Part shown: piece by piece, positions 1 to 64,000 of the stretch
Numbering within the stretch: the first letter of the stretch is position 1
Layout: each line of letters opens with the position of its first letter
Origin: Rhizomonospora bruguierae
GTDB taxonomy: Bacteria > Actinomycetota > Actinomycetes > Mycobacteriales > Micromonosporaceae
Direction: 5' to 3'
NCBI RefSeq assembly: GCF_018397995.1
Contig: NZ_BBQH01000012.1
Coordinates: forward strand, 14,144 to 78,143
DNA: 64,000 nucleotides
Notes under the pieces: generated by a model
Database searches by the model: none
Told to the model about the DNA's origin: nothing
What the model saw: only the letters and a program-made list of their open reading frames with translations
Translations under genes and position numbers: made by a program

Positions 1-173
1 GGCGCGGCCTGCGCCGCGGCGGCCGGGTTCGCCGGTGTCGGGGTGGGCGCGGCCGCGACGGCCAGCGGTGCCCCGGCCGGAAGCGCCGCGATCAGCACCA
101 CGAGGGCGGCCAGCACCCTGGTGAGACCCCGCGTTGCCACCGCACGCCGGCTTGCCTGCCCATGCTCGCGCAC
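1..173 (-). CDS. Secreted protein, N-terminal fragment cut by the window edge
   Basis: This is a minus-strand reading frame of 57 codons that runs off the left edge. It starts with GTG (173-171) behind a very good ribosome binding site, GGGGGAGGAAC at about 190-177. The start encodes a basic stretch (MREHGQASRRAVATRG), then a hydrophobic core (LAALVVLIAAL) and an Ala-rich cleavage region ending AVAAAP, so it is a classical Sec signal peptide. After that comes a Pro/Thr/Ala-rich segment typical of the mature start of actinobacterial secreted proteins. The mature domain lies outside the window, so the function cannot be named. It diverges from the lipoprotein gene at 395. Confidence 0.7.
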   Translation of the reverse strand, partial: MREHGQASRRAVATRGLTRVLAALVVLIAALPAGAPLAVAAAPTPTPANPAAAAQAA

Positions 174-231
174 GACGTTCCTCCCCCGTTTGTACCGGCA
201 GCCCGCCCGCCGTCGCGGCAGAATGCCATGG

Positions 232-337
232 CGGGTGGCCGCCCGTCCAGGCGGGGCGGCCACCCGTGCGAAAGTCGCGGTTACTCACGCGCGGGAGCCC
301 ACCCCGGGTTCCATGCCGGCGGCACAACTCCGCCGGC
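232..337. other. Two strong hairpins in the divergent intergenic region
   Basis: The 221-nt gap between the divergent genes at 173 and 395 contains two perfect inverted repeats. The first pairs 232-242 with 256-266 (11 bp, arm core GGGTGGCCGC). The second pairs 315-322 with 330-337 (GCCGGCGG / CCGCCGGC, 7-nt loop). Hairpins upstream of both genes cannot be ordinary terminators for either of them. They could be leader structures or protein sites. No clear -10 or riboswitch family is recognised. Confidence 0.35.
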
Positions 338-394
338 GGATCCATGTGCGCGGCGCCGATGGTCCACTGTGTCCGCCAGGCGTTCGATGGCGGG

Positions 395-1162
395 ATGAGA
401 AGACTCCTGCCGGCCGCGGTCCTGGCCGTCCTCGCCGTCCTCGCCGCCGGGTGCGATTCGTCGGCACCGGCGGCCGGGGCCACCGCCGCGCCCACCCCCG
501 CGCCGCAGGCGCGGTGCCTGAAAACCACGCCCTCCACGCCCACCGAGGTGACCACGGAGGACGGCGTGAAGCTCTCGGCCGCCCGCTTCGGCGACGGCGC
601 GCGCGGCGTCGTGCTGCTGCACCAGTCCAACGGCGACCTCTGCGGCTGGTACGACTTCGCCGCCGACCTGGCCGGCACCGGCTACCACGTGCTGGCGGTC
701 GACTTCCGCTGCTTCGGGTTCAGCGGCTGCGCGGACCGGGGCGAGTTCGTGACCGACGCCAAGGCGGCGGTGGCCGCGCTGCGCGCCGCCGGCGCCACCA
801 GGGTGACCCTCATGGGCTCCTCGATCGGCGCGGCGACCGCCCTGGTGGTGGGTGCCCGCGAGCCGGACTCCGTCAACGCGGTGGTGGCGCTCTCGCCGCA
901 CCAGATGTACTTCCGCGCCACCACCGGGGACGGGATCGCCACCCCCTCCGCGGCGAAGGACGCGCTACGGGTGCCGCTGCTGCTCGTGGTCGGTCGCTCC
1001 GACCCGAGTTGCATCTCCGAGGCCGACGGGCAGGCGATCGTGGCCGTGGCACCCACGGAAGGCAAGCGCCTGATCGCGCTCAGCACCGCCACGCACGGCT
1101 GGGACCTGATCCAGGCCGGGGTGGGGGACGACGTCAAAACCTTCCTCGCCGCGAACGGCTAG
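395..1162 (+). CDS. Alpha/beta-hydrolase lipoprotein
   Basis: A 255-aa exported lipoprotein of the alpha/beta-hydrolase fold. The ATG at 395 is chosen because it begins a lipoprotein signal peptide (MRRLLPAAVLAVLAVLAAGC) with lipobox LAAG-C20. Upstream in-frame starts would bury that signal. A Pro/Ala/Thr-rich linker follows to about residue 40. The nucleophile elbow is G-S-S-I-G with Ser143; the likely acid is Asp203 in VVGRSDPS and the likely base His234 in STATHGWD. The order and spacing fit dienelactone-hydrolase-like or acyl-esterase family members. The Ser-Asp-His triad is complete, so it should be active outside the membrane; the substrate is unknown. It is transcribed alone and ends at a terminator hairpin shared with glnE. 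Confidence 0.85.
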   Translation: MRRLLPAAVLAVLAVLAAGCDSSAPAAGATAAPTPAPQARCLKTTPSTPTEVTTEDGVKLSAARFGDGARGVVLLHQSNGDLCGWYDFAADLAGTGYHVLAVDFRCFGFSGCADRGEFVTDAKAAVAALRAAGATRVTLMGSSIGAATALVVGAREPDSVNAVVALSPHQMYFRATTGDGIATPSAAKDALRVPLLLVVGRSDPSCISEADGQAIVAVAPTEGKRLIALSTATHGWDLIQAGVGDDVKTFLAANG

Positions 1163-1180
1163 CGGCCAGCCAGCCGGGCA

Positions 1181-1210
1181 GCCGTCCAGGCAGCGCGACG
1201 CCTGGACGGC
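1181..1210. terminator. Bidirectional hairpin between convergent genes
   Basis: A perfect 11-bp stem (1181-1191 with 1200-1210, arm GCCGTCCAGGC) and an 8-nt loop fills the 67-nt gap between the 3' ends of the hydrolase gene and glnE. There is no U-tract, as is usual in high-GC actinobacteria. Position and symmetry support use in both directions. Confidence 0.7.
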
Positions 1211-1229
1211 CCCGGCCGGCGAAGCCGCG

Positions 1230-4200
1230 TCACTCGTAGAAGACGCGCTCGATCGCGGCCCGGCACCGGCGGGCGGTGCGCAGGTACAGGTCGACGAATT
1301 CGCCCGGGCCCTCGACCGCCGCCTCCCCGGGTCGCGGCCACCGGCGCGGGCCGCCGGTACGCGACGGCAGGTGCGCCTCGGGCCCATCGAGCAGGAGGAC
1401 CACACCGGCCAACTCCTGGCCGTGCCGGGGCAACTGGTCCAGGGGGCGGCCCCGGACCAGGGTCAGCGCGTTGCGGACCCGGGACGCCAGCGTCCACCCG
1501 TCGGCCAGCGCGGCGGCGTCGGCCCGGTCGACCAGGCCGGCGGCCCGGGCGGCGGCGAGCGCCTCCAGCGTGCGGGTCGTGCGCAGGCCGGGCAGCCGGT
1601 GACCGTGCCGCAACTGGAGCAGTTGGACGGTCCACTCCACATCGGCCAGGCCACCCTGGCCGAGCTTGGTGTGCATGGCCCGGTCGGCGCTGCGCGGCAG
1701 GCGTTCCGCGTCCACCCGCGCCTTGATCCGGCGGATTTCCACGATCTGCTCGCGGCCCGGCCCGCCGGCCGGGTAGCGCACCCGGTCGGCCAGGGCGAGG
1801 AACTCGGCGCCGAGGTCGGCGTCCCCGCACACGTGGCGGGCGCGCAGCAGCGCCTGCGACTCCCACACTCTCGACCAGCGCGCGTAGTACGCCCGGTACG
1901 CGGCGAGGCTGCGCACCAGCGGCCCCTGCCGGCCCTCCGGGCGCAGGTCCGCGTCGACCCCGAGGGGCGGGTCCGGTGCGGGCATCCCGAGCAGCGTGCG
2001 CAGCCGCTCGGCGATCGCGTGCGCCACCCCGCTGGCCGCGTCCTCCGCCACGCCGGGCGGCGGCTCGTACACGAACAGCACGTCCGCGTCCGACGGGTAG
2101 CTCATCTCGTACCCGCCGAGCCGGCCCATGCCGATGACGGCGAACCGCAGGCCGGGCATGGCCCGCGCCGCACCGGCGTCCACGGTGGCCACCCGCAGCG
2201 CGGCGGCGAGGGTCGCGTCGGTGACGGCGGACAGCGCGTCGCCGACGGCGAACACGTCGATCGGCGCGGCCGGGGCGAGCGTGCCGGCGGTGCTCAGCGC
2301 GTCCGCGCAGGCGATCCGGAACAGCTCGCGGCGACGCTGCGCCCGGACGGCGCGGATCGCCGCCCCCGGGTCGGGCTCGCCCTCCAGGTGCCGGGCGGCG
2401 GCCGCGATGAAGCCGTCGGTCAGCGCGGCCACCGGGCGCGGGGTCAGCTCCGCGTCGTCGGCGAGCAGGCGCAGCGCCTCCGGGTCCCGGGTCAGCAGGT
2501 CGGTCACGTACCGGGACAGCCCCAGCAGCCGCGCCAGCCGCAGCGCCACCGGCCCCTCGTCGCGCAGCAGCCGCAGGTACCACGGGGTGCTGCCGAGCTT
2601 CTCGGAGACCTGGCGGTAGGCCAGCAGCCCGCGGTCCGGTTCGGGGGCGTCGGCGAACTCGGCCAGCAGCACCGGCAGCAGCGTCCGCTGGATGGCGGCG
2701 GTGCGCGAGACGCCGCCGGTCAGCGCCTCGATGTGCTTGAGCGCGCCGGCCGGCGCGGCGAAGCCGAGCAGTTCCAGCCGGCGCCGCGCCTGGGTGGACG
2801 AGAGCCGCAACTGGTTCGCCGGCACCCGGGCCACCGCCTCCAGCAGCGGCCGGTACAGCAGCTTGGCGTGCAGCCGGCGGACCTCGGCGGCGTGCGCCAC
2901 CCAGTCGGCCCGGAACGCCTCGACCGCCTCCCGGCCGGGCAGCGCCGAATACCCGAGGGACTGCGCCAGCCAGCGCAACGCGGCCGGATCCTGGGGTACC
3001 AGGTGGGTGCGGTGGAGCCGCTGGAGCTGGAGCCGGTGCTCCACCGAGCGCAGGAACCGGTACCCGCGCACCAGCGCCTCGCCGTCCTGCCGGCCCACGT
3101 AGCCGCCGGCCACCAGTGCGCGCAGCGCGGCGAGCGTGCCCGGTTCGCGCAGCGACTCGTCCGCCCGGCCGTGCACGAGCTGGAGCAACTGCACGGCGAA
3201 CTCGATGTCCCGCAGGCCGCCCGGGCCGCGCTTGATCTCCCGGGGCAGCTCCCTCGGCGGCACGTTCTCGATGATCCGGCGACGCATCGCCCGCACGTCC
3301 TCGACCGCCTCCGGGCGCTCCGCGGCCGTCCATACCAGAGGCTGAAGCTGCTCGATCCACTCCCCGGCCAGGTCGAGGTCGCCCGCCGCCGGGCGGGCCT
3401 TCAGCAGCGCCTGGAACTCCCACGTGCGGGCCCACCGGCGGTAGTACGCGGCGTGGCTGGCCAGCGTGCGGACCAGTGGGCCCCGGCTGCCCTCGGGGCG
3501 CAGCGCCGCGTCCACCTGCCACGCCACCTGGCCGCAGATCTCGATCAGCCGCGCCGCCACGGTGGTCGCGGGCGTCAGGTCCGCATCGGACCGTGCGACG
3601 AAGATGACGTCCACATCGGATACATAGTTCAGCTCGTTGCCGCCGCACTTGCCCATCGCCACGACCGCCAGCGCCGGCGGAGCCGGCGTGGGCAACTCGC
3701 CCACCGCCACGTCGTACGCGGCGCGCAGGGTCGCGTCCGCGAGCGCGGACAGCGCGGCCATGGTCTGCTCCAGGCGGCGCCCGCCGGTCAGGTCCGCCGC
3801 CGCGATGCGCAGCAGCGAACGCCGGTACGCGCGGCGCAGTCCGGGTACCGCCGTCAGGTCGCCCGCGAGCGCGCCGTCGGCGGTCGGGGTGAGCTCGTCC
3901 GGCCCGGACTCGACCGCGCGCCAGTCGCCGGGGTTGGCCACCAGGTGATCGCCGAGCGCCGACGAGGCACCCAGCACGGCGATCAGGCGGCGGCGCAGCC
4001 CGGCATCGTCGCGGAGCGCGGCGAGCAGCCGCTCCCGCCCGCCCGCCCCGGCCCGACGGCCGGCGGCGGCGAGGCGGTGCAGTTGGCGCAGCGCCAGATC
4101 GGGGTCGGCCGACCGGGAGAGCGCCACCAGGATCTCCGCCGCGCCCGGATCGGCGGGCTCCTGCGCGGCGGCGTCCCACAGCCCCAGGCCGTCCGGGCCG

Positions 4201-4280
4201 ACCAGGCCCACCGGCGCCGGGCCGGCGCTGACCCCCAGCCCGTACCGGGCGAGCCGCCCCGTCGCACCGGGCCTCGTCAT
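1230..4280 (-). CDS. glnE: Bifunctional glutamine synthetase adenylyltransferase/deadenylyltransferase
   Basis: A 1016-aa GlnE, the normal family length, that adds and removes AMP on glutamine synthetase in response to nitrogen state. Two nucleotidyltransferase half-domains are visible. The N-terminal one has GKCGGNELNYVSDVDVIFV (GG...DxD metal site) with the partner motif DAALRPEGSRGPLVR. The C-terminal one has GMGRLGGYEMSYPSDADVLF followed by DADLRPEGRQGPLVR. Helical GlnE linker segments follow each. The ATG at 4280 lies 10 nt past the stop of the amidotransferase gene with GAGG as ribosome site, so the pair is probably co-transcribed. glnA2 lies 3.3 kb upstream on the same strand, the usual actinobacterial neighbourhood. 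No frame disruption is seen. Confidence 0.96.
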   Translation of the reverse strand: MTRPGATGRLARYGLGVSAGPAPVGLVGPDGLGLWDAAAQEPADPGAAEILVALSRSADPDLALRQLHRLAAAGRRAGAGGRERLLAALRDDAGLRRRLIAVLGASSALGDHLVANPGDWRAVESGPDELTPTADGALAGDLTAVPGLRRAYRRSLLRIAAADLTGGRRLEQTMAALSALADATLRAAYDVAVGELPTPAPPALAVVAMGKCGGNELNYVSDVDVIFVARSDADLTPATTVAARLIEICGQVAWQVDAALRPEGSRGPLVRTLASHAAYYRRWARTWEFQALLKARPAAGDLDLAGEWIEQLQPLVWTAAERPEAVEDVRAMRRRIIENVPPRELPREIKRGPGGLRDIEFAVQLLQLVHGRADESLREPGTLAALRALVAGGYVGRQDGEALVRGYRFLRSVEHRLQLQRLHRTHLVPQDPAALRWLAQSLGYSALPGREAVEAFRADWVAHAAEVRRLHAKLLYRPLLEAVARVPANQLRLSSTQARRRLELLGFAAPAGALKHIEALTGGVSRTAAIQRTLLPVLLAEFADAPEPDRGLLAYRQVSEKLGSTPWYLRLLRDEGPVALRLARLLGLSRYVTDLLTRDPEALRLLADDAELTPRPVAALTDGFIAAAARHLEGEPDPGAAIRAVRAQRRRELFRIACADALSTAGTLAPAAPIDVFAVGDALSAVTDATLAAALRVATVDAGAARAMPGLRFAVIGMGRLGGYEMSYPSDADVLFVYEPPPGVAEDAASGVAHAIAERLRTLLGMPAPDPPLGVDADLRPEGRQGPLVRSLAAYRAYYARWSRVWESQALLRARHVCGDADLGAEFLALADRVRYPAGGPGREQIVEIRRIKARVDAERLPRSADRAMHTKLGQGGLADVEWTVQLLQLRHGHRLPGLRTTRTLEALAAARAAGLVDRADAAALADGWTLASRVRNALTLVRGRPLDQLPRHGQELAGVVLLLDGPEAHLPSRTGGPRRWPRPGEAAVEGPGEFVDLYLRTARRCRAAIERVFYE

Positions 4281-4290
4281 CGCTGCCTCG

Positions 4291-5058
4291 TCACGAACCC
4301 AGCAGCGGCAGCGTGCGGCGGGGCGTCTGCTCGTCGCCCCCACCGAGGGCGAGCTGGGCGAACCGGTACGCGAACGGCTGCCAGATCTCCTCCACCTCGG
4401 CCATCAGCGCGTCGCAGGCGGCGACCAGCTCGTCCGGGTCGATGCCCAACTCGGCCAGCACACCGCCCTCGGCGGCCGCCCAGCCGGCCAGCATCGGGGT
4501 GTCGCACTCGATGTGGAACTGCGTGCCCCACGCCCGGTCGCCCAGCCGGAACGCCTGCACCGGGTACCGGGTGGAGGTCGCCAGCAGCACCGCGTTCGGC
4601 GGCAGCTCGGTGATCTCGTCGACGTGCCACTGGAACACGTCCGGCAGGAACGGGACCCGCTGCCAGAGCGGGTCGGTCTCGGCCGCGTCCCGCCGGGCCA
4701 CCAGGCCCGGGCCGATCTCCGGACCGGCGGCACTGCGCTCCACCGTCCCGTTGTGCGCCGTGGCCAGCAGCTGCCCGCCCAGGCAGACCCCGAGCGTGGG
4801 TACCCGCTCCCGGACCGCGCGGCGCAGCAGCCGCTCCAGCGCCGGGAACCAGGGGGCGCCGGGCGGGTATGCGTGCTGCTCCCCGCCCATCACCACCAGC
4901 GCGGTGTACCCCGCCAGGTCCGCCGGGACCGCCTCGCCGGCGTGCGGGCGCACCACGGCCAGCGGCAGCCCCGCATCGGCCAGCCACTCCCCCAGCCGCC
5001 CCGCCGGATCGGTCGGGTCGTTCTCGATCACCAGCGCGGGTGCCACCTGTCCAGCCAC
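4291..5058 (-). CDS. Class I glutamine amidotransferase (type 1)
   Basis: A 255-aa stand-alone glutamine amidotransferase domain. The nucleophile motif LGVCLGGQL has Cys92. The second conserved block is QWHVDEI, and the catalytic His-Glu pair is in TQFHIECD. Free-standing members of this family often act as gamma-glutamyl hydrolases or glutaminase-like enzymes, and misannotation as GMP synthase subunit is common; none of the GuaA signature regions is present. The GTG start at 5058 is placed by a TAGCCT -10 box 6 nt upstream, implying a leaderless mRNA. It is followed 10 nt later by glnE, which suggests a nitrogen or glutamine-related role, but the substrate is not deducible. Confidence 0.85.
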   Translation of the reverse strand: MAGQVAPALVIENDPTDPAGRLGEWLADAGLPLAVVRPHAGEAVPADLAGYTALVVMGGEQHAYPPGAPWFPALERLLRRAVRERVPTLGVCLGGQLLATAHNGTVERSAAGPEIGPGLVARRDAAETDPLWQRVPFLPDVFQWHVDEITELPPNAVLLATSTRYPVQAFRLGDRAWGTQFHIECDTPMLAGWAAAEGGVLAELGIDPDELVAACDALMAEVEEIWQPFAYRFAQLALGGGDEQTPRRTLPLLGS

Positions 5059-5090
5059 CCGTCGAGGCTAGCCGGTTACCCTCGGCCCTG
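5059..5090. promoter_or_regulatory. Back-to-back leaderless promoters
   Basis: Only 32 bp separate the divergent starts at 5058 and 5091. A minus-strand -10 box TAGCCT occupies 5070-5065, 6 nt from the GTG. A plus-strand -10 box TACCCT occupies 5077-5082, 8 nt from the ATG. Both mRNAs would begin at or next to the start codon. The two polymerases would compete for the same DNA, so the two genes are probably reciprocally expressed; that last point is inference. Confidence 0.65.
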
Positions 5091-6035
5091 ATGAGTGACG
5101 TTGCCGGTGCCGAAGCCCCCGTGCGCCCGGCCGCCCTGCGGCCCGGCGACACCGTCATGTTGGTCTCCCCCTCCGGGCCGACCAGCCCCGAGCGGATCGC
5201 CCGCGGGCTGGAACTGCTCGCCGCCTGGGGGCTGACCCCGAAGCTGGGGCCGAACGCCTACGGCCGGCACGGCTTCCTGGCCGGCACCGACGACCTGCGC
5301 CTCGCCGACCTGAACGCCGCCCTCGCCGACCCGCGGGTCCGCGGGATCATCTGCACCCGGGGCGGCTACGGGGCGCAGCGCGTCGTGGACGCCCTCGACA
5401 TGACCGCCGCCCGCCGGGACCCGAAGGTCGTGGTCGGCTTCTCCGACATCACCGCGCTCCAACTGGCCCTCTGGCGCGGCGCCCGGCTCGCCACCCTGCA
5501 CGGCCCGACGATGGGCTGGGACGACGCCCGCCTGCCGGCCGGCTCCGCGGACTCGCTGCGCGCCGCCCTCACCACCACCGAGCCGGCGGTGATCCGCCCG
5601 GTCCCCGCCGAGGAGACCGCCGCGGTCGGGGTACCGGGGCCGCCGGTCACCGGCACGCTGCTCGGCGGCAACCTCTCGCTGCTGGTCTCCTCGATCGGCA
5701 CCCCCGACCTGCCCGACCTGACCGGCGCGATCCTGCTCCTCGAAGAGGTCGACGAGCCCTCGTACAAGGTCGACCGGATGCTGACCCACCTGCGCCGGGC
5801 GGGCGTGCTGTCGGGCCTGGCCGGCGTGGCGATCGGCCAGTTCACCGGGTGCGGCGACAACTGGGGCATGCCGGTCGCCGCCGTGCTCACCGACCGGCTC
5901 GGCGACCTGGGCGTACCGGTGCTGGGCGGCCTCCCGGTCGGCCACGGCCCCGCCCAGGTGACGGTGGGGGTGGGCGTCCCGGCGACGCTGGACGTGGCGG
6001 CGGGCACCCTGACCGTCGAGCCCGCCGTCCGCTGA
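5091..6035 (+). CDS. LD-carboxypeptidase, peptidase family S66
   Basis: A 314-aa S66 serine peptidase (LdcA/MccF family), which cuts the amide bond between an L- and a D-residue in peptidoglycan tetrapeptides or related peptides. The nucleophile region is VVGFSDITALQLA, the Glu is in LLLEEVDEPSYK, and the His is near the C-terminus in GLPVGHGP, so the Ser-Glu-His triad is complete. The GGYGAQRV block before the serine is also diagnostic. No signal peptide is present, so it is cytoplasmic and fits cell wall recycling. The ATG at 5091 follows a TACCCT -10 box by 8 nt (leaderless). It is a single gene ending before a palindromic element. Confidence 0.9.
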   Translation: MSDVAGAEAPVRPAALRPGDTVMLVSPSGPTSPERIARGLELLAAWGLTPKLGPNAYGRHGFLAGTDDLRLADLNAALADPRVRGIICTRGGYGAQRVVDALDMTAARRDPKVVVGFSDITALQLALWRGARLATLHGPTMGWDDARLPAGSADSLRAALTTTEPAVIRPVPAEETAAVGVPGPPVTGTLLGGNLSLLVSSIGTPDLPDLTGAILLLEEVDEPSYKVDRMLTHLRRAGVLSGLAGVAIGQFTGCGDNWGMPVAAVLTDRLGDLGVPVLGGLPVGHGPAQVTVGVGVPATLDVAAGTLTVEPAVR

Positions 6036-6082
6036 CCACCGGCCGATCGGGCCGCGCACTTCATCGCACGCGGACAGACCAC

Positions 6083-6133
6083 GAGATCTTGGTATAGACA
6101 CGCCGATGTATGGACAGATCCGTACCAGGATCG
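6083..6133. repeat. Dispersed palindromic element, copy A
   Basis: A stem pairs GATCTTGGTA (6085-6094) with TACCAGGATC (6123-6132), with one G-T pair. The central part contains ACACGCCG and a CAGATC segment. The same layout and much of the same sequence recur at 28119-28166. Both copies lie in the gap between two convergent genes, so a transcription-terminating role is likely. It resembles REP-type or MITE-like elements, but no target duplication is visible. Confidence 0.7.
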
Positions 6134-6150
6134 CTGGGCGCCGCGAGCGC

Positions 6151-6879
6151 TCAGGCGGCCCGGCGCAGCGGCGCCGGAGGGGATGCGGGGACGGGGAAGT
6201 CCGCCGGTGTCAGCGACCGGACCGGGGCGGTCTCCTCCATGACCTCGCCGCGCCGCAGGCGGTCGGTGCGGAACACCCGGGGTGCCCCGCGAAGCCGGCA
6301 CCAGGCCAGCAGGTACCCGTGCTCGCCCTGGTCGCTGAGCGCGACCGGCTCCACGCAGCGCTCGGTGAGGGTTCCCGCGCCGTCCGCGTAGCCGATGCGC
6401 AGCACCCGGTGCTCCCGCAGCGCCCGCTCCACGGCCGGCGGGACGGCGCCGGGAACGGCCCCGGAGGCCGCCGGAACGCTCGCGGGGGCCGCGGGCGGCT
6501 GGCCGGTGCGGGCGGCCAGGTGGCGGGCGGCGTCGGCGTCGCCGGGCGGCATGACGGCGGCGAGCTTGCGCAGCGCGGAGCGCGCCGCCGCGGCGAGCGG
6601 CTCGCTGCCCAGCCGGTGCAGGGCGACGGACATGGCCAGCGCCTCGGCGGGCGTGACGTTGAGCGGATGGAGGGTGAAGGAGCGCTCCAGCACGTACCCG
6701 CCGGAGCGGCCGGAGACGGCGTAGATGGGGACCCCGGAACTCTGCAGCGCGTTCACGTCCCGCTCGACGGTCCGGGTCGAGACCTCGAACCGCCGGGCCA
6801 GCCAGCGCGCGCTACGGGGCCGGGGCGCCACCGCACGCAACTCCTCCACCAGCGCGGACAGCCGATCCCTACGACTCAT
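6151..6879 (-). CDS. WYL-domain transcriptional regulator (YafY-like)
   Basis: A 242-aa HTH regulator. The N-terminus is a DeoR-type winged helix (SARWLARRFEVSTRTVERDV, then residues ending SGRSGGYVLE). The C-terminal half is a WYL domain (IGYADG..., ending with ...CRLRGAPRVFRTDRLRR), a ligand-binding fold that senses nucleic acid or small molecules in other members. The start at MSRRDRL (6879) is preferred because TATGGT lies exactly 7 nt upstream; a start at 6891 would overlap the -10 box. The adjacent acetyltransferase gene ends just upstream, but the gap carries this gene's own promoter. The target genes are unknown. Confidence 0.85.
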   Translation of the reverse strand: MSRRDRLSALVEELRAVAPRPRSARWLARRFEVSTRTVERDVNALQSSGVPIYAVSGRSGGYVLERSFTLHPLNVTPAEALAMSVALHRLGSEPLAAAARSALRKLAAVMPPGDADAARHLAARTGQPPAAPASVPAASGAVPGAVPPAVERALREHRVLRIGYADGAGTLTERCVEPVALSDQGEHGYLLAWCRLRGAPRVFRTDRLRRGEVMEETAPVRSLTPADFPVPASPPAPLRRAA

Positions 6880-6920
6880 ACCCCGCACCATACGAGCCCC
6901 CTACGACGAACCCACCCCCC

Positions 6921-7586
6921 TCAATCGTCTGACATCCCGTACGCGAACCATCCCCGCTCGGCGAACCCGGCCGCCTCGGCGACCCGGGCGGACGCGTGGT
7001 TGTCCAGGGCGTGCAGGTACGTGGGGATGCCCCGCTCGTCCAGGATCCGCCGGGCGGCCTGCGCGACCAGCGCGCGGGCCAGTCCCCGGCCCCGGGCGGC
7101 GGGTTCGGTGCCGACGGAGATCTCCCGCCCGTACCCGTCGTGCCGCTTGATCCCGACGCCCGCCAGGTACCGCCCGGTCTCCGGGTCGGTGGCGACGAGC
7201 ACGCCGCCGTTGAACGGCTTGAGCCAGGGCGGCACCACCGGGTCGGCGGTGGACGTCCAGACGCCGGCGTCGGGCAGCGGGGCCGGCGCGGTGGTCCAGC
7301 GGAACGCAGCGCGAAAGAGGGGGCCGTCCCGGCCGACGGCGGCGGGCACCCGCGCCAGGGCCTCGTCGAGCGGGCGCCCCTGGACGGTGGCGCGCACCGC
7401 GCCGACCCGCTCGCGGCGGACCGACAGGAGCACGTCGGCGTCGTGGCCGACCCCGACGAGCGGGCGGACTCGGCCGTCCCACGCCGGCACGGCGCGCCGC
7501 CCGGAGCCGACCACGTCGAGCCCGCCGCGCGGCGGCCACTGGCCCAGCCAGCAGACCAGGTGCAGAAACAGCCGCCGGTCGATCAT
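6921..7586 (-). CDS. GNAT-family N-acetyltransferase
   Basis: A 221-aa protein with a C-terminal GNAT domain. The acetyl-CoA pyrophosphate loop is visible as EPAARGRGLARALVAQAAR (motif A), followed by the C-terminal ALDNHASARVAEAAGF segment typical of the fold. The N-terminal 120 residues are poorly conserved and probably shape the acceptor site. The ATG lies 15 nt after the glnA2 stop without a strong ribosome site, so it is likely transcribed with glnA2 and translated by coupling. Acceptor unknown; a link to glutamine metabolism is only suggested by position. Confidence 0.8.
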   Translation of the reverse strand: MIDRRLFLHLVCWLGQWPPRGGLDVVGSGRRAVPAWDGRVRPLVGVGHDADVLLSVRRERVGAVRATVQGRPLDEALARVPAAVGRDGPLFRAAFRWTTAPAPLPDAGVWTSTADPVVPPWLKPFNGGVLVATDPETGRYLAGVGIKRHDGYGREISVGTEPAARGRGLARALVAQAARRILDERGIPTYLHALDNHASARVAEAAGFAERGWFAYGMSDD

Positions 7587-7601
7587 CGTGGAGCGGGCGG
7601 G

Positions 7602-8954
7602 TTACAGGGCGCCGAGGTAGCGCTGCCGCTCGTACGGGGTGACCTCGCGGCGGTACGCCTCCCATTCGGCGCTCTTGTTGCGCAGGAAGAAGTCGAACAC
7701 GTGCTCGCCCAGCACCTCGGCGACCAGTTCCGAGGAGGCCATCACGTCGATCGCCTCGGAGAGGTTCTCCGGCAGCGTGTCGTACCCCATCGCCTTGCGC
7801 TCGGCCGAGCTGAGCGACCACACGTCGTCCTCGGCGCCCGGCGGTAACTCGTACCCCTGCTCGATGCCCTTGAGACCGGCGCCGAGCAGGAGCGCGAAGG
7901 CCAGGTACGGGTTGCAGGCCGAGTCCAGCGAGCGGACCTCGACCCGGGCCGAGTTGGGCTTGCCGTAGGCCGGCACCCGGACCAGGGCGGAGCGGTTCAG
8001 GTGACCCCAGCACACGTACGCGGGCGACTCGGTGATCCGGTCGAGCAGCGGCTGCGGGAACAGCCGCTTGTACGAGTTGACCCACTGGTTGGTGACCGCG
8101 GTGAACTCGCGGGCGTGCACGAGCAGCCCGGCGATGAACGCGCGGGCGACCTTCGACAGCTTCATCGGGTCGTCGGCGTCGTGGAACGCGTTGCGTTCGC
8201 CCTCGAACAGCGACAGGTGGGTGTGCATGCCACTGCCGGGCTGGTCGGTGAAGGGCTTGGGCATGAACGTGGCGCGCACGCCGTGGGTGATCGCCACCTC
8301 CTTGACCACATGCCGGAACGTCATGACGTTGTCGGCGGTGGTGAGCGCGTCGGCGTACCGCAGGTCGATCTCCTGCTGGCCGGGGGCGACCTCGTGGTGG
8401 CTGAACTCGACGGAGATGCCGATCCGCTCCAGCGCCAGCACCGCCTGCCGGCGGAAGTCGCGCGCGACGGAGTGGGTGGTGTGCTCGAAGTACCCGCCGG
8501 CGTCCACCGGCCTGGGCACCGAGCCGTCCAGCGGGCCGTCCTCGACGAGGAAGAACTCGATCTCGGGGTGGGTGTAGAAGGTGAAGCCCTTCTCCGCCGC
8601 CCGGGACAGGGCCCGGCGCAGCACGTGCCGCGGGTCCGCCCAGGAGGGCGTGCCGTCGGGTTGGAGGATGTCGCAGAACATCCGGGCGGACTCGCCGCTG
8701 GCCCCGCCCTCGAACGGGAAGACCTGGAAGGTCGTGGGGTCGGGCATGGCCACCATGTCGGACTCGTACACCCGGGCGAAGCCCTCGATGGCGGAGCCGT
8801 CGAAGCCGATGCCCTCGTCGAAGGCGGACTCCAGCTCGGCCGGGGCGACCGAGACGCTCTTGAGCGTGCCGAGCACGTCGGTGAACCACAACCGCACGAA
8901 GCGGATGTCCCGCTCTTCCAGCGTGCGGAGCACGAACTCCTGCTGACGGTCCAC
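7602..8954 (-). CDS. glnA2: Glutamine synthetase type I, GlnA2
   Basis: A 450-aa type I glutamine synthetase (ATP + glutamate + ammonia to glutamine), cytoplasmic dodecamer. The N-terminus MDRQQEFVLRTLEERDIRF matches actinobacterial GlnA2 closely, which fixes the GTG at 8954. Visible family blocks are GFDGSAIEGFARV, the metal site HPEIEFFLVE, the ATP-binding PKPFTDQPGSGMHTHLSL and the substrate region RVEVRSLDSACNPYLAFA. The adenylylation tyrosine region reads MGYDTLPENLSEA, which keeps a Tyr but not the canonical NLYDLP context. The linked glnE may or may not act on it. A GlnR-like direct repeat lies 47 bp upstream. Confidence 0.95.
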   Translation of the reverse strand: MDRQQEFVLRTLEERDIRFVRLWFTDVLGTLKSVSVAPAELESAFDEGIGFDGSAIEGFARVYESDMVAMPDPTTFQVFPFEGGASGESARMFCDILQPDGTPSWADPRHVLRRALSRAAEKGFTFYTHPEIEFFLVEDGPLDGSVPRPVDAGGYFEHTTHSVARDFRRQAVLALERIGISVEFSHHEVAPGQQEIDLRYADALTTADNVMTFRHVVKEVAITHGVRATFMPKPFTDQPGSGMHTHLSLFEGERNAFHDADDPMKLSKVARAFIAGLLVHAREFTAVTNQWVNSYKRLFPQPLLDRITESPAYVCWGHLNRSALVRVPAYGKPNSARVEVRSLDSACNPYLAFALLLGAGLKGIEQGYELPPGAEDDVWSLSSAERKAMGYDTLPENLSEAIDVMASSELVAEVLGEHVFDFFLRNKSAEWEAYRREVTPYERQRYLGAL

Positions 8955-9000
8955 TCCCACCCCTCGCCCGGTTGCCCGACGGTCAGTCTCGCCCCGCCTC

Positions 9001-9016
9001 GTTACACAGACGTTAC
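9001..9016 (-). promoter_or_regulatory. GlnR-type box upstream of glnA2
   Basis: In the glnA2 direction the sequence reads GTAAC-N6-GTAAC (9016-9001), two half sites spaced by one DNA turn of 11 bp. That matches the general gTnAC/GnAAC a-site/b-site pattern described for actinobacterial GlnR. It lies 47 nt before the glnA2 start and 78 nt before the divergent gene at 9094. Two half sites only, so moderate support. Confidence 0.45.
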
Positions 9017-9093
9017 GCCATCCCGTACCGGCCGGCGGCGCAACCTGGGGCGCCCCGAGCACGTTGGTCATCAGCGGTGACGGGAGGGATGCG

Positions 9094-9858
9094 ATGGGGT
9101 GGCGAACCGGGCGCACGGTGCTGCGCGGCGTGGTACTGGGCGGGGCGTTGCTGGCGGCGTTGACGGTGGTCGGCGCGCTGGCCCGGGCTCCGCGCGGGCC
9201 GGCCGGGCCCGCCCTCGCGCCGCCGTCGCCGAGCCGATCCGGCCCGCTGACGGCGATCCAGCCGGAGTTGCGCGAGGCCCTGCTCACCGGGGCGGATCTG
9301 CCCGGGTACGAGCCGCAGCCGCAGCCGCGGCACACCGGCTCCGGCCCCGGGCAGCGCGTGTGGGAGCGCGACGTCGCGGGCTGCGCGGCGCTGGTCGAGC
9401 GGCCGTGGGAGGTGACCGGGGAGCCGGTCGGCGAGCGGACCGAGATCGGCGACGGGCGTGGCCTGCTGACCCAGACGGTCACGCTGCTGACCGGCCCGGA
9501 CCGGGAGGCGCCGGTCGGCCGGGTGGTCCGGACCGCGCGGGAGTGCCGGGAGTTCGCCGCCGAACTCGCGGACGGCGTGCCCGTCCCGGTACGCGCGAAC
9601 CCGGTGGCGGTCGACGACACCGCGGGCAGCGGCACCGGGTACGCGCTGCGGTTCGCCGGCGGCGGGCGGTACGGCTACGTCGTGGTGTTCCGGCTGGGCC
9701 CGATGTTGTCGGTGCTCCGCGGCCTGGGTACCCGGCCGGTGACGGACGCCGAGGTGGTCCGGACGCTGCGGCTGGCCACGGCGCGGCTGGGTGACGCGAC
9801 GCCCCCGAGGGGTACCCGGAGTGAGCGCGCACACTTGGTCGGTCCGGCCGCCCGGTGA
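9094..9858 (+). CDS. Membrane-anchored or secreted protein of unknown function
   Basis: A 254-aa protein, unrecognised. The ATG at 9094 is chosen because GGAGGG (9083-9088) sits 5 nt upstream. An Arg-containing N-terminus precedes one hydrophobic segment (VVLGGALLAALTVVGALA), then a Pro/Ser-rich linker, so it is either secreted or anchored with an extracellular domain of about 200 residues. Two cysteines (VAGCAALVE and TARECREFA) could form a disulfide. The pattern of an ADLPGYE segment followed by a beta-rich domain recalls actinobacterial sensor-like or PknH-extracellular-like lipoproteins, but this is only an impression. It precedes nadE by 32 nt and may share its transcript. Confidence 0.7.
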   Translation: MGWRTGRTVLRGVVLGGALLAALTVVGALARAPRGPAGPALAPPSPSRSGPLTAIQPELREALLTGADLPGYEPQPQPRHTGSGPGQRVWERDVAGCAALVERPWEVTGEPVGERTEIGDGRGLLTQTVTLLTGPDREAPVGRVVRTARECREFAAELADGVPVPVRANPVAVDDTAGSGTGYALRFAGGGRYGYVVVFRLGPMLSVLRGLGTRPVTDAEVVRTLRLATARLGDATPPRGTRSERAHLVGPAAR

Positions 9859-9890
9859 GCCCGCGCCCCCGGGTGGGGGAAGATGAGGGC

Positions 9891-11717
9891 ATGCCGACCC
9901 TGCGCCTCGCCCTCGCCCAGGTGGACCCGACCGTCGGTGACGTCGGCGGCAACGCCGCCATCGTCCGGGAGTGGGCCCGGGCGGCCGCCGACGCCGGGGC
10001 GCACCTGGTCGCCTTCCCGGAGATGACGCTGACCGGGTACCCGGTGGAGGACCTGGTCTTCCGGGAGTCGTTCGTGGCGGCGTCCCGGCACGGGCTGGGG
10101 GCGCTCGCCGCCGAACTGGCCGCGGACGGCCTCGGCGACCGGGTGGTCCTGGTGGGGTACCTGGACGCGGACGGTCCGGCCCGGGTCAGCGCCGACGCGC
10201 GGCCCGGCACCGGTCCGCGCAACGCGCTCGCCGCGCTGCACGGCGGCCGGGTGGTGGCCCGGTACTTCAAGCACCACCTGCCCAACTACGGCGTCTTCGA
10301 CGAGGACCGCTACTTCGTCCCGGGCGACACGCTGACGGTGGTGCGGGTCGGCGGGGTGGACGTGGCGATGACGATCTGCGAGGACCTGTGGCAGGCCGGC
10401 GGCCCGTTCGCGGTGGCCCGCGCGGCCGGCGCCGGCCTGGTCGTCAGCGTCAACGGCTCCCCGTACGAGCTGGAGAAGGACGACCTGCGGCTGCCGCTGG
10501 TCCAGCACCGGGCGGCGGAGGCCGGCGCGACGGTCGCGTACGTGAACCTGGTCGGCGGCCAGGACGAGCTGGTCTACGACGGTGACTCGATGGTCGTCAC
10601 CGCCGCGGGCGAGGTGCTGACCCGGGCGCCGCGGTTCGTGGAGCACCTCACGGTGCTGGACCTCGACCTCCCGGCGGCCGGCGAGCACCCCGCCGAGCAG
10701 GAGTTGGGCGAGATGCGGGTCCGTCGGGTGCGGATCAGCGGGGCGGCCGACCTGCCGCCGGTACCCCGGGCTCCGCTGCCCGAACCCGTCGTGGCCGAGC
10801 GCACCCCGGCGGAGGAGGAGGTCTGGCAGGCCCTGGTCCTCGGGCTGCGCGACTACGTGCGCAAGAACGGCTTCCCGTCCGTCGTGTTCGGCCTCTCCGG
10901 CGGCATCGACTCGTCGGTGGTCGCCGCGATCGCGGTGGACGCGCTGGGCCCGCAGCGGGTGGTCGGCGTCTCGATGCCCAGCCGGTACTCCTCCGAGCAC
11001 TCCCGGGACGACGCCGCCGACCTGGCCAAGCGCACCGGCCTGGACTACCGGGTCCAGGCGATCCAGCCGATCGTGGACGCGTTCCTGGCCGAGCTGGCCC
11101 TGTCCGGCCTGGCGCTGGAGAACATCCAGGCGCGGGTCCGCGGGGTGATCCTGATGGCGCTGTCCAACCAGGAGGGTCACCTGGTGCTGACCACCGGCAA
11201 CAAGACCGAGCTGGCGGTCGGCTACTCGACCCTCTACGGCGACTCGGTGGGCGGGTTCAACCCGATCAAGGACGTGCCGAAGACGATGGTCTGGCGGCTC
11301 GCGCTCTGGCGCAACGCCGCGGCCGGGGCACGCGGCGAGGAGCCGCCCATCCCGCGCAGCTCGATCACCAAGCCGCCCAGCGCCGAGTTGCGCCCCGGCC
11401 AGCTCGACTCGGACTCGCTGCCGGACTACGACCTGCTTGACGAGATCCTGGCCGGGTACGTGGAGGGTGACCGCGGCCGCGCCGAGCTGATCGAGGCCGG
11501 GCACGACCCGGCGGAGGTGGACCGGGTGGCGAAGATGGTGGACCGGGCCGAGTACAAGCGGCGCCAGGCCGCGCCCGGCCCCAAGATCACCATCAAGGCG
11601 TTCGGCCGGGACCGCCGGCTGCCGATCACCAACCGGTTCCGGGAACCCGAGGCGCCGCCGGAGGGCCGCAAGCGGCGACAGGCGGAGAGCGCTGTGAAAT
11701 CTTCCACTGAAGGCTGA
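9891..11717 (+). CDS. nadE: Glutamine-dependent NAD+ synthetase
   Basis: A 608-aa two-domain NadE that makes NAD+ from deamido-NAD+, ATP and glutamine, the last step of NAD synthesis. The N-terminal nitrilase-type glutaminase has Glu in FPEMTLTGYP, Lys in the FKHHLPNYGVFDE region and the nucleophile Cys in MTICEDLW. The C-terminal synthetase has the P-loop-like FGLSGGIDSSVVA and TTGNKTELAVGYSTLYGDS. The ATG at 9891 follows GATGAGGG. Length and both active sites are complete, so ammonia is channelled within one chain. The C-terminal 25 residues are basic (EGRKRRQ). Adjacent panB is also a coenzyme gene. Confidence 0.96.
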   Translation: MPTLRLALAQVDPTVGDVGGNAAIVREWARAAADAGAHLVAFPEMTLTGYPVEDLVFRESFVAASRHGLGALAAELAADGLGDRVVLVGYLDADGPARVSADARPGTGPRNALAALHGGRVVARYFKHHLPNYGVFDEDRYFVPGDTLTVVRVGGVDVAMTICEDLWQAGGPFAVARAAGAGLVVSVNGSPYELEKDDLRLPLVQHRAAEAGATVAYVNLVGGQDELVYDGDSMVVTAAGEVLTRAPRFVEHLTVLDLDLPAAGEHPAEQELGEMRVRRVRISGAADLPPVPRAPLPEPVVAERTPAEEEVWQALVLGLRDYVRKNGFPSVVFGLSGGIDSSVVAAIAVDALGPQRVVGVSMPSRYSSEHSRDDAADLAKRTGLDYRVQAIQPIVDAFLAELALSGLALENIQARVRGVILMALSNQEGHLVLTTGNKTELAVGYSTLYGDSVGGFNPIKDVPKTMVWRLALWRNAAAGARGEEPPIPRSSITKPPSAELRPGQLDSDSLPDYDLLDEILAGYVEGDRGRAELIEAGHDPAEVDRVAKMVDRAEYKRRQAAPGPKITIKAFGRDRRLPITNRFREPEAPPEGRKRRQAESAVKSSTEG

Positions 11718-11796
11718 CGGCGCCGCGGCGGCGGATGGCACCATCGGCCTTGACACCCCGGGGACCGCGGGCGCGGCCTCGAGGGGAGAGGAGACG

Positions 11797-12639
11797 ATGA
11801 TGTCCCAGGCAGAGGTGCCCAGCCTGTACGGCGGCGCCGCCAACCGGCGCGTGCGTACCCGCGACCTGATCGCCGCCAAGGAGCGCGGCGAGAAATGGCC
11901 GATGCTCACCTCGTACGACCAGTACACCGCCGCCGTCTTCGACCAGGCGGGCATCCCGGTCCTGCTGGTCGGCGACTCGGCCGCCAACAACGTGTTCGGG
12001 TACGAGACCACCGTGCCCGTCACCGCCGACGACCTGCTCCCGCTGGTGCGGGCGGTGGTGCGCGCCACCTCCCGCGCGCTGGTCATCGGGGACCTGCCCT
12101 TCGGCTCGTACGAGGAGGGTCCGGCCCAGGCGCTGCGCACCGCCGTCCGGTTCATGAAGGAGGGCGGCTGCCACGCGGTGAAGCTGGAGGGCGGCCGGCG
12201 CATCGCCGCCCAGATCGAGGCCATCACCGGCGCCGGCATCCCGGTCTTCGCGCACGTCGGGTTCACCCCGCAGCGCGAGTTCGGCATCGGCGGGTACCGG
12301 GTGCAGGGCCGCGGCGACGCCGCCGAGGAGGTCGTGGCGGACGCCCACGCGGTGTACGAGGCGGGCGCGTCGGCGATCGTGCTGGAGATGGTGACCGGCG
12401 ACGTGGCCAAGCGCATCACCAACGACCTGCCGGTGCCCACGGTCGGCATCGGCGCCGGGCCGGACACCGACGCGCAGGTGCTCGTCTGGCAGGACATGGC
12501 GGGCCTGCGTACCGGCAAGACGCCGCGCTTCGTCAAGCGGTACGCGGACCTGGCCGGCGCGCTGACGGAGGCCACGCGCCGGTTCGCGGAGGAGGTCCGG
12601 GGCGGCCAGTTCCCCGCCGAGGAGCACACCTTCCGCTGA
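11797..12639 (+). CDS. panB: 3-methyl-2-oxobutanoate hydroxymethyltransferase
   Basis: A 280-aa PanB, first committed step of pantothenate synthesis (2-oxoisovalerate plus methylene-THF to ketopantoate). Diagnostic blocks are MLTSYDQYTAAVFDQAGIPV, LLVGDSAANNVFGYE with the metal-binding Asp, DLPFGSYEE, and VKLEGG. The C-terminal part (DDAQVLVWQDM-like region and FVKRYADL) is complete. The ATG follows GGGGAGAGGAGACG. It ends 9 nt from the convergent npdG stop, so the two 3' ends nearly touch and read-through is possible. No other pan gene lies in the window. Confidence 0.96.
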   Translation: MMSQAEVPSLYGGAANRRVRTRDLIAAKERGEKWPMLTSYDQYTAAVFDQAGIPVLLVGDSAANNVFGYETTVPVTADDLLPLVRAVVRATSRALVIGDLPFGSYEEGPAQALRTAVRFMKEGGCHAVKLEGGRRIAAQIEAITGAGIPVFAHVGFTPQREFGIGGYRVQGRGDAAEEVVADAHAVYEAGASAIVLEMVTGDVAKRITNDLPVPTVGIGAGPDTDAQVLVWQDMAGLRTGKTPRFVKRYADLAGALTEATRRFAEEVRGGQFPAEEHTFR

Positions 12640-12648
12640 CCCGCCGGG

Positions 12649-13317
12649 TCACACGTCGGTGATGCGCACCCCCGCGTGCGCCCGGTACCGGCGGTTGATC
12701 GCGATCAGGTTCGCGGTGAACGCCTCCACCTGGTGGGCGTTGCGCAGCCGGCCGCCGTAGATGCCCCGGACCCCGGGGATGCGGCCGGCGAGCGCCTGCA
12801 CGGTCTCGGTGGCCGCCCGGTCGTCGCCCAGCACCAGCACGTCCAGGTGCATCTCGTCGACGGCCGGGTCGGCCAGCAGCGGCGCGCTGACGTGGTGGAA
12901 GGCGGCGCAGACGCGCGCCTCCGGCAGGATCGCGGCGGCCTGCTGCGCCGCGCTGCCCTCCTCGACCGGCAGCGGGTACGGGCCCTGCTTGTCGAAGCCG
13001 AGCGGGTTCACGCAGTCCACGACGATCTTGCCGGCGAGCGGCTCGCGGAGGCTCGCCAGCAGGTCGCCGTGCCCCTCCCAGGGGACCGCGACGATCACCA
13101 CGTCGGCGCCGGCCGCCACCCACGGGTTGGCCCCACCGCGTGGCGTCGCCCGCACGCCCGGCAGCTTCGCCAGCTCCTCGGCGGCCTGCTGGCCCTTCTC
13201 CTCGGTCCGCGAGCCGACGAGGACGGGCACGCCCGCGCGGGCGAACCGGTACGCCAACCCCCGCCCCTGGTCGCCGGTGCCGCCCAGGATGCCGACCGTG
13301 ATGCTCTGCTCCGCCAT
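12649..13317 (-). CDS. npdG: F420-dependent NADP+ reductase (NADPH-dependent F420 reductase)
   Basis: A 222-aa oxidoreductase that moves hydride between NADPH and coenzyme F420. The N-terminus has the NADP-binding turn VGILGGTGDQGRGLAYRFA, followed by GSRTEEKGQQAAEEL as expected for a 2'-phosphate site. VVIVAVPWEGH, VVDCVNPLGF and AAFHHVSA are characteristic NpdG segments. It implies that the host makes F420, which is general in this group. The ATG at 13317 is preceded by CAGGAT 6 nt upstream, a weak leaderless signal. Single gene, convergent with panB. Confidence 0.93.
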   Translation of the reverse strand: MAEQSITVGILGGTGDQGRGLAYRFARAGVPVLVGSRTEEKGQQAAEELAKLPGVRATPRGGANPWVAAGADVVIVAVPWEGHGDLLASLREPLAGKIVVDCVNPLGFDKQGPYPLPVEEGSAAQQAAAILPEARVCAAFHHVSAPLLADPAVDEMHLDVLVLGDDRAATETVQALAGRIPGVRGIYGGRLRNAHQVEAFTANLIAINRRYRAHAGVRITDV

Positions 13318-13391
13318 CCCGCCATCCTGTCAAACCTGGCGGCTCGGGGCCCCGGTACCGCCGCGGCCGGCGGCTGCCGGAGGTGCGGCCG

Positions 13392-14813
13392 TCAGGGGTG
13401 GCGGAAGAGGACGTGGCGGCGCTTCGGGTCGGCCTCGGCGAGGCGGACCGGCACCCGCTCACCCACCGGTAGCTCGCCCTCGCACCGGGCCCGCACCGCC
13501 GGCTCGTCGAGGGCGACCGTCCCGCGGGGCTGCCGGGTGGCGGCGCGGCGCGGCGCGTCCACGTCGATCACGGCGGCGTCGAAGGTCTCGCCGACCCGGC
13601 CCGCCAGCAGCACCGCCTCCGCCAGGTCCACGGCGCCCCGCTCGGCGGCGCCGGCCACCCGCCCGGTCGCCGTCATCACCTCCGGCAGCCCGGCCAGCGC
13701 GGCACGGGCCCATTCGGGTACCTCGGCGCCGGCGTGCAGCGCGAGGCAGACCTCGGTGGCGTACCGGTCGGCCAACCGGCGCAGCGGGGCCGTGACGTGC
13801 GCGTAGGGGGCGCCGACGCCCGCGTGCCCGGTGCGCTCCGGCGGCGCGCCGTCGAACGGCGTGTACCCGGCGCCGCGCAGCAACTCGGCCGCCTGGTCCA
13901 GGAAGGCGGCGCCGCGCGGGTCCCCGGGGTCCACTTCGGCCACCACCTCGCCGACCCGGGCCCCCGCCGGCCAGGAGACGCCCAGCGCCACCGCCGCGGC
14001 GCGCAGTCGCGCCACCGCGTCGACCGGCGGCGCCGGCATGGTCCGCAGCAGCCCGACGCGCCCGGCCAGCATGATCTCCCCGGCCGCCATGCCGGTCAGC
14101 AGCGAGATCTGGGCATTGAACTCCTCGACCGGCGCGGTGCTGCGCAGCACGAGCCGCCAGCCGCCCCCGTTCACCGGCGCGACCTCCTGCTCCGGCGTCG
14201 GCAGGTTGATGGCGCCCCGGTCCAGGCCCCGGCGCACGAGCAGGCGCCCGATCTCGGGCAGCAGCGCCACCGGCTCCGGCGCGGTGCCGGACTCCAGCGC
14301 GGCCTGCACGCCCGCGTAGTCCAGCTTGGCCCGGCTGCGGACCCGGGCCCGTTCCAGGCGCACCGCGACGGTCGCGCCGTCGGCGTCCAGGTCGATGGTC
14401 CAGAGCACGGCGGCGCGGTCGCCGTCGGGCAGGAGGCTGGCCGCGCCCTCGCTCAGCGCCGGCGGGTGCAGCGGCACGTTGCCGTCCGGCAGGTACACCG
14501 TCTGCCCGCGGCGCCAGGTCTCCCGCGCCAGCGCGCCGTCCGGGCGCACGTACGCCGCCACGTCGGCGATGGCGTAACACACGCGGAACCCGCCGCCCGC
14601 GCGCCGGCGCAGGCACATCGCCTGGTCCAGGTCGCGCGAGGACGGCGGGTCGATCGTCACCAGGTCCAGATCGGTCCGGTCGGTACCGGGCGGCGGCGCA
14701 CCGGCCGCCTCCTCGGCCTCGCGCTGCGCCGCGGGCGGGAACCGCTCGGGCAGTTCCAGCTCACGGCGCAGCGCACCGAAGTCGATGCGGGGCGCTCGGA
14801 CGCGTCGGGTCAC
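13392..14813 (-). CDS. RNB-domain exoribonuclease (RNase II/R family)
   Basis: A 473-aa protein made almost only of the RNB catalytic domain, which degrades RNA 3' to 5'. The metal-binding motif DPPSSRDLDQA occupies residues 55-65 with Asp55, Asp61 and Asp63. YAIADVAAYV and LYLPDGNVPLHP-like segments follow as in the family, and APYAHVTAPLRRLADRY is the conserved RNB block near residue 340. It is shorter than RNase R (about 800 aa), lacking N-terminal cold-shock domains, as do most actinobacterial homologues. The GTG at 14813 has TAAGAA 6 nt upstream and no ribosome site, which fits a leaderless start. Confidence 0.9.
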   Translation of the reverse strand: MTRRVRAPRIDFGALRRELELPERFPPAAQREAEEAAGAPPPGTDRTDLDLVTIDPPSSRDLDQAMCLRRRAGGGFRVCYAIADVAAYVRPDGALARETWRRGQTVYLPDGNVPLHPPALSEGAASLLPDGDRAAVLWTIDLDADGATVAVRLERARVRSRAKLDYAGVQAALESGTAPEPVALLPEIGRLLVRRGLDRGAINLPTPEQEVAPVNGGGWRLVLRSTAPVEEFNAQISLLTGMAAGEIMLAGRVGLLRTMPAPPVDAVARLRAAAVALGVSWPAGARVGEVVAEVDPGDPRGAAFLDQAAELLRGAGYTPFDGAPPERTGHAGVGAPYAHVTAPLRRLADRYATEVCLALHAGAEVPEWARAALAGLPEVMTATGRVAGAAERGAVDLAEAVLLAGRVGETFDAAVIDVDAPRRAATRQPRGTVALDEPAVRARCEGELPVGERVPVRLAEADPKRRHVLFRHP

Positions 14814-14836
14814 GCGTCATTCTTACCCCGCCCGCC

Positions 14837-16909
14837 TCAGGAGGCCCTGGCCGCCTTCCGCGCCGCCTTGGTGGCGGACTTGGTGGCGGCGCTCTTCTTC
14901 GCCGGCGCGGTCTTGGCCGCCTTCTTCGCGGCGGCCTTCTTCGCCGGTGCCGCCTTCGTCGACTTGGCCGGGGCCGCCTTCTTGGCCGCCGCGGTCCGCG
15001 TCGCCGCCTTCGTCGCCGTCGTGGCGCCGGTGCGCTTGGCGACCGTGGTCTTCTTCGCGGCCGCCTTCCGCGCGGTGGTGCTCTTGGCGGCGGTGGTCTT
15101 CTTCGCCGTCGCCTTGGCCGCCGTCTTCTTGGCGGTGGCCTTCGTCGCCGCCGCGGACTTCTTGGCGGCCGTGCTCCGGGCGCCGGCGCTCTTGGCGGCC
15201 ACGCTCTTCGACGGGGTCGCCTTCTTCGCCGTCACCTTCTTGGCGGCGCCCTTCGTCGGCGTCGCCTTGGTGGCGGCCGTCTTGCGGGTGGTGGCCTTCT
15301 TGGCCGGCGCCGTCTTCTTGGCGCCCGCCGCCTTGCGGGCCGTCGACTTCGCCGCCGACGGCCGCGAGGTCGTCGACTTGGTGGACCGGGCGGTACCCGT
15401 CGCCGCGGTCACGGTCTTCTTCACCGGCGCCTGCGCCGCCACGCTGGACCGCGCCGCTGCCTTCCGCCCGGCGGCCTTCGTGGCCGGCTTGGTCGCCGCC
15501 TTCTTCGCCGCCGGCCGCGTGCTCGACGCCCGCGTACCGGTCGCCTTCGCCGCGGTACCCCGAGTCGCCGCGGCCTTCTTCGCCGCCGGCCGCCCGGCCG
15601 CCTTGCTCCCGGCGGCCTTCGTCGCCGACTTGCTCGCGGTCGCCTTCGACGCGGCCTTGCTCGCCGTCGCCTTCGACGCGGCCTTCGACGCAGCAGCCTT
15701 CGACGCAGCGGCCTTGGTCGCCGTCGCCTTCGACGCAGTCTTGCTCGCGGCGGCCTTGCTCGCAGCAGCCTTCGACGCAGCAGCCTTCGAGGCGGCCTTG
15801 CTCGCGGCGGCCTTCGACGCCGTCGCCGTTGACGCAGCCTTCGACGAGGCAGCCTTGGTCGCAGCCGCCTTGGCGGCAGCCTTGCTCGCGGCGGCCTTGC
15901 TCGCCGCCGCCTTCGACGCGGCCTTCGACGCGGCAGCCTTGGTCTCAGTGGCCTTCGACGCGGCCTTGCTCGCCGCGGCCTTCGTCGCGGCCTTCGTCGC
16001 GGCAGCCTTGCTCGCGGCCGCCTTCGACGCCGTCGCCTTCGACGCGGCCTTCGACGCGGTGGCCTTGCTCGCGGCCGCCTTCGAGGCGGCCTTCGTCGCG
16101 GTGGCCTTGGTCGCCGTCGCCGTCGCGGCGGCCTTCGACGCGGCCTTGGCCGGCGCGGTGGCCTTGCTCGCCGCGGCCGGGCGACCCGTGGTCTTGCCCG
16201 CGGCCTTGCCGGCCGCCTTCCCCGCGGCCTTCGCGGCGGCCGTGCGGGTGGTCGCGGCCGGGCGCGTGGCGCTGGCCCGGCCCGCCGAGCGGGTCGCGGT
16301 CGCCGGGCCGGTCGCCTTGCCGGCGGCGCTCTTCGCCGCCCGCGCCGTCGTGCCCCGCGCCGCCGACGTGCCGCCCGTCTTGCCGCGCGCAACGGCGGTC
16401 TCGCGAGCCGCACCCGTCGCGGCCGCCCGCGCGGAGGTGCGCTTGGCGCTCGTTGCCTTCGCGACGGCAGCCCGGCCGCTGACCGCCCGCTCGCCCGTGC
16501 CCGCGGCCGCGGCCTTCGCCGCCGTCTTGGTCACCGCCGTCTTGGCAGCGGCGGTCTTCGCGGCGGCGATCTTCGTGGCCGCCGTCTTCGTGGCCGCGGC
16601 CCTCGTCGCCGTCTTCGTCGCCGGGGTCGTGCGGGTGCCGGCGGCGCGGCGCCTGGCGGTTGCCGGCTTGCTGCCCGCGGCGCCGGATTCCACGCCGGCC
16701 CTGTCGTTGTCATCCCCCGGGGTGACGGCGTTCTCCACGGACCCGGTCCCGTTCAGCACCGCACCCGCGACGCTCTTGACCGCGTCGATGGAATCGCTCG
16801 CGGAACCGTTCGCGGAACCGTTCGGCGGCATGGCGAGGTCGGCCGGGGCGGCTTCGGTGGCCGGGCGTCTGCCGGCCGGTTCGGTGGTGGGCCACTCGGT
16901 TGCGGCCAT
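14837..16909 (-). CDS. Lys/Ala-rich histone H1-like repeat protein
   Basis: A 690-aa very basic low-complexity protein. Residues 1-75 are mixed and acidic (contain a GDDNDRAG stretch). The rest is Ala, Lys, Thr and Ser: roughly residues 240-423 (plus-strand 15640-16190) are tandem A-A-S-K-A / A-T-K-A units, while the C-terminus shifts to PAKKAA-type units like bacterial and eukaryotic H1 tails. Such proteins coat DNA or RNA through their lysines and are disordered. No HU fold is present, unlike mycobacterial HupB, which has such a tail after an HU domain. The ATG has an ideal AGGAGG site 9 nt upstream, so translation is strong. The DNA repeats are prone to length change. Confidence 0.8.
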   Translation of the reverse strand: MAATEWPTTEPAGRRPATEAAPADLAMPPNGSANGSASDSIDAVKSVAGAVLNGTGSVENAVTPGDDNDRAGVESGAAGSKPATARRRAAGTRTTPATKTATRAAATKTAATKIAAAKTAAAKTAVTKTAAKAAAAGTGERAVSGRAAVAKATSAKRTSARAAATGAARETAVARGKTGGTSAARGTTARAAKSAAGKATGPATATRSAGRASATRPAATTRTAAAKAAGKAAGKAAGKTTGRPAAASKATAPAKAASKAAATATATKATATKAASKAAASKATASKAASKATASKAAASKAAATKAATKAAASKAASKATETKAAASKAASKAAASKAAASKAAAKAAATKAASSKAASTATASKAAASKAASKAAASKAAASKAAASKTASKATATKAAASKAAASKAASKATASKAASKATASKSATKAAGSKAAGRPAAKKAAATRGTAAKATGTRASSTRPAAKKAATKPATKAAGRKAAARSSVAAQAPVKKTVTAATGTARSTKSTTSRPSAAKSTARKAAGAKKTAPAKKATTRKTAATKATPTKGAAKKVTAKKATPSKSVAAKSAGARSTAAKKSAAATKATAKKTAAKATAKKTTAAKSTTARKAAAKKTTVAKRTGATTATKAATRTAAAKKAAPAKSTKAAPAKKAAAKKAAKTAPAKKSAATKSATKAARKAARAS

Positions 16910-17065
16910 GGTCGTTTCCTCCTAGGAATGGGTGGGGCACTGTCCCCTTTGGTAATTCGGTGATCCGTCGGTGCCGGTCGGCCCCCTCGGCACGCGCCCC
17001 GTCCGCGCCTTCGGAGGGGAAAACGAGCCGGCACCACGGATGGCGACGCTTCGCGCTGCGGCGGG

Positions 17066-17266
17066 CTAGTCGGTCTCCCCTTCCCAGCGGGCGTCCTCCG
17101 CGTCCCAGGCGACGTTGCGCTCCTGGACACGACTGAGCGCGCCCTCGGCCTCGGCGGCTGACGCGTACGGCCCCATGCGGTCCGTGGCCGGGCACGCATC
17201 GGCGTCCGTCTCCACGCGAGAGTGGCGCACGCACCAGTAGTACCGCCCACCGCCTTCGCTACTCAT
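17066..17266 (-). CDS. Small conserved-looking protein with a CxxH-type start
   Basis: A 66-aa protein of unknown function. The ATG at 17266 begins MSSEGGGRYYWCVRHSRVET; a longer frame from 17302 adds only unlikely sequence. It contains YYWCVRH, ADACPATDRMGPY and a C-terminal helix rich in Glu and Ala (SAAEAEGALSRVQERN). Short actinobacterial proteins of this kind (aromatic strand, two Cys, GPY-turn, then an acidic helix) are frequent near household genes. The Cys/His positions could hold a metal, but only two Cys are present. No ribosome site is evident. It lies upstream of the histone-like gene on the same strand. Confidence 0.6.
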   Translation of the reverse strand: MSSEGGGRYYWCVRHSRVETDADACPATDRMGPYASAAEAEGALSRVQERNVAWDAEDARWEGETD

Positions 17267-17702
17267 GCCATCACTGTGCACCGCAAACGGCACATCCGCC
17301 ACCGATTCGCGCGAAACTCACAACCGCTTCCACAGTAGACGGGCAGCGCCGGAGCATTGGGTGGGGTACGCTTTGCGGCCCGCAACCCTTATCGGCAAAG
17401 GAATTTACCGCTGTCAGGGCCCATTAGGGGCTCCGGCGAGGGCCGCGCGGAAGCCTGCCGAAAAAGCCGGGGCGGCGTTCACCCGAAAGGCCAACGTCGG
17501 ACCGGGCCGCACCGCGTGCCACACCGCTGGAGCCGTGAACCGGCACGCGCCAAGCCAGGGCGGGATCAGGGCGCCGGTGGCCATCGCGCGAGCCAACGCG
17601 GCATGGTTCATCGCCAGCGGGATGATGCGCACGCGGCGCCGTTCCCCGTCCCGATCGCGGCGGTTGACCGCGCTCGGCGGCCCGGCCGCGCAACGCCTTC
17701 GC

Positions 17703-17846
17703 CGCGCAGCAGCGCCGCTGTCTCCCGCCCACACAACACCTCTACCGCGCAGCAGCGCCGCCGCCTTCGTCCCACACAACACCTCCAACGCGGAACAGCG
17801 CCGCCGCCTCCGTCCCACACAACACCTCCAACGCGGAACAGCGCCG
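17703..17846. repeat. 43-bp tandem repeat, about 3.3 copies
   Basis: Units start at 17703, 17746 and 17789, with a partial unit at 17832-17846. Each holds CAGCGCCGC followed by CCCACACAACACCTC. Units 2 and 3 differ at only a few sites. The period is not a multiple of three, so the array is not a coding repeat. It lies in the 628-nt space between the small gene at 17266 and the 3' end of the lysozyme gene. The rest of that space (17267-17702) shows no supported gene. Confidence 0.75.
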
Positions 17847-17894
17847 TGGCCGGCCCGGAGCGAGTCCGGACCGGCCACGGGAGATGACGCGGGA

Positions 17895-18611
17895 TCAGCA
17901 GGGGCCGTTGCAGGCCAGTACCTTCAGCCGGTCCAGGGCGCCGTTCCACTGGTTCGAGTCGCCGGCGAACGGGCCGGAACTGGAGTACTGCCAGAACGAC
18001 CAGGTGGGCGCGCCCGCCGGCAGGGTGCCGGGCGAGCTGGCGTACCGCGCGAGCCACAGCGGCGAGTTGGCCCAGAAGCCGGAGTAGTTGCCGGTGCAGG
18101 TCGTCCACCAGTCGGTGGTGGTGTAGATGACCGCCCAGCGCCCGGTCCGCGCGTGGTACTGGTTGATGAACGCGGAGATCCAGCTGCGCATCGACGCCTG
18201 GGAGAGCCCGTAGCAGGTGGCGCCGTATGGGTTGTACTCGATGTCCAGCGCGCCCGGCAGCGTCTTGCCGTCCTTGGACCAGCCGCCGCCGTGGTTGACG
18301 AAGTAGTCCGCCTGGGCGGCGCCGCCGGAGTTGCCCGGCAGCGCGAAGTGGTACGAGCCGCGGATCATGCCCACGTTGTACGACCCGTTGTACTGCTGCG
18401 CGAAGTAGGGGTTGGTGTAGCCGGTCCCCTCGGTCGCCTTGACGAACGCGAAGCGCGATCCGGCGTTCCACTGCGCGGTCCAGTTCACGTTGCCCTGGTA
18501 GCTGGAGACGTCCTGCCCGTAGGTCACGGTGGCGGCCGAGGCGGGTACGCCGGCCAGCAGGCTGCCGCCGATGGCCAGGGCCACCGATAGGCAGAGCGTG
18601 CGGATCCTCAT
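17895..18611 (-). CDS. Secreted GH25 lysozyme (N-acetylmuramidase)
   Basis: A 238-aa exported glycoside hydrolase family 25 enzyme that cuts the MurNAc-GlcNAc bond of peptidoglycan. Signal peptide residues 1-26 (cleavage at ASA-AT). The catalytic face is visible: Asp34 in YGQDVSSYQG, and the D-x-E pair Asp123/Glu125 in GALDIEYNP. Other GH25 marks are FAFVKATEGTGYTNPYF, GSYHFA and WSFWQYSSSG. The ATG at 18611 has AGGAGG six nt upstream. The size is catalytic domain only, with no wall-binding module. It diverges from the glucanase operon, and the shared 270-bp region carries LacI-type palindromes, so it could belong to the same regulon. Confidence 0.93.
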   Translation of the reverse strand: MRIRTLCLSVALAIGGSLLAGVPASAATVTYGQDVSSYQGNVNWTAQWNAGSRFAFVKATEGTGYTNPYFAQQYNGSYNVGMIRGSYHFALPGNSGGAAQADYFVNHGGGWSKDGKTLPGALDIEYNPYGATCYGLSQASMRSWISAFINQYHARTGRWAVIYTTTDWWTTCTGNYSGFWANSPLWLARYASSPGTLPAGAPTWSFWQYSSSGPFAGDSNQWNGALDRLKVLACNGPC

Positions 18612-18747
18612 GTGCTCCTCCTTGGGGGTGAGGGAGGGACGAAGAATAGCTCCGTACATCTGAGCAGAGGCGTAACTAACTTTCAAGAGATACCCGTCGA
18701 ATTGTTGCGGAACCGGCGCGGGCTGGGCGGATACGGACCGGGCCGGC

Positions 18748-18763
18748 GGGAGAGCGCTCCCCC
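18748..18763. promoter_or_regulatory. Secondary GAGCGCTC palindrome
   Basis: The core GAGCGCTC (18752-18759) sits in a larger imperfect inverted repeat with GGCCGG arms (about 18739-18772). It shares the AGAGCGCT core with the perfect operator 60 bp away, so it may be a second, weaker LacI site between the lysozyme and glucanase genes. Confidence 0.4.
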
Positions 18764-18813
18764 GGCCGGCCCGCACCATTGACAGCGGTCTTATCAGCGG
18801 TCATCGTGTCGTT

Positions 18814-18831
18814 TGAGAGAGCGCTCTCTCA
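18814..18831. promoter_or_regulatory. LacI-family operator before the glucanase operon
   Basis: A perfect 18-bp palindrome, TGAGAGAGCGCTCTCTCA, lies 51 bp upstream of the GH16 start. The central CG step flanked by symmetric arms is the hallmark of LacI/GalR operators. The same 12-bp core recurs before the lacI-type gene at 23058-23069. Confidence 0.75.
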
Positions 18832-18881
18832 CCGGCCGGTCATCGACCGGTAACCGCGCCGACACACACGAAGGAGCAGCC

Positions 18882-21059
18882 ATGGATGGGGCTGTCCCCC
18901 CGCCCGTCCGGCGGCGCCGGCCGCTACACCGATGGCGCCTGGCCGCGCTGTCCACCGCCCTGGCCGCGCTGCTGGGCTCGTACCTGACGGTCACCGCGCT
19001 CGTCGCGGACGCCGCCGAGACCCTGCTCTCGCAGGGCCGCCCGGCGACCGCCTCGTCCACCGAGAACGCCGGCACCCCGGCCTCCGCCGCGGTCGACGGC
19101 AACACCTCCACCCGCTGGTCCAGCGCGTTCAGCGACCCCCAGTGGATCCAGGTGGACCTGGGCTCGTCCGTCCCGATCACCCGGGTGGCGCTGACCTGGG
19201 AGGCCGCCTACGCCACCGACTTCACCATCGGCGTCTCCACCGACGGCGCCACCTTCACCACCGTCAACACCACCGTCGGCGGGACCGGCGGCAACCAGAG
19301 CATCACCGTCGCCGGAACCGGCCGGTACGTACGGCTGACCGCCACCAAGCGGGCCACCCAGTACGGCGTCTCGCTCTGGGAGTTCCAGGTCTTCGGCGGC
19401 GGCACCACCGCCGGGTGCGGCACCGCCAACGCCGCGCAGGGCCGGACCGCCACGGCGTCCTCGACCGAGTCGGCGGCGTTCCCCGCGTCCGCGGCGGTGG
19501 ACGGCGACGCGGGCACCCGTTGGTCGAGCGCGGCCGCCGACCCGCAGTGGCTCCAGGTCGACCTGGGCAGCACCCGGTCGATCTGCGGGGTCACGGTGAA
19601 CTGGGAGGCCGCCTATGGAACCGCCTTCCAGATCCAGACCTCCGCGAACGCCAGCACCTGGGCCTCGATCTACTCCACCACCACCGGCACCGGCGGCGTA
19701 CAGAACCTCACCGTCTCCGGCAGTGGCCGGTACGTGCGGCTGTACGGCACCGCGCGGGCGACCCAGTGGGGGTACTCGCTGTGGGAGTTCCAGATCCGGG
19801 TGGGCGACGGCGGCACCACGCCGCCGACAACCACCCCGCCGACGACGACCCCGCCGACCACTCCCCCGCCGGGCGGCAGCGTCCTGCTGTCGTACCGGAA
19901 GCCGGCGGTGGCCTCCTCCGAGCAGAACGACGTGAACTGCAACCCGTGCACCGCCGACAAGGCGTTCGACAACGACCCGGCGAGCCGCTGGGCGACCAGT
20001 TCCACCACCGGCTGGGTCGACCCGGGCTGGATCTACGTCGACCTGGGAGCCACGGCGACCGTCACGCAGGTCGTCCTCCAGTGGGACCCGGCCTACGCGA
20101 CGGCGTACCAGATCCAGGTGTCGCCGAACGCGTCCACCTGGACGACGATCTACTCCACCACCGCGGGCAAGGGCTTCAAGGAGACCCTGAACGTCTCCGG
20201 CACCGGCCGGTACGTACGGATGTACGGCACGGCGCGGGTGGGCCCGTACGGGTACTCGCTGTGGGAGTTCAAGGTCTACGGCACGGGCGGCGCGCCGACC
20301 CAGCCGCCGGCCGGCCCACCGGACCCGGCGTTCCCCGCCACCCGGCTGGTGTTCAGCGACGAGTTCAACGGCGTCGCGGGCAGCAAGCCCGACCCGTCGA
20401 AGTGGACGATCGACCCGGGCACCGGGCAGAACAACGAGGTCCAGTACTACTCGAACAACAACAACGCGTCGATGGACGGCACCGGCTCGCTGGTCATCGA
20501 GGCGCGCCGGGAGACCGCCGGCGGCCGCGACTACACGTCGCACCGGATGAACACCGGCGGCCACTTCACCTTCCAGTACGGGCGGGTCGAGGCGCGCATC
20601 AAGGTGCCGAAGGGCAACGGGCTGTGGCCCGCGTTCTGGATGATGGGCGCCGACTTCCTCACCGGGCGGCCGTGGCCGTACAACGGCGAAATCGACATCA
20701 TGGAGGTACTCGGTCGCAACACAGTGGAGAGTTACTCCACCCTGCACGCGCCCGCCTACAACGGCGGCGGCGGGTACGGGCAGAAGTACAACGCGCCCGG
20801 CGGCGCCGACTTCGCCAATGACTTCCACGTCTGGGCCGCCGAGTGGGACAGCACGGGCATCACGTTCAAGGTGGACAACCAGACGGTCTTCGTGGCCAGC
20901 AAGGCGACCGTGGAGTCCACCCGCGGGCCCTGGGTCTTCGACCACCCGTTCTACCTCATCCTGAACCTCGCGGTGGGCGGGGACTTCCCCGGCCCGGTGG
21001 ACGGCACGACGCCGTTCCCGTCCCGGATGCTCGTCGACTACGTGCGGGTCTACCAGTAA
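18882..21059 (+). CDS. Secreted GH16 endo-beta-1,3-glucanase with three discoidin/CBM32 modules
   Basis: A 725-aa exported multi-domain glucanase. The ATG at 18882 follows AAGGAG. A long signal peptide or anchor (basic residues 8-19, then a hydrophobic stretch) ends about residue 45 (VADAAE). Three F5/8-type C modules follow at about 48-173, 180-305 and 332-470, each with the (T/S)RW(S/A) and SLWEF(Q/K) signatures. A PTTT/PP linker separates modules 2 and 3. The GH16 domain (about 480-725) has the catalytic motif GEIDIMEVLG with Glu603, Asp605 and Glu608, as in laminarinases. It should hydrolyse beta-1,3 or mixed-linkage glucans outside the cell while the modules bind sugar. First gene of a probable three-gene operon under LacI control. 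Confidence 0.93.
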   Translation: MDGAVPPPVRRRRPLHRWRLAALSTALAALLGSYLTVTALVADAAETLLSQGRPATASSTENAGTPASAAVDGNTSTRWSSAFSDPQWIQVDLGSSVPITRVALTWEAAYATDFTIGVSTDGATFTTVNTTVGGTGGNQSITVAGTGRYVRLTATKRATQYGVSLWEFQVFGGGTTAGCGTANAAQGRTATASSTESAAFPASAAVDGDAGTRWSSAAADPQWLQVDLGSTRSICGVTVNWEAAYGTAFQIQTSANASTWASIYSTTTGTGGVQNLTVSGSGRYVRLYGTARATQWGYSLWEFQIRVGDGGTTPPTTTPPTTTPPTTPPPGGSVLLSYRKPAVASSEQNDVNCNPCTADKAFDNDPASRWATSSTTGWVDPGWIYVDLGATATVTQVVLQWDPAYATAYQIQVSPNASTWTTIYSTTAGKGFKETLNVSGTGRYVRMYGTARVGPYGYSLWEFKVYGTGGAPTQPPAGPPDPAFPATRLVFSDEFNGVAGSKPDPSKWTIDPGTGQNNEVQYYSNNNNASMDGTGSLVIEARRETAGGRDYTSHRMNTGGHFTFQYGRVEARIKVPKGNGLWPAFWMMGADFLTGRPWPYNGEIDIMEVLGRNTVESYSTLHAPAYNGGGGYGQKYNAPGGADFANDFHVWAAEWDSTGITFKVDNQTVFVASKATVESTRGPWVFDHPFYLILNLAVGGDFPGPVDGTTPFPSRMLVDYVRVYQ

Positions 21060-21142
21060 CTCAGGCCGGGGGGCCGGCGGCGTGGCGCCGAACCGCCGCC
21101 GGTCCCCCTCTCACCAAGGTCCGCTTCATCAGGGGAGGCTTC

Positions 21143-22408
21143 ATGAAACGGATACCCGTCCTGGCCGCCGCCACCGCGCTGGCCGCCCTGCTCGGCACGT
21201 ACGCCACCACGCTCGCCCAGGCCGCGGAGACGCCGCTGTCGCAGGGGCGCCCCGCCACCGCTTCGTCGGTCGAGAACGGCGGCTCCCCCGCGTCCAACGC
21301 GGTGGACGGCAATCTCGGCACCCGGTGGTCGAGCGCGTTTAGTGATCCACAATGGATTCAGGTGGACCTGGGCGGCACCGCCACCGTCAATCGGGTCGTG
21401 CTCGCCTGGGAGGCGGCCTACGCGACGGCGTACACCGTCCAGACGTCCACCAACGGCAGCGCGTGGACCACCATCTACAGCACCACCACCGGCACCGGCG
21501 GCACGCAGACGCTGAACGCCAACGGCAGCGGTCGGTACGTGCGGGTCAGCACCACCAGGCGCGCGACGCAGTACGGCGTCTCGCTGTGGGAGTTCCAGGT
21601 CTTCGGTACCGGCGGCGGCACGACCACCCCACCGACCATCCCGCCCGGAGCGGTGCGGGTGGCCGAGTTCCTGGCCGACTGCCCGTACTCCCACCAGTTG
21701 CCGGACGACCCGATCATCTTCCCCGGTCTGCCCGGCGCCTCGCACATGCACAGCTTCTTCGGCAGCGTGGTCACCAACGCGTACACCGATCTGGCGGCGC
21801 TCCAGAACGCCGCCACCACCTGCAACCCATCGGTCGACAAGTCCTCGTACTGGGTGCCGACGCTGTACGTGAACGACGTGGCGGTGCAACCCACCGGTAC
21901 CACCTTCTACTACCTCGGTGAGGGTGTGCGAGACGACGTGATCGCGCGCATCCAGCCGTTCCCACCGGGGCTGCGGGTCGTGGCGGGCAACGCGACGGCG
22001 ACCGGCCCGGAGGACAACACCATTTCGCGCTGGTCCTGCCTGCACCACGGCGAGGTGAACCCGGGCAAGGACTTCGTGAACTGCCCGGCCGACGGCCTGC
22101 TTGAGTCCTATCTGGACTTCCCGCAGTGCTGGAACGGCCGGGACCTGGACTCGGCGGACCACAAGAGCCACATGGCGTACCCGGTGAACGGCGACTGCCC
22201 GGCCACCCACCCGGTGCCGGTGCCGAAGCTGCGCCAGGTGCTCCGGTACCCGGTCACCGGCGACCCGGCGCGGCTGCGGCTCTCCTCCGGGCCCGGGTAC
22301 ACGATGCACGGTGACTTCTTCAACGCGTGGCCCGCCGACGAACTGGCCCGGCGGGTCAACGACTGCCTCCGGATCATCGTCAAGTGCGGTGCCGACGGGC
22401 GTCCGTGA
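21143..22408 (+). CDS. Secreted discoidin-DUF1996 protein
   Basis: A 421-aa exported protein. ATG at 21143 behind GGGGAGG. Signal peptide to about residue 28 (LAQAAE). Residues 30-155 are an F5/8-type C (CBM32) module nearly copied from the first module of the glucanase upstream (shared LSQGRPATASS and FSDPQWIQVDLG). After a TTTPP linker, residues 170-421 are a DUF1996 domain: ASHMHSFFGS, SSYWVPTLYV, QCWNGRDLDS and DHKSHMAYPVNGDCPATHP are its marks. DUF1996 proteins are mostly known from fungi and saprophytic actinobacteria and have no assigned activity. The conserved His/Asp/Cys set suggests an enzyme or metal site. Context points to glucan or fungal wall handling. Confidence 0.88.
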   Translation: MKRIPVLAAATALAALLGTYATTLAQAAETPLSQGRPATASSVENGGSPASNAVDGNLGTRWSSAFSDPQWIQVDLGGTATVNRVVLAWEAAYATAYTVQTSTNGSAWTTIYSTTTGTGGTQTLNANGSGRYVRVSTTRRATQYGVSLWEFQVFGTGGGTTTPPTIPPGAVRVAEFLADCPYSHQLPDDPIIFPGLPGASHMHSFFGSVVTNAYTDLAALQNAATTCNPSVDKSSYWVPTLYVNDVAVQPTGTTFYYLGEGVRDDVIARIQPFPPGLRVVAGNATATGPEDNTISRWSCLHHGEVNPGKDFVNCPADGLLESYLDFPQCWNGRDLDSADHKSHMAYPVNGDCPATHPVPVPKLRQVLRYPVTGDPARLRLSSGPGYTMHGDFFNAWPADELARRVNDCLRIIVKCGADGRP

Positions 22409-23031
22409 TGCGCTCGCGCCTGCTCTGGGTCTCGATCGCGACGGCGGTGCTGGCCGGTGCGCTGGTGGCGGGTTGGACCGTCCACCGGCCCCGGCCGGCC
22501 CGCCAGGCGGCTCCACCGCCGGCGGTCGCGTCCCCGGCCGCCGCGGGCGCCTTCGGGGCCACCGACGTCGCCTGGCTCCAACTGATGATCCCGATGGACG
22601 AGCAGGCGCTCGCCCTGCTGGACCTGGTGCCGTCGCGCACCACCGACCGGGCGGCGGCCGAGGTCGCCGCCCGGATCGGCGCCGGTCACCGCGCCGAACT
22701 GGCCGACCTGCGCGCGCTGCGCGACCGGGCCGGGCTGCCCGACACCAACGTGCACGCCGGGCACGACCTGCCGGGCATGGTCACCCCGGCCGAACTGGCG
22801 GAGATCGGCCGGCACCGGGGCTCGGCGTTCGTGACACGGTTCACGTCGACCCTGCTGGAGCACCTGGACCAGGGCGTCCTGGTGTGCGCCGGGGAGCGTG
22901 ACGCGGGCACCGATCCGGCCACGAAAGCGCTGGCAGCGGCGGCACAGAACCGCCGCCGTGCCGACCTGGACCTGCTCGCCGGCCTGCCCGGCGGCGCGAC
23001 CGGCGGCACCCCCGGCGGCCCGGCGTCGTGA
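22408..23031 (+). CDS. Exported DUF305-like protein
   Basis: A 207-aa protein starting at the ATG that shares one base with the preceding stop (TGATG), so it is translationally coupled. An N-terminal hydrophobic segment (LLWVSIATAVLAGALVAGW) exports or anchors it. The body has DVAWLQLMIPMDEQALALLD, HRAELADLRALRDRAGL and a HAGHDLPGMVTPAEL block, which match the four-helix DUF305 pattern (often annotated in copper handling). The His and Met residues of HAGHDLPGM are typical. The usual two consecutive HHxxA motifs are weaker than in well known members. Last gene of the glucanase operon; its role beside a glucanase is unclear. Confidence 0.72.
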   Translation: MRSRLLWVSIATAVLAGALVAGWTVHRPRPARQAAPPPAVASPAAAGAFGATDVAWLQLMIPMDEQALALLDLVPSRTTDRAAAEVAARIGAGHRAELADLRALRDRAGLPDTNVHAGHDLPGMVTPAELAEIGRHRGSAFVTRFTSTLLEHLDQGVLVCAGERDAGTDPATKALAAAAQNRRRADLDLLAGLPGGATGGTPGGPAS

Positions 23032-23057
23032 CGGCACCGTGGGTCGACGGGGGCAGA

Positions 23058-23082
23058 GAGAGCGCTCTCCGGGTGCTATAAC
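23058..23082 (+). promoter_or_regulatory. Operator and leaderless promoter of the lacI-type gene
   Basis: The perfect palindrome GAGAGCGCTCTC (23058-23069) covers the expected -35 region. A -10 box TATAAC (23077-23082) lies 7 nt before the ATG at 23090, so the transcript should start at the start codon. A repressor bound here would block its own promoter. Confidence 0.7.
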
Positions 23083-23089
23083 TGGTCGC

Positions 23090-24136
23090 ATGGCGAGGTC
23101 GACCGGTGGGGGACGGCCGCCCACCCTGGAGCAGGTGGCGGAGTTCGCGGGCGTTTCCCGGGCGACCGTTTCGCGGGTCATCAACGCGGTACCGACGGTC
23201 GACCCGAGCATCCGCGAGAACGTGGAGCGCGCCATCGCGGCCATCGGCTACGTGCCGAACATCGCCGCCCGCTCGTTGGTCAACCGGCGCACCGACTCGG
23301 TCGCCCTGGTCATCTCCGAGCCCGGCAGCCGGCACTACGACGCCGACTTCCTCAACCGCATCTTCACCGACCCCTACTTCGGCCGGCTCACCGCGGGCGC
23401 CCAGGAGGTGCTCCGCCCGCAGGGCGTCCACCTGGTCATCATCCCGGCCGACGCGCCCGCCCACCACCAGGTCCTGCGGTACCTGCGGCAGGGCCACGTC
23501 GACGGGGTGCTGCTCATCTCCAGCCACGTGGCCGACCCGCTGCCCAGGCAGGTCACCGACCTGCACGTGCCGGCCGTCCTCTCCGCCCGGCCCGGCCAGC
23601 CCATCCCGATCAGCTTCGTCGACACCGACCAGCGGGCCGGCGCCCGCCTCGCCGCCGAGCACCTGCTCGCCCGCGGCCGGCGCCGCGTGGCCACCATCGC
23701 CGGGCCGCAGGACATGCCCGCCGGCGAGGACCGGCTCAGCGGCTTCCGCTCCGCCCTGGCCGCGCACGGCATCCACGACGTGCCCGCCGTGCCGGGCGAC
23801 TTCACCCAGGCCAGCGGCGAGGCCGCCGCCCGCGACCTGCTCGCCCGCCACCCCGACGTGGACGGCTTGTTCGTCGCCAGCGACCTGATGGCCGTGGGCG
23901 CCCTGCGCACCCTCGCCGAACTCGGCAAGCGGGTCCCCGAGGACATCGCCGTGGTCGGCTTCGACGACAGCAGCGCGGCACTGGCCTGCCGCCCGCAACT
24001 CACCACGATCCGCCAACCGGTCGAGGAGATGGCCGGCGAGATGGCCCGCCTGCTCCTGGCCAGCATCCGCGAACCCGGCCACCTGGCCCGCTCGGTCATC
24101 TTCAACTCCACCCTCGTGGAGCGGGAGTCGGCCTGA
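23090..24136 (+). CDS. LacI-family transcriptional regulator
   Basis: A 348-aa LacI/GalR repressor. The HTH is at residues 9-30 (PTLEQVAEFAGVSRATVSRV), followed by the hinge helix region PNIAARSLVNRRTDSV. The rest is a periplasmic-binding-protein-like sensor (VDGVLLISSH, FVDTDQRAGARLAAEHLL, VDGLFVASDLMAVGAL, VVGFDDSSAA) that should bind a sugar. The ATG at 23090 is fixed by the TATAAC box. An operator-like palindrome lies directly upstream and a longer version lies before the glucanase operon. So the likely job is to repress glucan degradation until an oligosaccharide (for instance laminaribiose) appears. The inducer is inferred from the neighbours. Confidence 0.92.
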   Translation: MARSTGGGRPPTLEQVAEFAGVSRATVSRVINAVPTVDPSIRENVERAIAAIGYVPNIAARSLVNRRTDSVALVISEPGSRHYDADFLNRIFTDPYFGRLTAGAQEVLRPQGVHLVIIPADAPAHHQVLRYLRQGHVDGVLLISSHVADPLPRQVTDLHVPAVLSARPGQPIPISFVDTDQRAGARLAAEHLLARGRRRVATIAGPQDMPAGEDRLSGFRSALAAHGIHDVPAVPGDFTQASGEAAARDLLARHPDVDGLFVASDLMAVGALRTLAELGKRVPEDIAVVGFDDSSAALACRPQLTTIRQPVEEMAGEMARLLLASIREPGHLARSVIFNSTLVERESA

Positions 24137-24146
24137 CCGGTCGGCG

Positions 24147-24512
24147 TCACGAGATGTAGTGCAGGATCACATTGTGGACGTGGTGGCTCTTCTGCTCGCC
24201 ACGGAACTCCACCTCGTACGTCTGCGCACCGACGTGGATCGCGATCGCGCCGGTGGAGAAGAACGAACCGCCCCACGACTTGTTGCTCACCACGCTCACG
24301 CTCGTGATCTTCGAGTACGGGATGCTGGTGAGCGCCACCTTCCGCCCCACGAACGACCGGTCCTGCACGATGACGCGCCGGTTGGTCAGCCCGATGAACC
24401 CGGTTCCCGTGCCGATCGCGTCGTAGACCGCGATGACCTGCTCGCCCTCCAGCAGACCGCTCTCGATCTGGCGCAGCTGGTCCCGCCGGTCGTGGGGCGG
24501 ATTGGATGCCAT
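24147..24512 (-). CDS. Bacterial PH-domain protein
   Basis: A 121-aa soluble protein consisting of one bacterial pleckstrin-like fold. The strands GLLEGEQVIAVYDAIG, GLTNRRVIVQDRS, TSIPYSKITSVSVV and the final helix with HNVILHYIS follow the bPH order. The LTNRRVIV segment is typical. Such domains usually assemble into rings or act as small scaffolds; no partner is visible here. The ATG at 24512 follows a TAGCCT -10 box by 6 nt (leaderless). It converges with the lacI-type gene at a distance of 10 nt. Confidence 0.8.
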   Translation of the reverse strand: MASNPPHDRRDQLRQIESGLLEGEQVIAVYDAIGTGTGFIGLTNRRVIVQDRSFVGRKVALTSIPYSKITSVSVVSNKSWGGSFFSTGAIAIHVGAQTYEVEFRGEQKSHHVHNVILHYIS

Positions 24513-24556
24513 GCCGCGAGGCTAACCGCCGTACGCCACAGCCGCTCGGCGCGCTC

Positions 24557-24584
24557 GGCGCGCTACAGGCTTGGCGCGCTACAG
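24557..24584. repeat. Short direct repeat at the end of an acetyltransferase gene
   Basis: GGCGCGCTACAG occurs at 24557-24568 and again at 24573-24584. The second copy contains the stop codon of the acetyltransferase. It looks like a slippage duplication at the 3' end. No function is implied. Confidence 0.5.
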
Positions 24585-25052
24585 CCGCTTGCGCATCTGC
24601 ACGGCGGCGACCTCGAAGCCCACCTTCTCGTACAGCCCCCGCGCGGCGTGGTTGAAGCCGAACACGTTCAGCCCGATCTCGACCGCACCCCTCTCCCGGC
24701 ACACCGCCTCGGCCGCCTCGATGATCGCCGCACCGTACCCCTTGCGGCGCGACTCCTCCCGTACCGCGATGTCGTAGATGAACGCGTGCAGTCCGTTCGA
24801 CCGCTCCTTCACGCCCAACCACAGCCACCCGACCTCCGCGTCGCCGTCGTACGCGATCCACAGGTAGTGGTCGGGCGTCCGGTGGCCCTGCGGCAGGAAC
24901 GTCGCCTGGTCCCTGAGCGCCTTCTCCCGCGCCTCCGCGGCCGGAAGCAACCCCGAAGCCTCGATCTCCTGGGCGTACCCCTCTACAGTAGACTCACAGA
25001 AGGCGGCGAACTGCTCATCGGTCATCGGCCGGAGTTCGACGGAAGCGCTCAT
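24579..25052 (-). CDS. GNAT-family N-acetyltransferase
   Basis: A 157-aa GNAT enzyme. Motif A with the pyrophosphate loop reads IYDIAVREESRRKGYGAAII (R-R-K-G-Y-G), followed by GLNVFGFNHAARGLYEKVGF, where Asn and Tyr are the usual motif B positions. The N-terminus MSASVELRPMTDEQFAAF is typical of the acceptor-binding side. The ATG at 25052 lies 7 nt after a TAGGGT -10 box, which excludes the longer upstream frame. Substrate unknown. It lies next to a PH-domain gene but has its own promoter. Confidence 0.88.
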   Translation of the reverse strand: MSASVELRPMTDEQFAAFCESTVEGYAQEIEASGLLPAAEAREKALRDQATFLPQGHRTPDHYLWIAYDGDAEVGWLWLGVKERSNGLHAFIYDIAVREESRRKGYGAAIIEAAEAVCRERGAVEIGLNVFGFNHAARGLYEKVGFEVAAVQMRKRL

Positions 25053-25092
25053 ACCCGCGACCCTAGCCACCCGACCCTGTCTCTGGCATGGA

Positions 25093-25365
25093 TCACCAGC
25101 CGATGTGCTCGTCGGAAACCTCAACCCCGTACGGCACGACCGGCAACCGATCCGCCTCGACGGATCGGACGAACGGTTCGACTGCCGAGTAGAGGAAGAT
25201 CTCGCCAGCACCGTCGGCCCATCGACGTCCGAGATGGTCGCCCCAGGACTGTGCGTCGTCCGCGCTCGCGGCCTCCACGACGAAGACCGCCGGCCACTCG
25301 TAGTCCTCATCGTCGGCCGGCAGGGCCGGATTCCTGAACCACACCACGTACTCGTAACGCTGCAA
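25093..25365 (-). CDS. Small hypothetical protein
   Basis: A 90-aa acidic protein, MQRYEYVVWFRNPALPADDE at its start. It has an alternating beta pattern, a DDAQSWGDHLGRRWAD helix and a conserved-looking end (VVPYGVEVSDEHIGW). Similar short proteins with a Trp-rich first strand occur as orphan genes in actinobacteria, but no function is known to me. The start is uncertain: the ATG at 25365 has AAAGGAC nearby in its upstream sequence. It stands alone between an acetyltransferase and a long intergenic stretch. Confidence 0.6.
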   Translation of the reverse strand: MQRYEYVVWFRNPALPADDEDYEWPAVFVVEAASADDAQSWGDHLGRRWADGAGEIFLYSAVEPFVRSVEADRLPVVPYGVEVSDEHIGW

Positions 25366-25739
25366 GGCCGACGTCCTTTTCCTACCACGCTTCCTTGGTC
25401 CAGCCGTTCACCAGCCGAGGCCACGACAGCGACTCTCTTCTTGACCAATACCGAAACCGCCGCTGTCATCCAAGAGCACGCGGTACCTGGTTACCCGAGC
25501 CGCGTTCGCTGACGACGCTGCGGGCGGCAAACGAACGTGGCGGGGCCTCTCGGCACCCGCCACGTCCTTCCAACGGATTGAGCTTACCGCGACACCGGTG
25601 TGCCCGGATCCGGCGCCAGCAGCCCCACAAGCGCTCCGCAAGCACCGCGCGGCGTTGATCGCGGGTGGGAAGCGCATCCCTCACCGAGAAACGATAGGGA
25701 TGCCACATTCCCTACGGCACGGGCGCCACCCGTACGGGA
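25366..25739. other. Intergenic stretch without a supported gene
   Basis: These 374 bases lie upstream of the 90-aa gene and downstream of the lectin gene. Reading frames here lack the third-position GC bias of the neighbours and match no family I recognise. Base composition is slightly less GC-rich. I see no tRNA, convincing palindrome or repeat. Confidence 0.5.
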
Positions 25740-26285
25740 TTAGTAGCCCAACCGCCACTTTTGGTAACCACTGGAGTTGCACTCAAGGTAGTAGACCTCG
25801 CCAGCGCCATTGCTGTCGAGACAACCGCCTATATGGATATCCCTGAATTGCACCATCGTCCAGCTCGTGCCCCACGCCTCCCAGGCTCCGAGGTCCTGAA
25901 TGCAGTCGGCGGATGTGTAGACGGTGCCCCTGTTAGCGACCGGGTAACCCCACCTCCCCCAACTGATACACATGCCAGTCTCGACGTTCTTCAACCGGAC
26001 GACGTCATGGTCCTGTTGGCCGATTTTCTCCGGTTGCCACAGCTGGAACCGGTTTCCGCGGCTGGCGTCGCACGGCGACGTGTAGACGTTGCCGTTTCGG
26101 TTGCTGTCCAGGCAGCGGCCGGTCGCCCAGTTGCGCAGCAGGTTCGGACCGACGTATGCCTGTGCCGGAGACGCGGAAACCAGGACCGCCCCGGCGAGCA
26201 CACCGACGGCGACCAACAAACGAGCCAGCCATCCCGACCGCCACGACCGCCGCAGGCCACCACCGCCGTCGTTGATACCCGACAT
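25740..26285 (-). CDS. Secreted ricin-type beta-trefoil lectin
   Basis: A 181-aa exported protein made of one ricin-B-like domain. The signal peptide has a hydrophobic core (LLVAVGVLAGAVLVSA) and cleavage near SPAQA-YVG at about residue 43. The mature part has three subrepeats: WATGRCLDSNRNGNVYTSPC, then MCISWG...GTVYTSADC, then GGCLDSNGAGEVYYLEC. The Q-x-W signatures appear as FQLWQ and YQKWRLGY. Cys pairs inside each subrepeat can form disulfides. No catalytic domain is attached, so it is a stand-alone carbohydrate-binding protein. Composition is slightly less GC-rich than the flanks, and it neighbours a gene remnant. Confidence 0.85.
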   Translation of the reverse strand: MSGINDGGGGLRRSWRSGWLARLLVAVGVLAGAVLVSASPAQAYVGPNLLRNWATGRCLDSNRNGNVYTSPCDASRGNRFQLWQPEKIGQQDHDVVRLKNVETGMCISWGRWGYPVANRGTVYTSADCIQDLGAWEAWGTSWTMVQFRDIHIGGCLDSNGAGEVYYLECNSSGYQKWRLGY

Positions 26286-26442
26286 GTACCAATCCTTCCC
26301 ACCCTCGCGGGCATGCTAGAGCCTCTCCGCACACCACCCGCCGCTGCGACGACCGAGGATCGCGCATCGACACAGCGCGCACCGTGCGGCTCACGAGGGA
26401 CGACGAGCCACGGCCCCGTTCCGTTCATCCAATCCTTTCCCA

Positions 26443-26736
26443 ACCGACCCCAAACCACTGTGTACGCCGAGAAAGCGGCTGGCGGCTCTTCGCACCACGC
26501 TGCCGCCCGGTTGGAGCAACGTGGCGGTGAGGGCGTGGGGTGGTCTGACGGCTGCCTTCTGCCGCGAACACCGGTCGAGCGTGATCGTGCGTGGCGTCCG
26601 GAACCGCGCCGATGTGTGCCAGGAGTACCGGTTGGCGGCAATGAACGAAGAACTCGGCATCACGACGCTGTGGCTTCCGGCCCGCCGAGGACTAGCGACG
26701 ATGTCGTCCACAGTGGTGCGAGCTGTTTCAGCTTGA
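26443..26736 (+). pseudogene. 5'-truncated CoaD-like nucleotidyltransferase remnant
   Basis: The plus frame from about 26443 to the TGA at 26734-26736 reads like the C-terminal two thirds of phosphopantetheine adenylyltransferase (CoaD). Visible family features in order are TPRKRLAALRTTLP, WGGLTAAFCREH, SVIVRGVRNRADVCQEYRLA, AAMNEELGITTLWLP and the terminal MSSTVVRAV. The essential N-terminal T/HxGH block (family pattern GSFDPxTxGH) is absent in all frames upstream, where the frame is open only back to a stop at 26317. So the nucleotide-binding start is lost and the gene should be dead. A true coaD must exist elsewhere. It could be a decayed paralogue of the type seen in biosynthetic clusters. 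Confidence 0.65.
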
Positions 26737-26871
26737 AGCTGGCGGCCGCCTTGCTCACGAGACGGTACGCGAGGTGGGACGTCGGGGGCGCCGGATGCCG
26801 ACCAGCAACGCCCATCGAGGCAAGTCAATGACTTGAACTCAGCCGCTCCCCACCACGCCGAGCGGGGGCGA

Positions 26872-27284
<413 letters not shown>

Positions 27285-27314
27285 GTCGTCGTCCAAGACT
27301 ACCGTGTCGTACCG
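27285..27314. promoter_or_regulatory. Divergent promoter region, rnpB and TauE/SafE gene
   Basis: Only 30 bp separate the rnpB 5' end from the permease start. On the minus strand TAGTCT (27300-27295) fits the rnpB -10 box. On the plus strand TACCGT (27299-27304) lies 10 nt before the ATG at 27315. The two -10 boxes overlap, so the promoters must compete, and the permease mRNA would have almost no leader. Confidence 0.5.
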
Positions 27315-28079
27315 ATGGAGATCTCGCAGGCGCTGCTACTGCTCGCCGCCGGCCTGGCGGCGGGCGCGGTGAACGCGGTGGCGGGGGGCGGTTCGCTGGT
27401 GACGTTCCCCACGCTGGTGGCGATCGGGTTGCCGCCCGTGCCGGCCAACGTCAGCAATTCGGTGGCGGTATTCCCGGGGTATGTGGCCTCGGTGTTCGGC
27501 AGCCGGGCCGATCTGGGTGGGCAGGGGCGGCGGCTGCGGATGCTGCTGCCGACCGCGGTGGTGGGTGCGGTGGCGGGGTGTGCGCTGTTGTTGTTGACGC
27601 CGGCGCGGGCGTTCGAGGTCGTTGTGCCTTTTCTGGTACTGGGGGCAGCGGCGCTCCTGGCGTTCCAGGAGCGGCTGCGGGGGCTGGTGGGGCATCCGCG
27701 GGAGATGTCGGCGCGCCGGCAGGCGGTTTCCCTGCACGTGATGGTGGGGCTGGGTTCGGTCTACGGCGGGTACTTCGGTGCGGCGCTGGGCGTCATGCTG
27801 GTGGCGGCGCTGGCGCTGGTCCTGGATGAGCGGCTGGCCGTGGTGAACGCGTTGAAGAACGTCTTCTCGGCGCTGGTGGGCCTGGTGACGCTGCTGGTGT
27901 TCGCGTTGTTCGGCCCGGTCAACTGGGCGGCGGTGGTGGTGTTGACGCCGGCGACGCTGGCCGGCGGGTACGTCGGGGCGCGGGTGGCGCGGGTGTTGCC
28001 GGCGCCGGTGCTGCGGGCGCTGATCGTAGGCTTCGGCACGGTCATCGGTCTCGTCCTGCTGGTCCGCGCCTTCGCCTGA
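27315..28079 (+). CDS. TauE/SafE-family membrane permease
   Basis: A 254-aa integral membrane protein with about eight hydrophobic segments, the usual size of TauE/SafE (DUF81) proteins that export sulfite, sulfoacetate or similar organosulfur anions. The two internal repeats each begin with a Gly-rich turn: AAGAVNAVAGGGSLVTFPTL near the N-terminus and GLGSVYGGYFGAALGVML in the second half. The ATG at 27315 (MEISQALLLL) is used because all upstream in-frame sequence lies inside rnpB. No metabolic partner is adjacent, so the substrate is unknown. It ends 40 bp before a palindromic element. Confidence 0.88.
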   Translation: MEISQALLLLAAGLAAGAVNAVAGGGSLVTFPTLVAIGLPPVPANVSNSVAVFPGYVASVFGSRADLGGQGRRLRMLLPTAVVGAVAGCALLLLTPARAFEVVVPFLVLGAAALLAFQERLRGLVGHPREMSARRQAVSLHVMVGLGSVYGGYFGAALGVMLVAALALVLDERLAVVNALKNVFSALVGLVTLLVFALFGPVNWAAVVVLTPATLAGGYVGARVARVLPAPVLRALIVGFGTVIGLVLLVRAFA

Positions 28080-28118
28080 GCACCCACCTCGCCAACCTTG
28101 CCTGCACTACCGGTGCGA

Positions 28119-28166
28119 AATCTTGGTACGACACGCCGCTTTTCTGGCCAGATCGGTACCAAGACC
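28119..28166. repeat. Dispersed palindromic element, copy B
   Basis: A perfect 9-bp stem pairs TCTTGGTAC (28121-28129) with GTACCAAGA (28156-28164). Shared with copy A at 6083-6133 are ATCTTGGTA, ACACGCCG, TGG, CAGATC and GTACCA in the same order. It again sits between two convergent genes (28079 and 28188). Probably a REP-like element used as a terminator. Confidence 0.7.
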
Positions 28167-28187
28167 TCCCGCCCGCGCCCGCCACGG

Positions 28188-29402
28188 TCAGTAGACCTCG
28201 CCCAGGACCTCCTCGGGCACGGCGGCCGTGTTGGCGTGAGCCGGCGGAAGGGGACGGGCGGCCCGGGTCATGGCGCCGGCCGAGAGCGCGTAGACCAGGA
28301 CGCCCGCGGCCAGGATGCCGAAGCCGACCCAGTACGGCAGGGCGGCGCCGTGTTCGGCGAGCAGGCCGGCGACGACCGGGGCCGGTGCGGCGGCGCCCCA
28401 GCGGACCAGGTTGAACGCGCCGGTGGCGACCCGGCGGTCGGCGGAGCCGAGGATCAGGGCCAGGTCGGTGAGGTTGGCGTTGGCCAGGCCCATGAACAGG
28501 CCGGAGCCGACCAGGACGATCAGCGATTCGACCAGCCCGGTGGAGGTGGCGAACAGGGCCATGCAGGCGAGCAGGCCGACGATGGCGACACCGAGGGTCT
28601 GCACGGCGCCGATGCGGTGGGCGAGGCGGTGGCCGACGCCGAGGATGCCGACAGCGAGGCCGAGGCCCCAGCCGGTGAAGGCCAGGCCGAGCGGGATCAC
28701 GGCGAGCTTCAGGAACAGCGGCGTGTAGCCCAGCACGATGAAGAACACGAAGTTGTACGCGGCGGTGACCACGCAGAGGGCGACGAACGGGCCGCGGCGG
28801 AAGGTGCGGCCGATGTCGGCGAGACGCACGGGGGGCTGGGTCCGGGGCGGCTCGCGCAGTTGGGTGGCGGCGACGGCGAGGGCGACGAGCATGAACACGC
28901 CGCACATGAAGAACGGCAGGCGCCAGGTGACCCGGCCGAGCACGCCGCCGATCAGCGGGCCGACGGCGAAGGCGAGGCCGAGGGCGGTCTCGAACAGGCC
29001 GACCACCCATTCGCGGTCGTTGGCCAGGGCGACCATGACGACCAGGGCGGTGGCGAAGAACAGGGCGTTGCCGAGCCCCCAGACGCCGCGCAGGGCGGCG
29101 AGTTCGACGATGTTCCGGCTGAACGAGGCGACCACCGCGGCGCCGCCGACGGTCGCGACGCCGGCGATGAGCACGGGTTTGAAGCCGAAGCGGCCGGTGG
29201 CCAGCGTCGCCGGGATCATCCCGAGGGCCATGACCGCGATGTACGCGGTGAACAGCAACTCGACCTGCCAGGCGGACAGGCCCATGGCGCTGCCGATGAC
29301 CGGGAGGATGGGGTCGACCACACCGATGCCGGCGATACCGAGGAACGCGGCGAGGGTGGTGGCGTAGATGGCCTTCCGATGGGGTTCCGGGCCCTGCGGC
29401 AC
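28188..29402 (-). CDS. MFS drug-type efflux transporter
   Basis: A 404-aa major facilitator with 12 predicted membrane spans. The N-terminus has GIGVVDPILPVIGSAMGLSA, and the loop 2-3 region reads GMIPATLATGRFGFKPVLIA, the DHA1-like pattern with a weak motif A. PFFMCGVFMLVALA and a central basic loop (REPPRTQPPVRL) separate the two halves. The GTG start at 29402 has GGAGG 5 nt upstream. It diverges from a MarR gene with an inverted repeat between them, the classic arrangement of a MarR-controlled efflux pump. Exported compound unknown. Confidence 0.9.
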   Translation of the reverse strand: MPQGPEPHRKAIYATTLAAFLGIAGIGVVDPILPVIGSAMGLSAWQVELLFTAYIAVMALGMIPATLATGRFGFKPVLIAGVATVGGAAVVASFSRNIVELAALRGVWGLGNALFFATALVVMVALANDREWVVGLFETALGLAFAVGPLIGGVLGRVTWRLPFFMCGVFMLVALAVAATQLREPPRTQPPVRLADIGRTFRRGPFVALCVVTAAYNFVFFIVLGYTPLFLKLAVIPLGLAFTGWGLGLAVGILGVGHRLAHRIGAVQTLGVAIVGLLACMALFATSTGLVESLIVLVGSGLFMGLANANLTDLALILGSADRRVATGAFNLVRWGAAAPAPVVAGLLAEHGAALPYWVGFGILAAGVLVYALSAGAMTRAARPLPPAHANTAAVPEEVLGEVY

Positions 29403-29420
29403 TGCGCCTCCAATAACTGC

Positions 29421-29446
29421 ATCCTACAGATAACTAGCTGTATGAT
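29421..29446. promoter_or_regulatory. Likely MarR operator
   Basis: An inverted repeat ATCCTACAG (29421-29429) / CTGTATGAT (29438-29446), one mismatch and an 8-nt spacer, lies in the AT-richer 88-bp gap between the efflux gene and marR. Position over both promoters suits repression of the pair. Confidence 0.6.
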
Positions 29447-29490
29447 ACAAGCAGTACACTCGGTACCGCCACTGACCCCAGGGAGGCACG

Positions 29491-29952
29491 GTGACCAGGC
29501 AGGATCCGGCGATCGGCGCGATCGAGACCGAGGTCGCCCTGCTGATGCGTCGGGGCGACGCGGCGCGGCGGGTCACGCCCGTGGCGGCGCACCGGGCGCT
29601 CGACCGGGCGGCGTACCTGCTGCTGCGCCGGCTGGAGCAGGGCGGCCCGCAGAACGTCTCGGCACTGGCGGCGGCCCTGCACCTGGACGGGTCCACGGTG
29701 ACCCGGCAGGTGGCGGCGCTGCTGCGCGAGGGGTTGGTGAGCCGCGAGCGAGACCCGCGCGACGGCCGCGGCGCCGTGATCGCGATGACCCCCGCCGGCG
29801 CCTCCCGGCTGAGCGGGGTGCGGGCCGCGCGCGAGCAACTCTACGAGCGCATCCTCACCGGCTGGTCGGCGGAGGAGCGCGAGACCCTGGCCCGGTACCT
29901 GCACCGGCTCAACCACGCCATGGACGAGCACACCCGGGCGCCCGGCCGGTAG
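29491..29952 (+). CDS. MarR-family regulator
   Basis: A 153-aa winged-helix repressor. DNA-binding part: NVSALAAALHLDGSTVTRQV, then the wing SRERDPRDGRGAVIAMTPAG, which is the diagnostic DxR segment. Flanking helices form the dimer interface. The GTG at 29491 has GGGAGG 4-5 nt upstream. It faces the MFS efflux gene across a shared operator, so the likely role is ligand-relieved repression of that pump and of itself. It ends before a strong terminator shared with mctP. Confidence 0.9.
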   Translation: MTRQDPAIGAIETEVALLMRRGDAARRVTPVAAHRALDRAAYLLLRRLEQGGPQNVSALAAALHLDGSTVTRQVAALLREGLVSRERDPRDGRGAVIAMTPAGASRLSGVRAAREQLYERILTGWSAEERETLARYLHRLNHAMDEHTRAPGR

Positions 29953-29966
29953 CGGCGGCTCGGCGG

Positions 29967-30012
29967 GCGTACGGGCCCCGGCCCACGGGGGCAGAAACCG
30001 GAGCCCGTACGC
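29967..30012. terminator. Bidirectional terminator between marR and mctP
   Basis: A 10-bp perfect stem (GCGTACGGGC 29967-29976 with 30003-30012) extended by four more pairs after one mismatch. It fills the 79-bp gap between two convergent stops. Confidence 0.75.
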
Positions 30013-30031
30013 GACTGCGCGGCGGTGGCGC

Positions 30032-31708
30032 CTACACCTTCGGTGCGGGCTGCGTGTCGTCCGCCGGCGCCTCCTCCTCGGGAGCCGGGCCCGCCTGGGC
30101 CGGCACCCGGGCGTCCCCCTCGTCGGCGAAGTAGTCGTCCGGCCGCGTGCCGTCCGGGCCGTCCGGCACGTTGCCCGCCCGCAGGGCGAGCGTGACGAGG
30201 GCGGCCACGACGAGGTTCACCAGGACGGCGACGAAGCCCACGTACACCGTCGCCTGGGTGTCGAAGCCGAACTTGGCCAGCGGGAACGCGGACCCGCCGA
30301 AGTGGGCCCGCTTCGTGGCCGCGTTCGGGATCACGTAGAGCATCCACATACCCAGGCCCATACCGGCCACCCAGCCGGTCACCAGGGCACCCCGGTGGAA
30401 CCACCGGGTGTAGAGGCCCAGCGCGACCGCTGGCAGCGTCTGCAGGATGATCACGCCGCCGATGAGCTGGAGATCGATGGAGAACTGCGGGTCCAGGAAC
30501 ACGATGCAGGCGACCGCGCCGACCTTGACCACCAGCGAGGCGATCTTCGAGACGTTCGCCTCCTGCGCCGGGCTGGCGTCCCGCCTCAGGTACTCCTTGT
30601 AGATGTTGCGGGTGAACAGGTTGGCCGCCGCGATCGACATGATCGCCGCGGGGACCAGCGCACCGATGCCCACCGCCGCGAACGCGATCCCGGCGAACCA
30701 GCTCGGGAACTGCGAGTCGAACAGCAGCGGTACCACGGTGTTGCTGTCGACCGAGCCGGCCTTGGTCCCCGGCAGCGGCTTCACGCCGGCCGCGATCGCC
30801 GCGTACCCGAGCAGCGCGATCAGCCCGAGCAGCAGGCTGTACGCCGGCAGCGCCGACATGTTCCGCTTGATCACGCCGCGGTTCCTGCTGGCCAGCACGC
30901 CGGTGAGGCTGTGCGGGTAGAGGAACAGCGCGAGCGCCGAGCCGAACGCCAGCGTGATGTACTGCCACTGGTTGTTGCCGTTGAGCAGGATGCCGTCCCC
31001 GGGCGCCGGGGTCGCCTTGAACTTGGCGTCCGCCGCGTCGAAGATCGCGCCCCAGCCGCCCAGCTTGTACGGCAGGTAGAAGATCGCCACCAGGATCACG
31101 ACGTAGATCAGCGTGTCCTTGACGAACGCGATCAGCGCCGGGGCGCGCAGCCCGGACTGGTACGTGTAGGCGGCGAGGATCGCGAAGGCCACGATGATCG
31201 GCAGGTGCCGGGCGATCGCGGACTCACCGGTCACGCCCATCGTCTTGAGCACGGCCTCGATGCCGACCAGTTGCAGCGCGATGTACGGCATGGTGGCGAC
31301 GATGCCGGTGATCGCGATGATCAGCGCCAGGGTCGGCGAGCCGAACCGGGCCCGGACGAAGTCCGCCGGGGTCACGAAGCTGTGCCGGTGCGAGACCGAC
31401 CACAGCCGGACCAGCACCAGGAACACCAGCGGGTAAATGATGATCGTGTACGGGACGGCGAAGAAGCCCGCCGCGCCGGCGCCGAACAGCAGCGCCGGCA
31501 CCGCCACGAAGGTGTACGCGGTGTAGAGGTCGCCGCCGATCAGGAACCAGGTGATCCAGCCGCCGAAACTGCGCCCGCCCAGGCCCCACTCGTCGAGGTG
31601 GAGCATGTTGTCCGGGCGGCGCCACCGGGCGGCGACGAAGCCGACGCCGCTGACCGCGAGGAACAGCACCGTGAAGATGATGATCTCGGTGAGGTGGTCC
31701 TGCCACAC
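30032..31708 (-). CDS. mctP: Sodium/monocarboxylate symporter (MctP-like, SSS family)
   Basis: A 558-aa sodium:solute symporter with about 13 membrane spans. Family features include the N-terminal YDEWGLGGRSFGG-like stretch (here LDEWGLGGRSFGGWITWFLI), ITGIVATMPYIALQLVGIEA, and FAAVGIGALVPAAIMSIAAA, which carries the sodium-site serine region. The cytoplasmic tail is acidic and Pro-rich. It resembles MctP/ActP transporters for lactate, pyruvate, acetate or propionate. GTG start at 31708, 7 nt after the stop of the small DUF3311 gene, so they form a two-gene operon. This pairing (DUF3311 plus symporter) is common in actinobacteria. Confidence 0.88.
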   Translation of the reverse strand: MWQDHLTEIIIFTVLFLAVSGVGFVAARWRRPDNMLHLDEWGLGGRSFGGWITWFLIGGDLYTAYTFVAVPALLFGAGAAGFFAVPYTIIIYPLVFLVLVRLWSVSHRHSFVTPADFVRARFGSPTLALIIAITGIVATMPYIALQLVGIEAVLKTMGVTGESAIARHLPIIVAFAILAAYTYQSGLRAPALIAFVKDTLIYVVILVAIFYLPYKLGGWGAIFDAADAKFKATPAPGDGILLNGNNQWQYITLAFGSALALFLYPHSLTGVLASRNRGVIKRNMSALPAYSLLLGLIALLGYAAIAAGVKPLPGTKAGSVDSNTVVPLLFDSQFPSWFAGIAFAAVGIGALVPAAIMSIAAANLFTRNIYKEYLRRDASPAQEANVSKIASLVVKVGAVACIVFLDPQFSIDLQLIGGVIILQTLPAVALGLYTRWFHRGALVTGWVAGMGLGMWMLYVIPNAATKRAHFGGSAFPLAKFGFDTQATVYVGFVAVLVNLVVAALVTLALRAGNVPDGPDGTRPDDYFADEGDARVPAQAGPAPEEEAPADDTQPAPKV

Positions 31709-31715
31709 GGTCGCC

Positions 31716-31964
31716 TCACCCCTTCCGCTTGGTCATCCGGTAGACCAGCGTGGTGGTCCCCACGCCGAGGACGATGAACGCGAGTTGCAGCCAGTAGAAC
31801 CCCGGGAAGCCCAGCAGGCGCGGGGTGTCGAAGTTGAACAGTGGCGTGATCAGCGGGACGAGGATCGGCACGAACAGCAGCCAGTTCCACGGGCTGTGGT
31901 CCCTGGCGCGGGCCCGCCGGGTGGCCGCCGCGGGTGGCGCCGCGGCGGGATCCAGGTCACTCAT
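31716..31964 (-). CDS. DUF3311 small membrane protein
   Basis: An 82-aa protein with a Pro/Ala/Arg-rich cytosolic head and two hydrophobic spans (WLLFVPILVPLITPLFN and FYWLQLAFIVLGVGTTTLVY), as in DUF3311 partners of sodium/solute symporters. The ATG at 31964 has AGGAGG 5 nt upstream, which rules out longer starts. It precedes mctP by 7 nt and is probably an accessory subunit, analogous to small partners of ActP. Upstream (31980-32040) an inverted-repeat-like pair TGTGGAT / ATCCACGG may be regulatory. Confidence 0.85.
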   Translation of the reverse strand: MSDLDPAAAPPAAATRRARARDHSPWNWLLFVPILVPLITPLFNFDTPRLLGFPGFYWLQLAFIVLGVGTTTLVYRMTKRKG

Positions 31965-32135
31965 CGGACCTCCTGGACGGTAGGAAGTGATCACTGTGGA
32001 TCTCGGTGACGGCCGGACGATATCCACGGTGTGACCTGGACCACGCCGCGCAGGAGGCGCGCTGCGCCGAGCGGCGCCCCGCCTGCGCCAAGCGGTCGCC
32101 GTGCTTCCCAGTAGCTGCTTCCCAGCCGGTGCTTG

Positions 32136-33254
32136 CTAGCCGGCGCCCAGTTCCGGAAGGTGCGCGGTGTCGTTGACGGTGCGCACCGCGACGTTGCCGT
32201 CGGGCCAGGAGTCCACGACCGAGACACCGGCCGCGTCCAGGTAAAGGCGGTGAAGGAAGGCGTCGCCGGCGGCGAGGGCGTCGCGCAGCAGCAGCTTGAT
32301 CGGCGAGACGTGCGAGACGACCACGACGCTGCCGCCGGGGTGGGCGGCGCGGATGCGGGCCGCCGCGGCGCGGACGCGCTCCGCCACCGCCTGGAACGAC
32401 TCGCCACCCGGCGGCGCCGCGGCCGTGGACCGCAGCCAGGCCTCCTGCTCCCCCGGCCAGCGCTCGCGGGCCTCGGCGAAGGTCAGCCCCTCCCACTCGC
32501 CGAAATCGCACTCGATCAGATCCGGGTCGGTGGTGACCTCGGCATCCCCGGCGATCGCGCCAGCGGTCTGAAGGCACCGGGACAGCGGCGAACTGACCAC
32601 CGCCGTGATCGAGGGCAGCAGCGCCCGGACCCGCCGCGCGGCGGCCCGCGCCTGCACCCGCCCCGCCGCGGAGAGCGGGACGTCGCCGCGGCCGGAGTAC
32701 CGCCGCCGCTCGGTCATGGCGGTCTTGCCGTGCCGGACCAGCACCAGGCGGGTCGGCGGCGTGTCCGGCGGCTCCCACGACGGTGCCGCCGCGGTGGCGC
32801 CCAAGGTGGACGGTGGCGCGGCGTCGACCAGTTCCTGCCGCGCGGGCTTGCCGGCGGCGGCGTCCATGGCGGCGTTCGCCAGCGCGTCGGCCGCCCGGTT
32901 CCGCTCGCGCGGCACCCACTCCAGGCGCACCGACTCGAACCCGGCCAGCAGCGTGGCCGCCTCGGCGGCGAGCGGGCGCAGCCCGGCGTTCTTGATCTGC
33001 CACCGGCCGGCCATCTGCTCGATGACCAGTTTGGCGTCCATCCGGACGGTGACGTCCCGGGCGCCGAGTTCGGCGGCGGCGCGCAGGCCGGCGATCAGAC
33101 CCGAGTACTCGGCCACGTTGTTGGTGGTGACCCCGAGCGCCTCGGCCCGCTCCAGCAGCACCTCCTCGGTGCCGGCGTCGCGCACCAGGGCCCCGTACCC
33201 GGCCGGACCCGGGTTGCCCCGGGACCCGCCGTCCGCCTCGACGATGACCCGCAC
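32136..33254 (-). CDS. Bifunctional RNase H / acid (histidine) phosphatase
   Basis: A 372-aa fusion. Residues 1-135 form RNase HI: the acidic residue Asp8 in VEADGGSRGNPGPAGYG, then a Glu in TNNVAEYSGLIAGL and an Asp in RNRAADALAN. After an Ala/Pro linker comes a histidine phosphatase with RHG at 174-176 (LVLVRHGKTA), the second conserved block SSPLSRCLQTA and VVVSHVSPIK with the second catalytic His. This is the actinobacterial Rv2228c-type enzyme, where the phosphatase half acts on alpha-ribazole phosphate (CobC activity). The GTG at 33254 is chosen because it begins the RNase H strand. It follows the zinc-ribbon gene by 17 nt (same operon). Confidence 0.93.
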   Translation of the reverse strand: MRVIVEADGGSRGNPGPAGYGALVRDAGTEEVLLERAEALGVTTNNVAEYSGLIAGLRAAAELGARDVTVRMDAKLVIEQMAGRWQIKNAGLRPLAAEAATLLAGFESVRLEWVPRERNRAADALANAAMDAAAGKPARQELVDAAPPSTLGATAAAPSWEPPDTPPTRLVLVRHGKTAMTERRRYSGRGDVPLSAAGRVQARAAARRVRALLPSITAVVSSPLSRCLQTAGAIAGDAEVTTDPDLIECDFGEWEGLTFAEARERWPGEQEAWLRSTAAAPPGGESFQAVAERVRAAAARIRAAHPGGSVVVVSHVSPIKLLLRDALAAGDAFLHRLYLDAAGVSVVDSWPDGNVAVRTVNDTAHLPELGAG

Positions 33255-33271
33255 CGAGCCCACCCCTTCCG

Positions 33272-34012
33272 CTAGAGGCCGCTCTCCGCGGTGCGGACCA
33301 TGATCCGGCCACACTCCTCGCAGCGGACCACCTCGTCCGGGTCGGCGGCCCGGACCCGGCCGCGCTCGCTGCCGGCCAGCTCCAGCCGGCAGCCACCGCA
33401 CCGGCCGGCGCGCAGCAGCGCCGCACCGATGCCGCCCGACGACTCCCGGAGCCGGTTGTACAGGGCCAGCAGGTCGGCCGGGATCTGGGCGGTGAGCGGA
33501 CCGCGGGCCGCGGAGCGGAACTCCTCGTCCTTCGCGATCCCGGCGAGCGCCTCGTCGCGCCGGCTCGCCGCGCCGGCCCTGGCCTCCCGCGCCTCGGCCA
33601 GCCGGCCCGCGACGCCGTCCAGCACCCCCTGCGCCTGCTCGCGCTGCTCCATCAGCTCCAACTCGGCGTCCTCCAGGTCGGACTGGCGCCGGTTCAGCGA
33701 GACCAGTTCGTGCTGGAGCGCCTCCAGCTCCCGGGCCGGCCCGGTGCCCATCGTGAGCCGGGCCTGGTCCTTGTCCTTGCGGGCGCGCACCTGATCGACG
33801 TCCTTCTCCAGCCGGGCGATGTCCCGGTCCAGGTCGTCGACCGCCACCTGTGCCCGGACCCGCTCGTCCTCCAGGCCGGCCAGCCGGGCGTCCAGCGACT
33901 GGAGCTCGGCGTGCTCCGGCAGGGTCCGGCGCCGGTGCGCGAGCTGGGCCAGCGCGGTATCGATCCCCTGCAGGTCGAGCAGGCGGAGTTGGGCTTCCGG
34001 GTCGGCCTTCAC
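33272..34012 (-). CDS. Coiled-coil zinc-ribbon protein (DUF164-like)
   Basis: A 246-aa protein. Residues 5-170 form a long coiled coil (for example ELEALQHELVSLNRRQSDLE). The C-terminus is a C4 zinc ribbon: CGGC then, 20-odd residues later, CEEC (VVRCEECGRIMVR). Family members are widespread in actinobacteria between Nif3-like and RNase H genes, exactly as here, and are thought to bind nucleic acid or act as chaperone-like factors; no activity is proven. The GTG start overlaps the nif3-like stop by 4 nt (GTGA), so translation is coupled. Confidence 0.9.
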   Translation of the reverse strand: MKADPEAQLRLLDLQGIDTALAQLAHRRRTLPEHAELQSLDARLAGLEDERVRAQVAVDDLDRDIARLEKDVDQVRARKDKDQARLTMGTGPARELEALQHELVSLNRRQSDLEDAELELMEQREQAQGVLDGVAGRLAEAREARAGAASRRDEALAGIAKDEEFRSAARGPLTAQIPADLLALYNRLRESSGGIGAALLRAGRCGGCRLELAGSERGRVRAADPDEVVRCEECGRIMVRTAESGL

Positions 34013-34893
34013 GGCTGGTGCTCCTTCAGGGGGGACGGCACGGGTGGGGACGGGGCGTGCAGGGTCCACGGGTCGGTGTCCAGGTCGCTGACGGTGACCT
34101 CGACCGGGAACCGCCCGGCGAGCCAGGCGGCCAGCTCGTCGAGCCAGGGGCGCTCGGTTGCCCAGTGCGCCGCGTCCAGCAGCGCCGGCCCCCCGGCGGC
34201 CAGATGCTCGCCGGCCGGGTGGTGGCGCAGGTCGGCGGTGAGGTACGCGTCCGCTCCGGCGGCGGTCGCGTCGGCCAGGAAACTGTCGCCCGAGCCGCCG
34301 CAGACCGCGACCGTCCGAATCAACCGGTCCGGGTCGCCCGCGGCGCGCACCCCCCACGCGGTCGGCGGCAGCCGGTTCGCCGCCAGCTCGGCCAGCTCCG
34401 CCAGGCGCAGCGGGGCGGGCAGCTCGCCGACCCGGCCGGCGCCCCGGCCCTCCCCCGCGGCCGGCGAGCCGGGCGCCGCCGGGCGCAGCGGGCGCGGGTC
34501 GCGCAGGTCGAGCCGGGCGGCGAGGGCGTCGGAGACGCCCGGGCTGGCCACGTCCGCATTGGTGTGCGCCACGTACAGGGCCGTGTCCGCCTTGATCAGG
34601 TCGTGCACGATCCGGCCCTTGTAGGTCGTGGGGGCCACCGAGGACACCCCGCGCAGCAGCAGCGGGTGGTGGGCCACGATCAAATCCGCGCCCCGCCGGC
34701 GCGCCTCGGCCACCGTCTCGGGCACGCAGTCCACGACGCACAGCACCCGGCGCACCGGCTGGCCGGGTTCGCCCAGCACCGGGCCGACCCGGTCCCACTG
34801 CTCGGCCCAGGCCGGCGGGTACCGCTCGTCCAGCGCCGCCACCAGATCGGCGACCGTGGGCGGGTCGGCGGCGGGCGGCGCTGTGTAGGTCAC
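34009..34893 (-). CDS. Nif3-like dinuclear metal centre protein (DUF34)
   Basis: A 294-aa Nif3/YbgI family protein with an inserted domain of about 60 residues. Metal ligands are visible in LIVAHHPLLLRG (His-His), in VAHTNADVA and near the end in DAAHWATERPWLDEL. Hexameric toroids with two metals are known for the family, and GTP cyclohydrolase-like or conserved metal-chelating functions have been proposed. The GTG at 34893 is set by a TAGCCT -10 box 7 nt upstream (leaderless). It heads the operon nif3 - zinc ribbon - RNase H/phosphatase. Confidence 0.9.
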   Translation of the reverse strand: MTYTAPPAADPPTVADLVAALDERYPPAWAEQWDRVGPVLGEPGQPVRRVLCVVDCVPETVAEARRRGADLIVAHHPLLLRGVSSVAPTTYKGRIVHDLIKADTALYVAHTNADVASPGVSDALAARLDLRDPRPLRPAAPGSPAAGEGRGAGRVGELPAPLRLAELAELAANRLPPTAWGVRAAGDPDRLIRTVAVCGGSGDSFLADATAAGADAYLTADLRHHPAGEHLAAGGPALLDAAHWATERPWLDELAAWLAGRFPVEVTVSDLDTDPWTLHAPSPPVPSPLKEHQP

Positions 34894-34915
34894 GGCCGCG
34901 AGGCTACCAGCGCGA

Positions 34916-35479
34916 TCAGTGCTCGACGGTAAGCCGTGCGTACAGCGCCCGCAGGGGTAGCTCCCACGGGAACTCGTCCAGGTGCCGGTCGGACGAGCCG
35001 GGCGGGTGCAGGGTCAGCACGTCCTCCCCGTACAGCATGGTCACGCCCCAGCCGCGCAGCCGCTCGACGGCCTCGCCGAACGCCGGGTGCCGGGCCATCG
35101 CCGCGTTCGTGTACGGCACCGCCACCATCGGCAGGCCGAGGCCCACGCCCTCCACCAGCAGGCCCAGGGCCAGCGTGTCGGCGATGCCGGCGGCCCACTT
35201 GGTGACCGTGTTGACGGTGGCCGGCGCGCAGATGACCGCGTCCGGCGCGGGCAGGACGTCCGGTTCCCCCGGGTTCTTGAAGAAGCTGCGCACCGGGTGG
35301 CCGGTCTGCGCCGCGATCGCGGGCACGTCGAGGAACTTGCGCCCGTCCGGGCTGGAGACCACGCAGACCTGCCAGCCGTCCCGGCGCGCGAACGAGACGA
35401 GCCGGCCGACGTTGCTGGCCACGGCGGCGCCGCACACGACGAGATACAGCACCCGGTTCCGGCCGGGGACGCCGATCAC
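34916..35479 (-). CDS. Flavoprotein (Dfp/CoaC-like fold)
   Basis: A 187-aa HFCD-type flavoprotein domain. Marks are LYLVVCGAAVASNVGRLV (FMN-binding Gly/Ser loop), VICAPATVNTVTKWAAGIAD and GLPMVAVPYTNAAMARHP; the APATxNT segment is the family signature. The catalytic His of decarboxylases is not obvious in its usual place. The GTG at 35479 has GGGGGTG six nt before it and lies 14 nt past the regulator's stop; an earlier GTG (35500) would overlap the stop. Pairing of an XRE/TPR regulator with this flavoprotein is recurrent in Streptomyces and relatives; the substrate is unknown. Confidence 0.85.
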   Translation of the reverse strand: MIGVPGRNRVLYLVVCGAAVASNVGRLVSFARRDGWQVCVVSSPDGRKFLDVPAIAAQTGHPVRSFFKNPGEPDVLPAPDAVICAPATVNTVTKWAAGIADTLALGLLVEGVGLGLPMVAVPYTNAAMARHPAFGEAVERLRGWGVTMLYGEDVLTLHPPGSSDRHLDEFPWELPLRALYARLTVEH

Positions 35480-35492
35480 GCGGCACCCCCGG

Positions 35493-36722
35493 TCATACAC
35501 CCACCCCCATGTGCTCGGCCAGCTCGGCGATCGTCGCGGGCGGCCCGCCCCGGGTGCGGCGCAGCACGTCGGAGAGCACCTCGTGGGCGATCGGCCGGCA
35601 TCTGATCTCGGACGGCGCGAGCCGGTCGCCCTCCAGCAGCATCTCGCTGGCGTGCTCCACGTCCCCGATCTGCGCGTACCCGCGGGCGATGTCCAGGTAG
35701 TGGTGCGCCCGCCGCTCCGGCAGCAGGCTGGCGAAGCCCTCCGGGTCGATCGCCGCGTGCGTGTCGACGGCGAGCCGCCCCTCGCCCAGCTCGACCGATG
35801 CCGCGGCCCGGTGTAACAGGACATTGGTCGGGCCGAACGAGGTCCAGTAGTGGTTCTGGTCCCCGCCCACCCCGGCCGCGGCCTCCTCGGCGCCGCTCAC
35901 GAGGTCCCGAACGGTGGCGTTGTCGCCGATCCGGGCGGCCGCCATCGCGCCGTTGAGCAGCAGCATCCCGTACACCGAGAGGCGTTCCCGGGTGGTCGGC
36001 TCGGCCCCGCCGGGCGCCAGCCGGTTGGCGATGTTGACGTTGACCTCCAGCGAGGCCCGGGCCCGGCCCAGCGCCAGCAGCGCGCTGCCCACCCGGTAGC
36101 TGGCGATGCCGGCCAGCAACTGGTCGCCGGCCCGCTGGGAGACCGCGATCGACCGGTCCGCCGCCAGCCAGGACAGCTCGTGCTCGCCCAGCTTGCGCAG
36201 GGTGGACGAGGCGATCTGGTACACCTGGCCGAGCAGGTGGGCGGCCTCGCGCCCCTCCTCGGTGTGCGCGTACGCGGTGTCCGTCGCCTGCGCGTCGCGC
36301 AGCAGCCGGGGCAGCGCCCGGGCGAGCACGCCGTACCTGGCGTGCTGGTAGGTCAGCCAGGCGTGGCCGACCGCCTTGTGCACCTCGGCCAGCGGCGGCG
36401 GCTCCGGCGCGGCGTAGAAGAAGGCACTGATCTGGTCGTACCGCTCCAGCGCGGCCCGGATCTCCTCGACCTCCACCTGGTCGACGCAGTTCGCGCTGTC
36501 CGGCCGGCGCTCCACGTCCTTGCCGAGCAGCAACTGGACGTCCAACTGGAGCACGTCGGCGATCTCGTAAATCACGGAGAACTTGTCCAGCCGGCGCACC
36601 CCGCGCTCGACCTTGTCCACCCAGCTCTTGGACTTGCCCAGGCGGTCGGCGAAGACCTGCTGCGACATCCGGCGCCGGCCCCGCCAGTAGGCGACGCGGC
36701 GACCAATGGGCAGCCCGTCCAC
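35493..36722 (-). CDS. XRE-family regulator with TPR-like C-terminal domain
   Basis: A 409-aa DNA-binding protein. The HTH is at the N-terminus (RVAYWRGRRRMSQQVFADRL, then GKSKSWVDKVERGVRRLDKF). The remaining 320 residues are helical repeats rich in Ala and Leu that resemble TPRs of Rgg/PlcR-type peptide sensors or of Streptomyces XRE regulators (for example REAAHLLGQVYQIASSTLRK). The GTG at 36722 has GGGAGG upstream. It is followed by the flavoprotein gene. Small peptide or metabolite sensing is plausible but unproven. Confidence 0.88.
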   Translation of the reverse strand: MDGLPIGRRVAYWRGRRRMSQQVFADRLGKSKSWVDKVERGVRRLDKFSVIYEIADVLQLDVQLLLGKDVERRPDSANCVDQVEVEEIRAALERYDQISAFFYAAPEPPPLAEVHKAVGHAWLTYQHARYGVLARALPRLLRDAQATDTAYAHTEEGREAAHLLGQVYQIASSTLRKLGEHELSWLAADRSIAVSQRAGDQLLAGIASYRVGSALLALGRARASLEVNVNIANRLAPGGAEPTTRERLSVYGMLLLNGAMAAARIGDNATVRDLVSGAEEAAAGVGGDQNHYWTSFGPTNVLLHRAAASVELGEGRLAVDTHAAIDPEGFASLLPERRAHHYLDIARGYAQIGDVEHASEMLLEGDRLAPSEIRCRPIAHEVLSDVLRRTRGGPPATIAELAEHMGVGV

Positions 36723-37112
36723 GTCAGGTACCTCCCTTGTTCACCGGCGATCCGGGCCGGCCGGGTACCGATGCCAACGCCCCCCGTGGGTGCGGGTCGC
36801 ACACCTGCGTGCGGGGCCCAAGGCACCGATGCTCGTGGTTTTCGACGGGTGGCGCAACCACCCGCCTGCCCTCAGAACGATGTGAGCGTCGCTCAGGTGA
36901 CGCCGCCGGCCCGGTGCGGGTCGATCCGCCGGTGGTGGACACTCAGAAAATACAACTTTCCAGGACTTGAGGGCGGAAACCGCCCAGGTTCCCCCGACCC
37001 CTCAAAGGTTCTCAACTCGCCTCTAGCGGGTCTTTTCCGGCGCCCGCACGCTCCCCCCGGGCCGGCAATCGGCCCGGCATGTCACGAACCGGAATCCTGG
37101 GGAGCACAACCC
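36723..37112. other. 390-bp divergent intergenic region
   Basis: The space between the XRE gene and the solute-binding gene has no supported gene. It holds a perfect inverted repeat TGAGCG-T-CGCTCA (36883-36895), a good operator candidate. Nearer the lipoprotein gene lies a possible leader structure: TTGAGG (about 36967) can pair with CCTCAA (about 37001) around a small GGCGG-AAA-CCGCC hairpin. I recognise no riboswitch family. Confidence 0.5.
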
Positions 37113-38135
37113 ATGACGCTCATCGATCGGCGGCCGTCCCGGCTGGCCGCGCTGGCCGCCGCCGCCCTGCTGACCACCACCGCGACCGGCTGCTCCGGCA
37201 GCCCCGAGGCTGGGCGGACACCCGCACCGCACCGGGTCAAGGTCACCTACCTGACCGGCCTCGGCAGCTTCGGCCGCGAGGGGTACGCCTGGGTGGCCCG
37301 CGAGAAGGGGTACTTCGCGGAGGCCGGCCTGGACGTGGAGATCCAGCCCGGTGCCGCGGGCGACAGCAACCTGAGCCTGGTCGCCGCCGGTCGGGCCCAG
37401 TTCGCCGTCATCGACTACGCCGGTGCGGTGGTGCGCGCCGGCACGGATGCCTTCACCGGGTACCGCCTGGTCAGCGTGGTCACCCGGCAGACGCTGATCG
37501 CGATGATGGCGCTCGGCGGCGGCGACATCGCCAACCCGCGCGACCTCGCCGGCCGGACCATCGCCCAGGCCACCGGCGCCGTGCCGAAGACCCTGTTCCC
37601 CGCGTACGCTCGGCTGGCCGGCTTCGACCCGTCCGGCGTGCACTGGATCCAGGCCACGCCGCAGCAGCTCCCCGCCCTGCTGGCGGCCGGCCGGGTGGAC
37701 GCCATCGGGCAGTTCGTGGTCGGCGAGCCGAGCGTGCGTCGCGCCGCGCAGGGCCGCCCGGTCGTCGTCATGCCCTACAGCGACTACGTGACCGACCTGT
37801 ACGGCAACGTGGTGGTCGCCTCGACGGCGCTACTGGAGAGCGACCCCGATCTGGTCCGGCGCTTCACCCGGGCGCTGGTGAAGGGGCTGCTCTACGCCGT
37901 CGACCATCCACAGGAGTCGGGCCAGATCCTGCACCGCGCGGTACCGGCGGTGGACGCGGCGACCGCCGCCGAGGAGATCGCCCTGATGCGCCCGTACGTG
38001 CTCGGCGACCACACGCCCGGGGCGTTCGACCCCGCCCGGGTGGCCCGCAGCGTGGCGCTCATCCAGAGCCTGCGGCTGATCCCGGCGGCGATCCGCCCGG
38101 AGGAGTTCGTCAACTTCGACACGATGGGGAGCTGA
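37113..38135 (+). CDS. ABC-transporter substrate-binding lipoprotein (NMT1/THI5-like)
   Basis: A 340-aa lipoprotein. Signal peptide with lipobox TATG-C27. The mature domain has the NMT1/SsuA pattern: GREGYAWVAREKGYFAEAGL, then LDVEIQPGAAGDSNLSLVAAG, QFAVIDYAGAVVRAG, and DLAGRTIAQATGAVPKTLFP. These proteins bind thiamine precursors, sulfonates, nitrate or similar molecules. No permease or ATPase gene is adjacent, so it must work with a transporter elsewhere. The ATG has GGGGAG 8 nt upstream. A methyltransferase gene follows 8 nt after the stop, so the pair is an operon, an unusual combination. Confidence 0.88.
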   Translation: MTLIDRRPSRLAALAAAALLTTTATGCSGSPEAGRTPAPHRVKVTYLTGLGSFGREGYAWVAREKGYFAEAGLDVEIQPGAAGDSNLSLVAAGRAQFAVIDYAGAVVRAGTDAFTGYRLVSVVTRQTLIAMMALGGGDIANPRDLAGRTIAQATGAVPKTLFPAYARLAGFDPSGVHWIQATPQQLPALLAAGRVDAIGQFVVGEPSVRRAAQGRPVVVMPYSDYVTDLYGNVVVASTALLESDPDLVRRFTRALVKGLLYAVDHPQESGQILHRAVPAVDAATAAEEIALMRPYVLGDHTPGAFDPARVARSVALIQSLRLIPAAIRPEEFVNFDTMGS

Positions 38136-38143
38136 CCGCCCCG

Positions 38144-38962
38144 ATGACGACCCGGTACGCCCTCGACAACGACGACCCCCGCGCCGTCACCCACCACATC
38201 CTGCTCTCCCGCCTGCTCGACCCGTACTCCTGCCGGCGGGCGATGAGCCTGCTGGACCTGCGCGGCAAGCGCTGCCTGGAGGTCGGCGCCGGCGCCGGGC
38301 GGTTCGCGTTCTGGCTCGCCCACCAGGTCGGCCCGCACGGCGAGGTGCTGGCCACCGACGTCAAGCCGCTGAGCGTCCCGTACCACCCGCAGCTCACCGT
38401 CCGGCAGCACGACCTGACCGCGTCCGCGTTCCTGGACGGCACCGACCCGTCGCCGCTGGAACCGGCCGGGTGGGACTTCGTGCACGCCCGGCTGACCCTC
38501 GGCCACCTGCCCCAGCGCCGGACCATCCTGACCCGCCTCGCCGACTGCCTGCGCCCGGGCGGCTGGCTGCTCGTCGAGGACTGGGACGCCAGCCGCACCG
38601 ACATGGTCCTCGCCGCCCCGGACCCCGCCTCGGCCCGGCTCTACGGCCGCTTCCAGGAGATCCTGGGCGCCCGGGTCTTCGCGGCCTCCGGCACCGATCG
38701 GGGCTGGGCCCGCCGGATCCACGCCGCGATGCTCGCCGAGCGGCTGGTCGACGTGGAGACCACGATCCAGGCGCAGTCCTGGGCCGGCGGCAGCCCCGGC
38801 AGCCAGCTCGTCGGGGGGACCATCCGCCAGCTCTGGGACCGCCTGCTGGCCGCCGGCCTCACCGCGTCCGAACTGGAGCAGGTGCAGTTGCTGGTGCAGA
38901 ACCCCCGCCTGGTGCTGGCCGGCCACCCGCTCTTCTCCACCAGCGGCCGCCGCTCCCCCTGA
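38144..38962 (+). CDS. SAM-dependent methyltransferase
   Basis: A 272-aa class I methyltransferase. Motif I is CLEVGAGAGRFAFWLA, motif II VLATDVKPLSV, post-motif FVHARLTLGHLPQR and motif III LADCLRPGGWLLVEDWD. It fits Methyltransf_23/UbiE-like small-molecule enzymes. The substrate is unknown; co-transcription with the binding protein suggests a compound that is taken up. The ATG at 38144 is 8 nt after the upstream stop. It ends 14 nt before a 17-bp inverted repeat. Confidence 0.88.
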   Translation: MTTRYALDNDDPRAVTHHILLSRLLDPYSCRRAMSLLDLRGKRCLEVGAGAGRFAFWLAHQVGPHGEVLATDVKPLSVPYHPQLTVRQHDLTASAFLDGTDPSPLEPAGWDFVHARLTLGHLPQRRTILTRLADCLRPGGWLLVEDWDASRTDMVLAAPDPASARLYGRFQEILGARVFAASGTDRGWARRIHAAMLAERLVDVETTIQAQSWAGGSPGSQLVGGTIRQLWDRLLAAGLTASELEQVQLLVQNPRLVLAGHPLFSTSGRRSP

Positions 38963-38976
38963 CCGCTCTCCACCCT

Positions 38977-39024
38977 CGATCGTGGAGTTGTGGCGGGCGA
39001 ATCTCCACCACAACTCCACGATCG
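38977..39024. repeat. Perfect 17-bp inverted repeat between convergent genes
   Basis: CGATCGTGGAGTTGTGG (38977-38993) is exactly repeated in inverse at 39008-39024, with a 14-nt loop. It separates the methyltransferase gene from the small membrane gene on the other strand, so it can terminate both. Such TGGAGTTGTGG palindromes recur in Micromonosporaceae genomes as I remember them; that is recollection, not a search. Confidence 0.75.
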
Positions 39025-39052
39025 CGCCGTGGTCGCGGGGCGGGACGAGGGA

Positions 39053-39172
39053 CTAGGGGGTGCGGCGCTTGTTGGACTTCGTGATGACGAGCACCACGGC
39101 CACCGCCACGGCGGCGACCACGACGAGGCAGCACAGGCACGCCATCAGGTGCCAGGGCTTGAGAGCTCCCAT
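39053..39172 (-). CDS. 39-aa single-span membrane protein
   Basis: A short minus-strand gene encoding MGALKPWHLMACLCCLVVVA, then a second half of the span (AVAVAVVLVI) and a basic tail (TKSNKRRTP). One transmembrane helix of about 22 residues with three Cys is followed by positive charges, so the C-terminus stays inside. The MGALKPWH start is frequent in small actinobacterial membrane proteins and in TatA, but the amphipathic helix of TatA is missing. The ATG at 39172 lies upstream of the palindrome and downstream of the next methyltransferase gene. Function unknown. Confidence 0.6.
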   Translation of the reverse strand: MGALKPWHLMACLCCLVVVAAVAVAVVLVITKSNKRRTP

Positions 39173-39238
39173 GGCAGGGCAGCCTACGGGAGCGGACGAC
39201 GGGACGGGGGGGCCGGTCGGCGGCGGCCCCCCCCGTCC

Positions 39239-39895
39239 CTACTTCGTCAGGCGCACCCGCAGCCCGATGCCGTGCGCGGTGATCTCGGCACCGCCGAAGG
39301 CGCTCTCCGCCGCCAGTTCGCGGAACCGCCGCGGCGACATGGCTCGCCGGCGGAGCCAGCCGAGGGTGGTGCGGGTCAGGAACACGTTGGGGCCGCTGAG
39401 CCCCATGCCGCCGACCTCCTCAGCGATCTGGGCCCGGGTGGCGTCCCGGTTCATGTCGTCGATCACGGCGGTGCCGCCGGCGTGCAGCACCCGGTACATC
39501 TCGTTGAGGGCGCGGACCGGTCGCAGGAAGTTCTTGAACGCGGCCTGGCAGACGACGAGGTCGAAGGCGTCGTCGCCGAACGGCATGGCGCCCACGTCGC
39601 CCTGCCGGAAGTCGACGGTGACGCCCTGGCCGCGGGCGTACTCGGCGGCGAGACCGACGAACGTGCGGCTGATATCCAGCCCGGTGACCCGGTGGCCGAG
39701 GCGGGCCAGTTCGACCGCCATGTACCCCGGGCCCGGGGCGACCTCCAGGATCTCGATGCCCACCGGGAGTTCGGCGGCCAGCGCGGCCGCCTGGTCGTGG
39801 TATCCGGCCAGTTGGCTGGCGGACCCGCGCTGCCGCGCGTACCACCGGGCCACCGGCCCTTCCATCTCGGGGACGAGCTTGAAGTTCCTCCGCAT
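39239..39895 (-). CDS. SAM-dependent methyltransferase (UbiE/Methyltransf_11-like)
   Basis: A 218-aa class I methyltransferase. Motif I is ILEVAPGPGYMAVELA, followed by VTGLDISRTFVGLA, DVGAMPFGDDAFDLVVC and ALNEMYRVLHAGGTAVIDDM. The N-terminus MRRNFKLVPEMEGPVARWYA is typical of a group often found beside PadR regulators in actinobacteria. The ATG has GGAGGAG 6 nt upstream. It is followed downstream by the small membrane gene. Substrate unknown. A PadR gene lies upstream on the same strand at 153 nt. Confidence 0.88.
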   Translation of the reverse strand: MRRNFKLVPEMEGPVARWYARQRGSASQLAGYHDQAAALAAELPVGIEILEVAPGPGYMAVELARLGHRVTGLDISRTFVGLAAEYARGQGVTVDFRQGDVGAMPFGDDAFDLVVCQAAFKNFLRPVRALNEMYRVLHAGGTAVIDDMNRDATRAQIAEEVGGMGLSGPNVFLTRTTLGWLRRRAMSPRRFRELAAESAFGGAEITAHGIGLRVRLTK

Positions 39896-40048
39896 GGAAA
39901 CTCCTCCGTAACGGGTCGTGCGACGGCGCCCGTGGGTGGAGCCCGGCTATCGTTTGGTTGCCACCTCGGGCCAGGTTCCGTTCCCGCGGGCCGATGCGAG
40001 GGTGACCCCGGCGCGGTGTTCCCGCACCTCGCCGGGGTCTTCTTTGGT

Positions 40049-40723
40049 CTACTCCGGGTGCCGGCCCCCCTCCCGCTCCGGTGACTCGACGAACAGGCTC
40101 TCCCAGTCCTCGGACAGCTCGGCGGGCATCCGGCCGGTCCGGTGGTACTCGCGCCACATCTCCAGGTCGGGGAAGGTGCCCTCGGTCAGCTCGACCAGCA
40201 GCGCGCGCACCCAGCCGGCCTCGGCCTCCCGCATCGCGAGCGCGTACTCGGCCTCGATCAGGAAGAGCCGGGGCACCGGGTACCCGGAGAGTGCCGCACG
40301 CTCGGCGGCAATGCCCGCCTCCAGTGCGCGCAGGCGCTGGCCGAGCAGGTCGGTCACCTCCTCCGGACCGAGCACGCCGATCACCGACAGCGCGGCCTGG
40401 AGCCGGGGGTACTCGGATTCCGGGGCGGCCACCAGTTCGCGCAGCCACTCCCGCAGTTCGACCCGGCCGGCGTCGGTGATCGCGTACACCGTGCGCTCCG
40501 GCCGGCGGCCCTCCCGCCCGCTGCTGGTCGCCTCGATGAGGCCGTGCTTCTCGAGGTTCCGCACCACGGTGTAGAGCGAGCCCCACTTGATCCGCAGGTC
40601 GTTCTCCTTGCCGGTGCGGCGCAGCACGGTGGCCATCTCGTACGGGTGCATGGGCCGGCCGGGCGCGAGCAGGGCGAGCAGGGGCAGCGCGAGCAGGTTG
40701 CCCACCTTCCGCCGCCGCGCCAT
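40049..40723 (-). CDS. PadR-family regulator
   Basis: A 224-aa PadR with long C-terminal part. The winged helix is at residues 10-85 (LLALLAPGRPMHPYEMATVL, LYTVVRNLEKHGLIEAT, RTVYAITDAGR). The C-terminal domain (Vir_C-like) has EVTDLLGQRLRALEAGIAAE, used for dimerisation. The ATG at 40723 lies 20 bp from a perfect inverted repeat that should be its own operator. It probably also controls the methyltransferase gene at 39895, on the same strand downstream. A phenolic or cytotoxic ligand is typical but unproven. Confidence 0.9.
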   Translation of the reverse strand: MARRRKVGNLLALPLLALLAPGRPMHPYEMATVLRRTGKENDLRIKWGSLYTVVRNLEKHGLIEATSSGREGRRPERTVYAITDAGRVELREWLRELVAAPESEYPRLQAALSVIGVLGPEEVTDLLGQRLRALEAGIAAERAALSGYPVPRLFLIEAEYALAMREAEAGWVRALLVELTEGTFPDLEMWREYHRTGRMPAELSEDWESLFVESPEREGGRHPE

Positions 40724-40743
40724 GACGCACTCCTCGCCGCCAG

Positions 40744-40761
40744 ATACTCGCGGACGAGTAT
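40744..40761. promoter_or_regulatory. PadR operator
   Basis: ATACTCG-CGGA-CGAGTAT, a perfect 7-4-7 inverted repeat, ends 20 bp upstream of padR. The dyad spacing of about one turn between half-site centres suits a winged-helix dimer. Confidence 0.7.
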
Positions 40762-40922
40762 ACGTAGACGGGTACCGCTCCGGTCAAGCTCGCCCGGTCG
40801 GTCGCCGCCTGCTCCAGCTAGACCCGGGCATCCTGTCGCCGCTGCTGAAGCGGCTGGAAAGATGGACGCCGCGGACGCGGGCTCGCCGCCGGAGTGACCG
40901 CACCGCCCGGCCGGGCGGGTGC

Positions 40923-41555
40923 TCACTCGGTGGCGCGGTCGAGGCCGAGCGTGGCGACGAGATCCTCGTGGAGTTCGAACCAGACCCGATGACAGGAGTC
41001 GATGTCGGTGCGGTCGACCCAGCCGCCGTCCCCGGCCAGGGCACGGTGTCGGGCGGCGGTGAATCGCGCGTGGTACCCGCGAAACCGGGTGAGAACGTTC
41101 CCGAGCCGGTCGGCGAGTGGGGCCAGGGCGAGGTCGATGGCGGCGAGGTCGTCGAGGACGGCCGCGTCCCAGACCGGATCGGCGTGGTCGTTGGCGGCGA
41201 GCCGGTCGTTGGCGGTCGGCCGAAGCTGCCAGTCGGCGCAGGCCCGCTGGAGCCGGGCGTTCAGCGGGCGGAAGGCGGCGTGGACCTCGCGAACCTGCGC
41301 CGTACCGCCGGCGTGGGCGAGTTCGGCGGCCACCTGGCGTTCGTTCTCCGCACGCCCCGACTCGGTCAGGGCCCAGCCGTGCAGGTCGGCGAAGGTGGCG
41401 TGGCGCACCCAGCCACGCGCCCGCGCGTCGCCCAGGAACTCCACCGTCTCGGCGGCGTCGAGTCCGAACCGCTCGGCGATCACCGGAGCGTCGGCGAACC
41501 CCTTGAGCCGTACCGCATGCAGCACCAGCAGGTCGAAGGAAGACTCCCGCGTCAC
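40923..41555 (-). CDS. Winged-helix (MarR-like) protein
   Basis: A 210-aa protein with a MarR-like winged helix at the N-terminus: FDLLVLHAVRLKGFADAPVI, ERFGLDAAETVEFLGDARAR and the wing GWALTESGRAENERQV. The C-terminal 130 residues are helical with Trp and Arg (VREVHAAFRPLNARLQRACA, NVLTRFRGYHARFTAARHR) and resemble no named domain that I recognise. The GTG start overlaps the stop of the next gene upstream by 4 nt (GTGA), so the two are coupled. The pair diverges from a phosphotransferase-like gene, which suggests it regulates or partners that protein. Confidence 0.72.
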   Translation of the reverse strand: MTRESSFDLLVLHAVRLKGFADAPVIAERFGLDAAETVEFLGDARARGWVRHATFADLHGWALTESGRAENERQVAAELAHAGGTAQVREVHAAFRPLNARLQRACADWQLRPTANDRLAANDHADPVWDAAVLDDLAAIDLALAPLADRLGNVLTRFRGYHARFTAARHRALAGDGGWVDRTDIDSCHRVWFELHEDLVATLGLDRATE

Positions 41556-41947
41556 GAGTCGGCCCCCTGCCGCGCGGTCAGCCGGGTGTAGTGCTGCTGG
41601 CATGCCTGCGGGGAGTTGAAGCCCATCGCCTCCGCCATCTGCGCCCAGGTGAGCCCGGCACCGCGGGCCACGAACAGCAGGCCGGTCTCGAGCCCCTCGA
41701 CCTCGGCACGCGCGGCGGGCAGGAGCGCGAGCGCGTTCAGGAGATCCTCGGGGGCCAGGTCGGCGGAGCGCCAGAGCGCGAAATGCGCCAGATCGACCGC
41801 CGAGGGCGGAGCGGGGGCAGGTCGCCACGGGCGAGCGGCGAGCGCACCCCCAGCCAACCCGAGAAGTCGCGCGGTTGCGTCCTGTTCGCGGCGTGCCTGA
41901 GCGCGATCGGCGCGGGCCGCGTGGGCGGCGTCCTGCTTGCGTGGCAT
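41552..41947 (-). CDS. Small HTH-containing protein
   Basis: A 131-aa protein. The N-terminal 45 residues are basic and Ala-rich (KQDAAHAARADRAQARREQD). The C-terminal part has a helix-turn-helix reading LTWAQMAEAMGFNSPQACQQ, similar to the HTH of small actinobacterial DNA-binding proteins. The start at 41947 (MPRKQD) is preferred to 41959 because the latter would sit in the operator-like region. Coupled by GTGA to the winged-helix gene. The 59-bp gap to the divergent gene is full of palindromes. Function unknown; regulator likely. Confidence 0.65.
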   Translation of the reverse strand: MPRKQDAAHAARADRAQARREQDATARLLGLAGGALAARPWRPAPAPPSAVDLAHFALWRSADLAPEDLLNALALLPAARAEVEGLETGLLFVARGAGLTWAQMAEAMGFNSPQACQQHYTRLTARQGADS

Positions 41948-41965
41948 GGCACCGAGCATGCAGAA

Positions 41966-41994
41966 TCAACAAGTTGTTGTCAACGTTCTGTTGA
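41966..41994. promoter_or_regulatory. Palindromic operator region of the phosphotransferase divergon
   Basis: CAACAA-G-TTGTTG (41967-41979) is a perfect 6-1-6 inverted repeat. A second, larger dyad pairs TCAACA (41966-41971) with TGTTGA (41989-41994). It occupies most of the 59-bp space between two divergent starts and is AT-rich relative to the surroundings. Confidence 0.65.
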
Positions 41995-42006
41995 AGGGTG
42001 CGACGG

Positions 42007-43230
42007 ATGATCGTGCCGCTCCTGACCGCCGCCGCGGAGTCGTGCGGGGGAAAGGCGGGTGCGCTCGGCACCCTGTTGCGCGCGGGCCTACCGGTTCCGG
42101 ACGGCTTCGTCGTCCCGCTCGACGCGTACCGCGCCGCCGCCCCCGACCTGGGCCTTGAGACGCGTGCCGGCCAGCCCGACGCGGCGCGGCAGGCGATCGA
42201 TGCCCACCCACTCCCCGCCGACCTGCTCGACGCGCTCGGCCGCGGGCTCGACGCGCTCGGCGATCCGCCGGTGGCGGTCCGGTCGTCGGCGGCGAACGAG
42301 GACACCGCTGCGGCATCGGCGGCCGGGCAGCACGAGAGCATCCTCGCCGTCCACGGCGCCAGCGCGGTCGTACGGGCAGTCCGCGCCTGCTGGGCCTCGC
42401 TGCACTCCCGGCGCGCCATCGACTACCGGGGGGTCACGGGTCGCGACCAGCCGTCCGGCGATCCGGCGATGGCCGTCCTCATCCAGCGTCACGTGGACGC
42501 CGACGTTTCCGGGGTGATGTTCACCCCCAGCGGCCCGAGCGGCGTGACCACGATCGAGGCATCCTGGGGTCTCGGCCCCAGCGTCGTCGGCGGCACCGTC
42601 ACCCCGGACGCCTACCACATCGCCGCGGACGGGTCGGTCACCCACACCACCGGCACCAAGCGGACCCGCCTGGACCGGCACGGCGCGCACCTGGTCGCCA
42701 GCGACGTGCCCGCCGCCCGCCGCCACCTGCCATCGATTGACGACGCTACGGCCGCGCGGCTCACCAGGCTCGGGCACGACGCCGCCGCCGTACTCGGCGG
42801 AGCGCAGGACATCGAGTGGGCCATCGCCGACCGGAGGATCTGGCTGCTCCAGGCCCGACCGGTCACCGCCGCGCCCCCACCGCGGTCCGGCTCCACGGTC
42901 GCTACGGCCGCCACGCTGGCTGGCACCCCGGGCAGTCACGGAACCGCGACCGGCACCGCGCGCATCGTCCGCGGTCCCGACGACTTCACCCGCGTCCACC
43001 CGGGTGACATCCTCGTCTGCCCCTACACCGACCCGGCCTGGACCCCGCTGCTACGCGTCGCCGCCGGCATCGTCACCGAAACCGGGGGCGTGCTCTCCCA
43101 CGCCGCCATCGTCGCCCGCGAGTACCGCATCCCCGCCGTCCTCGGCATCCCGACCGCGACCACCGCCCTCCACGACGGCACCACCATCACGATCGACGGC
43201 ACCGCCGGCACCATCACCACGCACGCCTGA
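42007..43230 (+). CDS. Short PEP synthase / rifampin-phosphotransferase-like enzyme
   Basis: A 407-aa protein with two domains. Residues 1-290 are a PPDK_N-type ATP-grasp (CGGKAGALGTLLRAGLPVPD, VAVRSSAANEDTAAASAAGQ, DADVSGVMFTPSG, RRIWLLQARPVTA). Residues 320-407 are a swivelling PEP-utilising domain with the phosphorylatable His365 in ETGGVLSHAAIVARE. The large substrate domain of PEP synthase (TIM barrel) or of rifampin phosphotransferase (about 430 aa between the two domains) is missing. So it can form phospho-His from ATP, but the acceptor site must be elsewhere. The ATG at 42007 has GAAGGG upstream. A histidine phosphatase gene follows 59 nt later. Confidence 0.82.
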   Translation: MIVPLLTAAAESCGGKAGALGTLLRAGLPVPDGFVVPLDAYRAAAPDLGLETRAGQPDAARQAIDAHPLPADLLDALGRGLDALGDPPVAVRSSAANEDTAAASAAGQHESILAVHGASAVVRAVRACWASLHSRRAIDYRGVTGRDQPSGDPAMAVLIQRHVDADVSGVMFTPSGPSGVTTIEASWGLGPSVVGGTVTPDAYHIAADGSVTHTTGTKRTRLDRHGAHLVASDVPAARRHLPSIDDATAARLTRLGHDAAAVLGGAQDIEWAIADRRIWLLQARPVTAAPPPRSGSTVATAATLAGTPGSHGTATGTARIVRGPDDFTRVHPGDILVCPYTDPAWTPLLRVAAGIVTETGGVLSHAAIVAREYRIPAVLGIPTATTALHDGTTITIDGTAGTITTHA

Positions 43231-43289
43231 CCCGCAGATCGAAAGGAGCCGAGACGCGGGCCCGCCCGGGACCTCGCCTCCCCTGACCC

Positions 43290-43898
43290 ATGGGAACTCG
43301 ACACCTCTACCTCGCCCGCCACGGCTCGGCCGACGCGTTCGGTGAGCTCACCGACATCGGCCGCCGGCAGGCGAGCCTGCTGGGCGAACGCCTCGCCGCC
43401 ATCCCTGTCGACGCCGTCTGGCACTCCCCGCTACCGCGCGCCGCCGCCACCGCGCAGATACTCGCCCGGCACCTGCCCGATGCCGCCGTGGGCGCGGCCC
43501 CCGAACTCATCGACCACGTGCCGTACGTCCCGAGCCCGGCCGAAACACCCCGACCCTGGGCCGGCTTCTTCGACGGCTACGACGACGCCGAAGCCGCCGC
43601 CGGCCACCGACTCGCCCACGCCCTGCTGGCCCGGTTCGCGGTGCTCCCCGACCCGGCCGTGACCGCGATCGACACCCACGAGGTGCTGATCACGCACGCC
43701 TACCAGGTCGCGTGGCTGGTGCGCCACGCGCTGGCCGCACCAGCGTCCCGGTGGCTCGGCCTGAACAGCGCCAACGCCGCCCTGACGGTCATCCAATACC
43801 GCGCGGGCCTGCCGCCCACGATCGTCATGTTCAACGACATGAGCCACCTGCCGGCGGACCTACGCTGGACCGGTTTCCCGGCGGCCATCAGGCCGTAA
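43290..43898 (+). CDS. Histidine phosphatase family protein
   Basis: A 202-aa phosphoglycerate-mutase-like phosphatase. The RHG triad is at residues 10-12 (LYLARHGSAD). The second Arg block reads WHSPLPRAAATAQILA and the second catalytic His is in VLITHAYQVAWLV. Complete catalytic set. It lies 59 nt downstream of the phosphotransferase-like gene on the same strand and could counteract it or process its product. Its stop overlaps the 3' end of the truncated TetR gene on the other strand by 11 bp. Confidence 0.85.
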   Translation: MGTRHLYLARHGSADAFGELTDIGRRQASLLGERLAAIPVDAVWHSPLPRAAATAQILARHLPDAAVGAAPELIDHVPYVPSPAETPRPWAGFFDGYDDAEAAAGHRLAHALLARFAVLPDPAVTAIDTHEVLITHAYQVAWLVRHALAAPASRWLGLNSANAALTVIQYRAGLPPTIVMFNDMSHLPADLRWTGFPAAIRP

Positions 43899-44334
43899 GG
43901 CTCTCCTCGGGGCCGGTCAGGTATCGCTGGAGCGTAGGGCTGATCCACTCGACCACCTTCTCCGCCGGCATCGCGGTGATGGGGGGAAGTCGCAGCACGT
44001 ATCGACACAGGGCGAGCCCGAACATCTGGCTGGCGATCAGCCCGGCCCGGTCGGGGGCCGCCGCCGGTGCGGGGCAGAGTGTCGCTACCACCGGGGCGAG
44101 TTGGGCGACGAAGATGTCGCGCATCTGGTCGCGTGCGGCCTCATTGGTCACGGCGGCGCGCAGTAACGCGACGAAGGTGCCATCGGACTCCCATCGGTCC
44201 AGGAAGTGCCGGACCAGTGCGGGGCCGTACTCGGTTTTCGGTACGCCGGTGAGGCTGGGCAGCCGCAGGTCGAAGGTGGCCGCGGCGGCGAACAGCTTCT
44301 CCTTGTTGCCGTAGTAGCGCAGGGAGACGGCCAT
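43888..44334 (-). pseudogene. TetR regulator lacking its DNA-binding domain
   Basis: The frame begins MAVSLRYYGNKEKLFAAAAT at 44334. RYYGNKEKLFA is the standard end of a TetR helix-turn-helix (family pattern YRHFGSKEELF), so helices 1-2 and most of helix 3 (about 40 residues) are missing. No frame upstream supplies them: the DNA there is an operator-like palindrome and then the start of the divergent monooxygenase. The ligand-binding half (RHFLDRWESDGTFVALLRAA and TetR_C-like helices) is intact for 148 aa. It is most likely a 5'-deleted regulator; a non-DNA-binding modulator is a less likely alternative. Confidence 0.65.
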
Positions 44335-44338
44335 ACGC

Positions 44339-44370
44339 TGACAACGATCGTTGGCCAACGCTTGTTGACA
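44339..44370. promoter_or_regulatory. 32-bp near-palindrome, TetR-type operator
   Basis: Centred on GGCC (44353-44356), 13 of 16 base pairs are symmetric. It contains the perfect CGTTGGCCAACG (44349-44360) and CAACGATCGTTG (44342-44353). It lies 12 bp before the monooxygenase start, where a repressor would block it. Confidence 0.65.
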
Positions 44371-44382
44371 CGAGGAGCCGTC

Positions 44383-45858
44383 ATGATCCCCACCGGGGCG
44401 GATGTCGTCATCGTCGGCGCCGGACCCACCGGCCTCATGCTCGCCGGCGACCTCGCCGCCGCGGGCGTGCGAACCGCCGTGCTGGAGCGCCGCTCGCGGG
44501 AGTCCAACCTGACCCGGGCCTTCGGCGTGCACGCCCGCACGCTGGAGGTGCTGGACGCCCGGGGCCTGGCCGACGAGCTCACCGCCACCGGCGAACCGGT
44601 GCGCGAGCTACGCCTGTTCGACCGCGTCCACGTCGACCTCACCCGGCTGCCCAGCCGCTTCCCCTACCTGCTCATCACCCCGCAGTACCAGGTCGAGCGA
44701 GTCCTGCGCCGCCGGGCCGAGAGCCTCGGCGCCACCCTGGTGGGCGGCGTCCAGGTGGTCGACCTACGGCAGGATGCCGGTGAGGTCCGGGTCGACATCG
44801 CCGGCGGGCAGTCCATCCGTGCGTCCTATGTGGTGGGTACTGACGGCGTCCACAGTCGGGTCCGGCAGGCGCTCGGCCTCCCGTTCCCCGGCAGGGCGGT
44901 CCTTCAGTCGATCATGTTGGCCGACGTGCGGATGACCGCGGCGCCCACCGGGGTACTCGCGGTCAACGCGGTCGGGGACTGCTTCGCATTCGTGGCACCG
45001 TTCGGCGACGGTTGGTTCCGCGTCTTCGCCTGGGACCGGCTCGACCAGCAACCAGACAGCGCACCGCTCGACTTCGAGGAGATCCGCGCCGTCACCCGAC
45101 GCGCGCTGGGCACCGACTTCGGGATGCACGACCCGCGGTGGATGGCACGGTTCCACAGCGACGAGCGGCAGGTCCCGACCTACCGGGTCGGCCGGGTCTT
45201 TCTCGCCGGCGACGCGGCCCACATCCACTCACCGGCCGGCGGCCAGGGCATGAACACCGGCATCCAGGACGCGGCCAACCTGGGCTGGAAGCTCACCGCC
45301 GCCGTGCACGGCTGGGCCCCGGAGGACCTGCTCGACAGCTACCACGCGGAGCGGCATCCGGTCGGCCGGCTCGTCCTGCGCAGCAGCGGAGCGATCATCC
45401 GGCTCGCGATGATCCAGTCCCAGATCCCACGCGCCGCACGCAACGTCATCGGCGGAACCGCGCTCAGAATCGGACCGATAGCTCGCAAGGTCGCCGGCAC
45501 GATCTCCGGCATCGGCATCGCATACGCCCCACCGCGCGGCGGCCACCCCCTCGCCGGTCAACGCGCCGCCGACGTGCCGCTTACCGGCGACGCCCAGCCC
45601 GCCGCCCGGTTGTACGAAGCACTCCGCGACGGCGTGTTCGTGCTGGTCGCCCCGCCCGAACTGGCGACGATCGCCGCGCCATGGGCCGACCGGGTACGCC
45701 AAGCCACGCCCGCCGACACGCACACCCCGACCATGCTGGTGCGCCCCGACGGGTACGTCGCCTGGGCCACCGGCGACACCCTTCCGGAGCGCCGCGACAC
45801 CGCGATCCGCGACGCGCTGTCCACCTTCTGCGGCTCACCAACCAAGCTGGGCCGGTAG
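44383..45858 (+). CDS. FAD-dependent class A monooxygenase
   Basis: A 491-aa flavin monooxygenase of the p-hydroxybenzoate hydroxylase type. FAD contacts: VVIVGAGPTGLMLAGDLAAA (Rossmann GxGxxG), VVGTDGVHSRVRQAL (DG motif) and RVFLAGDAAHIHSPAGGQGM (GD motif). The C-terminal 100 residues have the thioredoxin-like end common in aromatic and antibiotic hydroxylases, including rifampicin monooxygenase. It needs NADPH and O2 to hydroxylate an aromatic compound; the substrate is unknown. The ATG at 44383 has GAGGAG upstream and a near-palindromic operator just before it, next to the damaged TetR gene. Loss of that repressor could leave it constitutive. Confidence 0.88.
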   Translation: MIPTGADVVIVGAGPTGLMLAGDLAAAGVRTAVLERRSRESNLTRAFGVHARTLEVLDARGLADELTATGEPVRELRLFDRVHVDLTRLPSRFPYLLITPQYQVERVLRRRAESLGATLVGGVQVVDLRQDAGEVRVDIAGGQSIRASYVVGTDGVHSRVRQALGLPFPGRAVLQSIMLADVRMTAAPTGVLAVNAVGDCFAFVAPFGDGWFRVFAWDRLDQQPDSAPLDFEEIRAVTRRALGTDFGMHDPRWMARFHSDERQVPTYRVGRVFLAGDAAHIHSPAGGQGMNTGIQDAANLGWKLTAAVHGWAPEDLLDSYHAERHPVGRLVLRSSGAIIRLAMIQSQIPRAARNVIGGTALRIGPIARKVAGTISGIGIAYAPPRGGHPLAGQRAADVPLTGDAQPAARLYEALRDGVFVLVAPPELATIAAPWADRVRQATPADTHTPTMLVRPDGYVAWATGDTLPERRDTAIRDALSTFCGSPTKLGR

Positions 45859-45886
45859 GAACGCCCTCCTGGAAGCGAGCCACCGC

Positions 45887-45921
45887 CCGGCCGCCACCGC
45901 AAACGACGGCTGGCGGGCCGG
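45887..45921. terminator. Hairpin between convergent genes
   Basis: CCGGCC-GCCA (45887-45896) pairs with TGGCGGGCCGG (45911-45921) with one bulged base. It lies in the 85-bp gap between the monooxygenase stop and the stop of the frameshifted membrane gene. Confidence 0.55.
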
Positions 45922-45943
45922 CACCCGCGCACAGTCGTGCGGA

Positions 45944-46811
45944 TCAGCTCATACCGGGCGCGCGGCCGGTCGGGGCCCGCCTCGCGGTGACGCCAACCAC
46001 GGCAAGCAGGAAGACCGTGCACATGGTCAGCATCGGCGGCAGTACCTTGATCGAGTCCGCGAGCTGCCGGTACGCCCCGTCGACCAGGCCCGGGTCCCAC
46101 CAGCTCATGGTCGACACGTACCACAGTGGCGCGTTGTGCCGCGGGCACGCTCGGGCGACAGCGCGGTGACCACATACACGGCGGTGACCGCGTCGAGCAG
46201 CAGCAGCGCCCCCACCCCGCTGCTGAGCCAGGCGGCGGCGCGGCGGCCGCGGCGCAGCAGGACGCTCACCGCCCAGGCGAGCCCGGCGGCGCCGATCGCC
46301 CAACCGCCCACGGCCACCAGCGAGCCGGCACGGACCTCGCCGAACACATCACCGACGTACGGTGCGGCGTTGATGCCCGCGACGCCCAGCGCGAGCGCCA
46401 CCGGAACCACGACGGCGGGCACGGCGATTGGCCCGGAGCGGGCCACCCGCCGGCCGAACCACCACATCGAGGCCGCAGCGAGCGCCACCGCCAACGCGTA
46501 CCCGTAGGGCGCGGCCTGGTGCGCGCCGGTCACGTCGGCCAGCAGACCCCCCGTGGTCAGCAGGGCAAACAGCAGCACACTGAACGCGCACGGCGCGGCG
46601 ACCAGCTTGGTGAGGGTGACGGCGGCGGTGCGTGCCTGGAACACCGTCATCGTCTCCGTCCGGTGGCTGAGCCGGTCGCGCAGCGCGCACCGGGCGGTGT
46701 CGGCCAGGTCCCGGGCCGGGGTGTCACTGGCGGCGAGCAGTTCGGCGATCTCGTCGCCGTAGCGCTCGCGAACCGTGGCCGGGTACAGCGCCAGATGATC
46801 CGGGCGCGCAT
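45944..46811 (-). pseudogene. Frameshifted multi-span membrane protein behind PadR
   Basis: The reading is split. An ATG overlapping the padR stop (TGATG at 46813-46809) is followed after three codons by an extra GC that leaves the coding frame; the frame then reads DHLALYPATVRERYGDEIAE and several membrane spans (for example SVLLFALLTTGGLLADV). Near 46135 a second shift is needed: VVTALSPER in one frame continues as RHNAPLWYVSTMSWWDPGLV in the next, with a last span (MLTMCTVFLLAVVGV). Genes of this type (HAAS-like head, then spans) usually accompany PadR regulators. Either two real mutations or sequencing errors are present. An alternative TTG start at 46848 would avoid only the first one. 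Confidence 0.6.
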
Positions 46812-47125
46812 CAGGCCACCGCCAGCCGGCGCAGCCCGGCCGCGGCAAGGGACCGCATGCGCCGCAACTCGGCGCCCAGAGCCGCCCGGCCGGCGTCGGT
46901 CAGCCGGTACGGCTTGCGCCGGTCCTGCTCGGGCAGGGCCTCGATGTAGGCGTGCTCCTCCAGGCGCCGGATCGCGCCGTAGAGCGTGCCGGGTCCGGGG
47001 CGGGCGCCGGTGAGCTCGCCGATGTCGTCCTGCATGGCGTAGCCGTGCTTGGGCCCCGCGGCGAGGCTGATCAGCACGTGCAGTGCCGGTTCGGAGAACC
47101 GGCCGAGGTCGCCGAGCCCGGCCAT
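46811..47125 (-). CDS. PadR-family regulator (short)
   Basis: A 104-aa winged-helix PadR of the minimal type: FSEPALHVLISLAAGPKHGY, PGPGTLYGAIRRLEEHAYIE and RKPYRLTDAGRAALGAEL. The ATG at 47125 has AGGGAGGG 4 nt upstream. It overlaps the start of the membrane protein gene downstream (TGATG), so the pair was one operon. A 30-bp near-palindrome precedes it and should be the binding site. Confidence 0.88.
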   Translation of the reverse strand: MAGLGDLGRFSEPALHVLISLAAGPKHGYAMQDDIGELTGARPGPGTLYGAIRRLEEHAYIEALPEQDRRKPYRLTDAGRAALGAELRRMRSLAAAGLRRLAVA

Positions 47126-47138
47126 TGACCCTCCCTTA

Positions 47139-47168
47139 CTACGTTCCGCGTAGCAACGCAGTACGTAG
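47139..47168. promoter_or_regulatory. Operator-like near-palindrome before the short padR
   Basis: Outer arms CTACGT (47139-47144) and ACGTAG (47163-47168) match perfectly and 24 of 30 bases are symmetric overall. It begins 14 bp upstream of the PadR start, where autoregulation is expected. Confidence 0.55.
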
Positions 47169-47363
47169 CAACCCCGTCAAGCCGCAACCGTTCACCCCTG
47201 CCTCCTCTCTGCGACGGCTGGCGGCCACGGCGACGCGCGTTCAACCAGAGCGCCAGACCTGGTGGGACGGTGAACGCAGCCAGCAGCAGAACATCTGCCC
47301 AAAACCAGCCCCTCCAGAGCACAGCGCCCCCGATCTTGCTCCCCTCAGCATGATCGACAAGGG

Positions 47364-47789
47364 TCACAATACGGTCGCCCAGTACTGGTTCAGTCTGGCC
47401 ACGGCCTCGTCTTTGGACATGGTCGCGATCTCGCCTTCGCTCAGGGCGACACGGTTCTTGAGCAGGTACACCAACTCAGCCGGCAACGCCTCAGCGGGCA
47501 GGTCAGGGACGCCTCGCTTGGGCAGAACCCCGTCCTGGACGCACCTCCAGAAGTCCTCATCCGTGACATCTAGTTGGTCCCGCAATATGCGGCTCCACAT
47601 GCTCGGCCCGTACACCGTGCGATCGACCGGATGAGAGACGCGGGTACGCAGTACACGACCATCGGGCAGGCCAAGCTCAAACGTCAGGTGATGAGTGCCG
47701 GTGCGCCCACGCGCATCGCGGACCCGGGCCCACTGCTCCGTATGGCAGAACTTCTCGTGGGCCTCGCGGGTGGACGATGGATAGCTCAC
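47364..47789 (-). CDS. Toxin-like protein of a type II toxin-antitoxin pair
   Basis: A 141-aa protein. Sequence features are STREAHEKFCHTEQWARVRD, HHLTFELGLPDGRVLRTRVS and SMWSRILRDQLDVTDEDFW, which recall actinobacterial proteins annotated as cytotoxic translational repressor of a toxin-antitoxin system. The first 75 residues look like a HicA-like or RelE-sized fold, and the remainder is helical. The GTG at 47789 overlaps the antitoxin stop by 4 nt (GTGA). Gene order antitoxin then toxin with overlap is standard. The toxic activity is inferred from family resemblance only. Confidence 0.7.
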   Translation of the reverse strand: MSYPSSTREAHEKFCHTEQWARVRDARGRTGTHHLTFELGLPDGRVLRTRVSHPVDRTVYGPSMWSRILRDQLDVTDEDFWRCVQDGVLPKRGVPDLPAEALPAELVYLLKNRVALSEGEIATMSKDEAVARLNQYWATVL

Positions 47790-48202
47790 GACGCCGGCCC
47801 GACCAGCCATTCGCGCAGCTGGATGTCGCTACTGAGGGTCACCAACTGCACCAGACCCCAGCTGTTTGCGTGGTTGGGCACATCGAGCAGCCGATCCTGC
47901 CAGTCCTCGGCATACTCCCGCAGCGCGACGATCATATCGTCCAGCGCCTCGTCGAGGGTCGCGCCGTCCGCCGCGACCGGCAGGCCCGGAATGAAGACCG
48001 ACCAGCCACCGGCCTCTGCCACCACCCGGGCGCCCGATGGACTCACCGAGGCCAGGAAGTAACGAAGCCGCTCCCGGTCCACGAACGCGGTCATCCGGTT
48101 GTCCCGCCGCACGGTCGCGACCCGACCCCGCTCCGCCGCGTCCAGCAGATCCTTCAAGTGGGCGCGGGCTTCCGTGTAGCTGTCGAAGTGCACCCCCGAC
48201 AT
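47786..48202 (-). CDS. Antitoxin, Phd/HicB-like
   Basis: A 138-aa antitoxin. Residues 1-50 resemble a Phd/YefM DNA-binding head (FDSYTEARAHLKDLLDAAER, VATVRRDNRMTAFVDRERLR). Residues 60-105 resemble HicB (WSVFIPGLPVAADGATLDEA, LDDMIVALREYAEDWQDRLL). The C-terminus (HANSWGLVQLVTLSSD) would wrap the toxin. The ATG at 48202 has GGAGG 5 nt upstream. A 22-bp near-perfect palindrome lies 25 bp upstream, where the complex would repress its own transcription. Confidence 0.78.
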   Translation of the reverse strand: MSGVHFDSYTEARAHLKDLLDAAERGRVATVRRDNRMTAFVDRERLRYFLASVSPSGARVVAEAGGWSVFIPGLPVAADGATLDEALDDMIVALREYAEDWQDRLLDVPNHANSWGLVQLVTLSSDIQLREWLVGPAS

Positions 48203-48226
48203 GAGACCTCCAGATCCCGGCGACAA

Positions 48227-48248
48227 GTACGTCAAGTACTTAACGTAC
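48227..48248. promoter_or_regulatory. Operator of the toxin-antitoxin pair
   Basis: A 22-bp dyad with arms GTACGT (48227-48232) and ACGTAC (48243-48248) around AAGTACTT (48234-48241). Only one of 11 pairs is mismatched. It is 25 bp before the antitoxin start and less GC-rich than the flanks. Confidence 0.7.
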
Positions 48249-48465
48249 CCGGCACCGAGACCAGCGGCAAGCTGCACGGGGGCATGCCCATGGTCGGTCG
48301 CCCAGGGGGCACGCTCAAGATCTAGTCGCACACCACCGTGGACACGATGCGCCAGGCGCTGGGCAAATTCGACGGACAGCTCGCGTGACGGGCGTTGCCG
48401 TCACCGTTGCCGTCAATGATCCGGCGGCCGATCTTGACGGAAGGGAAACGGCTGGCAGGAATGGG

Positions 48466-48537
48466 TGGGCGCGGCAGGGTTCGAACCTGCGACCCCTCGC
48501 TTGTAAGGCGAGTGCTCTTCCACTGAGCTACGCGCCC
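48466..48537 (-). tRNA. tRNA-Val (anticodon UAC)
   Basis: A 72-nt cloverleaf on the minus strand. Acceptor stem GGGCGCG (48537-48531) pairs with CGCGCCC, discriminator A at 48466. D-arm GCTC...GAGC, anticodon stem CTCGC/GCGAG with loop CTTACAA (anticodon TAC, codon GUA), T-arm GCAGG-TTCGAAC-CCTGC. CCA is not encoded. Confidence 0.96.
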
Positions 48538-48842
48538 AAGATCAACATCACCAACCAGGCGACACGGGGTGGTTGTGCCGCAGCAGCGACGAGAGCCGCG
48601 CCGTCCGCCTAGATCTTGGAGTTGTCATGCTACAGGTCCACCCCGAGTTAGCCGAGGCTATACCAGCGGGTACCCACGGGGCTGCGGTCGTGCGAGCGAT
48701 AACGGTGCGGGCCAGGATGGAGGGGCCGGGGCCGCATCAACCGGGCCCGGCAGGTGCCGGGCGACAGGGCCGACACGTGGCCGGTAACGCAGGCGTACCA
48801 GCGGCCCGGCGACACCCCCACCGGGCGGTGACCACGGCCGGT
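48538..48842. other. Intergenic stretch between tRNA and ahpE
   Basis: These 305 bases hold the region upstream of the tRNA and the 3' flank of ahpE. I see no supported gene, and the open frames have the codon pattern of antisense shadows. No clear hairpin. Confidence 0.45.
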
Positions 48843-49310
48843 TCAGCCCGCCGCGACCTTGGCCAGCGCCTCGCGCCAGGCGGCCTGGTCGCGGGCCTGG
48901 CCGGGATCGTTCTCCTCGGCGTACCGGATGATGCCGGCCCGGTCGATGACGAAGGTGCCGCGGTTGGCGAAGCCGGTGACGTCGTTGAAGACGCCGTAGG
49001 CGCGGGCGACGGCGCCATGGGGCCAGAAGTCGGCGAGCATGTCGAAGGTGTAGCCGTCGCGGTCGGCCCACACCTTGTGGCTGAAGACCGAGTCGACGCT
49101 GACGGTGAGCACCTCGACGTCGTCTGAGGCGTAGGCGGCGAGATTCTCCTGGAGTTCACGCAGTTCGGTGGAGCAGACGCCGGTGAAGGCGAGGGGGTAG
49201 AACACGAGCAGCACGATCTTGCGACCGCGGAAGTCGGCGAGGTGGATCTCCTGGTTGTTCTGGTTCTTCAGGGTGAAGTCGGGCGCCTCGGCGCCTACCT
49301 CGATCGGCAT
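48843..49310 (-). CDS. ahpE: One-Cys peroxiredoxin AhpE
   Basis: A 155-aa peroxiredoxin that reduces hydroperoxides. The peroxidatic Cys46 is in LAFTGVCSTELREL (the family P-x-x-x-T/S-x-x-C pattern is adapted as PLAFTGVC). GYTFDMLADFWPHGAVARAY and RGTFVIDRAGIIRY are AhpE-type blocks. The Arg near the active site is in the expected second half. The ATG at 49310 follows AAAGGAG. DUF3052 lies 62 nt upstream on the same strand, as in other actinobacteria, near aceE. Confidence 0.92.
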   Translation of the reverse strand: MPIEVGAEAPDFTLKNQNNQEIHLADFRGRKIVLLVFYPLAFTGVCSTELRELQENLAAYASDDVEVLTVSVDSVFSHKVWADRDGYTFDMLADFWPHGAVARAYGVFNDVTGFANRGTFVIDRAGIIRYAEENDPGQARDQAAWREALAKVAAG

Positions 49311-49371
49311 GGGTGCTCCTTTGCGGCGGCGGTGGCCCCGGGGCCCGGACCCGGGAACCGTCGCCGTGCGG

Positions 49372-49809
49372 CTAGCGCTTGGCGCGCGCTCCACGGGGAA
49401 GCACCAGGCGGGCGGCGCCCCAGTCCTTGCCGGCGTTCACGGTCGAGGTCTGCTGCAGGCCGGCGGTCTGCGCGGACTCGGTGATGTCGCCCGGCTCGAC
49501 GTGACCCGGGCGGCCGGCCTTGGGGGTCAGCAGCCACACCACGCCGGCGGGTCCGAGCGGGCTCAACGCGTCGACCAGGATCTCGAACAGGTCGCCGTCA
49601 CCCTCGCGGTACCACAGGAGCACCGCGTCGACGACCTCGTCGGTGTCCTCGTCAACCAGTTCCCCACAGCGCTCAATCAGGGCGTCGCGGAGACCCTCGT
49701 CGACGTCATCGTCGTACCCCATCTCCATGACCACCATGCCCGGTTCGATGCTGAACCGGTCCGCCAGGCTGCGTACGCCCTCGGCGGCCTGACCAGCGGT
49801 CGCGCTCAC
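49372..49809 (-). CDS. DUF3052 family protein
   Basis: A 145-aa acidic protein (GYDDDVDEGLRDALIERCGE, DAVLLWYREGDGDLFEILVD, AGVVWLLTPKAGRPGHVEPG), an actinobacterial conserved family without known activity. The final part is basic (LVLPRGARAKR). GTG at 49809 behind GAGGAGG (12 nt away, slightly long). The family is regularly found between a peroxiredoxin and pyruvate dehydrogenase genes. This arrangement is kept here, with aceE 6 kb away. Confidence 0.88.
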   Translation of the reverse strand: MSATAGQAAEGVRSLADRFSIEPGMVVMEMGYDDDVDEGLRDALIERCGELVDEDTDEVVDAVLLWYREGDGDLFEILVDALSPLGPAGVVWLLTPKAGRPGHVEPGDITESAQTAGLQQTSTVNAGKDWGAARLVLPRGARAKR

Positions 49810-49932
49810 GTTCTAATGCCTCCTCGTCTTCACCGAACATGGTGCCACCCGACCCTGCCGCATCGGCACCGTGCGGGTAGTCCACCCTCCCACAGCGTTT
49901 CGCGCAAGTGGCGCACCGTGTTGATACCGAAA

Positions 49933-52173
<2,241 letters not shown>

Positions 52174-52263
52174 GCGGACAGCATTACCGGTTTCCCCACC
52201 GCCGGCCACCCGGGTCGCGTCGCACCCCGGGCGCCGGGGCCCGTCATCCACGTCGGACGGGCG

Positions 52264-52716
52264 CTAGTAATCGGCCGGGCAGCCGCCGTCGGAGATCTTC
52301 ATGGCCAACTCGTGCAGGGTCCGCAGTTCGGCGTCGCGGAGGCCGGCGAGCAGCCGGTGGTCGGACAGCACCGCCTCGACCGCCTGCCGGGTGGACCGCC
52401 CGGCCGCGGTGACCACCAGGGTCTTCACCCGCCGGTCGGCCGGGTCGGTGCGCCGTTCCACGAGGCCCAACTGCTCCAACTTGTCCACCAGGGCGGTCAC
52501 GTTGGACCGGTCGCACTCGAGTTGCGCCGCCAGGTCCCGGGACGGGATGGGGCGGTCCGGGTCCAGCTTGGCCAGTGCGCGGGCCGCCGCGGGGGTGAGC
52601 CCGAGCCGCGCCACGTCCACGTCCATGTGGTGGCGCATCGCGGACGCCACGTGCGTCAGCCGCAGCACGACCTCCCGGGCCAGTTGGGCCCGGTCGGTGG
52701 CGCGCGGCGACGTCAT
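52264..52716 (-). CDS. MarR-family regulator
   Basis: A 150-aa winged helix: LTPAAARALAKLDPDRPIPS, DLAAQLECDRSNVTALVDKL (recognition helix) and the wing VERRTDPADRRVKTLVVTAA. The start at MTSPRAT (52716) is chosen because TAGTAT lies 7 nt upstream; the ATG at 52725 overlaps that box. It diverges from an FMN reductase gene and probably controls it. The C-terminus (KISDGGCPADY) holds a Cys that might sense oxidants, which is speculative. Confidence 0.9.
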   Translation of the reverse strand: MTSPRATDRAQLAREVVLRLTHVASAMRHHMDVDVARLGLTPAAARALAKLDPDRPIPSRDLAAQLECDRSNVTALVDKLEQLGLVERRTDPADRRVKTLVVTAAGRSTRQAVEAVLSDHRLLAGLRDAELRTLHELAMKISDGGCPADY

Positions 52717-52793
52717 GTGATCCATACTACGGTGCGCGGATAGTTGACTAGCTCTACTGTTTAGCTCGTCACGGAACTTGTGGGAGGCATTCC

Positions 52794-53363
52794 ATGTCAG
52801 ACATCACGGTGCTCGGCATCTCCGGTAGCCTGCGGGCCGGGTCCTTCAACTCCACGCTGCTGCGCCACGCCCAGGGCCTCGCGCCCGCCGGCATGAAGAT
52901 CGACGTGTACGGGGGGCTGCGCGCGATCCCGCCCTACGACGAGGACGAGGACACCGAGCGGGAATCCCCGGCTGTGGCCGACCTGCGCGCCCGGATCGCG
53001 GCCGCCGACGCCCTGCTGATCGCCACGCCGGAGTACAACTACGGCGTCCCGGGCGTGCTCAAGAACGCGCTGGACTGGGCCTCCCGCGCGCCGGGCCGGT
53101 TCCTGCCGCTCCAGCACACACCGGTGGCGATCATGGGCGCCTCGCCGACCCCGACGGGCACCGTGCGGGCCCAACTCGCGCTGCGCCAGTTCTTCCTGTG
53201 GAACGACTCGGCCGTGGTCACCAAGCCGGAGGTGGCCGTCGCCGCCGCGCACGAGAAGCTCGGCGCGGCGCTGGATCCGCGGACCGAACAGGCGGTCCGG
53301 GGCCTGCTCGACGCGCTGGCCGCGAAGGTGCGGCACGCCGCACTGATCACCACCGCCGCCTGA
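52794..53363 (+). CDS. NADPH-dependent FMN reductase family protein
   Basis: A 189-aa flavodoxin-like reductase: LGISGSLRAGSFNSTLLRHA (FMN phosphate loop), LLIATPEYNYGVPGVLKNAL (the TPEYN signature) and AIMGASPTPTGTVRAQLALR. These enzymes reduce quinones, azo compounds or chromate using NAD(P)H. The ATG has GGGAGGC upstream. It faces the MarR gene over 77 bp with repeats of TAGCTC, so it is likely derepressed by a quinone-like compound. Confidence 0.9.
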   Translation: MSDITVLGISGSLRAGSFNSTLLRHAQGLAPAGMKIDVYGGLRAIPPYDEDEDTERESPAVADLRARIAAADALLIATPEYNYGVPGVLKNALDWASRAPGRFLPLQHTPVAIMGASPTPTGTVRAQLALRQFFLWNDSAVVTKPEVAVAAAHEKLGAALDPRTEQAVRGLLDALAAKVRHAALITTAA

Positions 53364-53641
53364 GACGGGCGGGTGGGGCGGGCGGAGTCGCCGGTGGAGC
53401 GGGCCAAGAAGCACGAGGCGTTCGGCCCGCCTCACCCGCTGGCAGTCGATGAACCGGAACCACTCGGGCCGGCTGCGACGGGCGCAGAAAGACACCCGGT
53501 CGCTGCCCCAGGCCGGGACTCCCGCCGGTAGCGGCGGGCGAGCCGCCAGTCGCCGGGTGGCCCGGAGAGCGCGGCGGCGGGCCGGGCCGCACCGAACGCC
53601 GAGGGGGCCGCCAGGGGCACCCGGCCGCGGCGGCGCGGCGG

Positions 53642-55252
53642 CTACTCCCGCCAGCCGGTCATCTCGACGTTGCGCGCCAGTTCGACGCGCAGGCCGAGGT
53701 GGATGTCCTGGGAGTCGCCCGGCCCGAGCGTCAGCCTCCAGGTCAGCACGCCGAGGTCGGTCCGCTCGGCGGGCTCCGGGTCGGCCCGCAGTTCGCGGAC
53801 GGAGATGCCCTCGTCCCGGGAGACGGGGATCTGGTCCAGCACGGTCACCCGCGCGGTGCCCGGGGTGTGGTTCGCCACGCTGATCCGGTACTCGGCCTCC
53901 CGCCGCCGGGAGGAGCCCAGCGTCACCTTGGTGGCCGTGCGGCGGACCAGTTCCCGCTCCACGCGCACCCGGTCGTCCACGCCCAGCGCCAGTTCGACCT
54001 CCTCGCCCGGCGCCCACGTCTCCAGGGTCGTGCTGCCGACGAAGTCCGCGTCGTGGAACACCGCCGCCGGCCCGGGCAGCAGCGTGTGCGGGGACCCGTT
54101 CACCGCGGTCGCCCGCAGATGCGCGTCCGGCGAGCGGACCGGCGCGGTCACGTAGTCGAGGGTGGCGGTCAGGTCCAGGGCGGCGACCGTCGCGCGGTGG
54201 GCGCTGCCGTCCGCCGGGACCGCCACCGCGCGCACCGGACGGTACGTCGCCGCGGACACGCCCTGCTCCACCACGGCGGCCGCCTCGACGACCTCCGCGA
54301 GCTTCGCCGCCGCCGGTGCGGGCGGCAGGGCGGCGGCGACCATGTCGGCCGCCATCCCGGCGGTCCCGCCCGGTACCGCCATCCGGCTGCGCATCATGGG
54401 CTGGGCGGGCATCGGCCGCGGCCGGTCCAGGAACCAGGGGTCCAGCTCGGGGACGCCGGCCGTCGCCGCCGGGCGGGCGGTGGACAGCCGCAGGTCGCAC
54501 TCGGGCCAGTCCTCGCCGGTATGCTGGGTGACCAGGCCGAACCAGGTCAGCGCCAGCCGCTCGCCGGTCAGCCGCAGGTCGTACGAGCAGGTCCAGCCGG
54601 CGGCACCGACGACGTAGGACAGTTCCAGGCGCACGTCCCCCTCCTCCCGCACGGCGACCGTGACGACGGCGGCGAGCCGGTCCGGCGTGCGGGGCTGGCG
54701 GACGGCGACCAGCTCGCGATCGGCGGCGGCGAGCCGGGCGGTGGCGTCCTCCCGGCGGCGGGCCACCTCGCGCTGCTCCGCCTTGACCGCCGCCAACTGC
54801 TCGCCGACCGACGCCACGAAACCGGCGACGGCGGCCGGATCGGCCTCCCCACCGGCCAGTGCCCGGGCGAACGTGCCGCCGGCCCGCTCGGCCAGCCGTT
54901 CCAGGAACCCGGCCCGCCGCTGCTGCACCGCGTCCAGGTCGGTCAGCTCGGCCAGTTCGGCGGCGATGCCCCGGCGCCGCTCCTCCAGCCCGGCGACCGC
55001 CCCGTCCGGCGTGCGCGCGTGGCGCCGGGTGACGACGTCCACCCCGAGGACGGTCGCGGGGCCGTGGCCGCCCACCCGCACCGACTCGCGGTCCAGGCCG
55101 GCCGGCAGCGGACCGAGCTCGACCCGGTGCTCGCCGGGCGGCAGCCGCGGTTCGGCCCGGCGGGTCACCCGCGCCCGGTCCGGATACACGGTGACGGCCA
55201 CGATCGGGGCGGCTGCGTCGGTGGCGGCGGGCTGCTGTGTGGTCTCGGTCAC
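53642..55252 (-). CDS. DUF4139/DUF4140 (MuiA-like) protein
   Basis: A 536-aa protein. The N-terminal DUF4140 region has VTVYPDRARVTRRAEPRLPP, followed by a coiled coil (residues 85-185). The C-terminal DUF4139 half has LSYVVGAAGWTCSYDLRLTG, LVTQHTGEDWPECDLRLSTA and repeated beta strands. Homologues are called mucoidy inhibitor A, a name with no proven function here. The GTG at 55252 lies 7 nt after a TACCCT box (leaderless). No signal peptide is seen. Single gene; the 278-bp gap downstream has no recognised feature. Confidence 0.85.
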   Translation of the reverse strand: MTETTQQPAATDAAAPIVAVTVYPDRARVTRRAEPRLPPGEHRVELGPLPAGLDRESVRVGGHGPATVLGVDVVTRRHARTPDGAVAGLEERRRGIAAELAELTDLDAVQQRRAGFLERLAERAGGTFARALAGGEADPAAVAGFVASVGEQLAAVKAEQREVARRREDATARLAAADRELVAVRQPRTPDRLAAVVTVAVREEGDVRLELSYVVGAAGWTCSYDLRLTGERLALTWFGLVTQHTGEDWPECDLRLSTARPAATAGVPELDPWFLDRPRPMPAQPMMRSRMAVPGGTAGMAADMVAAALPPAPAAAKLAEVVEAAAVVEQGVSAATYRPVRAVAVPADGSAHRATVAALDLTATLDYVTAPVRSPDAHLRATAVNGSPHTLLPGPAAVFHDADFVGSTTLETWAPGEEVELALGVDDRVRVERELVRRTATKVTLGSSRRREAEYRISVANHTPGTARVTVLDQIPVSRDEGISVRELRADPEPAERTDLGVLTWRLTLGPGDSQDIHLGLRVELARNVEMTGWRE

Positions 55253-55324
55253 GCGCCTGAGGGTAGCCCCGCCACGCCCGCGCGCCCGCAGCGCGGCGGA
55301 AGCCGCGAGCGGGGCGGGGGCGGG

Positions 55325-55729
55325 TCAGCCGGGGAGGAAGGAGAGGCGCACGTGGCGGGTGGGGTTGTCGCCGTTCGGGTCGACCAGGCAGATCGACTGC
55401 CACGTGCCCAGCACCAGGCGGCCGTCCAGCACCGGCACGGTGGCGTACGGCGGGATGAAGGCCGGCAGGACGTGGTCGCGGCCGTGGCCGGGCGAGCCGT
55501 GGCGGTGGCGCCAGCGGTCGTCGGTCGGCAGCAGGTCGTCGACCGCGCGCAGCAGGTCGTCGTCGCTGCCGGCACCGGTTTCGATCAGGGCGATCCCCGC
55601 GGTGGCGTGCGGAGCGAAGACGTGCAGCAGGCCGTCACCGTGGCCGGCGACGAACTCGGCCGCCTCCCGCGTGATGTCGCGCACAGTAGCCGAACCGCCG
55701 GTCCGGACCGTGATCACCTCGCTACGCAT
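55325..55729 (-). CDS. YjbQ/UPF0047 family protein
   Basis: A 134-aa protein. HVFAPHATAGIALIETGAGS, RHRHGSPGHGRDHVLPAFIP and LGTWQSICLVDPNGDNPTRH hold the conserved His, Glu and Asp residues of UPF0047. E. coli YjbQ has weak thiamine phosphate synthase activity, and the family is probably a small enzyme with an unknown main substrate. The ATG at 55729 is 7 nt after CAGACT, a leaderless variant. It diverges from aceE. Confidence 0.92.
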   Translation of the reverse strand: MRSEVITVRTGGSATVRDITREAAEFVAGHGDGLLHVFAPHATAGIALIETGAGSDDDLLRAVDDLLPTDDRWRHRHGSPGHGRDHVLPAFIPPYATVPVLDGRLVLGTWQSICLVDPNGDNPTRHVRLSFLPG

Positions 55730-55754
55730 GCCGCCGAGTCTGCCAAAGAACCGG

Positions 55755-55786
55755 CGTTACCGGCCGGTACGTGTGTTACCGGTGAC
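55755..55786. promoter_or_regulatory. Repeated palindromes upstream of aceE
   Basis: GTTACCGG occurs twice (55756-55763 and 55775-55782), 19 bp apart. The first copy lies in the perfect palindrome TACCGGCCGGTA (55758-55769), the second in GTTACCGGTGAC. Two turns of spacing suggest cooperative binding of a dimeric regulator between yjbQ and aceE. Confidence 0.5.
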
Positions 55787-55899
55787 AGTTGGCGCGCGGT
55801 CCGGGTGACGACCGACCCTCCGGCGGGGCAGGATGGGGACACACACACCACATTCCCACGGTGGAACCCGCCGGGGGAAACCAGCCAGAAGGACAGCCT

Positions 55900-58644
55900 G
55901 TGGCCACGGAACGCAAGCGGCCGGTGATCAGCGACGGCCTGCCGAGCCAACTGCCGGACATCGATCCGGAGGAAACCGGTGAGTGGGTCGAGTCGCTCGA
56001 CGGCGTGATCGACGAGCGGGGCTCGAAGCGCGCGCGCTACGTCATGCTGCGCCTGTTGGAGCGGGCCCGCGAGCGTCAGGTGGGCGTCCCGCCCCTTACC
56101 ACCACCGACTACCTCAACACCATCCCGCCGGAGCGGGAACCCTGGTTCCCGGGTGACGAGCACGTCGAGCGCCGGATCCGGGCATACATCCGGTGGAACG
56201 CGGCGATGCTGGTGCATCGGGCGCAGCGGCCGGAGATCGGCGTGGGTGGGCACATCTCCACCTACGCGAGCGCGGCCAGCCTGTACGAGGTGGGCATGAA
56301 CCACTTCTTCCGGGGGCGCAACCATCCGGGCGGCGGCGACCAGATCTTCTTCCAGGGGCACGCCTCGCCGGGCATGTACGCGCGGGCGTTCCTCGAGGGG
56401 CGCCTCACCGAGCTGGATCTGGACGGCTTCCGCCAGGAGCTGACCCACCCCACCGGCGGGCGGGGCCTGCCGTCGTACCCGCACCCCCGGCTGATGCCGG
56501 ACTTCTGGGAGTTCCCGACGGTCTCCATGGGTCTCGGCCCGCTAAACGCGATCTACCAGGCCCGGTTCAACCGGTACCTGCACCACCGCGGGATCAAGGA
56601 CACGTCGCAGCAGCACGTGTGGGCGTTCCTCGGCGACGGGGAGATGGACGAGGTCGAGTCGCTGGGCGCGATCGGCCTGGCCGCCCGCGAGGAGCTGGAC
56701 AACCTCACCTTCGTGATCAACTGCAACCTCCAGCGGCTGGACGGCCCGGTCCGCGGCAACGGCAAGGTGATCCAGGAGCTGGAGTCGTTCTTCCGGGGCG
56801 CCGGCTGGAATGTGATCAAGGTGATCTGGGGCCGGGAGTGGGACCCGCTGCTCGCGGCGGACACCGACGGCGCCCTGGTCAACCTCATGAACACCACACC
56901 GGACGGTGACTACCAGACGTACAAGGCGGAGTCCGGCGCGTTCGTGCGGGAGCACTTCTTCGGCCGGGACCCGCGCACCCGCAAGATGGTCGACGGGATG
57001 TCCGACGAGGAGATCTGGAACCTCAAGCGGGGCGGCCACGACTACCACAAGCTGTACGCGGCGTACAAGGCGGCCGTGGAGCACACCGGCCAGCCGACGG
57101 TGATCCTGGCCAAGACGATCAAGGGCTGGACGCTCGGCTCGCACTTCGAGGGCCGCAACGCCACCCACCAGATGAAGAAGCTGACGCTGGACGACCTCAA
57201 GTCGTTCCGGGACCGGCTCTACCTCGACATCCCGGACGAGGCGCTGGAGGCCAACCCCTACCTGCCGCCGTACTACCACCCGGGCGAGGACTCGCCGGAG
57301 ATCAAGTACCTGAGGGAGCGGCGGGCGCAGCTCGGCGGGAGCATCCCGTCCCGGCCGACCGTGTTCCCGCCCCTGAAGATCCCGCCGAGCGCGACGTTCG
57401 GCGACGTGAAGCGCGGGTCCGGCAAGCAGAAGGTCGCCACCACGATGGCGTTCGTCCGGCTGCTGAAGGACCTGATGAAGGACAAGGAGATCGGCAAGCG
57501 CTGGGTGCCGATCATCCCGGACGAGGCGCGCACGTTCGGCATGGACTCGCTGTTCCCGACCGCGAAGATCTACTCGCCGCACGGGCAGAACTACACGCCG
57601 GTGGACCGGGAGCTGTTCCTGTCCTACCGGGAGGCCATCGCCGGGCAGATCCTGCACGAGGGCATCAACGAGGCCGGTTCGGTGGCGTCCTTCATCGCCG
57701 CCGGCACCTCGTACGCCACGCACGGCGAGCCGATGATCCCGCTGTACATCTTCTACTCGATGTTCGGCTTCCAGCGCACCGGCGACGGGCTGTGGGCGGC
57801 GGCGGACCAGATGACCCGCGGCTTCCTGCTCGGCGCGACCGCCGGGCGGACCACGCTGAACGGCGAAGGGCTCCAGCACGAGGACGGGCACTCGCTGCTG
57901 ATCGCGGCCACGAACCCGGCGGTGGTGGCGTACGACCCGGCGTTCGCGTTCGAGCTGGCGCACATCACCGAGGACGCGCTGCACCGGATGTTCGGCGAGA
58001 AGCAGGAGAACATCTTCTACTACCTCACCGTCTACAACGAGCCGATCGTGCAGCCGGCCGAGCCGGAGAACGTGGACGCCGAGGGCATCAAGCGCGGCCT
58101 GTACCGGTACCGGCCGGCCAGCGGCGGCGAGGGCCCGCGGGCGCAGATCCTCGCCAGCGGCACCGGCATGCAGTGGGCGTTGCGGGCGCAGGAACTGCTC
58201 GCCCAGGACTGGAACGTGGCCGCCGACGTGTGGTCCGCCACCTCCTGGACCGAGCTGCGCCGGGACGCGGTCGTGGCGGAGGAGCACAACCTCATGCACC
58301 CGACCGAGGAGCCGCGCGTCCCGTATGTCACCGCGAAGCTGGCGGACGCCGCCGGCCCGGTGGTCGCGGTGTCGGACTTCATGCGCGCGGTACCGGACCT
58401 GATCGCGCGCTGGGTACCGGGCGACTACACGTCGCTGGGCACCGACGGCTTCGGCATGTCGGACACCCGGGGCGCCCTGCGCCGGCACTTCCACGTGGAC
58501 GCCGAGTCCATCGTGGTCGCCACGCTGCGCCAGCTCGCCCGGCGCGGCGAGGTGCCGGCCGGCGTCCCCGCCGAGGCCGCCAAGAAGTACGCGGTGGACG
58601 ACCCGCGGGCCGCCAGCGCCGGCGAAACCGGCGGCGACTCGTAG
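55900..58644 (+). CDS. aceE: Pyruvate dehydrogenase E1 (homodimeric)
   Basis: A 914-aa AceE, the ThDP-dependent E1 of the pyruvate dehydrogenase complex. N-terminal E2-binding region, then ThDP site [20 protein letters not shown] with [20 protein letters not shown], the loop containing [15 protein letters not shown], and the C-terminal domains with [20 protein letters not shown]. Family length is about 890-930. The GTG at 55900 follows AGAAGGA and starts with MATERKRPV. The gene is single; E2/E3 lie elsewhere. A very strong hairpin follows 2 nt after the stop. The region upstream has paired palindromes. Confidence 0.97.
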
Positions 58645-58645
58645 G

Positions 58646-58694
58646 GCGACCCGGCAAGGCCCCCGCCGGCCCGGCGGGGGCCTTGCCGGGTCGC
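58646..58694 (+). terminator. 24-bp stem terminator of aceE
   Basis: The sequence pairs 58646-58669 perfectly with 58671-58694 around one central base. Key arm CCCGGCAAGGCCCCCGCC. It begins directly after the aceE stop and ends 24 nt before the next start. No U-tract. Confidence 0.85.
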
Positions 58695-58717
58695 GCGATG
58701 GGCCTAGAGTGCCGGCT

Positions 58718-59432
58718 GTGAAGGCGGATTACGGGTTCGACGCGCCGGCCGTGCCGGTGGCCCTGGGCGGCGCGGGGGTTCTGCTGCTGGGCGTCACCGC
58801 CGTCGTCTGGCTGGCCGCCGGCGCCTCGTGGGCGCTGATCCCGCTGGCGTACGCGGTGCTCATGCTGGCCTCCTGCGCGGTGTACGTGCACACCACCGCG
58901 GCGCGGCAAGTTCGCCGTCTGGGCGGAACTGCTCGCCGGGCTGGGGCTCGCCGGCGACGAGCGCGTGCTCGACCTGGGTTGCGGTCGGGGTGCCGTGCTC
59001 ACCTCGGCGGCGCGGCTGGTGCCGGGCGGCCGGGCGGTTGGCGTGGATTTGTGGCGCTCGGTCGACCAGTCCGGCAACGACCCGGCGGGCAGCCGGGCCA
59101 ACGCGGGCGCCGAGGGTGTCGCCGTCGACCTGCTCACCGGGGACCTGCGGGCGCTGCCCGTGCGCACCGGGGCGGTGGACGTGGTCGTCAGCAGCCTGGC
59201 CATCCACAACATCCCGGACGAGCGGGGCCGGCTGTCCGCCGTCGGGGAGGCGTACCGGGTCCTGCGGCCGGGCGGGCGGCTGGTGGTCGCGGACTTCCGG
59301 CACGCCCGCCGGTACGCGGAGGAACTGACCCGGCTCGGCTGCACCGACGTGCGGGTACGCGGGCTGGGCTGGCGCTTTTGGTACGGCGGGCCGTGGGCGT
59401 CGACGGCGGCGGTCACCGCGACCCGGCCGTGA
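58718..59432 (+). pseudogene. Membrane-linked methyltransferase with a frameshift
   Basis: The gene starts with a GTG 7 nt after TAGAGT (leaderless). The first 62 codons encode two hydrophobic spans (ALGGAGVLLLGVTAVVWLAA and a second one). In the family pattern the spans run straight into a class I methyltransferase, and here it continues one base off: HTTAAR is followed in another frame by GKFAVWAELLAGLGLAGDER, then LDLGCGRGAVL (motif I), GVDLWRSVDQSG, DVVVSSLAIHNI and VLRPGGRLVVADF. The shift lies at about 58900-58912, in GCGGCGCGG. Either it is a real null mutation or a sequencing error; a programmed shift is unlikely. Confidence 0.72.
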
Positions 59433-59908
59433 AGCGGACCGCCACCCCGGCCCTGACCTGGGTGGAGTTCGACCGCACTGACGCGGCGGCCGTGATCGCG
59501 CTGGTGCGCCTGGTCGCCTCGACCGGCGACCCGGGCAGGCACGGCGACGGCGTGGAGGTGGTCGTGGAGGCGCCCAGGCCGCGCCTGGTGGCGGACCTGT
59601 TCGGCGCCGAACCGGCGGCCGCCCGGATCGCGGTGACCGGACCGGGTGGCCGGGTCGGCTACCCCTTCCACATCGAGCTGATCTCGGACCGGGGTGGCAA
59701 CGCCGCCCGGGTGCTGCGCGCGCCGCGCGGCTGGGCCACGAGCAACTCGGCCGGGCACGCCTTCCTGATGCAGAAGGGGCGCCCGGGCGCCGCCTTCGAC
59801 TGGGCGGGCCTGGTCGCGGGTGCGGTATGGGCGCTCTCCCACCTGCGCCCGGACGCCCGGGACACCGGCTGGCGTACCGCCATCGACCGCGAGGCGCGCC
59901 GGGTCTAG
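59429..59908 (+). CDS. Hypothetical protein
   Basis: A 159-aa protein that starts with a GTG overlapping the methyltransferase stop (GTGA), so it is translationally coupled to it. It has an alpha/beta look: LTWVEFDRTDAAAVIALVRL, VEVVVEAPRPRLVADLF and RVGYPFHIELISDRGGNAAR, but no recognised motif. The end (DTGWRTAIDREARRV) is basic. It may cooperate with the methyltransferase; no function can be given. Confidence 0.6.
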   Translation: MKRTATPALTWVEFDRTDAAAVIALVRLVASTGDPGRHGDGVEVVVEAPRPRLVADLFGAEPAAARIAVTGPGGRVGYPFHIELISDRGGNAARVLRAPRGWATSNSAGHAFLMQKGRPGAAFDWAGLVAGAVWALSHLRPDARDTGWRTAIDREARRV

Positions 59909-59999
59909 CCATCCGGGGGGATCGCCCGCGCCCGCGCGGTATCGGCCCGTGGGGCGAACCCGCGAGCCTGCCCACCGAGGTGGCAAGTAGGCTTGCCGG

Positions 60000-61406
60000 G
60001 TGACTGTTCGCGTCCGTTTCGCCCCCTCCCCCACCGGCATGTTCCACGTCGGCGGCGCCCGGTCGGCACTGCAGAACTGGATCTACGCCAAGCAGCGGGG
60101 CGGCGACTTCGTGCTGCGGATCGAGGACACCGACGCGGCCCGCAACCGCCCCGAGTGGACCGAGGGCATCCTCACCGCCCTCGACTGGCTCGGTATCCGC
60201 CGGGGCACCTACGAGGGCCCGCTGTTCCAGTCGCAGTACGCGGCCGAGCACCGCAAGGCGGCCGAGCAGTTGCTCGCCATGGGTCGCGCGTACTACTGCG
60301 ACTGCTCCCGCGACGACGTGGTCGCCCGCACCGGCAACAAGCACACCGGGTACGACGGCTTCTGCCGGGACCGCGGCCTCGCCCCCGCCGAGGGCCGCGC
60401 GCTGCGCTTCCGCACCCCGGACGAGGGCGCCACCGTCGTGGTCGACCTGATCCGCGGCGAGCCCACCTTCGAGAACGCCCTCATCGAGGACTTCGTCATC
60501 GCCCGCGGCGACGGCTCGCCGGTCTTCCTGCTCGCCAACGTGGTCGACGACATGACCATGGGGATCACGCACGTGATCCGGGCCGAGGAGCACCTGCCCA
60601 ACACGCCCAAGCAGCAGTTGCTCTGGCAGGCTCTCGGGCACCAGCCGCCGGTCTGGGCGCACGTGCCGGTCGTGGTCAACGAGAAGCGCCAGAAGCTGTC
60701 CAAGCGCCGCGACAAGGTCGCTCTCGAGCAGTACCGCGACGAGGGCTACCTCGCCGACGCCATGCGCAACTACCTCATGCTGCTCGGCTGGGCCCCGAGC
60801 GGCGACCGGGAGATCGTCCCGTGGTCGGTCGTCGAGCAGGAGTTCCGGTTGGCGGACGTGAACCCGTCCCCCGCCTTCTTCGACGAGAAGAAGCTGCGCG
60901 CCTTCAACGGCGAGTACATCCGCGCCCTGCCGCCGCAGGAGTTCGTCGCCGCCTGCGAGCCGTGGCTCACCGGCACCGCGATGATCCCCGCCCCGCCGTG
61001 GAATCCCGCCGACTTCCGCCCGGCCGACTTCGAGGCGGTCGCGCCGCTGGCCCAGACCCGCATCGCGGTCCTGTCGGAGATCGTCCCGGCCGTGGACTTC
61101 CTGTTCCTCCCCGAGCCGGTCGTCGACGAGGCGGCCTGGGCCAAGGCCATGAAGGAAGGCGCCGCCGAGCTGCTGGACGCCGCGATCGCCGCGTTCGGGT
61201 CGCTGCCCGAGTGGTCGGCCGAGGCGCTGAAGACGACCCTGGAGCAGGTCGGTGCGGAGCGGGGCCTGAAGCTCGGCAAGGCACAGGCCCCGGTCCGGGT
61301 CGCGGTGACCGGGCGGAGCGTCGGGCTGCCCCTGTTCGAGTCCCTTGAGGTTCTCGGGCGGGAGCGCACGCTGGCACGGTTGGTCTCGGCGCGCGCCCGC
61401 GTCTAA
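60000..61406 (+). CDS. gltX: Glutamyl-tRNA synthetase
   Basis: A 468-aa class I synthetase that charges tRNA-Glu (and possibly tRNA-Gln before GatCAB). HIGH-type motif in [25 protein letters not shown]-type motif as KLSKRRD (about 232-238), and the [20 protein letters not shown] block. The zinc-loop region CDCSRDDV is present. The GTG at 60000 follows TAGGCT by 6 nt, a leaderless start for an essential gene. It stands alone. Confidence 0.97.
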
Positions 61407-61643
61407 ACCGTTTGGCCCGCTTCAGCGCCGTTGTGGGGTTTCGTGGCCCGACCGTGCCCGTCGTGGGTGGTCAGGCTTGGTCTCCTCGCCGGTCACGGCG
61501 GGCCACGAACTCAGCTGAGTGGGGAACCTGCTGGCGGAACGTCCATCTGGGGGCCCAACAACGCCGTCTGGCGCGGGGCGTGGGCTTCTTGACTGCGTGA
61601 GTACGGGATCGATTGGGGCCCGTTCCGACCCGGCGAGGTACGG

Positions 61644-61805
61644 GTGAACATGTACCGGGTTCGTCGGCCTGACGGACGTTTCGGTTGCGATGTCGAATAC
61701 CTGGTCCGCGCCGACGCGTTGCACCGCCTCGGGCTTACCCCTCCCCACCGCGAACCCGCCAACCGACCAGTGGCAAACACCCTTCTCATACCGGCCGGAT
61801 GGTGA
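61644..61805 (+). CDS. Possible 53-aa protein
   Basis: A short frame starting GTG-AAC-ATG (61644) that reads MYRVRRPDGRFGCDVEYLVR, then ADALHRLGLTPP and ends IPAGW. GCGAGG lies 5 nt upstream. Codon use is fair and the segment looks protein-like, but the start could also be at 61650. It overlaps the 3' end of the convergent repeat-protein gene by 20 nt. Unrecognised; may be a fragment of a lost gene. Confidence 0.35.
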   Translation: MNMYRVRRPDGRFGCDVEYLVRADALHRLGLTPPHREPANRPVANTLLIPAGW

Positions 61806-62406
61806 AGGAGTTATTGCTGATGCCGATCGATGACCCGCCACAAGAACTGCTGTAGTGGGCGCTGACGGCCACCCAACCGCTGGGAAGCGGCGAGTTGGAG
61901 CAGACGAGCAGGCCGGTGACCGGCTGGGCGATAGTGTAGGAGTTGTTGCTGATGCCGATCGACGAGCCACCGCAGACGCTGCTGTAGCGGTTACTGGTGA
62001 TCACCCAACCCGTGGGAAACGGCGAATTGGAACAGACAACCAGATTGGTGACCGGCAGCGAGATGGTGTAGGAATTGTTACCGCCGACCGACGAGCCGCC
62101 GCAGGAACTGCTGTAGCGGTTACTGGTAATCACCCAACCCGTGGGAAACGGCGAATTGGAACAGACAACCAGATTGGTGACCGGCAGCGAGATGGTGGCG
62201 GAGTTGTTACCGCCGATCGACGACCCGCCGCAGGCGCTGCTGTAGCCGTTGCCGACGATGACGTACCCGTCCGGCACCGGCGTGCCGTAACAGATGGTGG
62301 AGACTGCCTGTGCGGCCGTGGGCGCCGCGACGACCCCGGCGGCGAACAGGCCGGCCACGGCCAGCGCGCGCACCGTGCGGCGGATGGTCAGGGAGATCGA
62401 GAGCAT
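61786..62406 (-). CDS. Secreted protein of four 43-residue repeats
   Basis: A 206-aa exported protein. Signal peptide residues 1-34 (hydrophobic core then APTAAQA-VS). The mature part consists of four tandem units of about 43 residues, each like VCSNSPFPTGWVITSNRYSS then CGGSS(I/V)G(G/IS)NNS(Y)TI. Each has a pair of Cys, an NS-P-P/W turn and a YSS(S)CGG block. Units 2 and 3 are almost identical in DNA (129-nt period), so they were copied recently. No known repeat family is recognised. ATG at 62406 behind AGAAGGGAA. It is likely a disulfide-bonded surface or extracellular protein. Confidence 0.8.
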   Translation of the reverse strand: MLSISLTIRRTVRALAVAGLFAAGVVAAPTAAQAVSTICYGTPVPDGYVIVGNGYSSACGGSSIGGNNSATISLPVTNLVVCSNSPFPTGWVITSNRYSSSCGGSSVGGNNSYTISLPVTNLVVCSNSPFPTGWVITSNRYSSVCGGSSIGISNNSYTIAQPVTGLLVCSNSPLPSGWVAVSAHYSSSCGGSSIGISNNSFTIRPV

Positions 62407-62749
62407 GGGTTTCCCTTCTATGCAATGACACCTGCCGATTAGAAGATCCCTCAACGGGACGCCGGCTTGGTGACGATCCATCGACGAGAGTGACAGACAA
62501 ATTTCAGAGGACGTTGAGAAGGTGGGCGCTTGCCGGCCGAGCCCATGACGGCGCGGGACAGACTCTCGTGACACCCCAGGAGCCGAAGAACCACGAAGGT
62601 GATAAACGGCAAAAAAACGAGCATATGCCGTAGTTCGCTGTGGATAACGTTGGGGATAACCGCCGTAAGGTTGTGGAAAAGCTGTTTACCGGCGTGCCAT
62701 CCGCCGCGCCGCTTCGCGGAGTGTCGGACCGGTGGGGCACGATGCCCTG
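62407..62749. promoter_or_regulatory. AT-rich intergenic region with DnaA-box-like sites
   Basis: The 343-nt space has three DnaA-box-like sequences in one orientation: TGTGGATAA (62639-62647, perfect E. coli-type consensus TTATCCACA), TGGGGATAA (62651-62659, one mismatch) and TGTGGAAAA (62672-62680, one mismatch). An A-tract (GGCAAAAAAACG near 62609-62620) lies next to them. The whole is much less GC-rich than its flanks. It may be a DnaA-controlled promoter for the ATPase gene, or a remnant of an origin. The rest of the gap has no gene. Confidence 0.5.
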
Positions 62750-64000
62750 GTGCGCGATGAGCTGGACCAACTGACCCAGGATCCCCTGCCGCGGCTCGAG
62801 TCGCCGGGGGTGGATGCGCCCGGCGAGGTGGTGGGGCGGGTGCTCGGCACGGCCGACGCCACCCCGCTGCAGTTCTGGACCGCGGTCGCCCCCGGCAGTT
62901 ACCTCCAGCTCGACGACGTGGTGGTGACCCGGCGGGAGTTGCCGGGCGGCGAGCCGGTGACGATCGCCGGGGTGGTCACGCAGGTGCGGGCGCGGCACGA
63001 GGGCGCGCAGTTCGACAGCGACGTGTTCGCGATCGCGGATGGGACGCTGCCGGCACAGGTGCAGGAGGCGGCGGAGATCACGACCACCCGGGTGGACCCG
63101 GAGACGTACGTGCCGCCGCATCCGGGTGCGGTGGTGCACCGGGCGCGGGGCGAGGCGCGGCGGCAGGCGCTGCACTTCGACCGGATGGAGCGGCCCATCC
63201 CGATCGGTACGGGGCGGGACGGGGTGCCGGTCTACCTGAACGCGGACTTCCTGGACGGGCAGCGCGGAGCGCACGTGTCCATCTCCGGCATCTCGGGCGT
63301 GGCCACCAAGACGAGCTTCGCGACGTTCCTGCTGTACTCGGTGTTCAACAGCCCGGTGCTGGGCGGCGACCGGGTGAACACGAAGGCGCTGATCTTCAAC
63401 GTCAAGGGCGAGGATCTGCTGTTCCTGGACCACCCGAACGCCCGCCTGGACGACCGGACCCGGGCGGCCTACGCCCAACTCGGGTTGCCGGCGGGGCCGT
63501 TCGGGGACGTGCGCGTGTTCGCGCCGCCGCGGGCGGGCGACCGGTCGGGCAGCCCGGACGTGAGCAGCCGGCTGTCCGGTGTGGACACGTTCTACTGGAC
63601 GCTGGCCGAGTTCTGCGCCAAGCGCCTGCTGCCGTACGTGTTCGCCGACGCGGACGACGAGCGGCAGCAGTACACGATGGTGGTGCACGCCGTGGCGGCG
63701 CACCTGGAGCGGCACGCCCAGCCCGCCGAGGGCGGCGGCGGGGTCAGCATCGACGGCGTGGCGATCAACGGGTACGACACGCTGGTCGACTTCGTCGTGG
63801 ACCGGCTCAACGACGAGGAGACCCGGCACTCCTGGACCGGCAGCGCGGTCGGCCAGGGTACGGTCAACGCGTTCGCCCGGCGGCTGATCGCCAGCAAGAA
63901 GGACCTGTCCCGGCTGATCCGGGGCGACCTGGCGACGCGGCGCCCGCACGAGGTGAACACGGCGGCCAGCGCCCAGGTGAGCGTGGTGGACCTGCACAAC
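62750..64000 (+). CDS. HerA-like ATP-binding protein (partial)
   Basis: The gene is cut by the right window edge after 417 codons. The N-terminus (about 25-115) looks like a HAS-barrel, with LDDVVVTRRELPGGEPVTIA. It is followed by HPGAVVHRARGEARRQALHF and a P-loop segment GISGVATKTS (180-189, Lys187). There the usual GKT is replaced by TKT. A Walker B may lie in ALIFNVKGEDLLFLD. Such ATPases work on DNA ends with NurA-type nucleases or as DNA pumps. The GTG at 62750 is preferred, with CACGAT 6 nt upstream; a GTG at 62732 is possible. The DnaA-like boxes upstream are unusual. Confidence 0.8.
   Translation, partial: MRDELDQLTQDPLPRLESPGVDAPGEVVGRVLGTADATPLQFWTAVAPGSYLQLDDVVVTRRELPGGEPVTIAGVVTQVRARHEGAQFDSDVFAIADGTLPAQVQEAAEITTTRVDPETYVPPHPGAVVHRARGEARRQALHFDRMERPIPIGTGRDGVPVYLNADFLDGQRGAHVSISGISGVATKTSFATFLLYSVFNSPVLGGDRVNTKALIFNVKGEDLLFLDHPNARLDDRTRAAYAQLGLPAGPFGDVRVFAPPRAGDRSGSPDVSSRLSGVDTFYWTLAEFCAKRLLPYVFADADDERQQYTMVVHAVAAHLERHAQPAEGGGGVSIDGVAINGYDTLVDFVVDRLNDEETRHSWTGSAVGQGTVNAFARRLIASKKDLSRLIRGDLATRRPHEVNTAASAQVSVVDLHN

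Follow-up and report, generated by a model that had tools for sequence, protein, structure and literature searches.

Among described regulators, the nearest comparison with the locus studied here is offered by CelR of Thermobifida fusca and CebR of Streptomyces, which belong to the LacI family like the protein of the window and whose operators have the palindrome centre GAGCGCTC in common with it. In T. fusca such a site stands ahead of the operon for a transporter, a beta-glucosidase and CelR (PMC3377646), and the CebR site has been described as well (PMC4898821). According to the former paper, TGAGAGCGCTCTCA palindromes of Catenulispora acidiphila precede lacI genes, a transporter operon and the genes of two GH16 possible endo-1,3-beta-glucanases, and related palindromes occur in Streptosporangium and Thermobispora, those of Streptosporangium near lacI genes and CBM32 proteins (PMC3377646). 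The palindrome was already published in 2012; the TGAGAGCGCTCTCA sites were then called CelR-related and near few genes, and section 8 of that paper draws out no beta-1,3-glucan regulon, no link between helix and operator and no DUF1996 (PMC3377646). A further LacI-type protein, GlyR3 of Clostridium thermocellum, is encoded inside a glucanase operon (celC-glyR3-licA), represses its own synthesis and is released by laminaribiose (PMC5483248).

Our locus lies in a window of 64,000 nucleotides from Rhizomonospora bruguierae, i.e., the whole stretch of DNA that was analysed, in which Pfam confirmed all of the protein families given below:

17895-18611, minus strand: GH25 lysozyme gene, the divergent neighbour.
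18750-18761, no strand: hybrid site GAGAGCGCTCCC, one mismatch, with one GAGAGC and one CelR-type GGGAGC half-site.
18814-18831, no strand: putative main operator of the GH16 operon, TGAGAGAGCGCTCTCTCA, a perfect 18-bp palindrome with its core at 18817-18828.
18882-21059, plus strand: GH16 endo-beta-1,3-glucanase, predicted to be secreted, with three F5/8 type C (CBM32-like) domains.
21143-22408, plus strand: protein with F5/8 type C and DUF1996, predicted to be secreted.
22408-23031, plus strand: DUF305 protein of a divergent subfamily adjoining DUF1996.
23058-23069, no strand: predicted lacI operator GAGAGCGCTCTC, a 12-bp core overlapping the presumed promoter.
23090-24136, plus strand: LacI-family repressor of 348 aa with recognition helix GVSRATVSRVIN.

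All three sites had been proposed in the first-pass annotation, and all were recovered: the palindrome ahead of the GH16 operon is perfect, the 12-bp core precedes lacI, whose ATG follows 20 bp beyond it, and the weaker relative between GH16 and the divergent GH25 gene, with its one mismatch, lies 67 bp from the main operator. The GH16 protein has a beta-1,3-glucanase, 2hyk, as its best solved relative (E 4.2e-67). Judged from the sequence comparisons set out below, the window quite probably represents one cassette among several of a scattered regulon for beta-1,3-glucan utilisation, controlled by its LacI protein through the operator GAGAGCGCTCTC.

The GAGAGCGCTCTC sites are not a product of chance. 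Perfect cores number 10 in the 6.7-Mb genome against 0 for the backwards control, and 205 against 6 when summed across 41 genomes; with up to one mismatch the own genome holds 21 sites against 5 for the control. When two mismatches are allowed, the window itself gives 13 matches, including shifted readings of one palindrome, versus 5.6 (sd 2.6) in shuffles, of which 1 in 100 reaches 13. Abundance of the motif at random positions had been named beforehand as the observation that would speak against a regulatory role, and the outcome of the genome-wide count (10 versus 0) favours function. The number of cores per genome also tracks the best LacI score (Spearman 0.77 for 41 genomes and 0.86 for the 25 genomes of the family), correlations whose independence is overstated by the relatedness of the genomes.

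The regulon had been described as self-contained, which is incorrect since 8 of the 10 perfect cores fall elsewhere in the genome, mostly near other beta-glucan genes and a second lacI. They accompany two GH55-like genes of the 4pew family (E 2.4e-151 and 1.1e-248; 4pew is entered in the PDB as “putative secreted protein”, and we take the family to be GH55), a gene that joins GH16 and GH158 to three F5/8C domains, a GH1 gene, another gene with DUF1996 (F5/8C-DUF1996), a GH16-CBM6 gene, an SBP_bac_5 transporter gene or operon and, on contig 16, the second lacI, whose product is 55% identical to the window LacI and whose locus holds three perfect cores, near the GH16-GH158 and GH1 genes. The cluster in the window appears to be one of several gene sets under the LacI switch, and because beta-1,3-glucan is the theme common to the genes flanking the cores, the inducer is likely to be laminari-oligosaccharides.

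Gene order and operators are kept in Asanoa, Phytohabitans, Dactylosporangium, and Micromonospora. Among 16 distinct loci with a GH16 of at least 70% identity, a site with at most one mismatch precedes GH16 in all 16 and a perfect core in 14, while a window-type LacI gene follows on the same strand, 3' of GH16 with the operators preceding, in 15; the lacI-proximal site is kept in only 1 of these 16 close orthologous loci but recurs in more distant relatives. Comparative evidence of this kind gives good support to the earlier proposal that a LacI-type regulator would act at the palindromes of both the GH16 operon and lacI.

The window LacI protein has the hallmark of its family, i.e., an N-terminal HTH (PF00356, 52.1 bits, cut-off 27) and a periplasmic-binding-protein-like sensor (Peripla_BP_3, 122.5 bits, cut-off 26.5). 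Its best solved relative is 5ysz (E 2e-81), presumably the CelR of T. fusca, in which the helix (GVGRGTVSRVIN) reads GVGRGTVSRV versus GVSRATVSRV in the window protein. In a tree of 58 proteins, the window LacI and its contig-16 paralogue fall in a clade of 33 (support 0.998), separate from 11 GRG-type proteins that cluster together. Sites within 450 bp upstream were found for 16 of 53 lacI rows, a count that omits five rows whose HTH was missed by the search pattern (L029, L030, L033, L100, and L101, of which L030 carries a hybrid site). The site is GAGAGC-type in 12 of 12 SRAT/SRST rows, six of which come from three Oerskovia species, and in the SPAT row L097, and GGGAGC-type, each with one mismatch, in 3 of 3 GRGT/SRGT rows; no site occurs within this distance in the other 37, including 8 of the 10 GRGT rows. 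The type of recognition helix is associated with the type of half-site, SRAT with GAGAGC versus GRGT with GGGAGC.

It is possible, though somewhat doubtful, that the main reader of GAGAGCGCTCTC is another LacI protein, either the contig-16 paralogue or a repressor of another clade, and that the window LacI is local or redundant. The contig-16 protein has a helix identical to that of the window LacI (SRATVSRVIN), a perfect site upstream of its gene and the three perfect cores at its locus. Two further observations count against the main reading: no such site lies near the gene of a third LacI protein of this genome (contig 29, helix SRATVSRVVN), and genome G032, with zero cores, encodes a LacI relative (E 5.6e-103, helix SKST). 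Moreover, 69 of the 205 cores belong to genomes (33 in all) with no LacI relative scoring as well as E 1e-100 (e.g., G010 with 10 cores, G008 and G023 with 9 apiece), so that repressors other than the window-type LacI probably also read the motif. However, a window-type LacI sits behind GH16 in 15 of the 16 loci, which speaks for a role of its own.

If the window is one cassette of a dispersed regulon, its LacI (23090-24136), a member of a CelR/CebR-related clade, would bind GAGAGCGCTCTC as a dimer and repress the GH16-DUF1996-DUF305 operon via 18814-18831, just downstream of a promoter presumed by eye (TTGACA at 18779-18784, CATCGT at 18802-18807), and its own gene via 23058-23069. It would probably act at other genomic promoters with the same core, where it may share sites with the contig-16 paralogue, and the inducer would be short beta-1,3-gluco-oligosaccharides derived from laminarin or from the walls of fungi. 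For the earlier claim that the core covers the lacI promoter, a presumed element, TATAAC, is seen by eye at 23077-23082, but a strict promoter scan found nothing in the upstream region of lacI, nor in that of GH16.

The hybrid site GAGAGCGCTCCC most likely serves GH16 as an auxiliary operator that would aid repression of the operon. Its reading as an RNA hairpin was rejected, the fold of 18725-18790 being unremarkable (z -1.07, 27 of 200 shuffles equally good), and a terminator scan around it found none. Fixed helical phasing of paired operators, judged by eye from related loci and the window, was likewise rejected; the spacings (21, 67, 70, 87-88, and 163-164 bp) have no common phase and looping is, therefore, not claimed. 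We consider it unlikely that GAGAGCGCTCCC is a two-input operator, bound by the window repressor and by the CelR/CebR-type protein of contig 98, which would tie beta-1,3- to beta-1,4-glucan signals. The genome does hold GAGAGC cores (10) as well as GGGAGC cores (14), and the GRGT-type LacI of contig 98 lies ~1.3 kb from one GGGAGC core and ~5 kb from another. Among one-mismatch sites, hybrids account for 3 of 11 across the genome and for 13 of 22 within a set of 27 related loci, against an expected 2/36 if all single changes are equal. The set was chosen by us, leaving out L097, L065 (identical to L078), L094 and L096 (both almost the same as L095) and L074, L076, and L093 (in which no site had been found), and the relatedness of its loci means that the counts are not independent. 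Furthermore, a change from A to G is mild in a G+C-rich genome and may merely weaken the site for one repressor.

That one repressor governs both the GH16 operon and GH25 via the intergenic sites, i.e., the joint control of glucan and peptidoglycan hydrolases suggested in the first-pass annotation, is very improbable: the weak site does lie between the two genes, ~139 bp ahead of the GH25 start codon, but GH25 was found in none of 34 related loci (tblastn, E 1e-8; one locus present twice), a GAGAGC-type site (at most one mismatch, in flanking DNA that was in some cases short) accompanies 0 of the 22 GH25 homologues from other genomes, and the same hybrid site recurs at GH16 promoters where GH25 was not found. 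One homologue, L175, has a CelR-like site with one mismatch 923 bp upstream. GH25 was rejected as a regulon member on these counts and probably lies outside the regulon.

Quite tentatively, and with rather low confidence, we suggest that DUF1996 and DUF305 may form an undescribed secreted system for attack on, or binding of, beta-1,3-glucan under such a repressor, in which DUF1996 would be a metal-site enzyme, with a fold without solved relative, served by a special DUF305 subfamily. A perfect core lies within 1.5 kb upstream of the DUF1996 domain in 7 of 30 loci (out of 44 DUF1996 places) and downstream in 2. The DUF1996 structure model is confident (pLDDT 86.5, pTM 0.84), yet none of 193 Foldseek matches reached E ≤0.001 and none of 994 solved chains Z ≥2; a known fold was rejected, the best-ranked Foldseek rows (copper radical oxidase GlxA at prob 0.08) being noise. 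Its conserved motifs are HxH, HxxH, and a C-terminal HxD. DUF305 in general was ruled out as a regulon member, since none of the best-scoring 30 loci of the common kind has a perfect core. The subfamily linked to DUF1996 mostly retains HxGHxxPGM; the PHH motif is missing in 11 of 11 matched linked proteins and present in 3 of 3 matched common ones (17 loci submitted, 3 common ones unmatched). A copper-chaperone role for DUF305, modelled on CopM (PMC4335983), is weakened by this lack of the PHH motif.

For beta-1,3-glucan digestion in an actinobacterial family, a trait that may bear on fungal-wall attack, these results put forward a specific operator, a clade of repressors and a set of candidate targets, and they give two domains of unknown function (DUF1996 and DUF305) a testable context. 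The operator of CelR/CebR is TGGGAGCGCTCCCA, whereas two sites in the window carry GAGAGCGCTCTC and the weak site is CelR-type in one half only. The half-site is GAGAGC in the window versus GGGAGC for CelR/CebR, with SRAT versus GRGT in the helix; one base per half-site and matching helix residues would keep the system separate from the cellulose-type regulon. The targets in the window look directed at beta-1,3-glucan, those of CelR/CebR at beta-1,4-glucan. Beside the window system, the same genome encodes a distinct GRGT-type protein and carries 14 GGGAGC cores. The C. acidiphila palindromes have a core identical to that of the window. GlyR3 (PMC5483248) and the window LacI have a similar gene arrangement, both being encoded with glucanase genes, while the GlyR3 operator TGAACGCGCGTACA differs from GAGAGCGCTCTC and its host is a clostridium. 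Set against these known systems, the less ordinary features of the locus are its hybrid operators and the DUF1996-DUF305 pair.

The palindromes that the first-pass annotation had described around the glucanase operon are indeed present, as confirmed by the sequence scan; the genes were assigned by domain search.

Sites and genes of the glucanase locus (window positions)
17895-18611, minus strand: GH25
18750-18761: weaker relative of the palindrome, GAGAGCGCTCCC
18814-18831: 18-bp palindrome, TGAGAGAGCGCTCTCTCA
18882-21059: GH16 with three F5/8 type C domains
21143-22408: F5/8 type C and DUF1996
22408-23031: DUF305
23058-23069: 12-bp core, GAGAGCGCTCTC
23090-24136: LacI

The nearest solved relative of the GH16 protein is the beta-1,3-glucanase 2hyk (E 4.2e-67). 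On the minus strand at 14837-16909 lies a 690-aa frame consisting mainly of lysine, alanine, threonine and serine repeats; it is reminiscent of the histone H1-like tails found on DNA-binding proteins of actinobacteria.

The genome-wide search proposed in the same annotation revealed that the core is commoner than chance would give: 10 perfect copies occur in the 6.7-Mb genome against none of a backwards control, and 205 against 6 when summed over 41 genomes. With up to one mismatch the own genome contains 21 matches versus 5 for the control and, therefore, most of the signal sits in perfect cores. The regulon had been considered self-contained, but eight of the perfect cores fall outside the window, and it extends across the genome.

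Genes accompanying the eight cores outside the window in the R. bruguierae genome
Contig 10: SBP_bac_5 gene, followed by transporter genes and preceded by a lacI of another helix type
Contig 10: protein matching 4pew (E 2.4e-151)
Contig 16: lacI with 55% identity to the window lacI
1162-aa protein with three F5/8C domains and GH16-like and GH158-like stretches, matching GH16 endo-1,3-beta-glucanase (3dgt, 7eo3) and GH158 (9oro)
GH1 gene
Protein with two F5/8C domains, matching 4pew (E 1.1e-248)
Second F5/8C-DUF1996 protein
GH16-CBM6 protein

The PDB names 4pew only as a "putative secreted protein"; we take its family to be that of the GH55 laminarinase of Streptomyces SirexAA-E. The theme common to the core-linked genes is beta-1,3-glucan, and other sugars could be substrates of the GH1 and transporter genes. 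Contig 16 repeats the arrangement of the window, i.e., a glucanase gene with an operator followed by a lacI with its own predicted operator. The same contig contains a short solute-binding-protein frame (198 aa; L049:7577-8170) that matches only the start of the Pfam model and carries at its 3′ end, ahead of a GH55-like gene, a hybrid site (one GAGAGC-type and one CelR-type, GGGAGC, half-site); it looks as if a sugar-transport gene was cut by rearrangement.

The closest solved relative of the window LacI is 5ysz (E 2e-81), presumably CelR of T. fusca, and their recognition helices differ (GVGRGTVSRVIN in 5ysz, GVSRATVSRVIN in the window LacI). A site lies no more than 450 bp upstream of lacI in 16 of the 53 rows from relatives; the other 37, including 8 of the 10 GRGT rows, lack one there. 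Twelve of the 16 encode an SRAT or SRST helix, all with GAGAGC-type sites, although three Oerskovia species supply six of these; the three with GRGT or SRGT helices all have GGGAGC-type sites, each with one mismatch, and the remaining row, L097 with an SPAT helix, carries a GAGAGC site. The helix groups were set by residues 13-15 and thus differ there by construction. In a phylogeny of 58 proteins, a clade of 33 (support 0.998), separate from the GRG group, unites the window LacI with its contig 16 paralogue; the SRAT protein of L032 falls outside this clade. The own genome has 14 GGGAGCGCTCCC cores, two of them ca. 1.3 and 5 kb from a GRGT-type LacI on contig 98. A third own LacI (contig 29, L054:7427-8437; helix SRATVSRVVN) belongs to a separate clade, and no GAGAGCGCTCTC site was found nearby.

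The number of cores per genome follows the best LacI score (Spearman 0.77 for 41 genomes, 0.86 for the 25 of the family). However, 69 of the 205 cores reside in 33 genomes whose best LacI relative is weaker than E 1e-100, and three genomes without a close relative of the window LacI have 10 (G010) and 9 each (G008, G023) GAGAGCGCTCTC cores; there, a different repressor may act on the GAGAGCGCTCTC operator. Conversely, G032 lacks the core despite encoding a relative with an SKST helix that scores E 5.6e-103. We consider it quite probable, judging from sequence, that the window LacI represses a dispersed beta-1,3-glucan regulon through the core, and hold this slightly less firmly because other repressors probably read the motif in some genomes.

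Among the 34 loci compared, GH16 identity reaches at least 70% in 16 distinct loci, counting L065 and L078 as one. All 16 possess sites with at most one mismatch upstream of GH16, perfect in 14; those of L066 and L081 are all one-mismatch. DUF1996 lies between GH16 and lacI in 14 (exceptions L066 and L088), and L081 retains the full gene order of the window, DUF305 included. In Phytohabitans and Micromonospora sp. HM5-17 the DUF305 gene is on the opposite strand, past an operator. A lacI-proximal site occurs in just one close locus (L066, one mismatch) and thus the separate lacI operator of the window is a local arrangement, although such sites recur in more distant relatives. In the other close loci lacI is the last gene of the row, and its autoregulation would run through the operon promoter.

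Joint control of GH16 and the divergent GH25 lysozyme by one repressor, as initially envisaged, finds no support: GH25 was found in none of the 34 loci, and no GAGAGC-type site (up to one mismatch) occurs in the flanking DNA covered around 22 GH25 homologues of other genomes, although a CelR-like site precedes one of them by 923 bp. The weak site at 18750-18761 combines a GAGAGC left half with a CelR-type right half. Such hybrids account for 13 of the 22 single-mismatch sites recorded in 27 related loci; 10 of the 13 are 21-164 bp away from a perfect core. In the own genome 3 of 11 single-mismatch sites are hybrids, all sharing their locus with a perfect core, at distances of 67, 88 and 1510 bp. 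Because hybrids accompany perfect cores and no conserved site or linkage was found for GH25, the weak site is best assigned, as a predicted element, to the GH16 promoter. In the GH16-CBM6 locus on contig 55, the hybrid site GGGAGCGCTCTC (L052:9599-9610) precedes an MFS transporter frame by ca. 36 bp.

DUF1996 and DUF305 occur within 6 kb of each other in 10 pairs, with one DUF305 entering two of them; 7 pairs are no more than 1.3 kb apart. The pairs span genera and come from 8 of the 19 genomes with DUF1996. The PHH motif is absent from all 11 linked DUF305 sequences that were matched, nine of which keep HxGHxxPGM. In an alignment of 28 DUF1996 domains H23 is invariant and H21, D52, H160 and H163 occur in at least 90%, with a C-terminal HxD in domains extending that far. 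The predicted DUF1996 structure is confident and matched no fold among solved structures. In fungi, DUF1996 proteins are described as residing in the vacuole and taking part in stress responses (PMC4738358), which does not explain bacterial DUF1996 with carbohydrate-binding domains.

This regulon is not named in titles and abstract beginnings on AGAGCGCTCT, on LacI/CebR/laminarin in Streptomyces or on laminaribiose repressors, nor among the matches listed for Micromonospora LacI/CelR and beta-glucan, nor in the accessible portions of PMC4052901, PMC12772271 and PMC4898821. A full-text search located the 12-mer, besides one unrelated paper, only in PMC3377646. In the part consulted, this paper places TGAGAGCGCTCTCA in Catenulispora ahead of lacI genes, of an operon for a transporter and of two GH16 genes regarded as encoding endo-1,3-beta-glucanases, and reports related palindromes in two further genera. 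A functional precedent is GlyR3 of C. thermocellum, for which the consulted section of PMC5483248 gives laminaribiose as the inducer.
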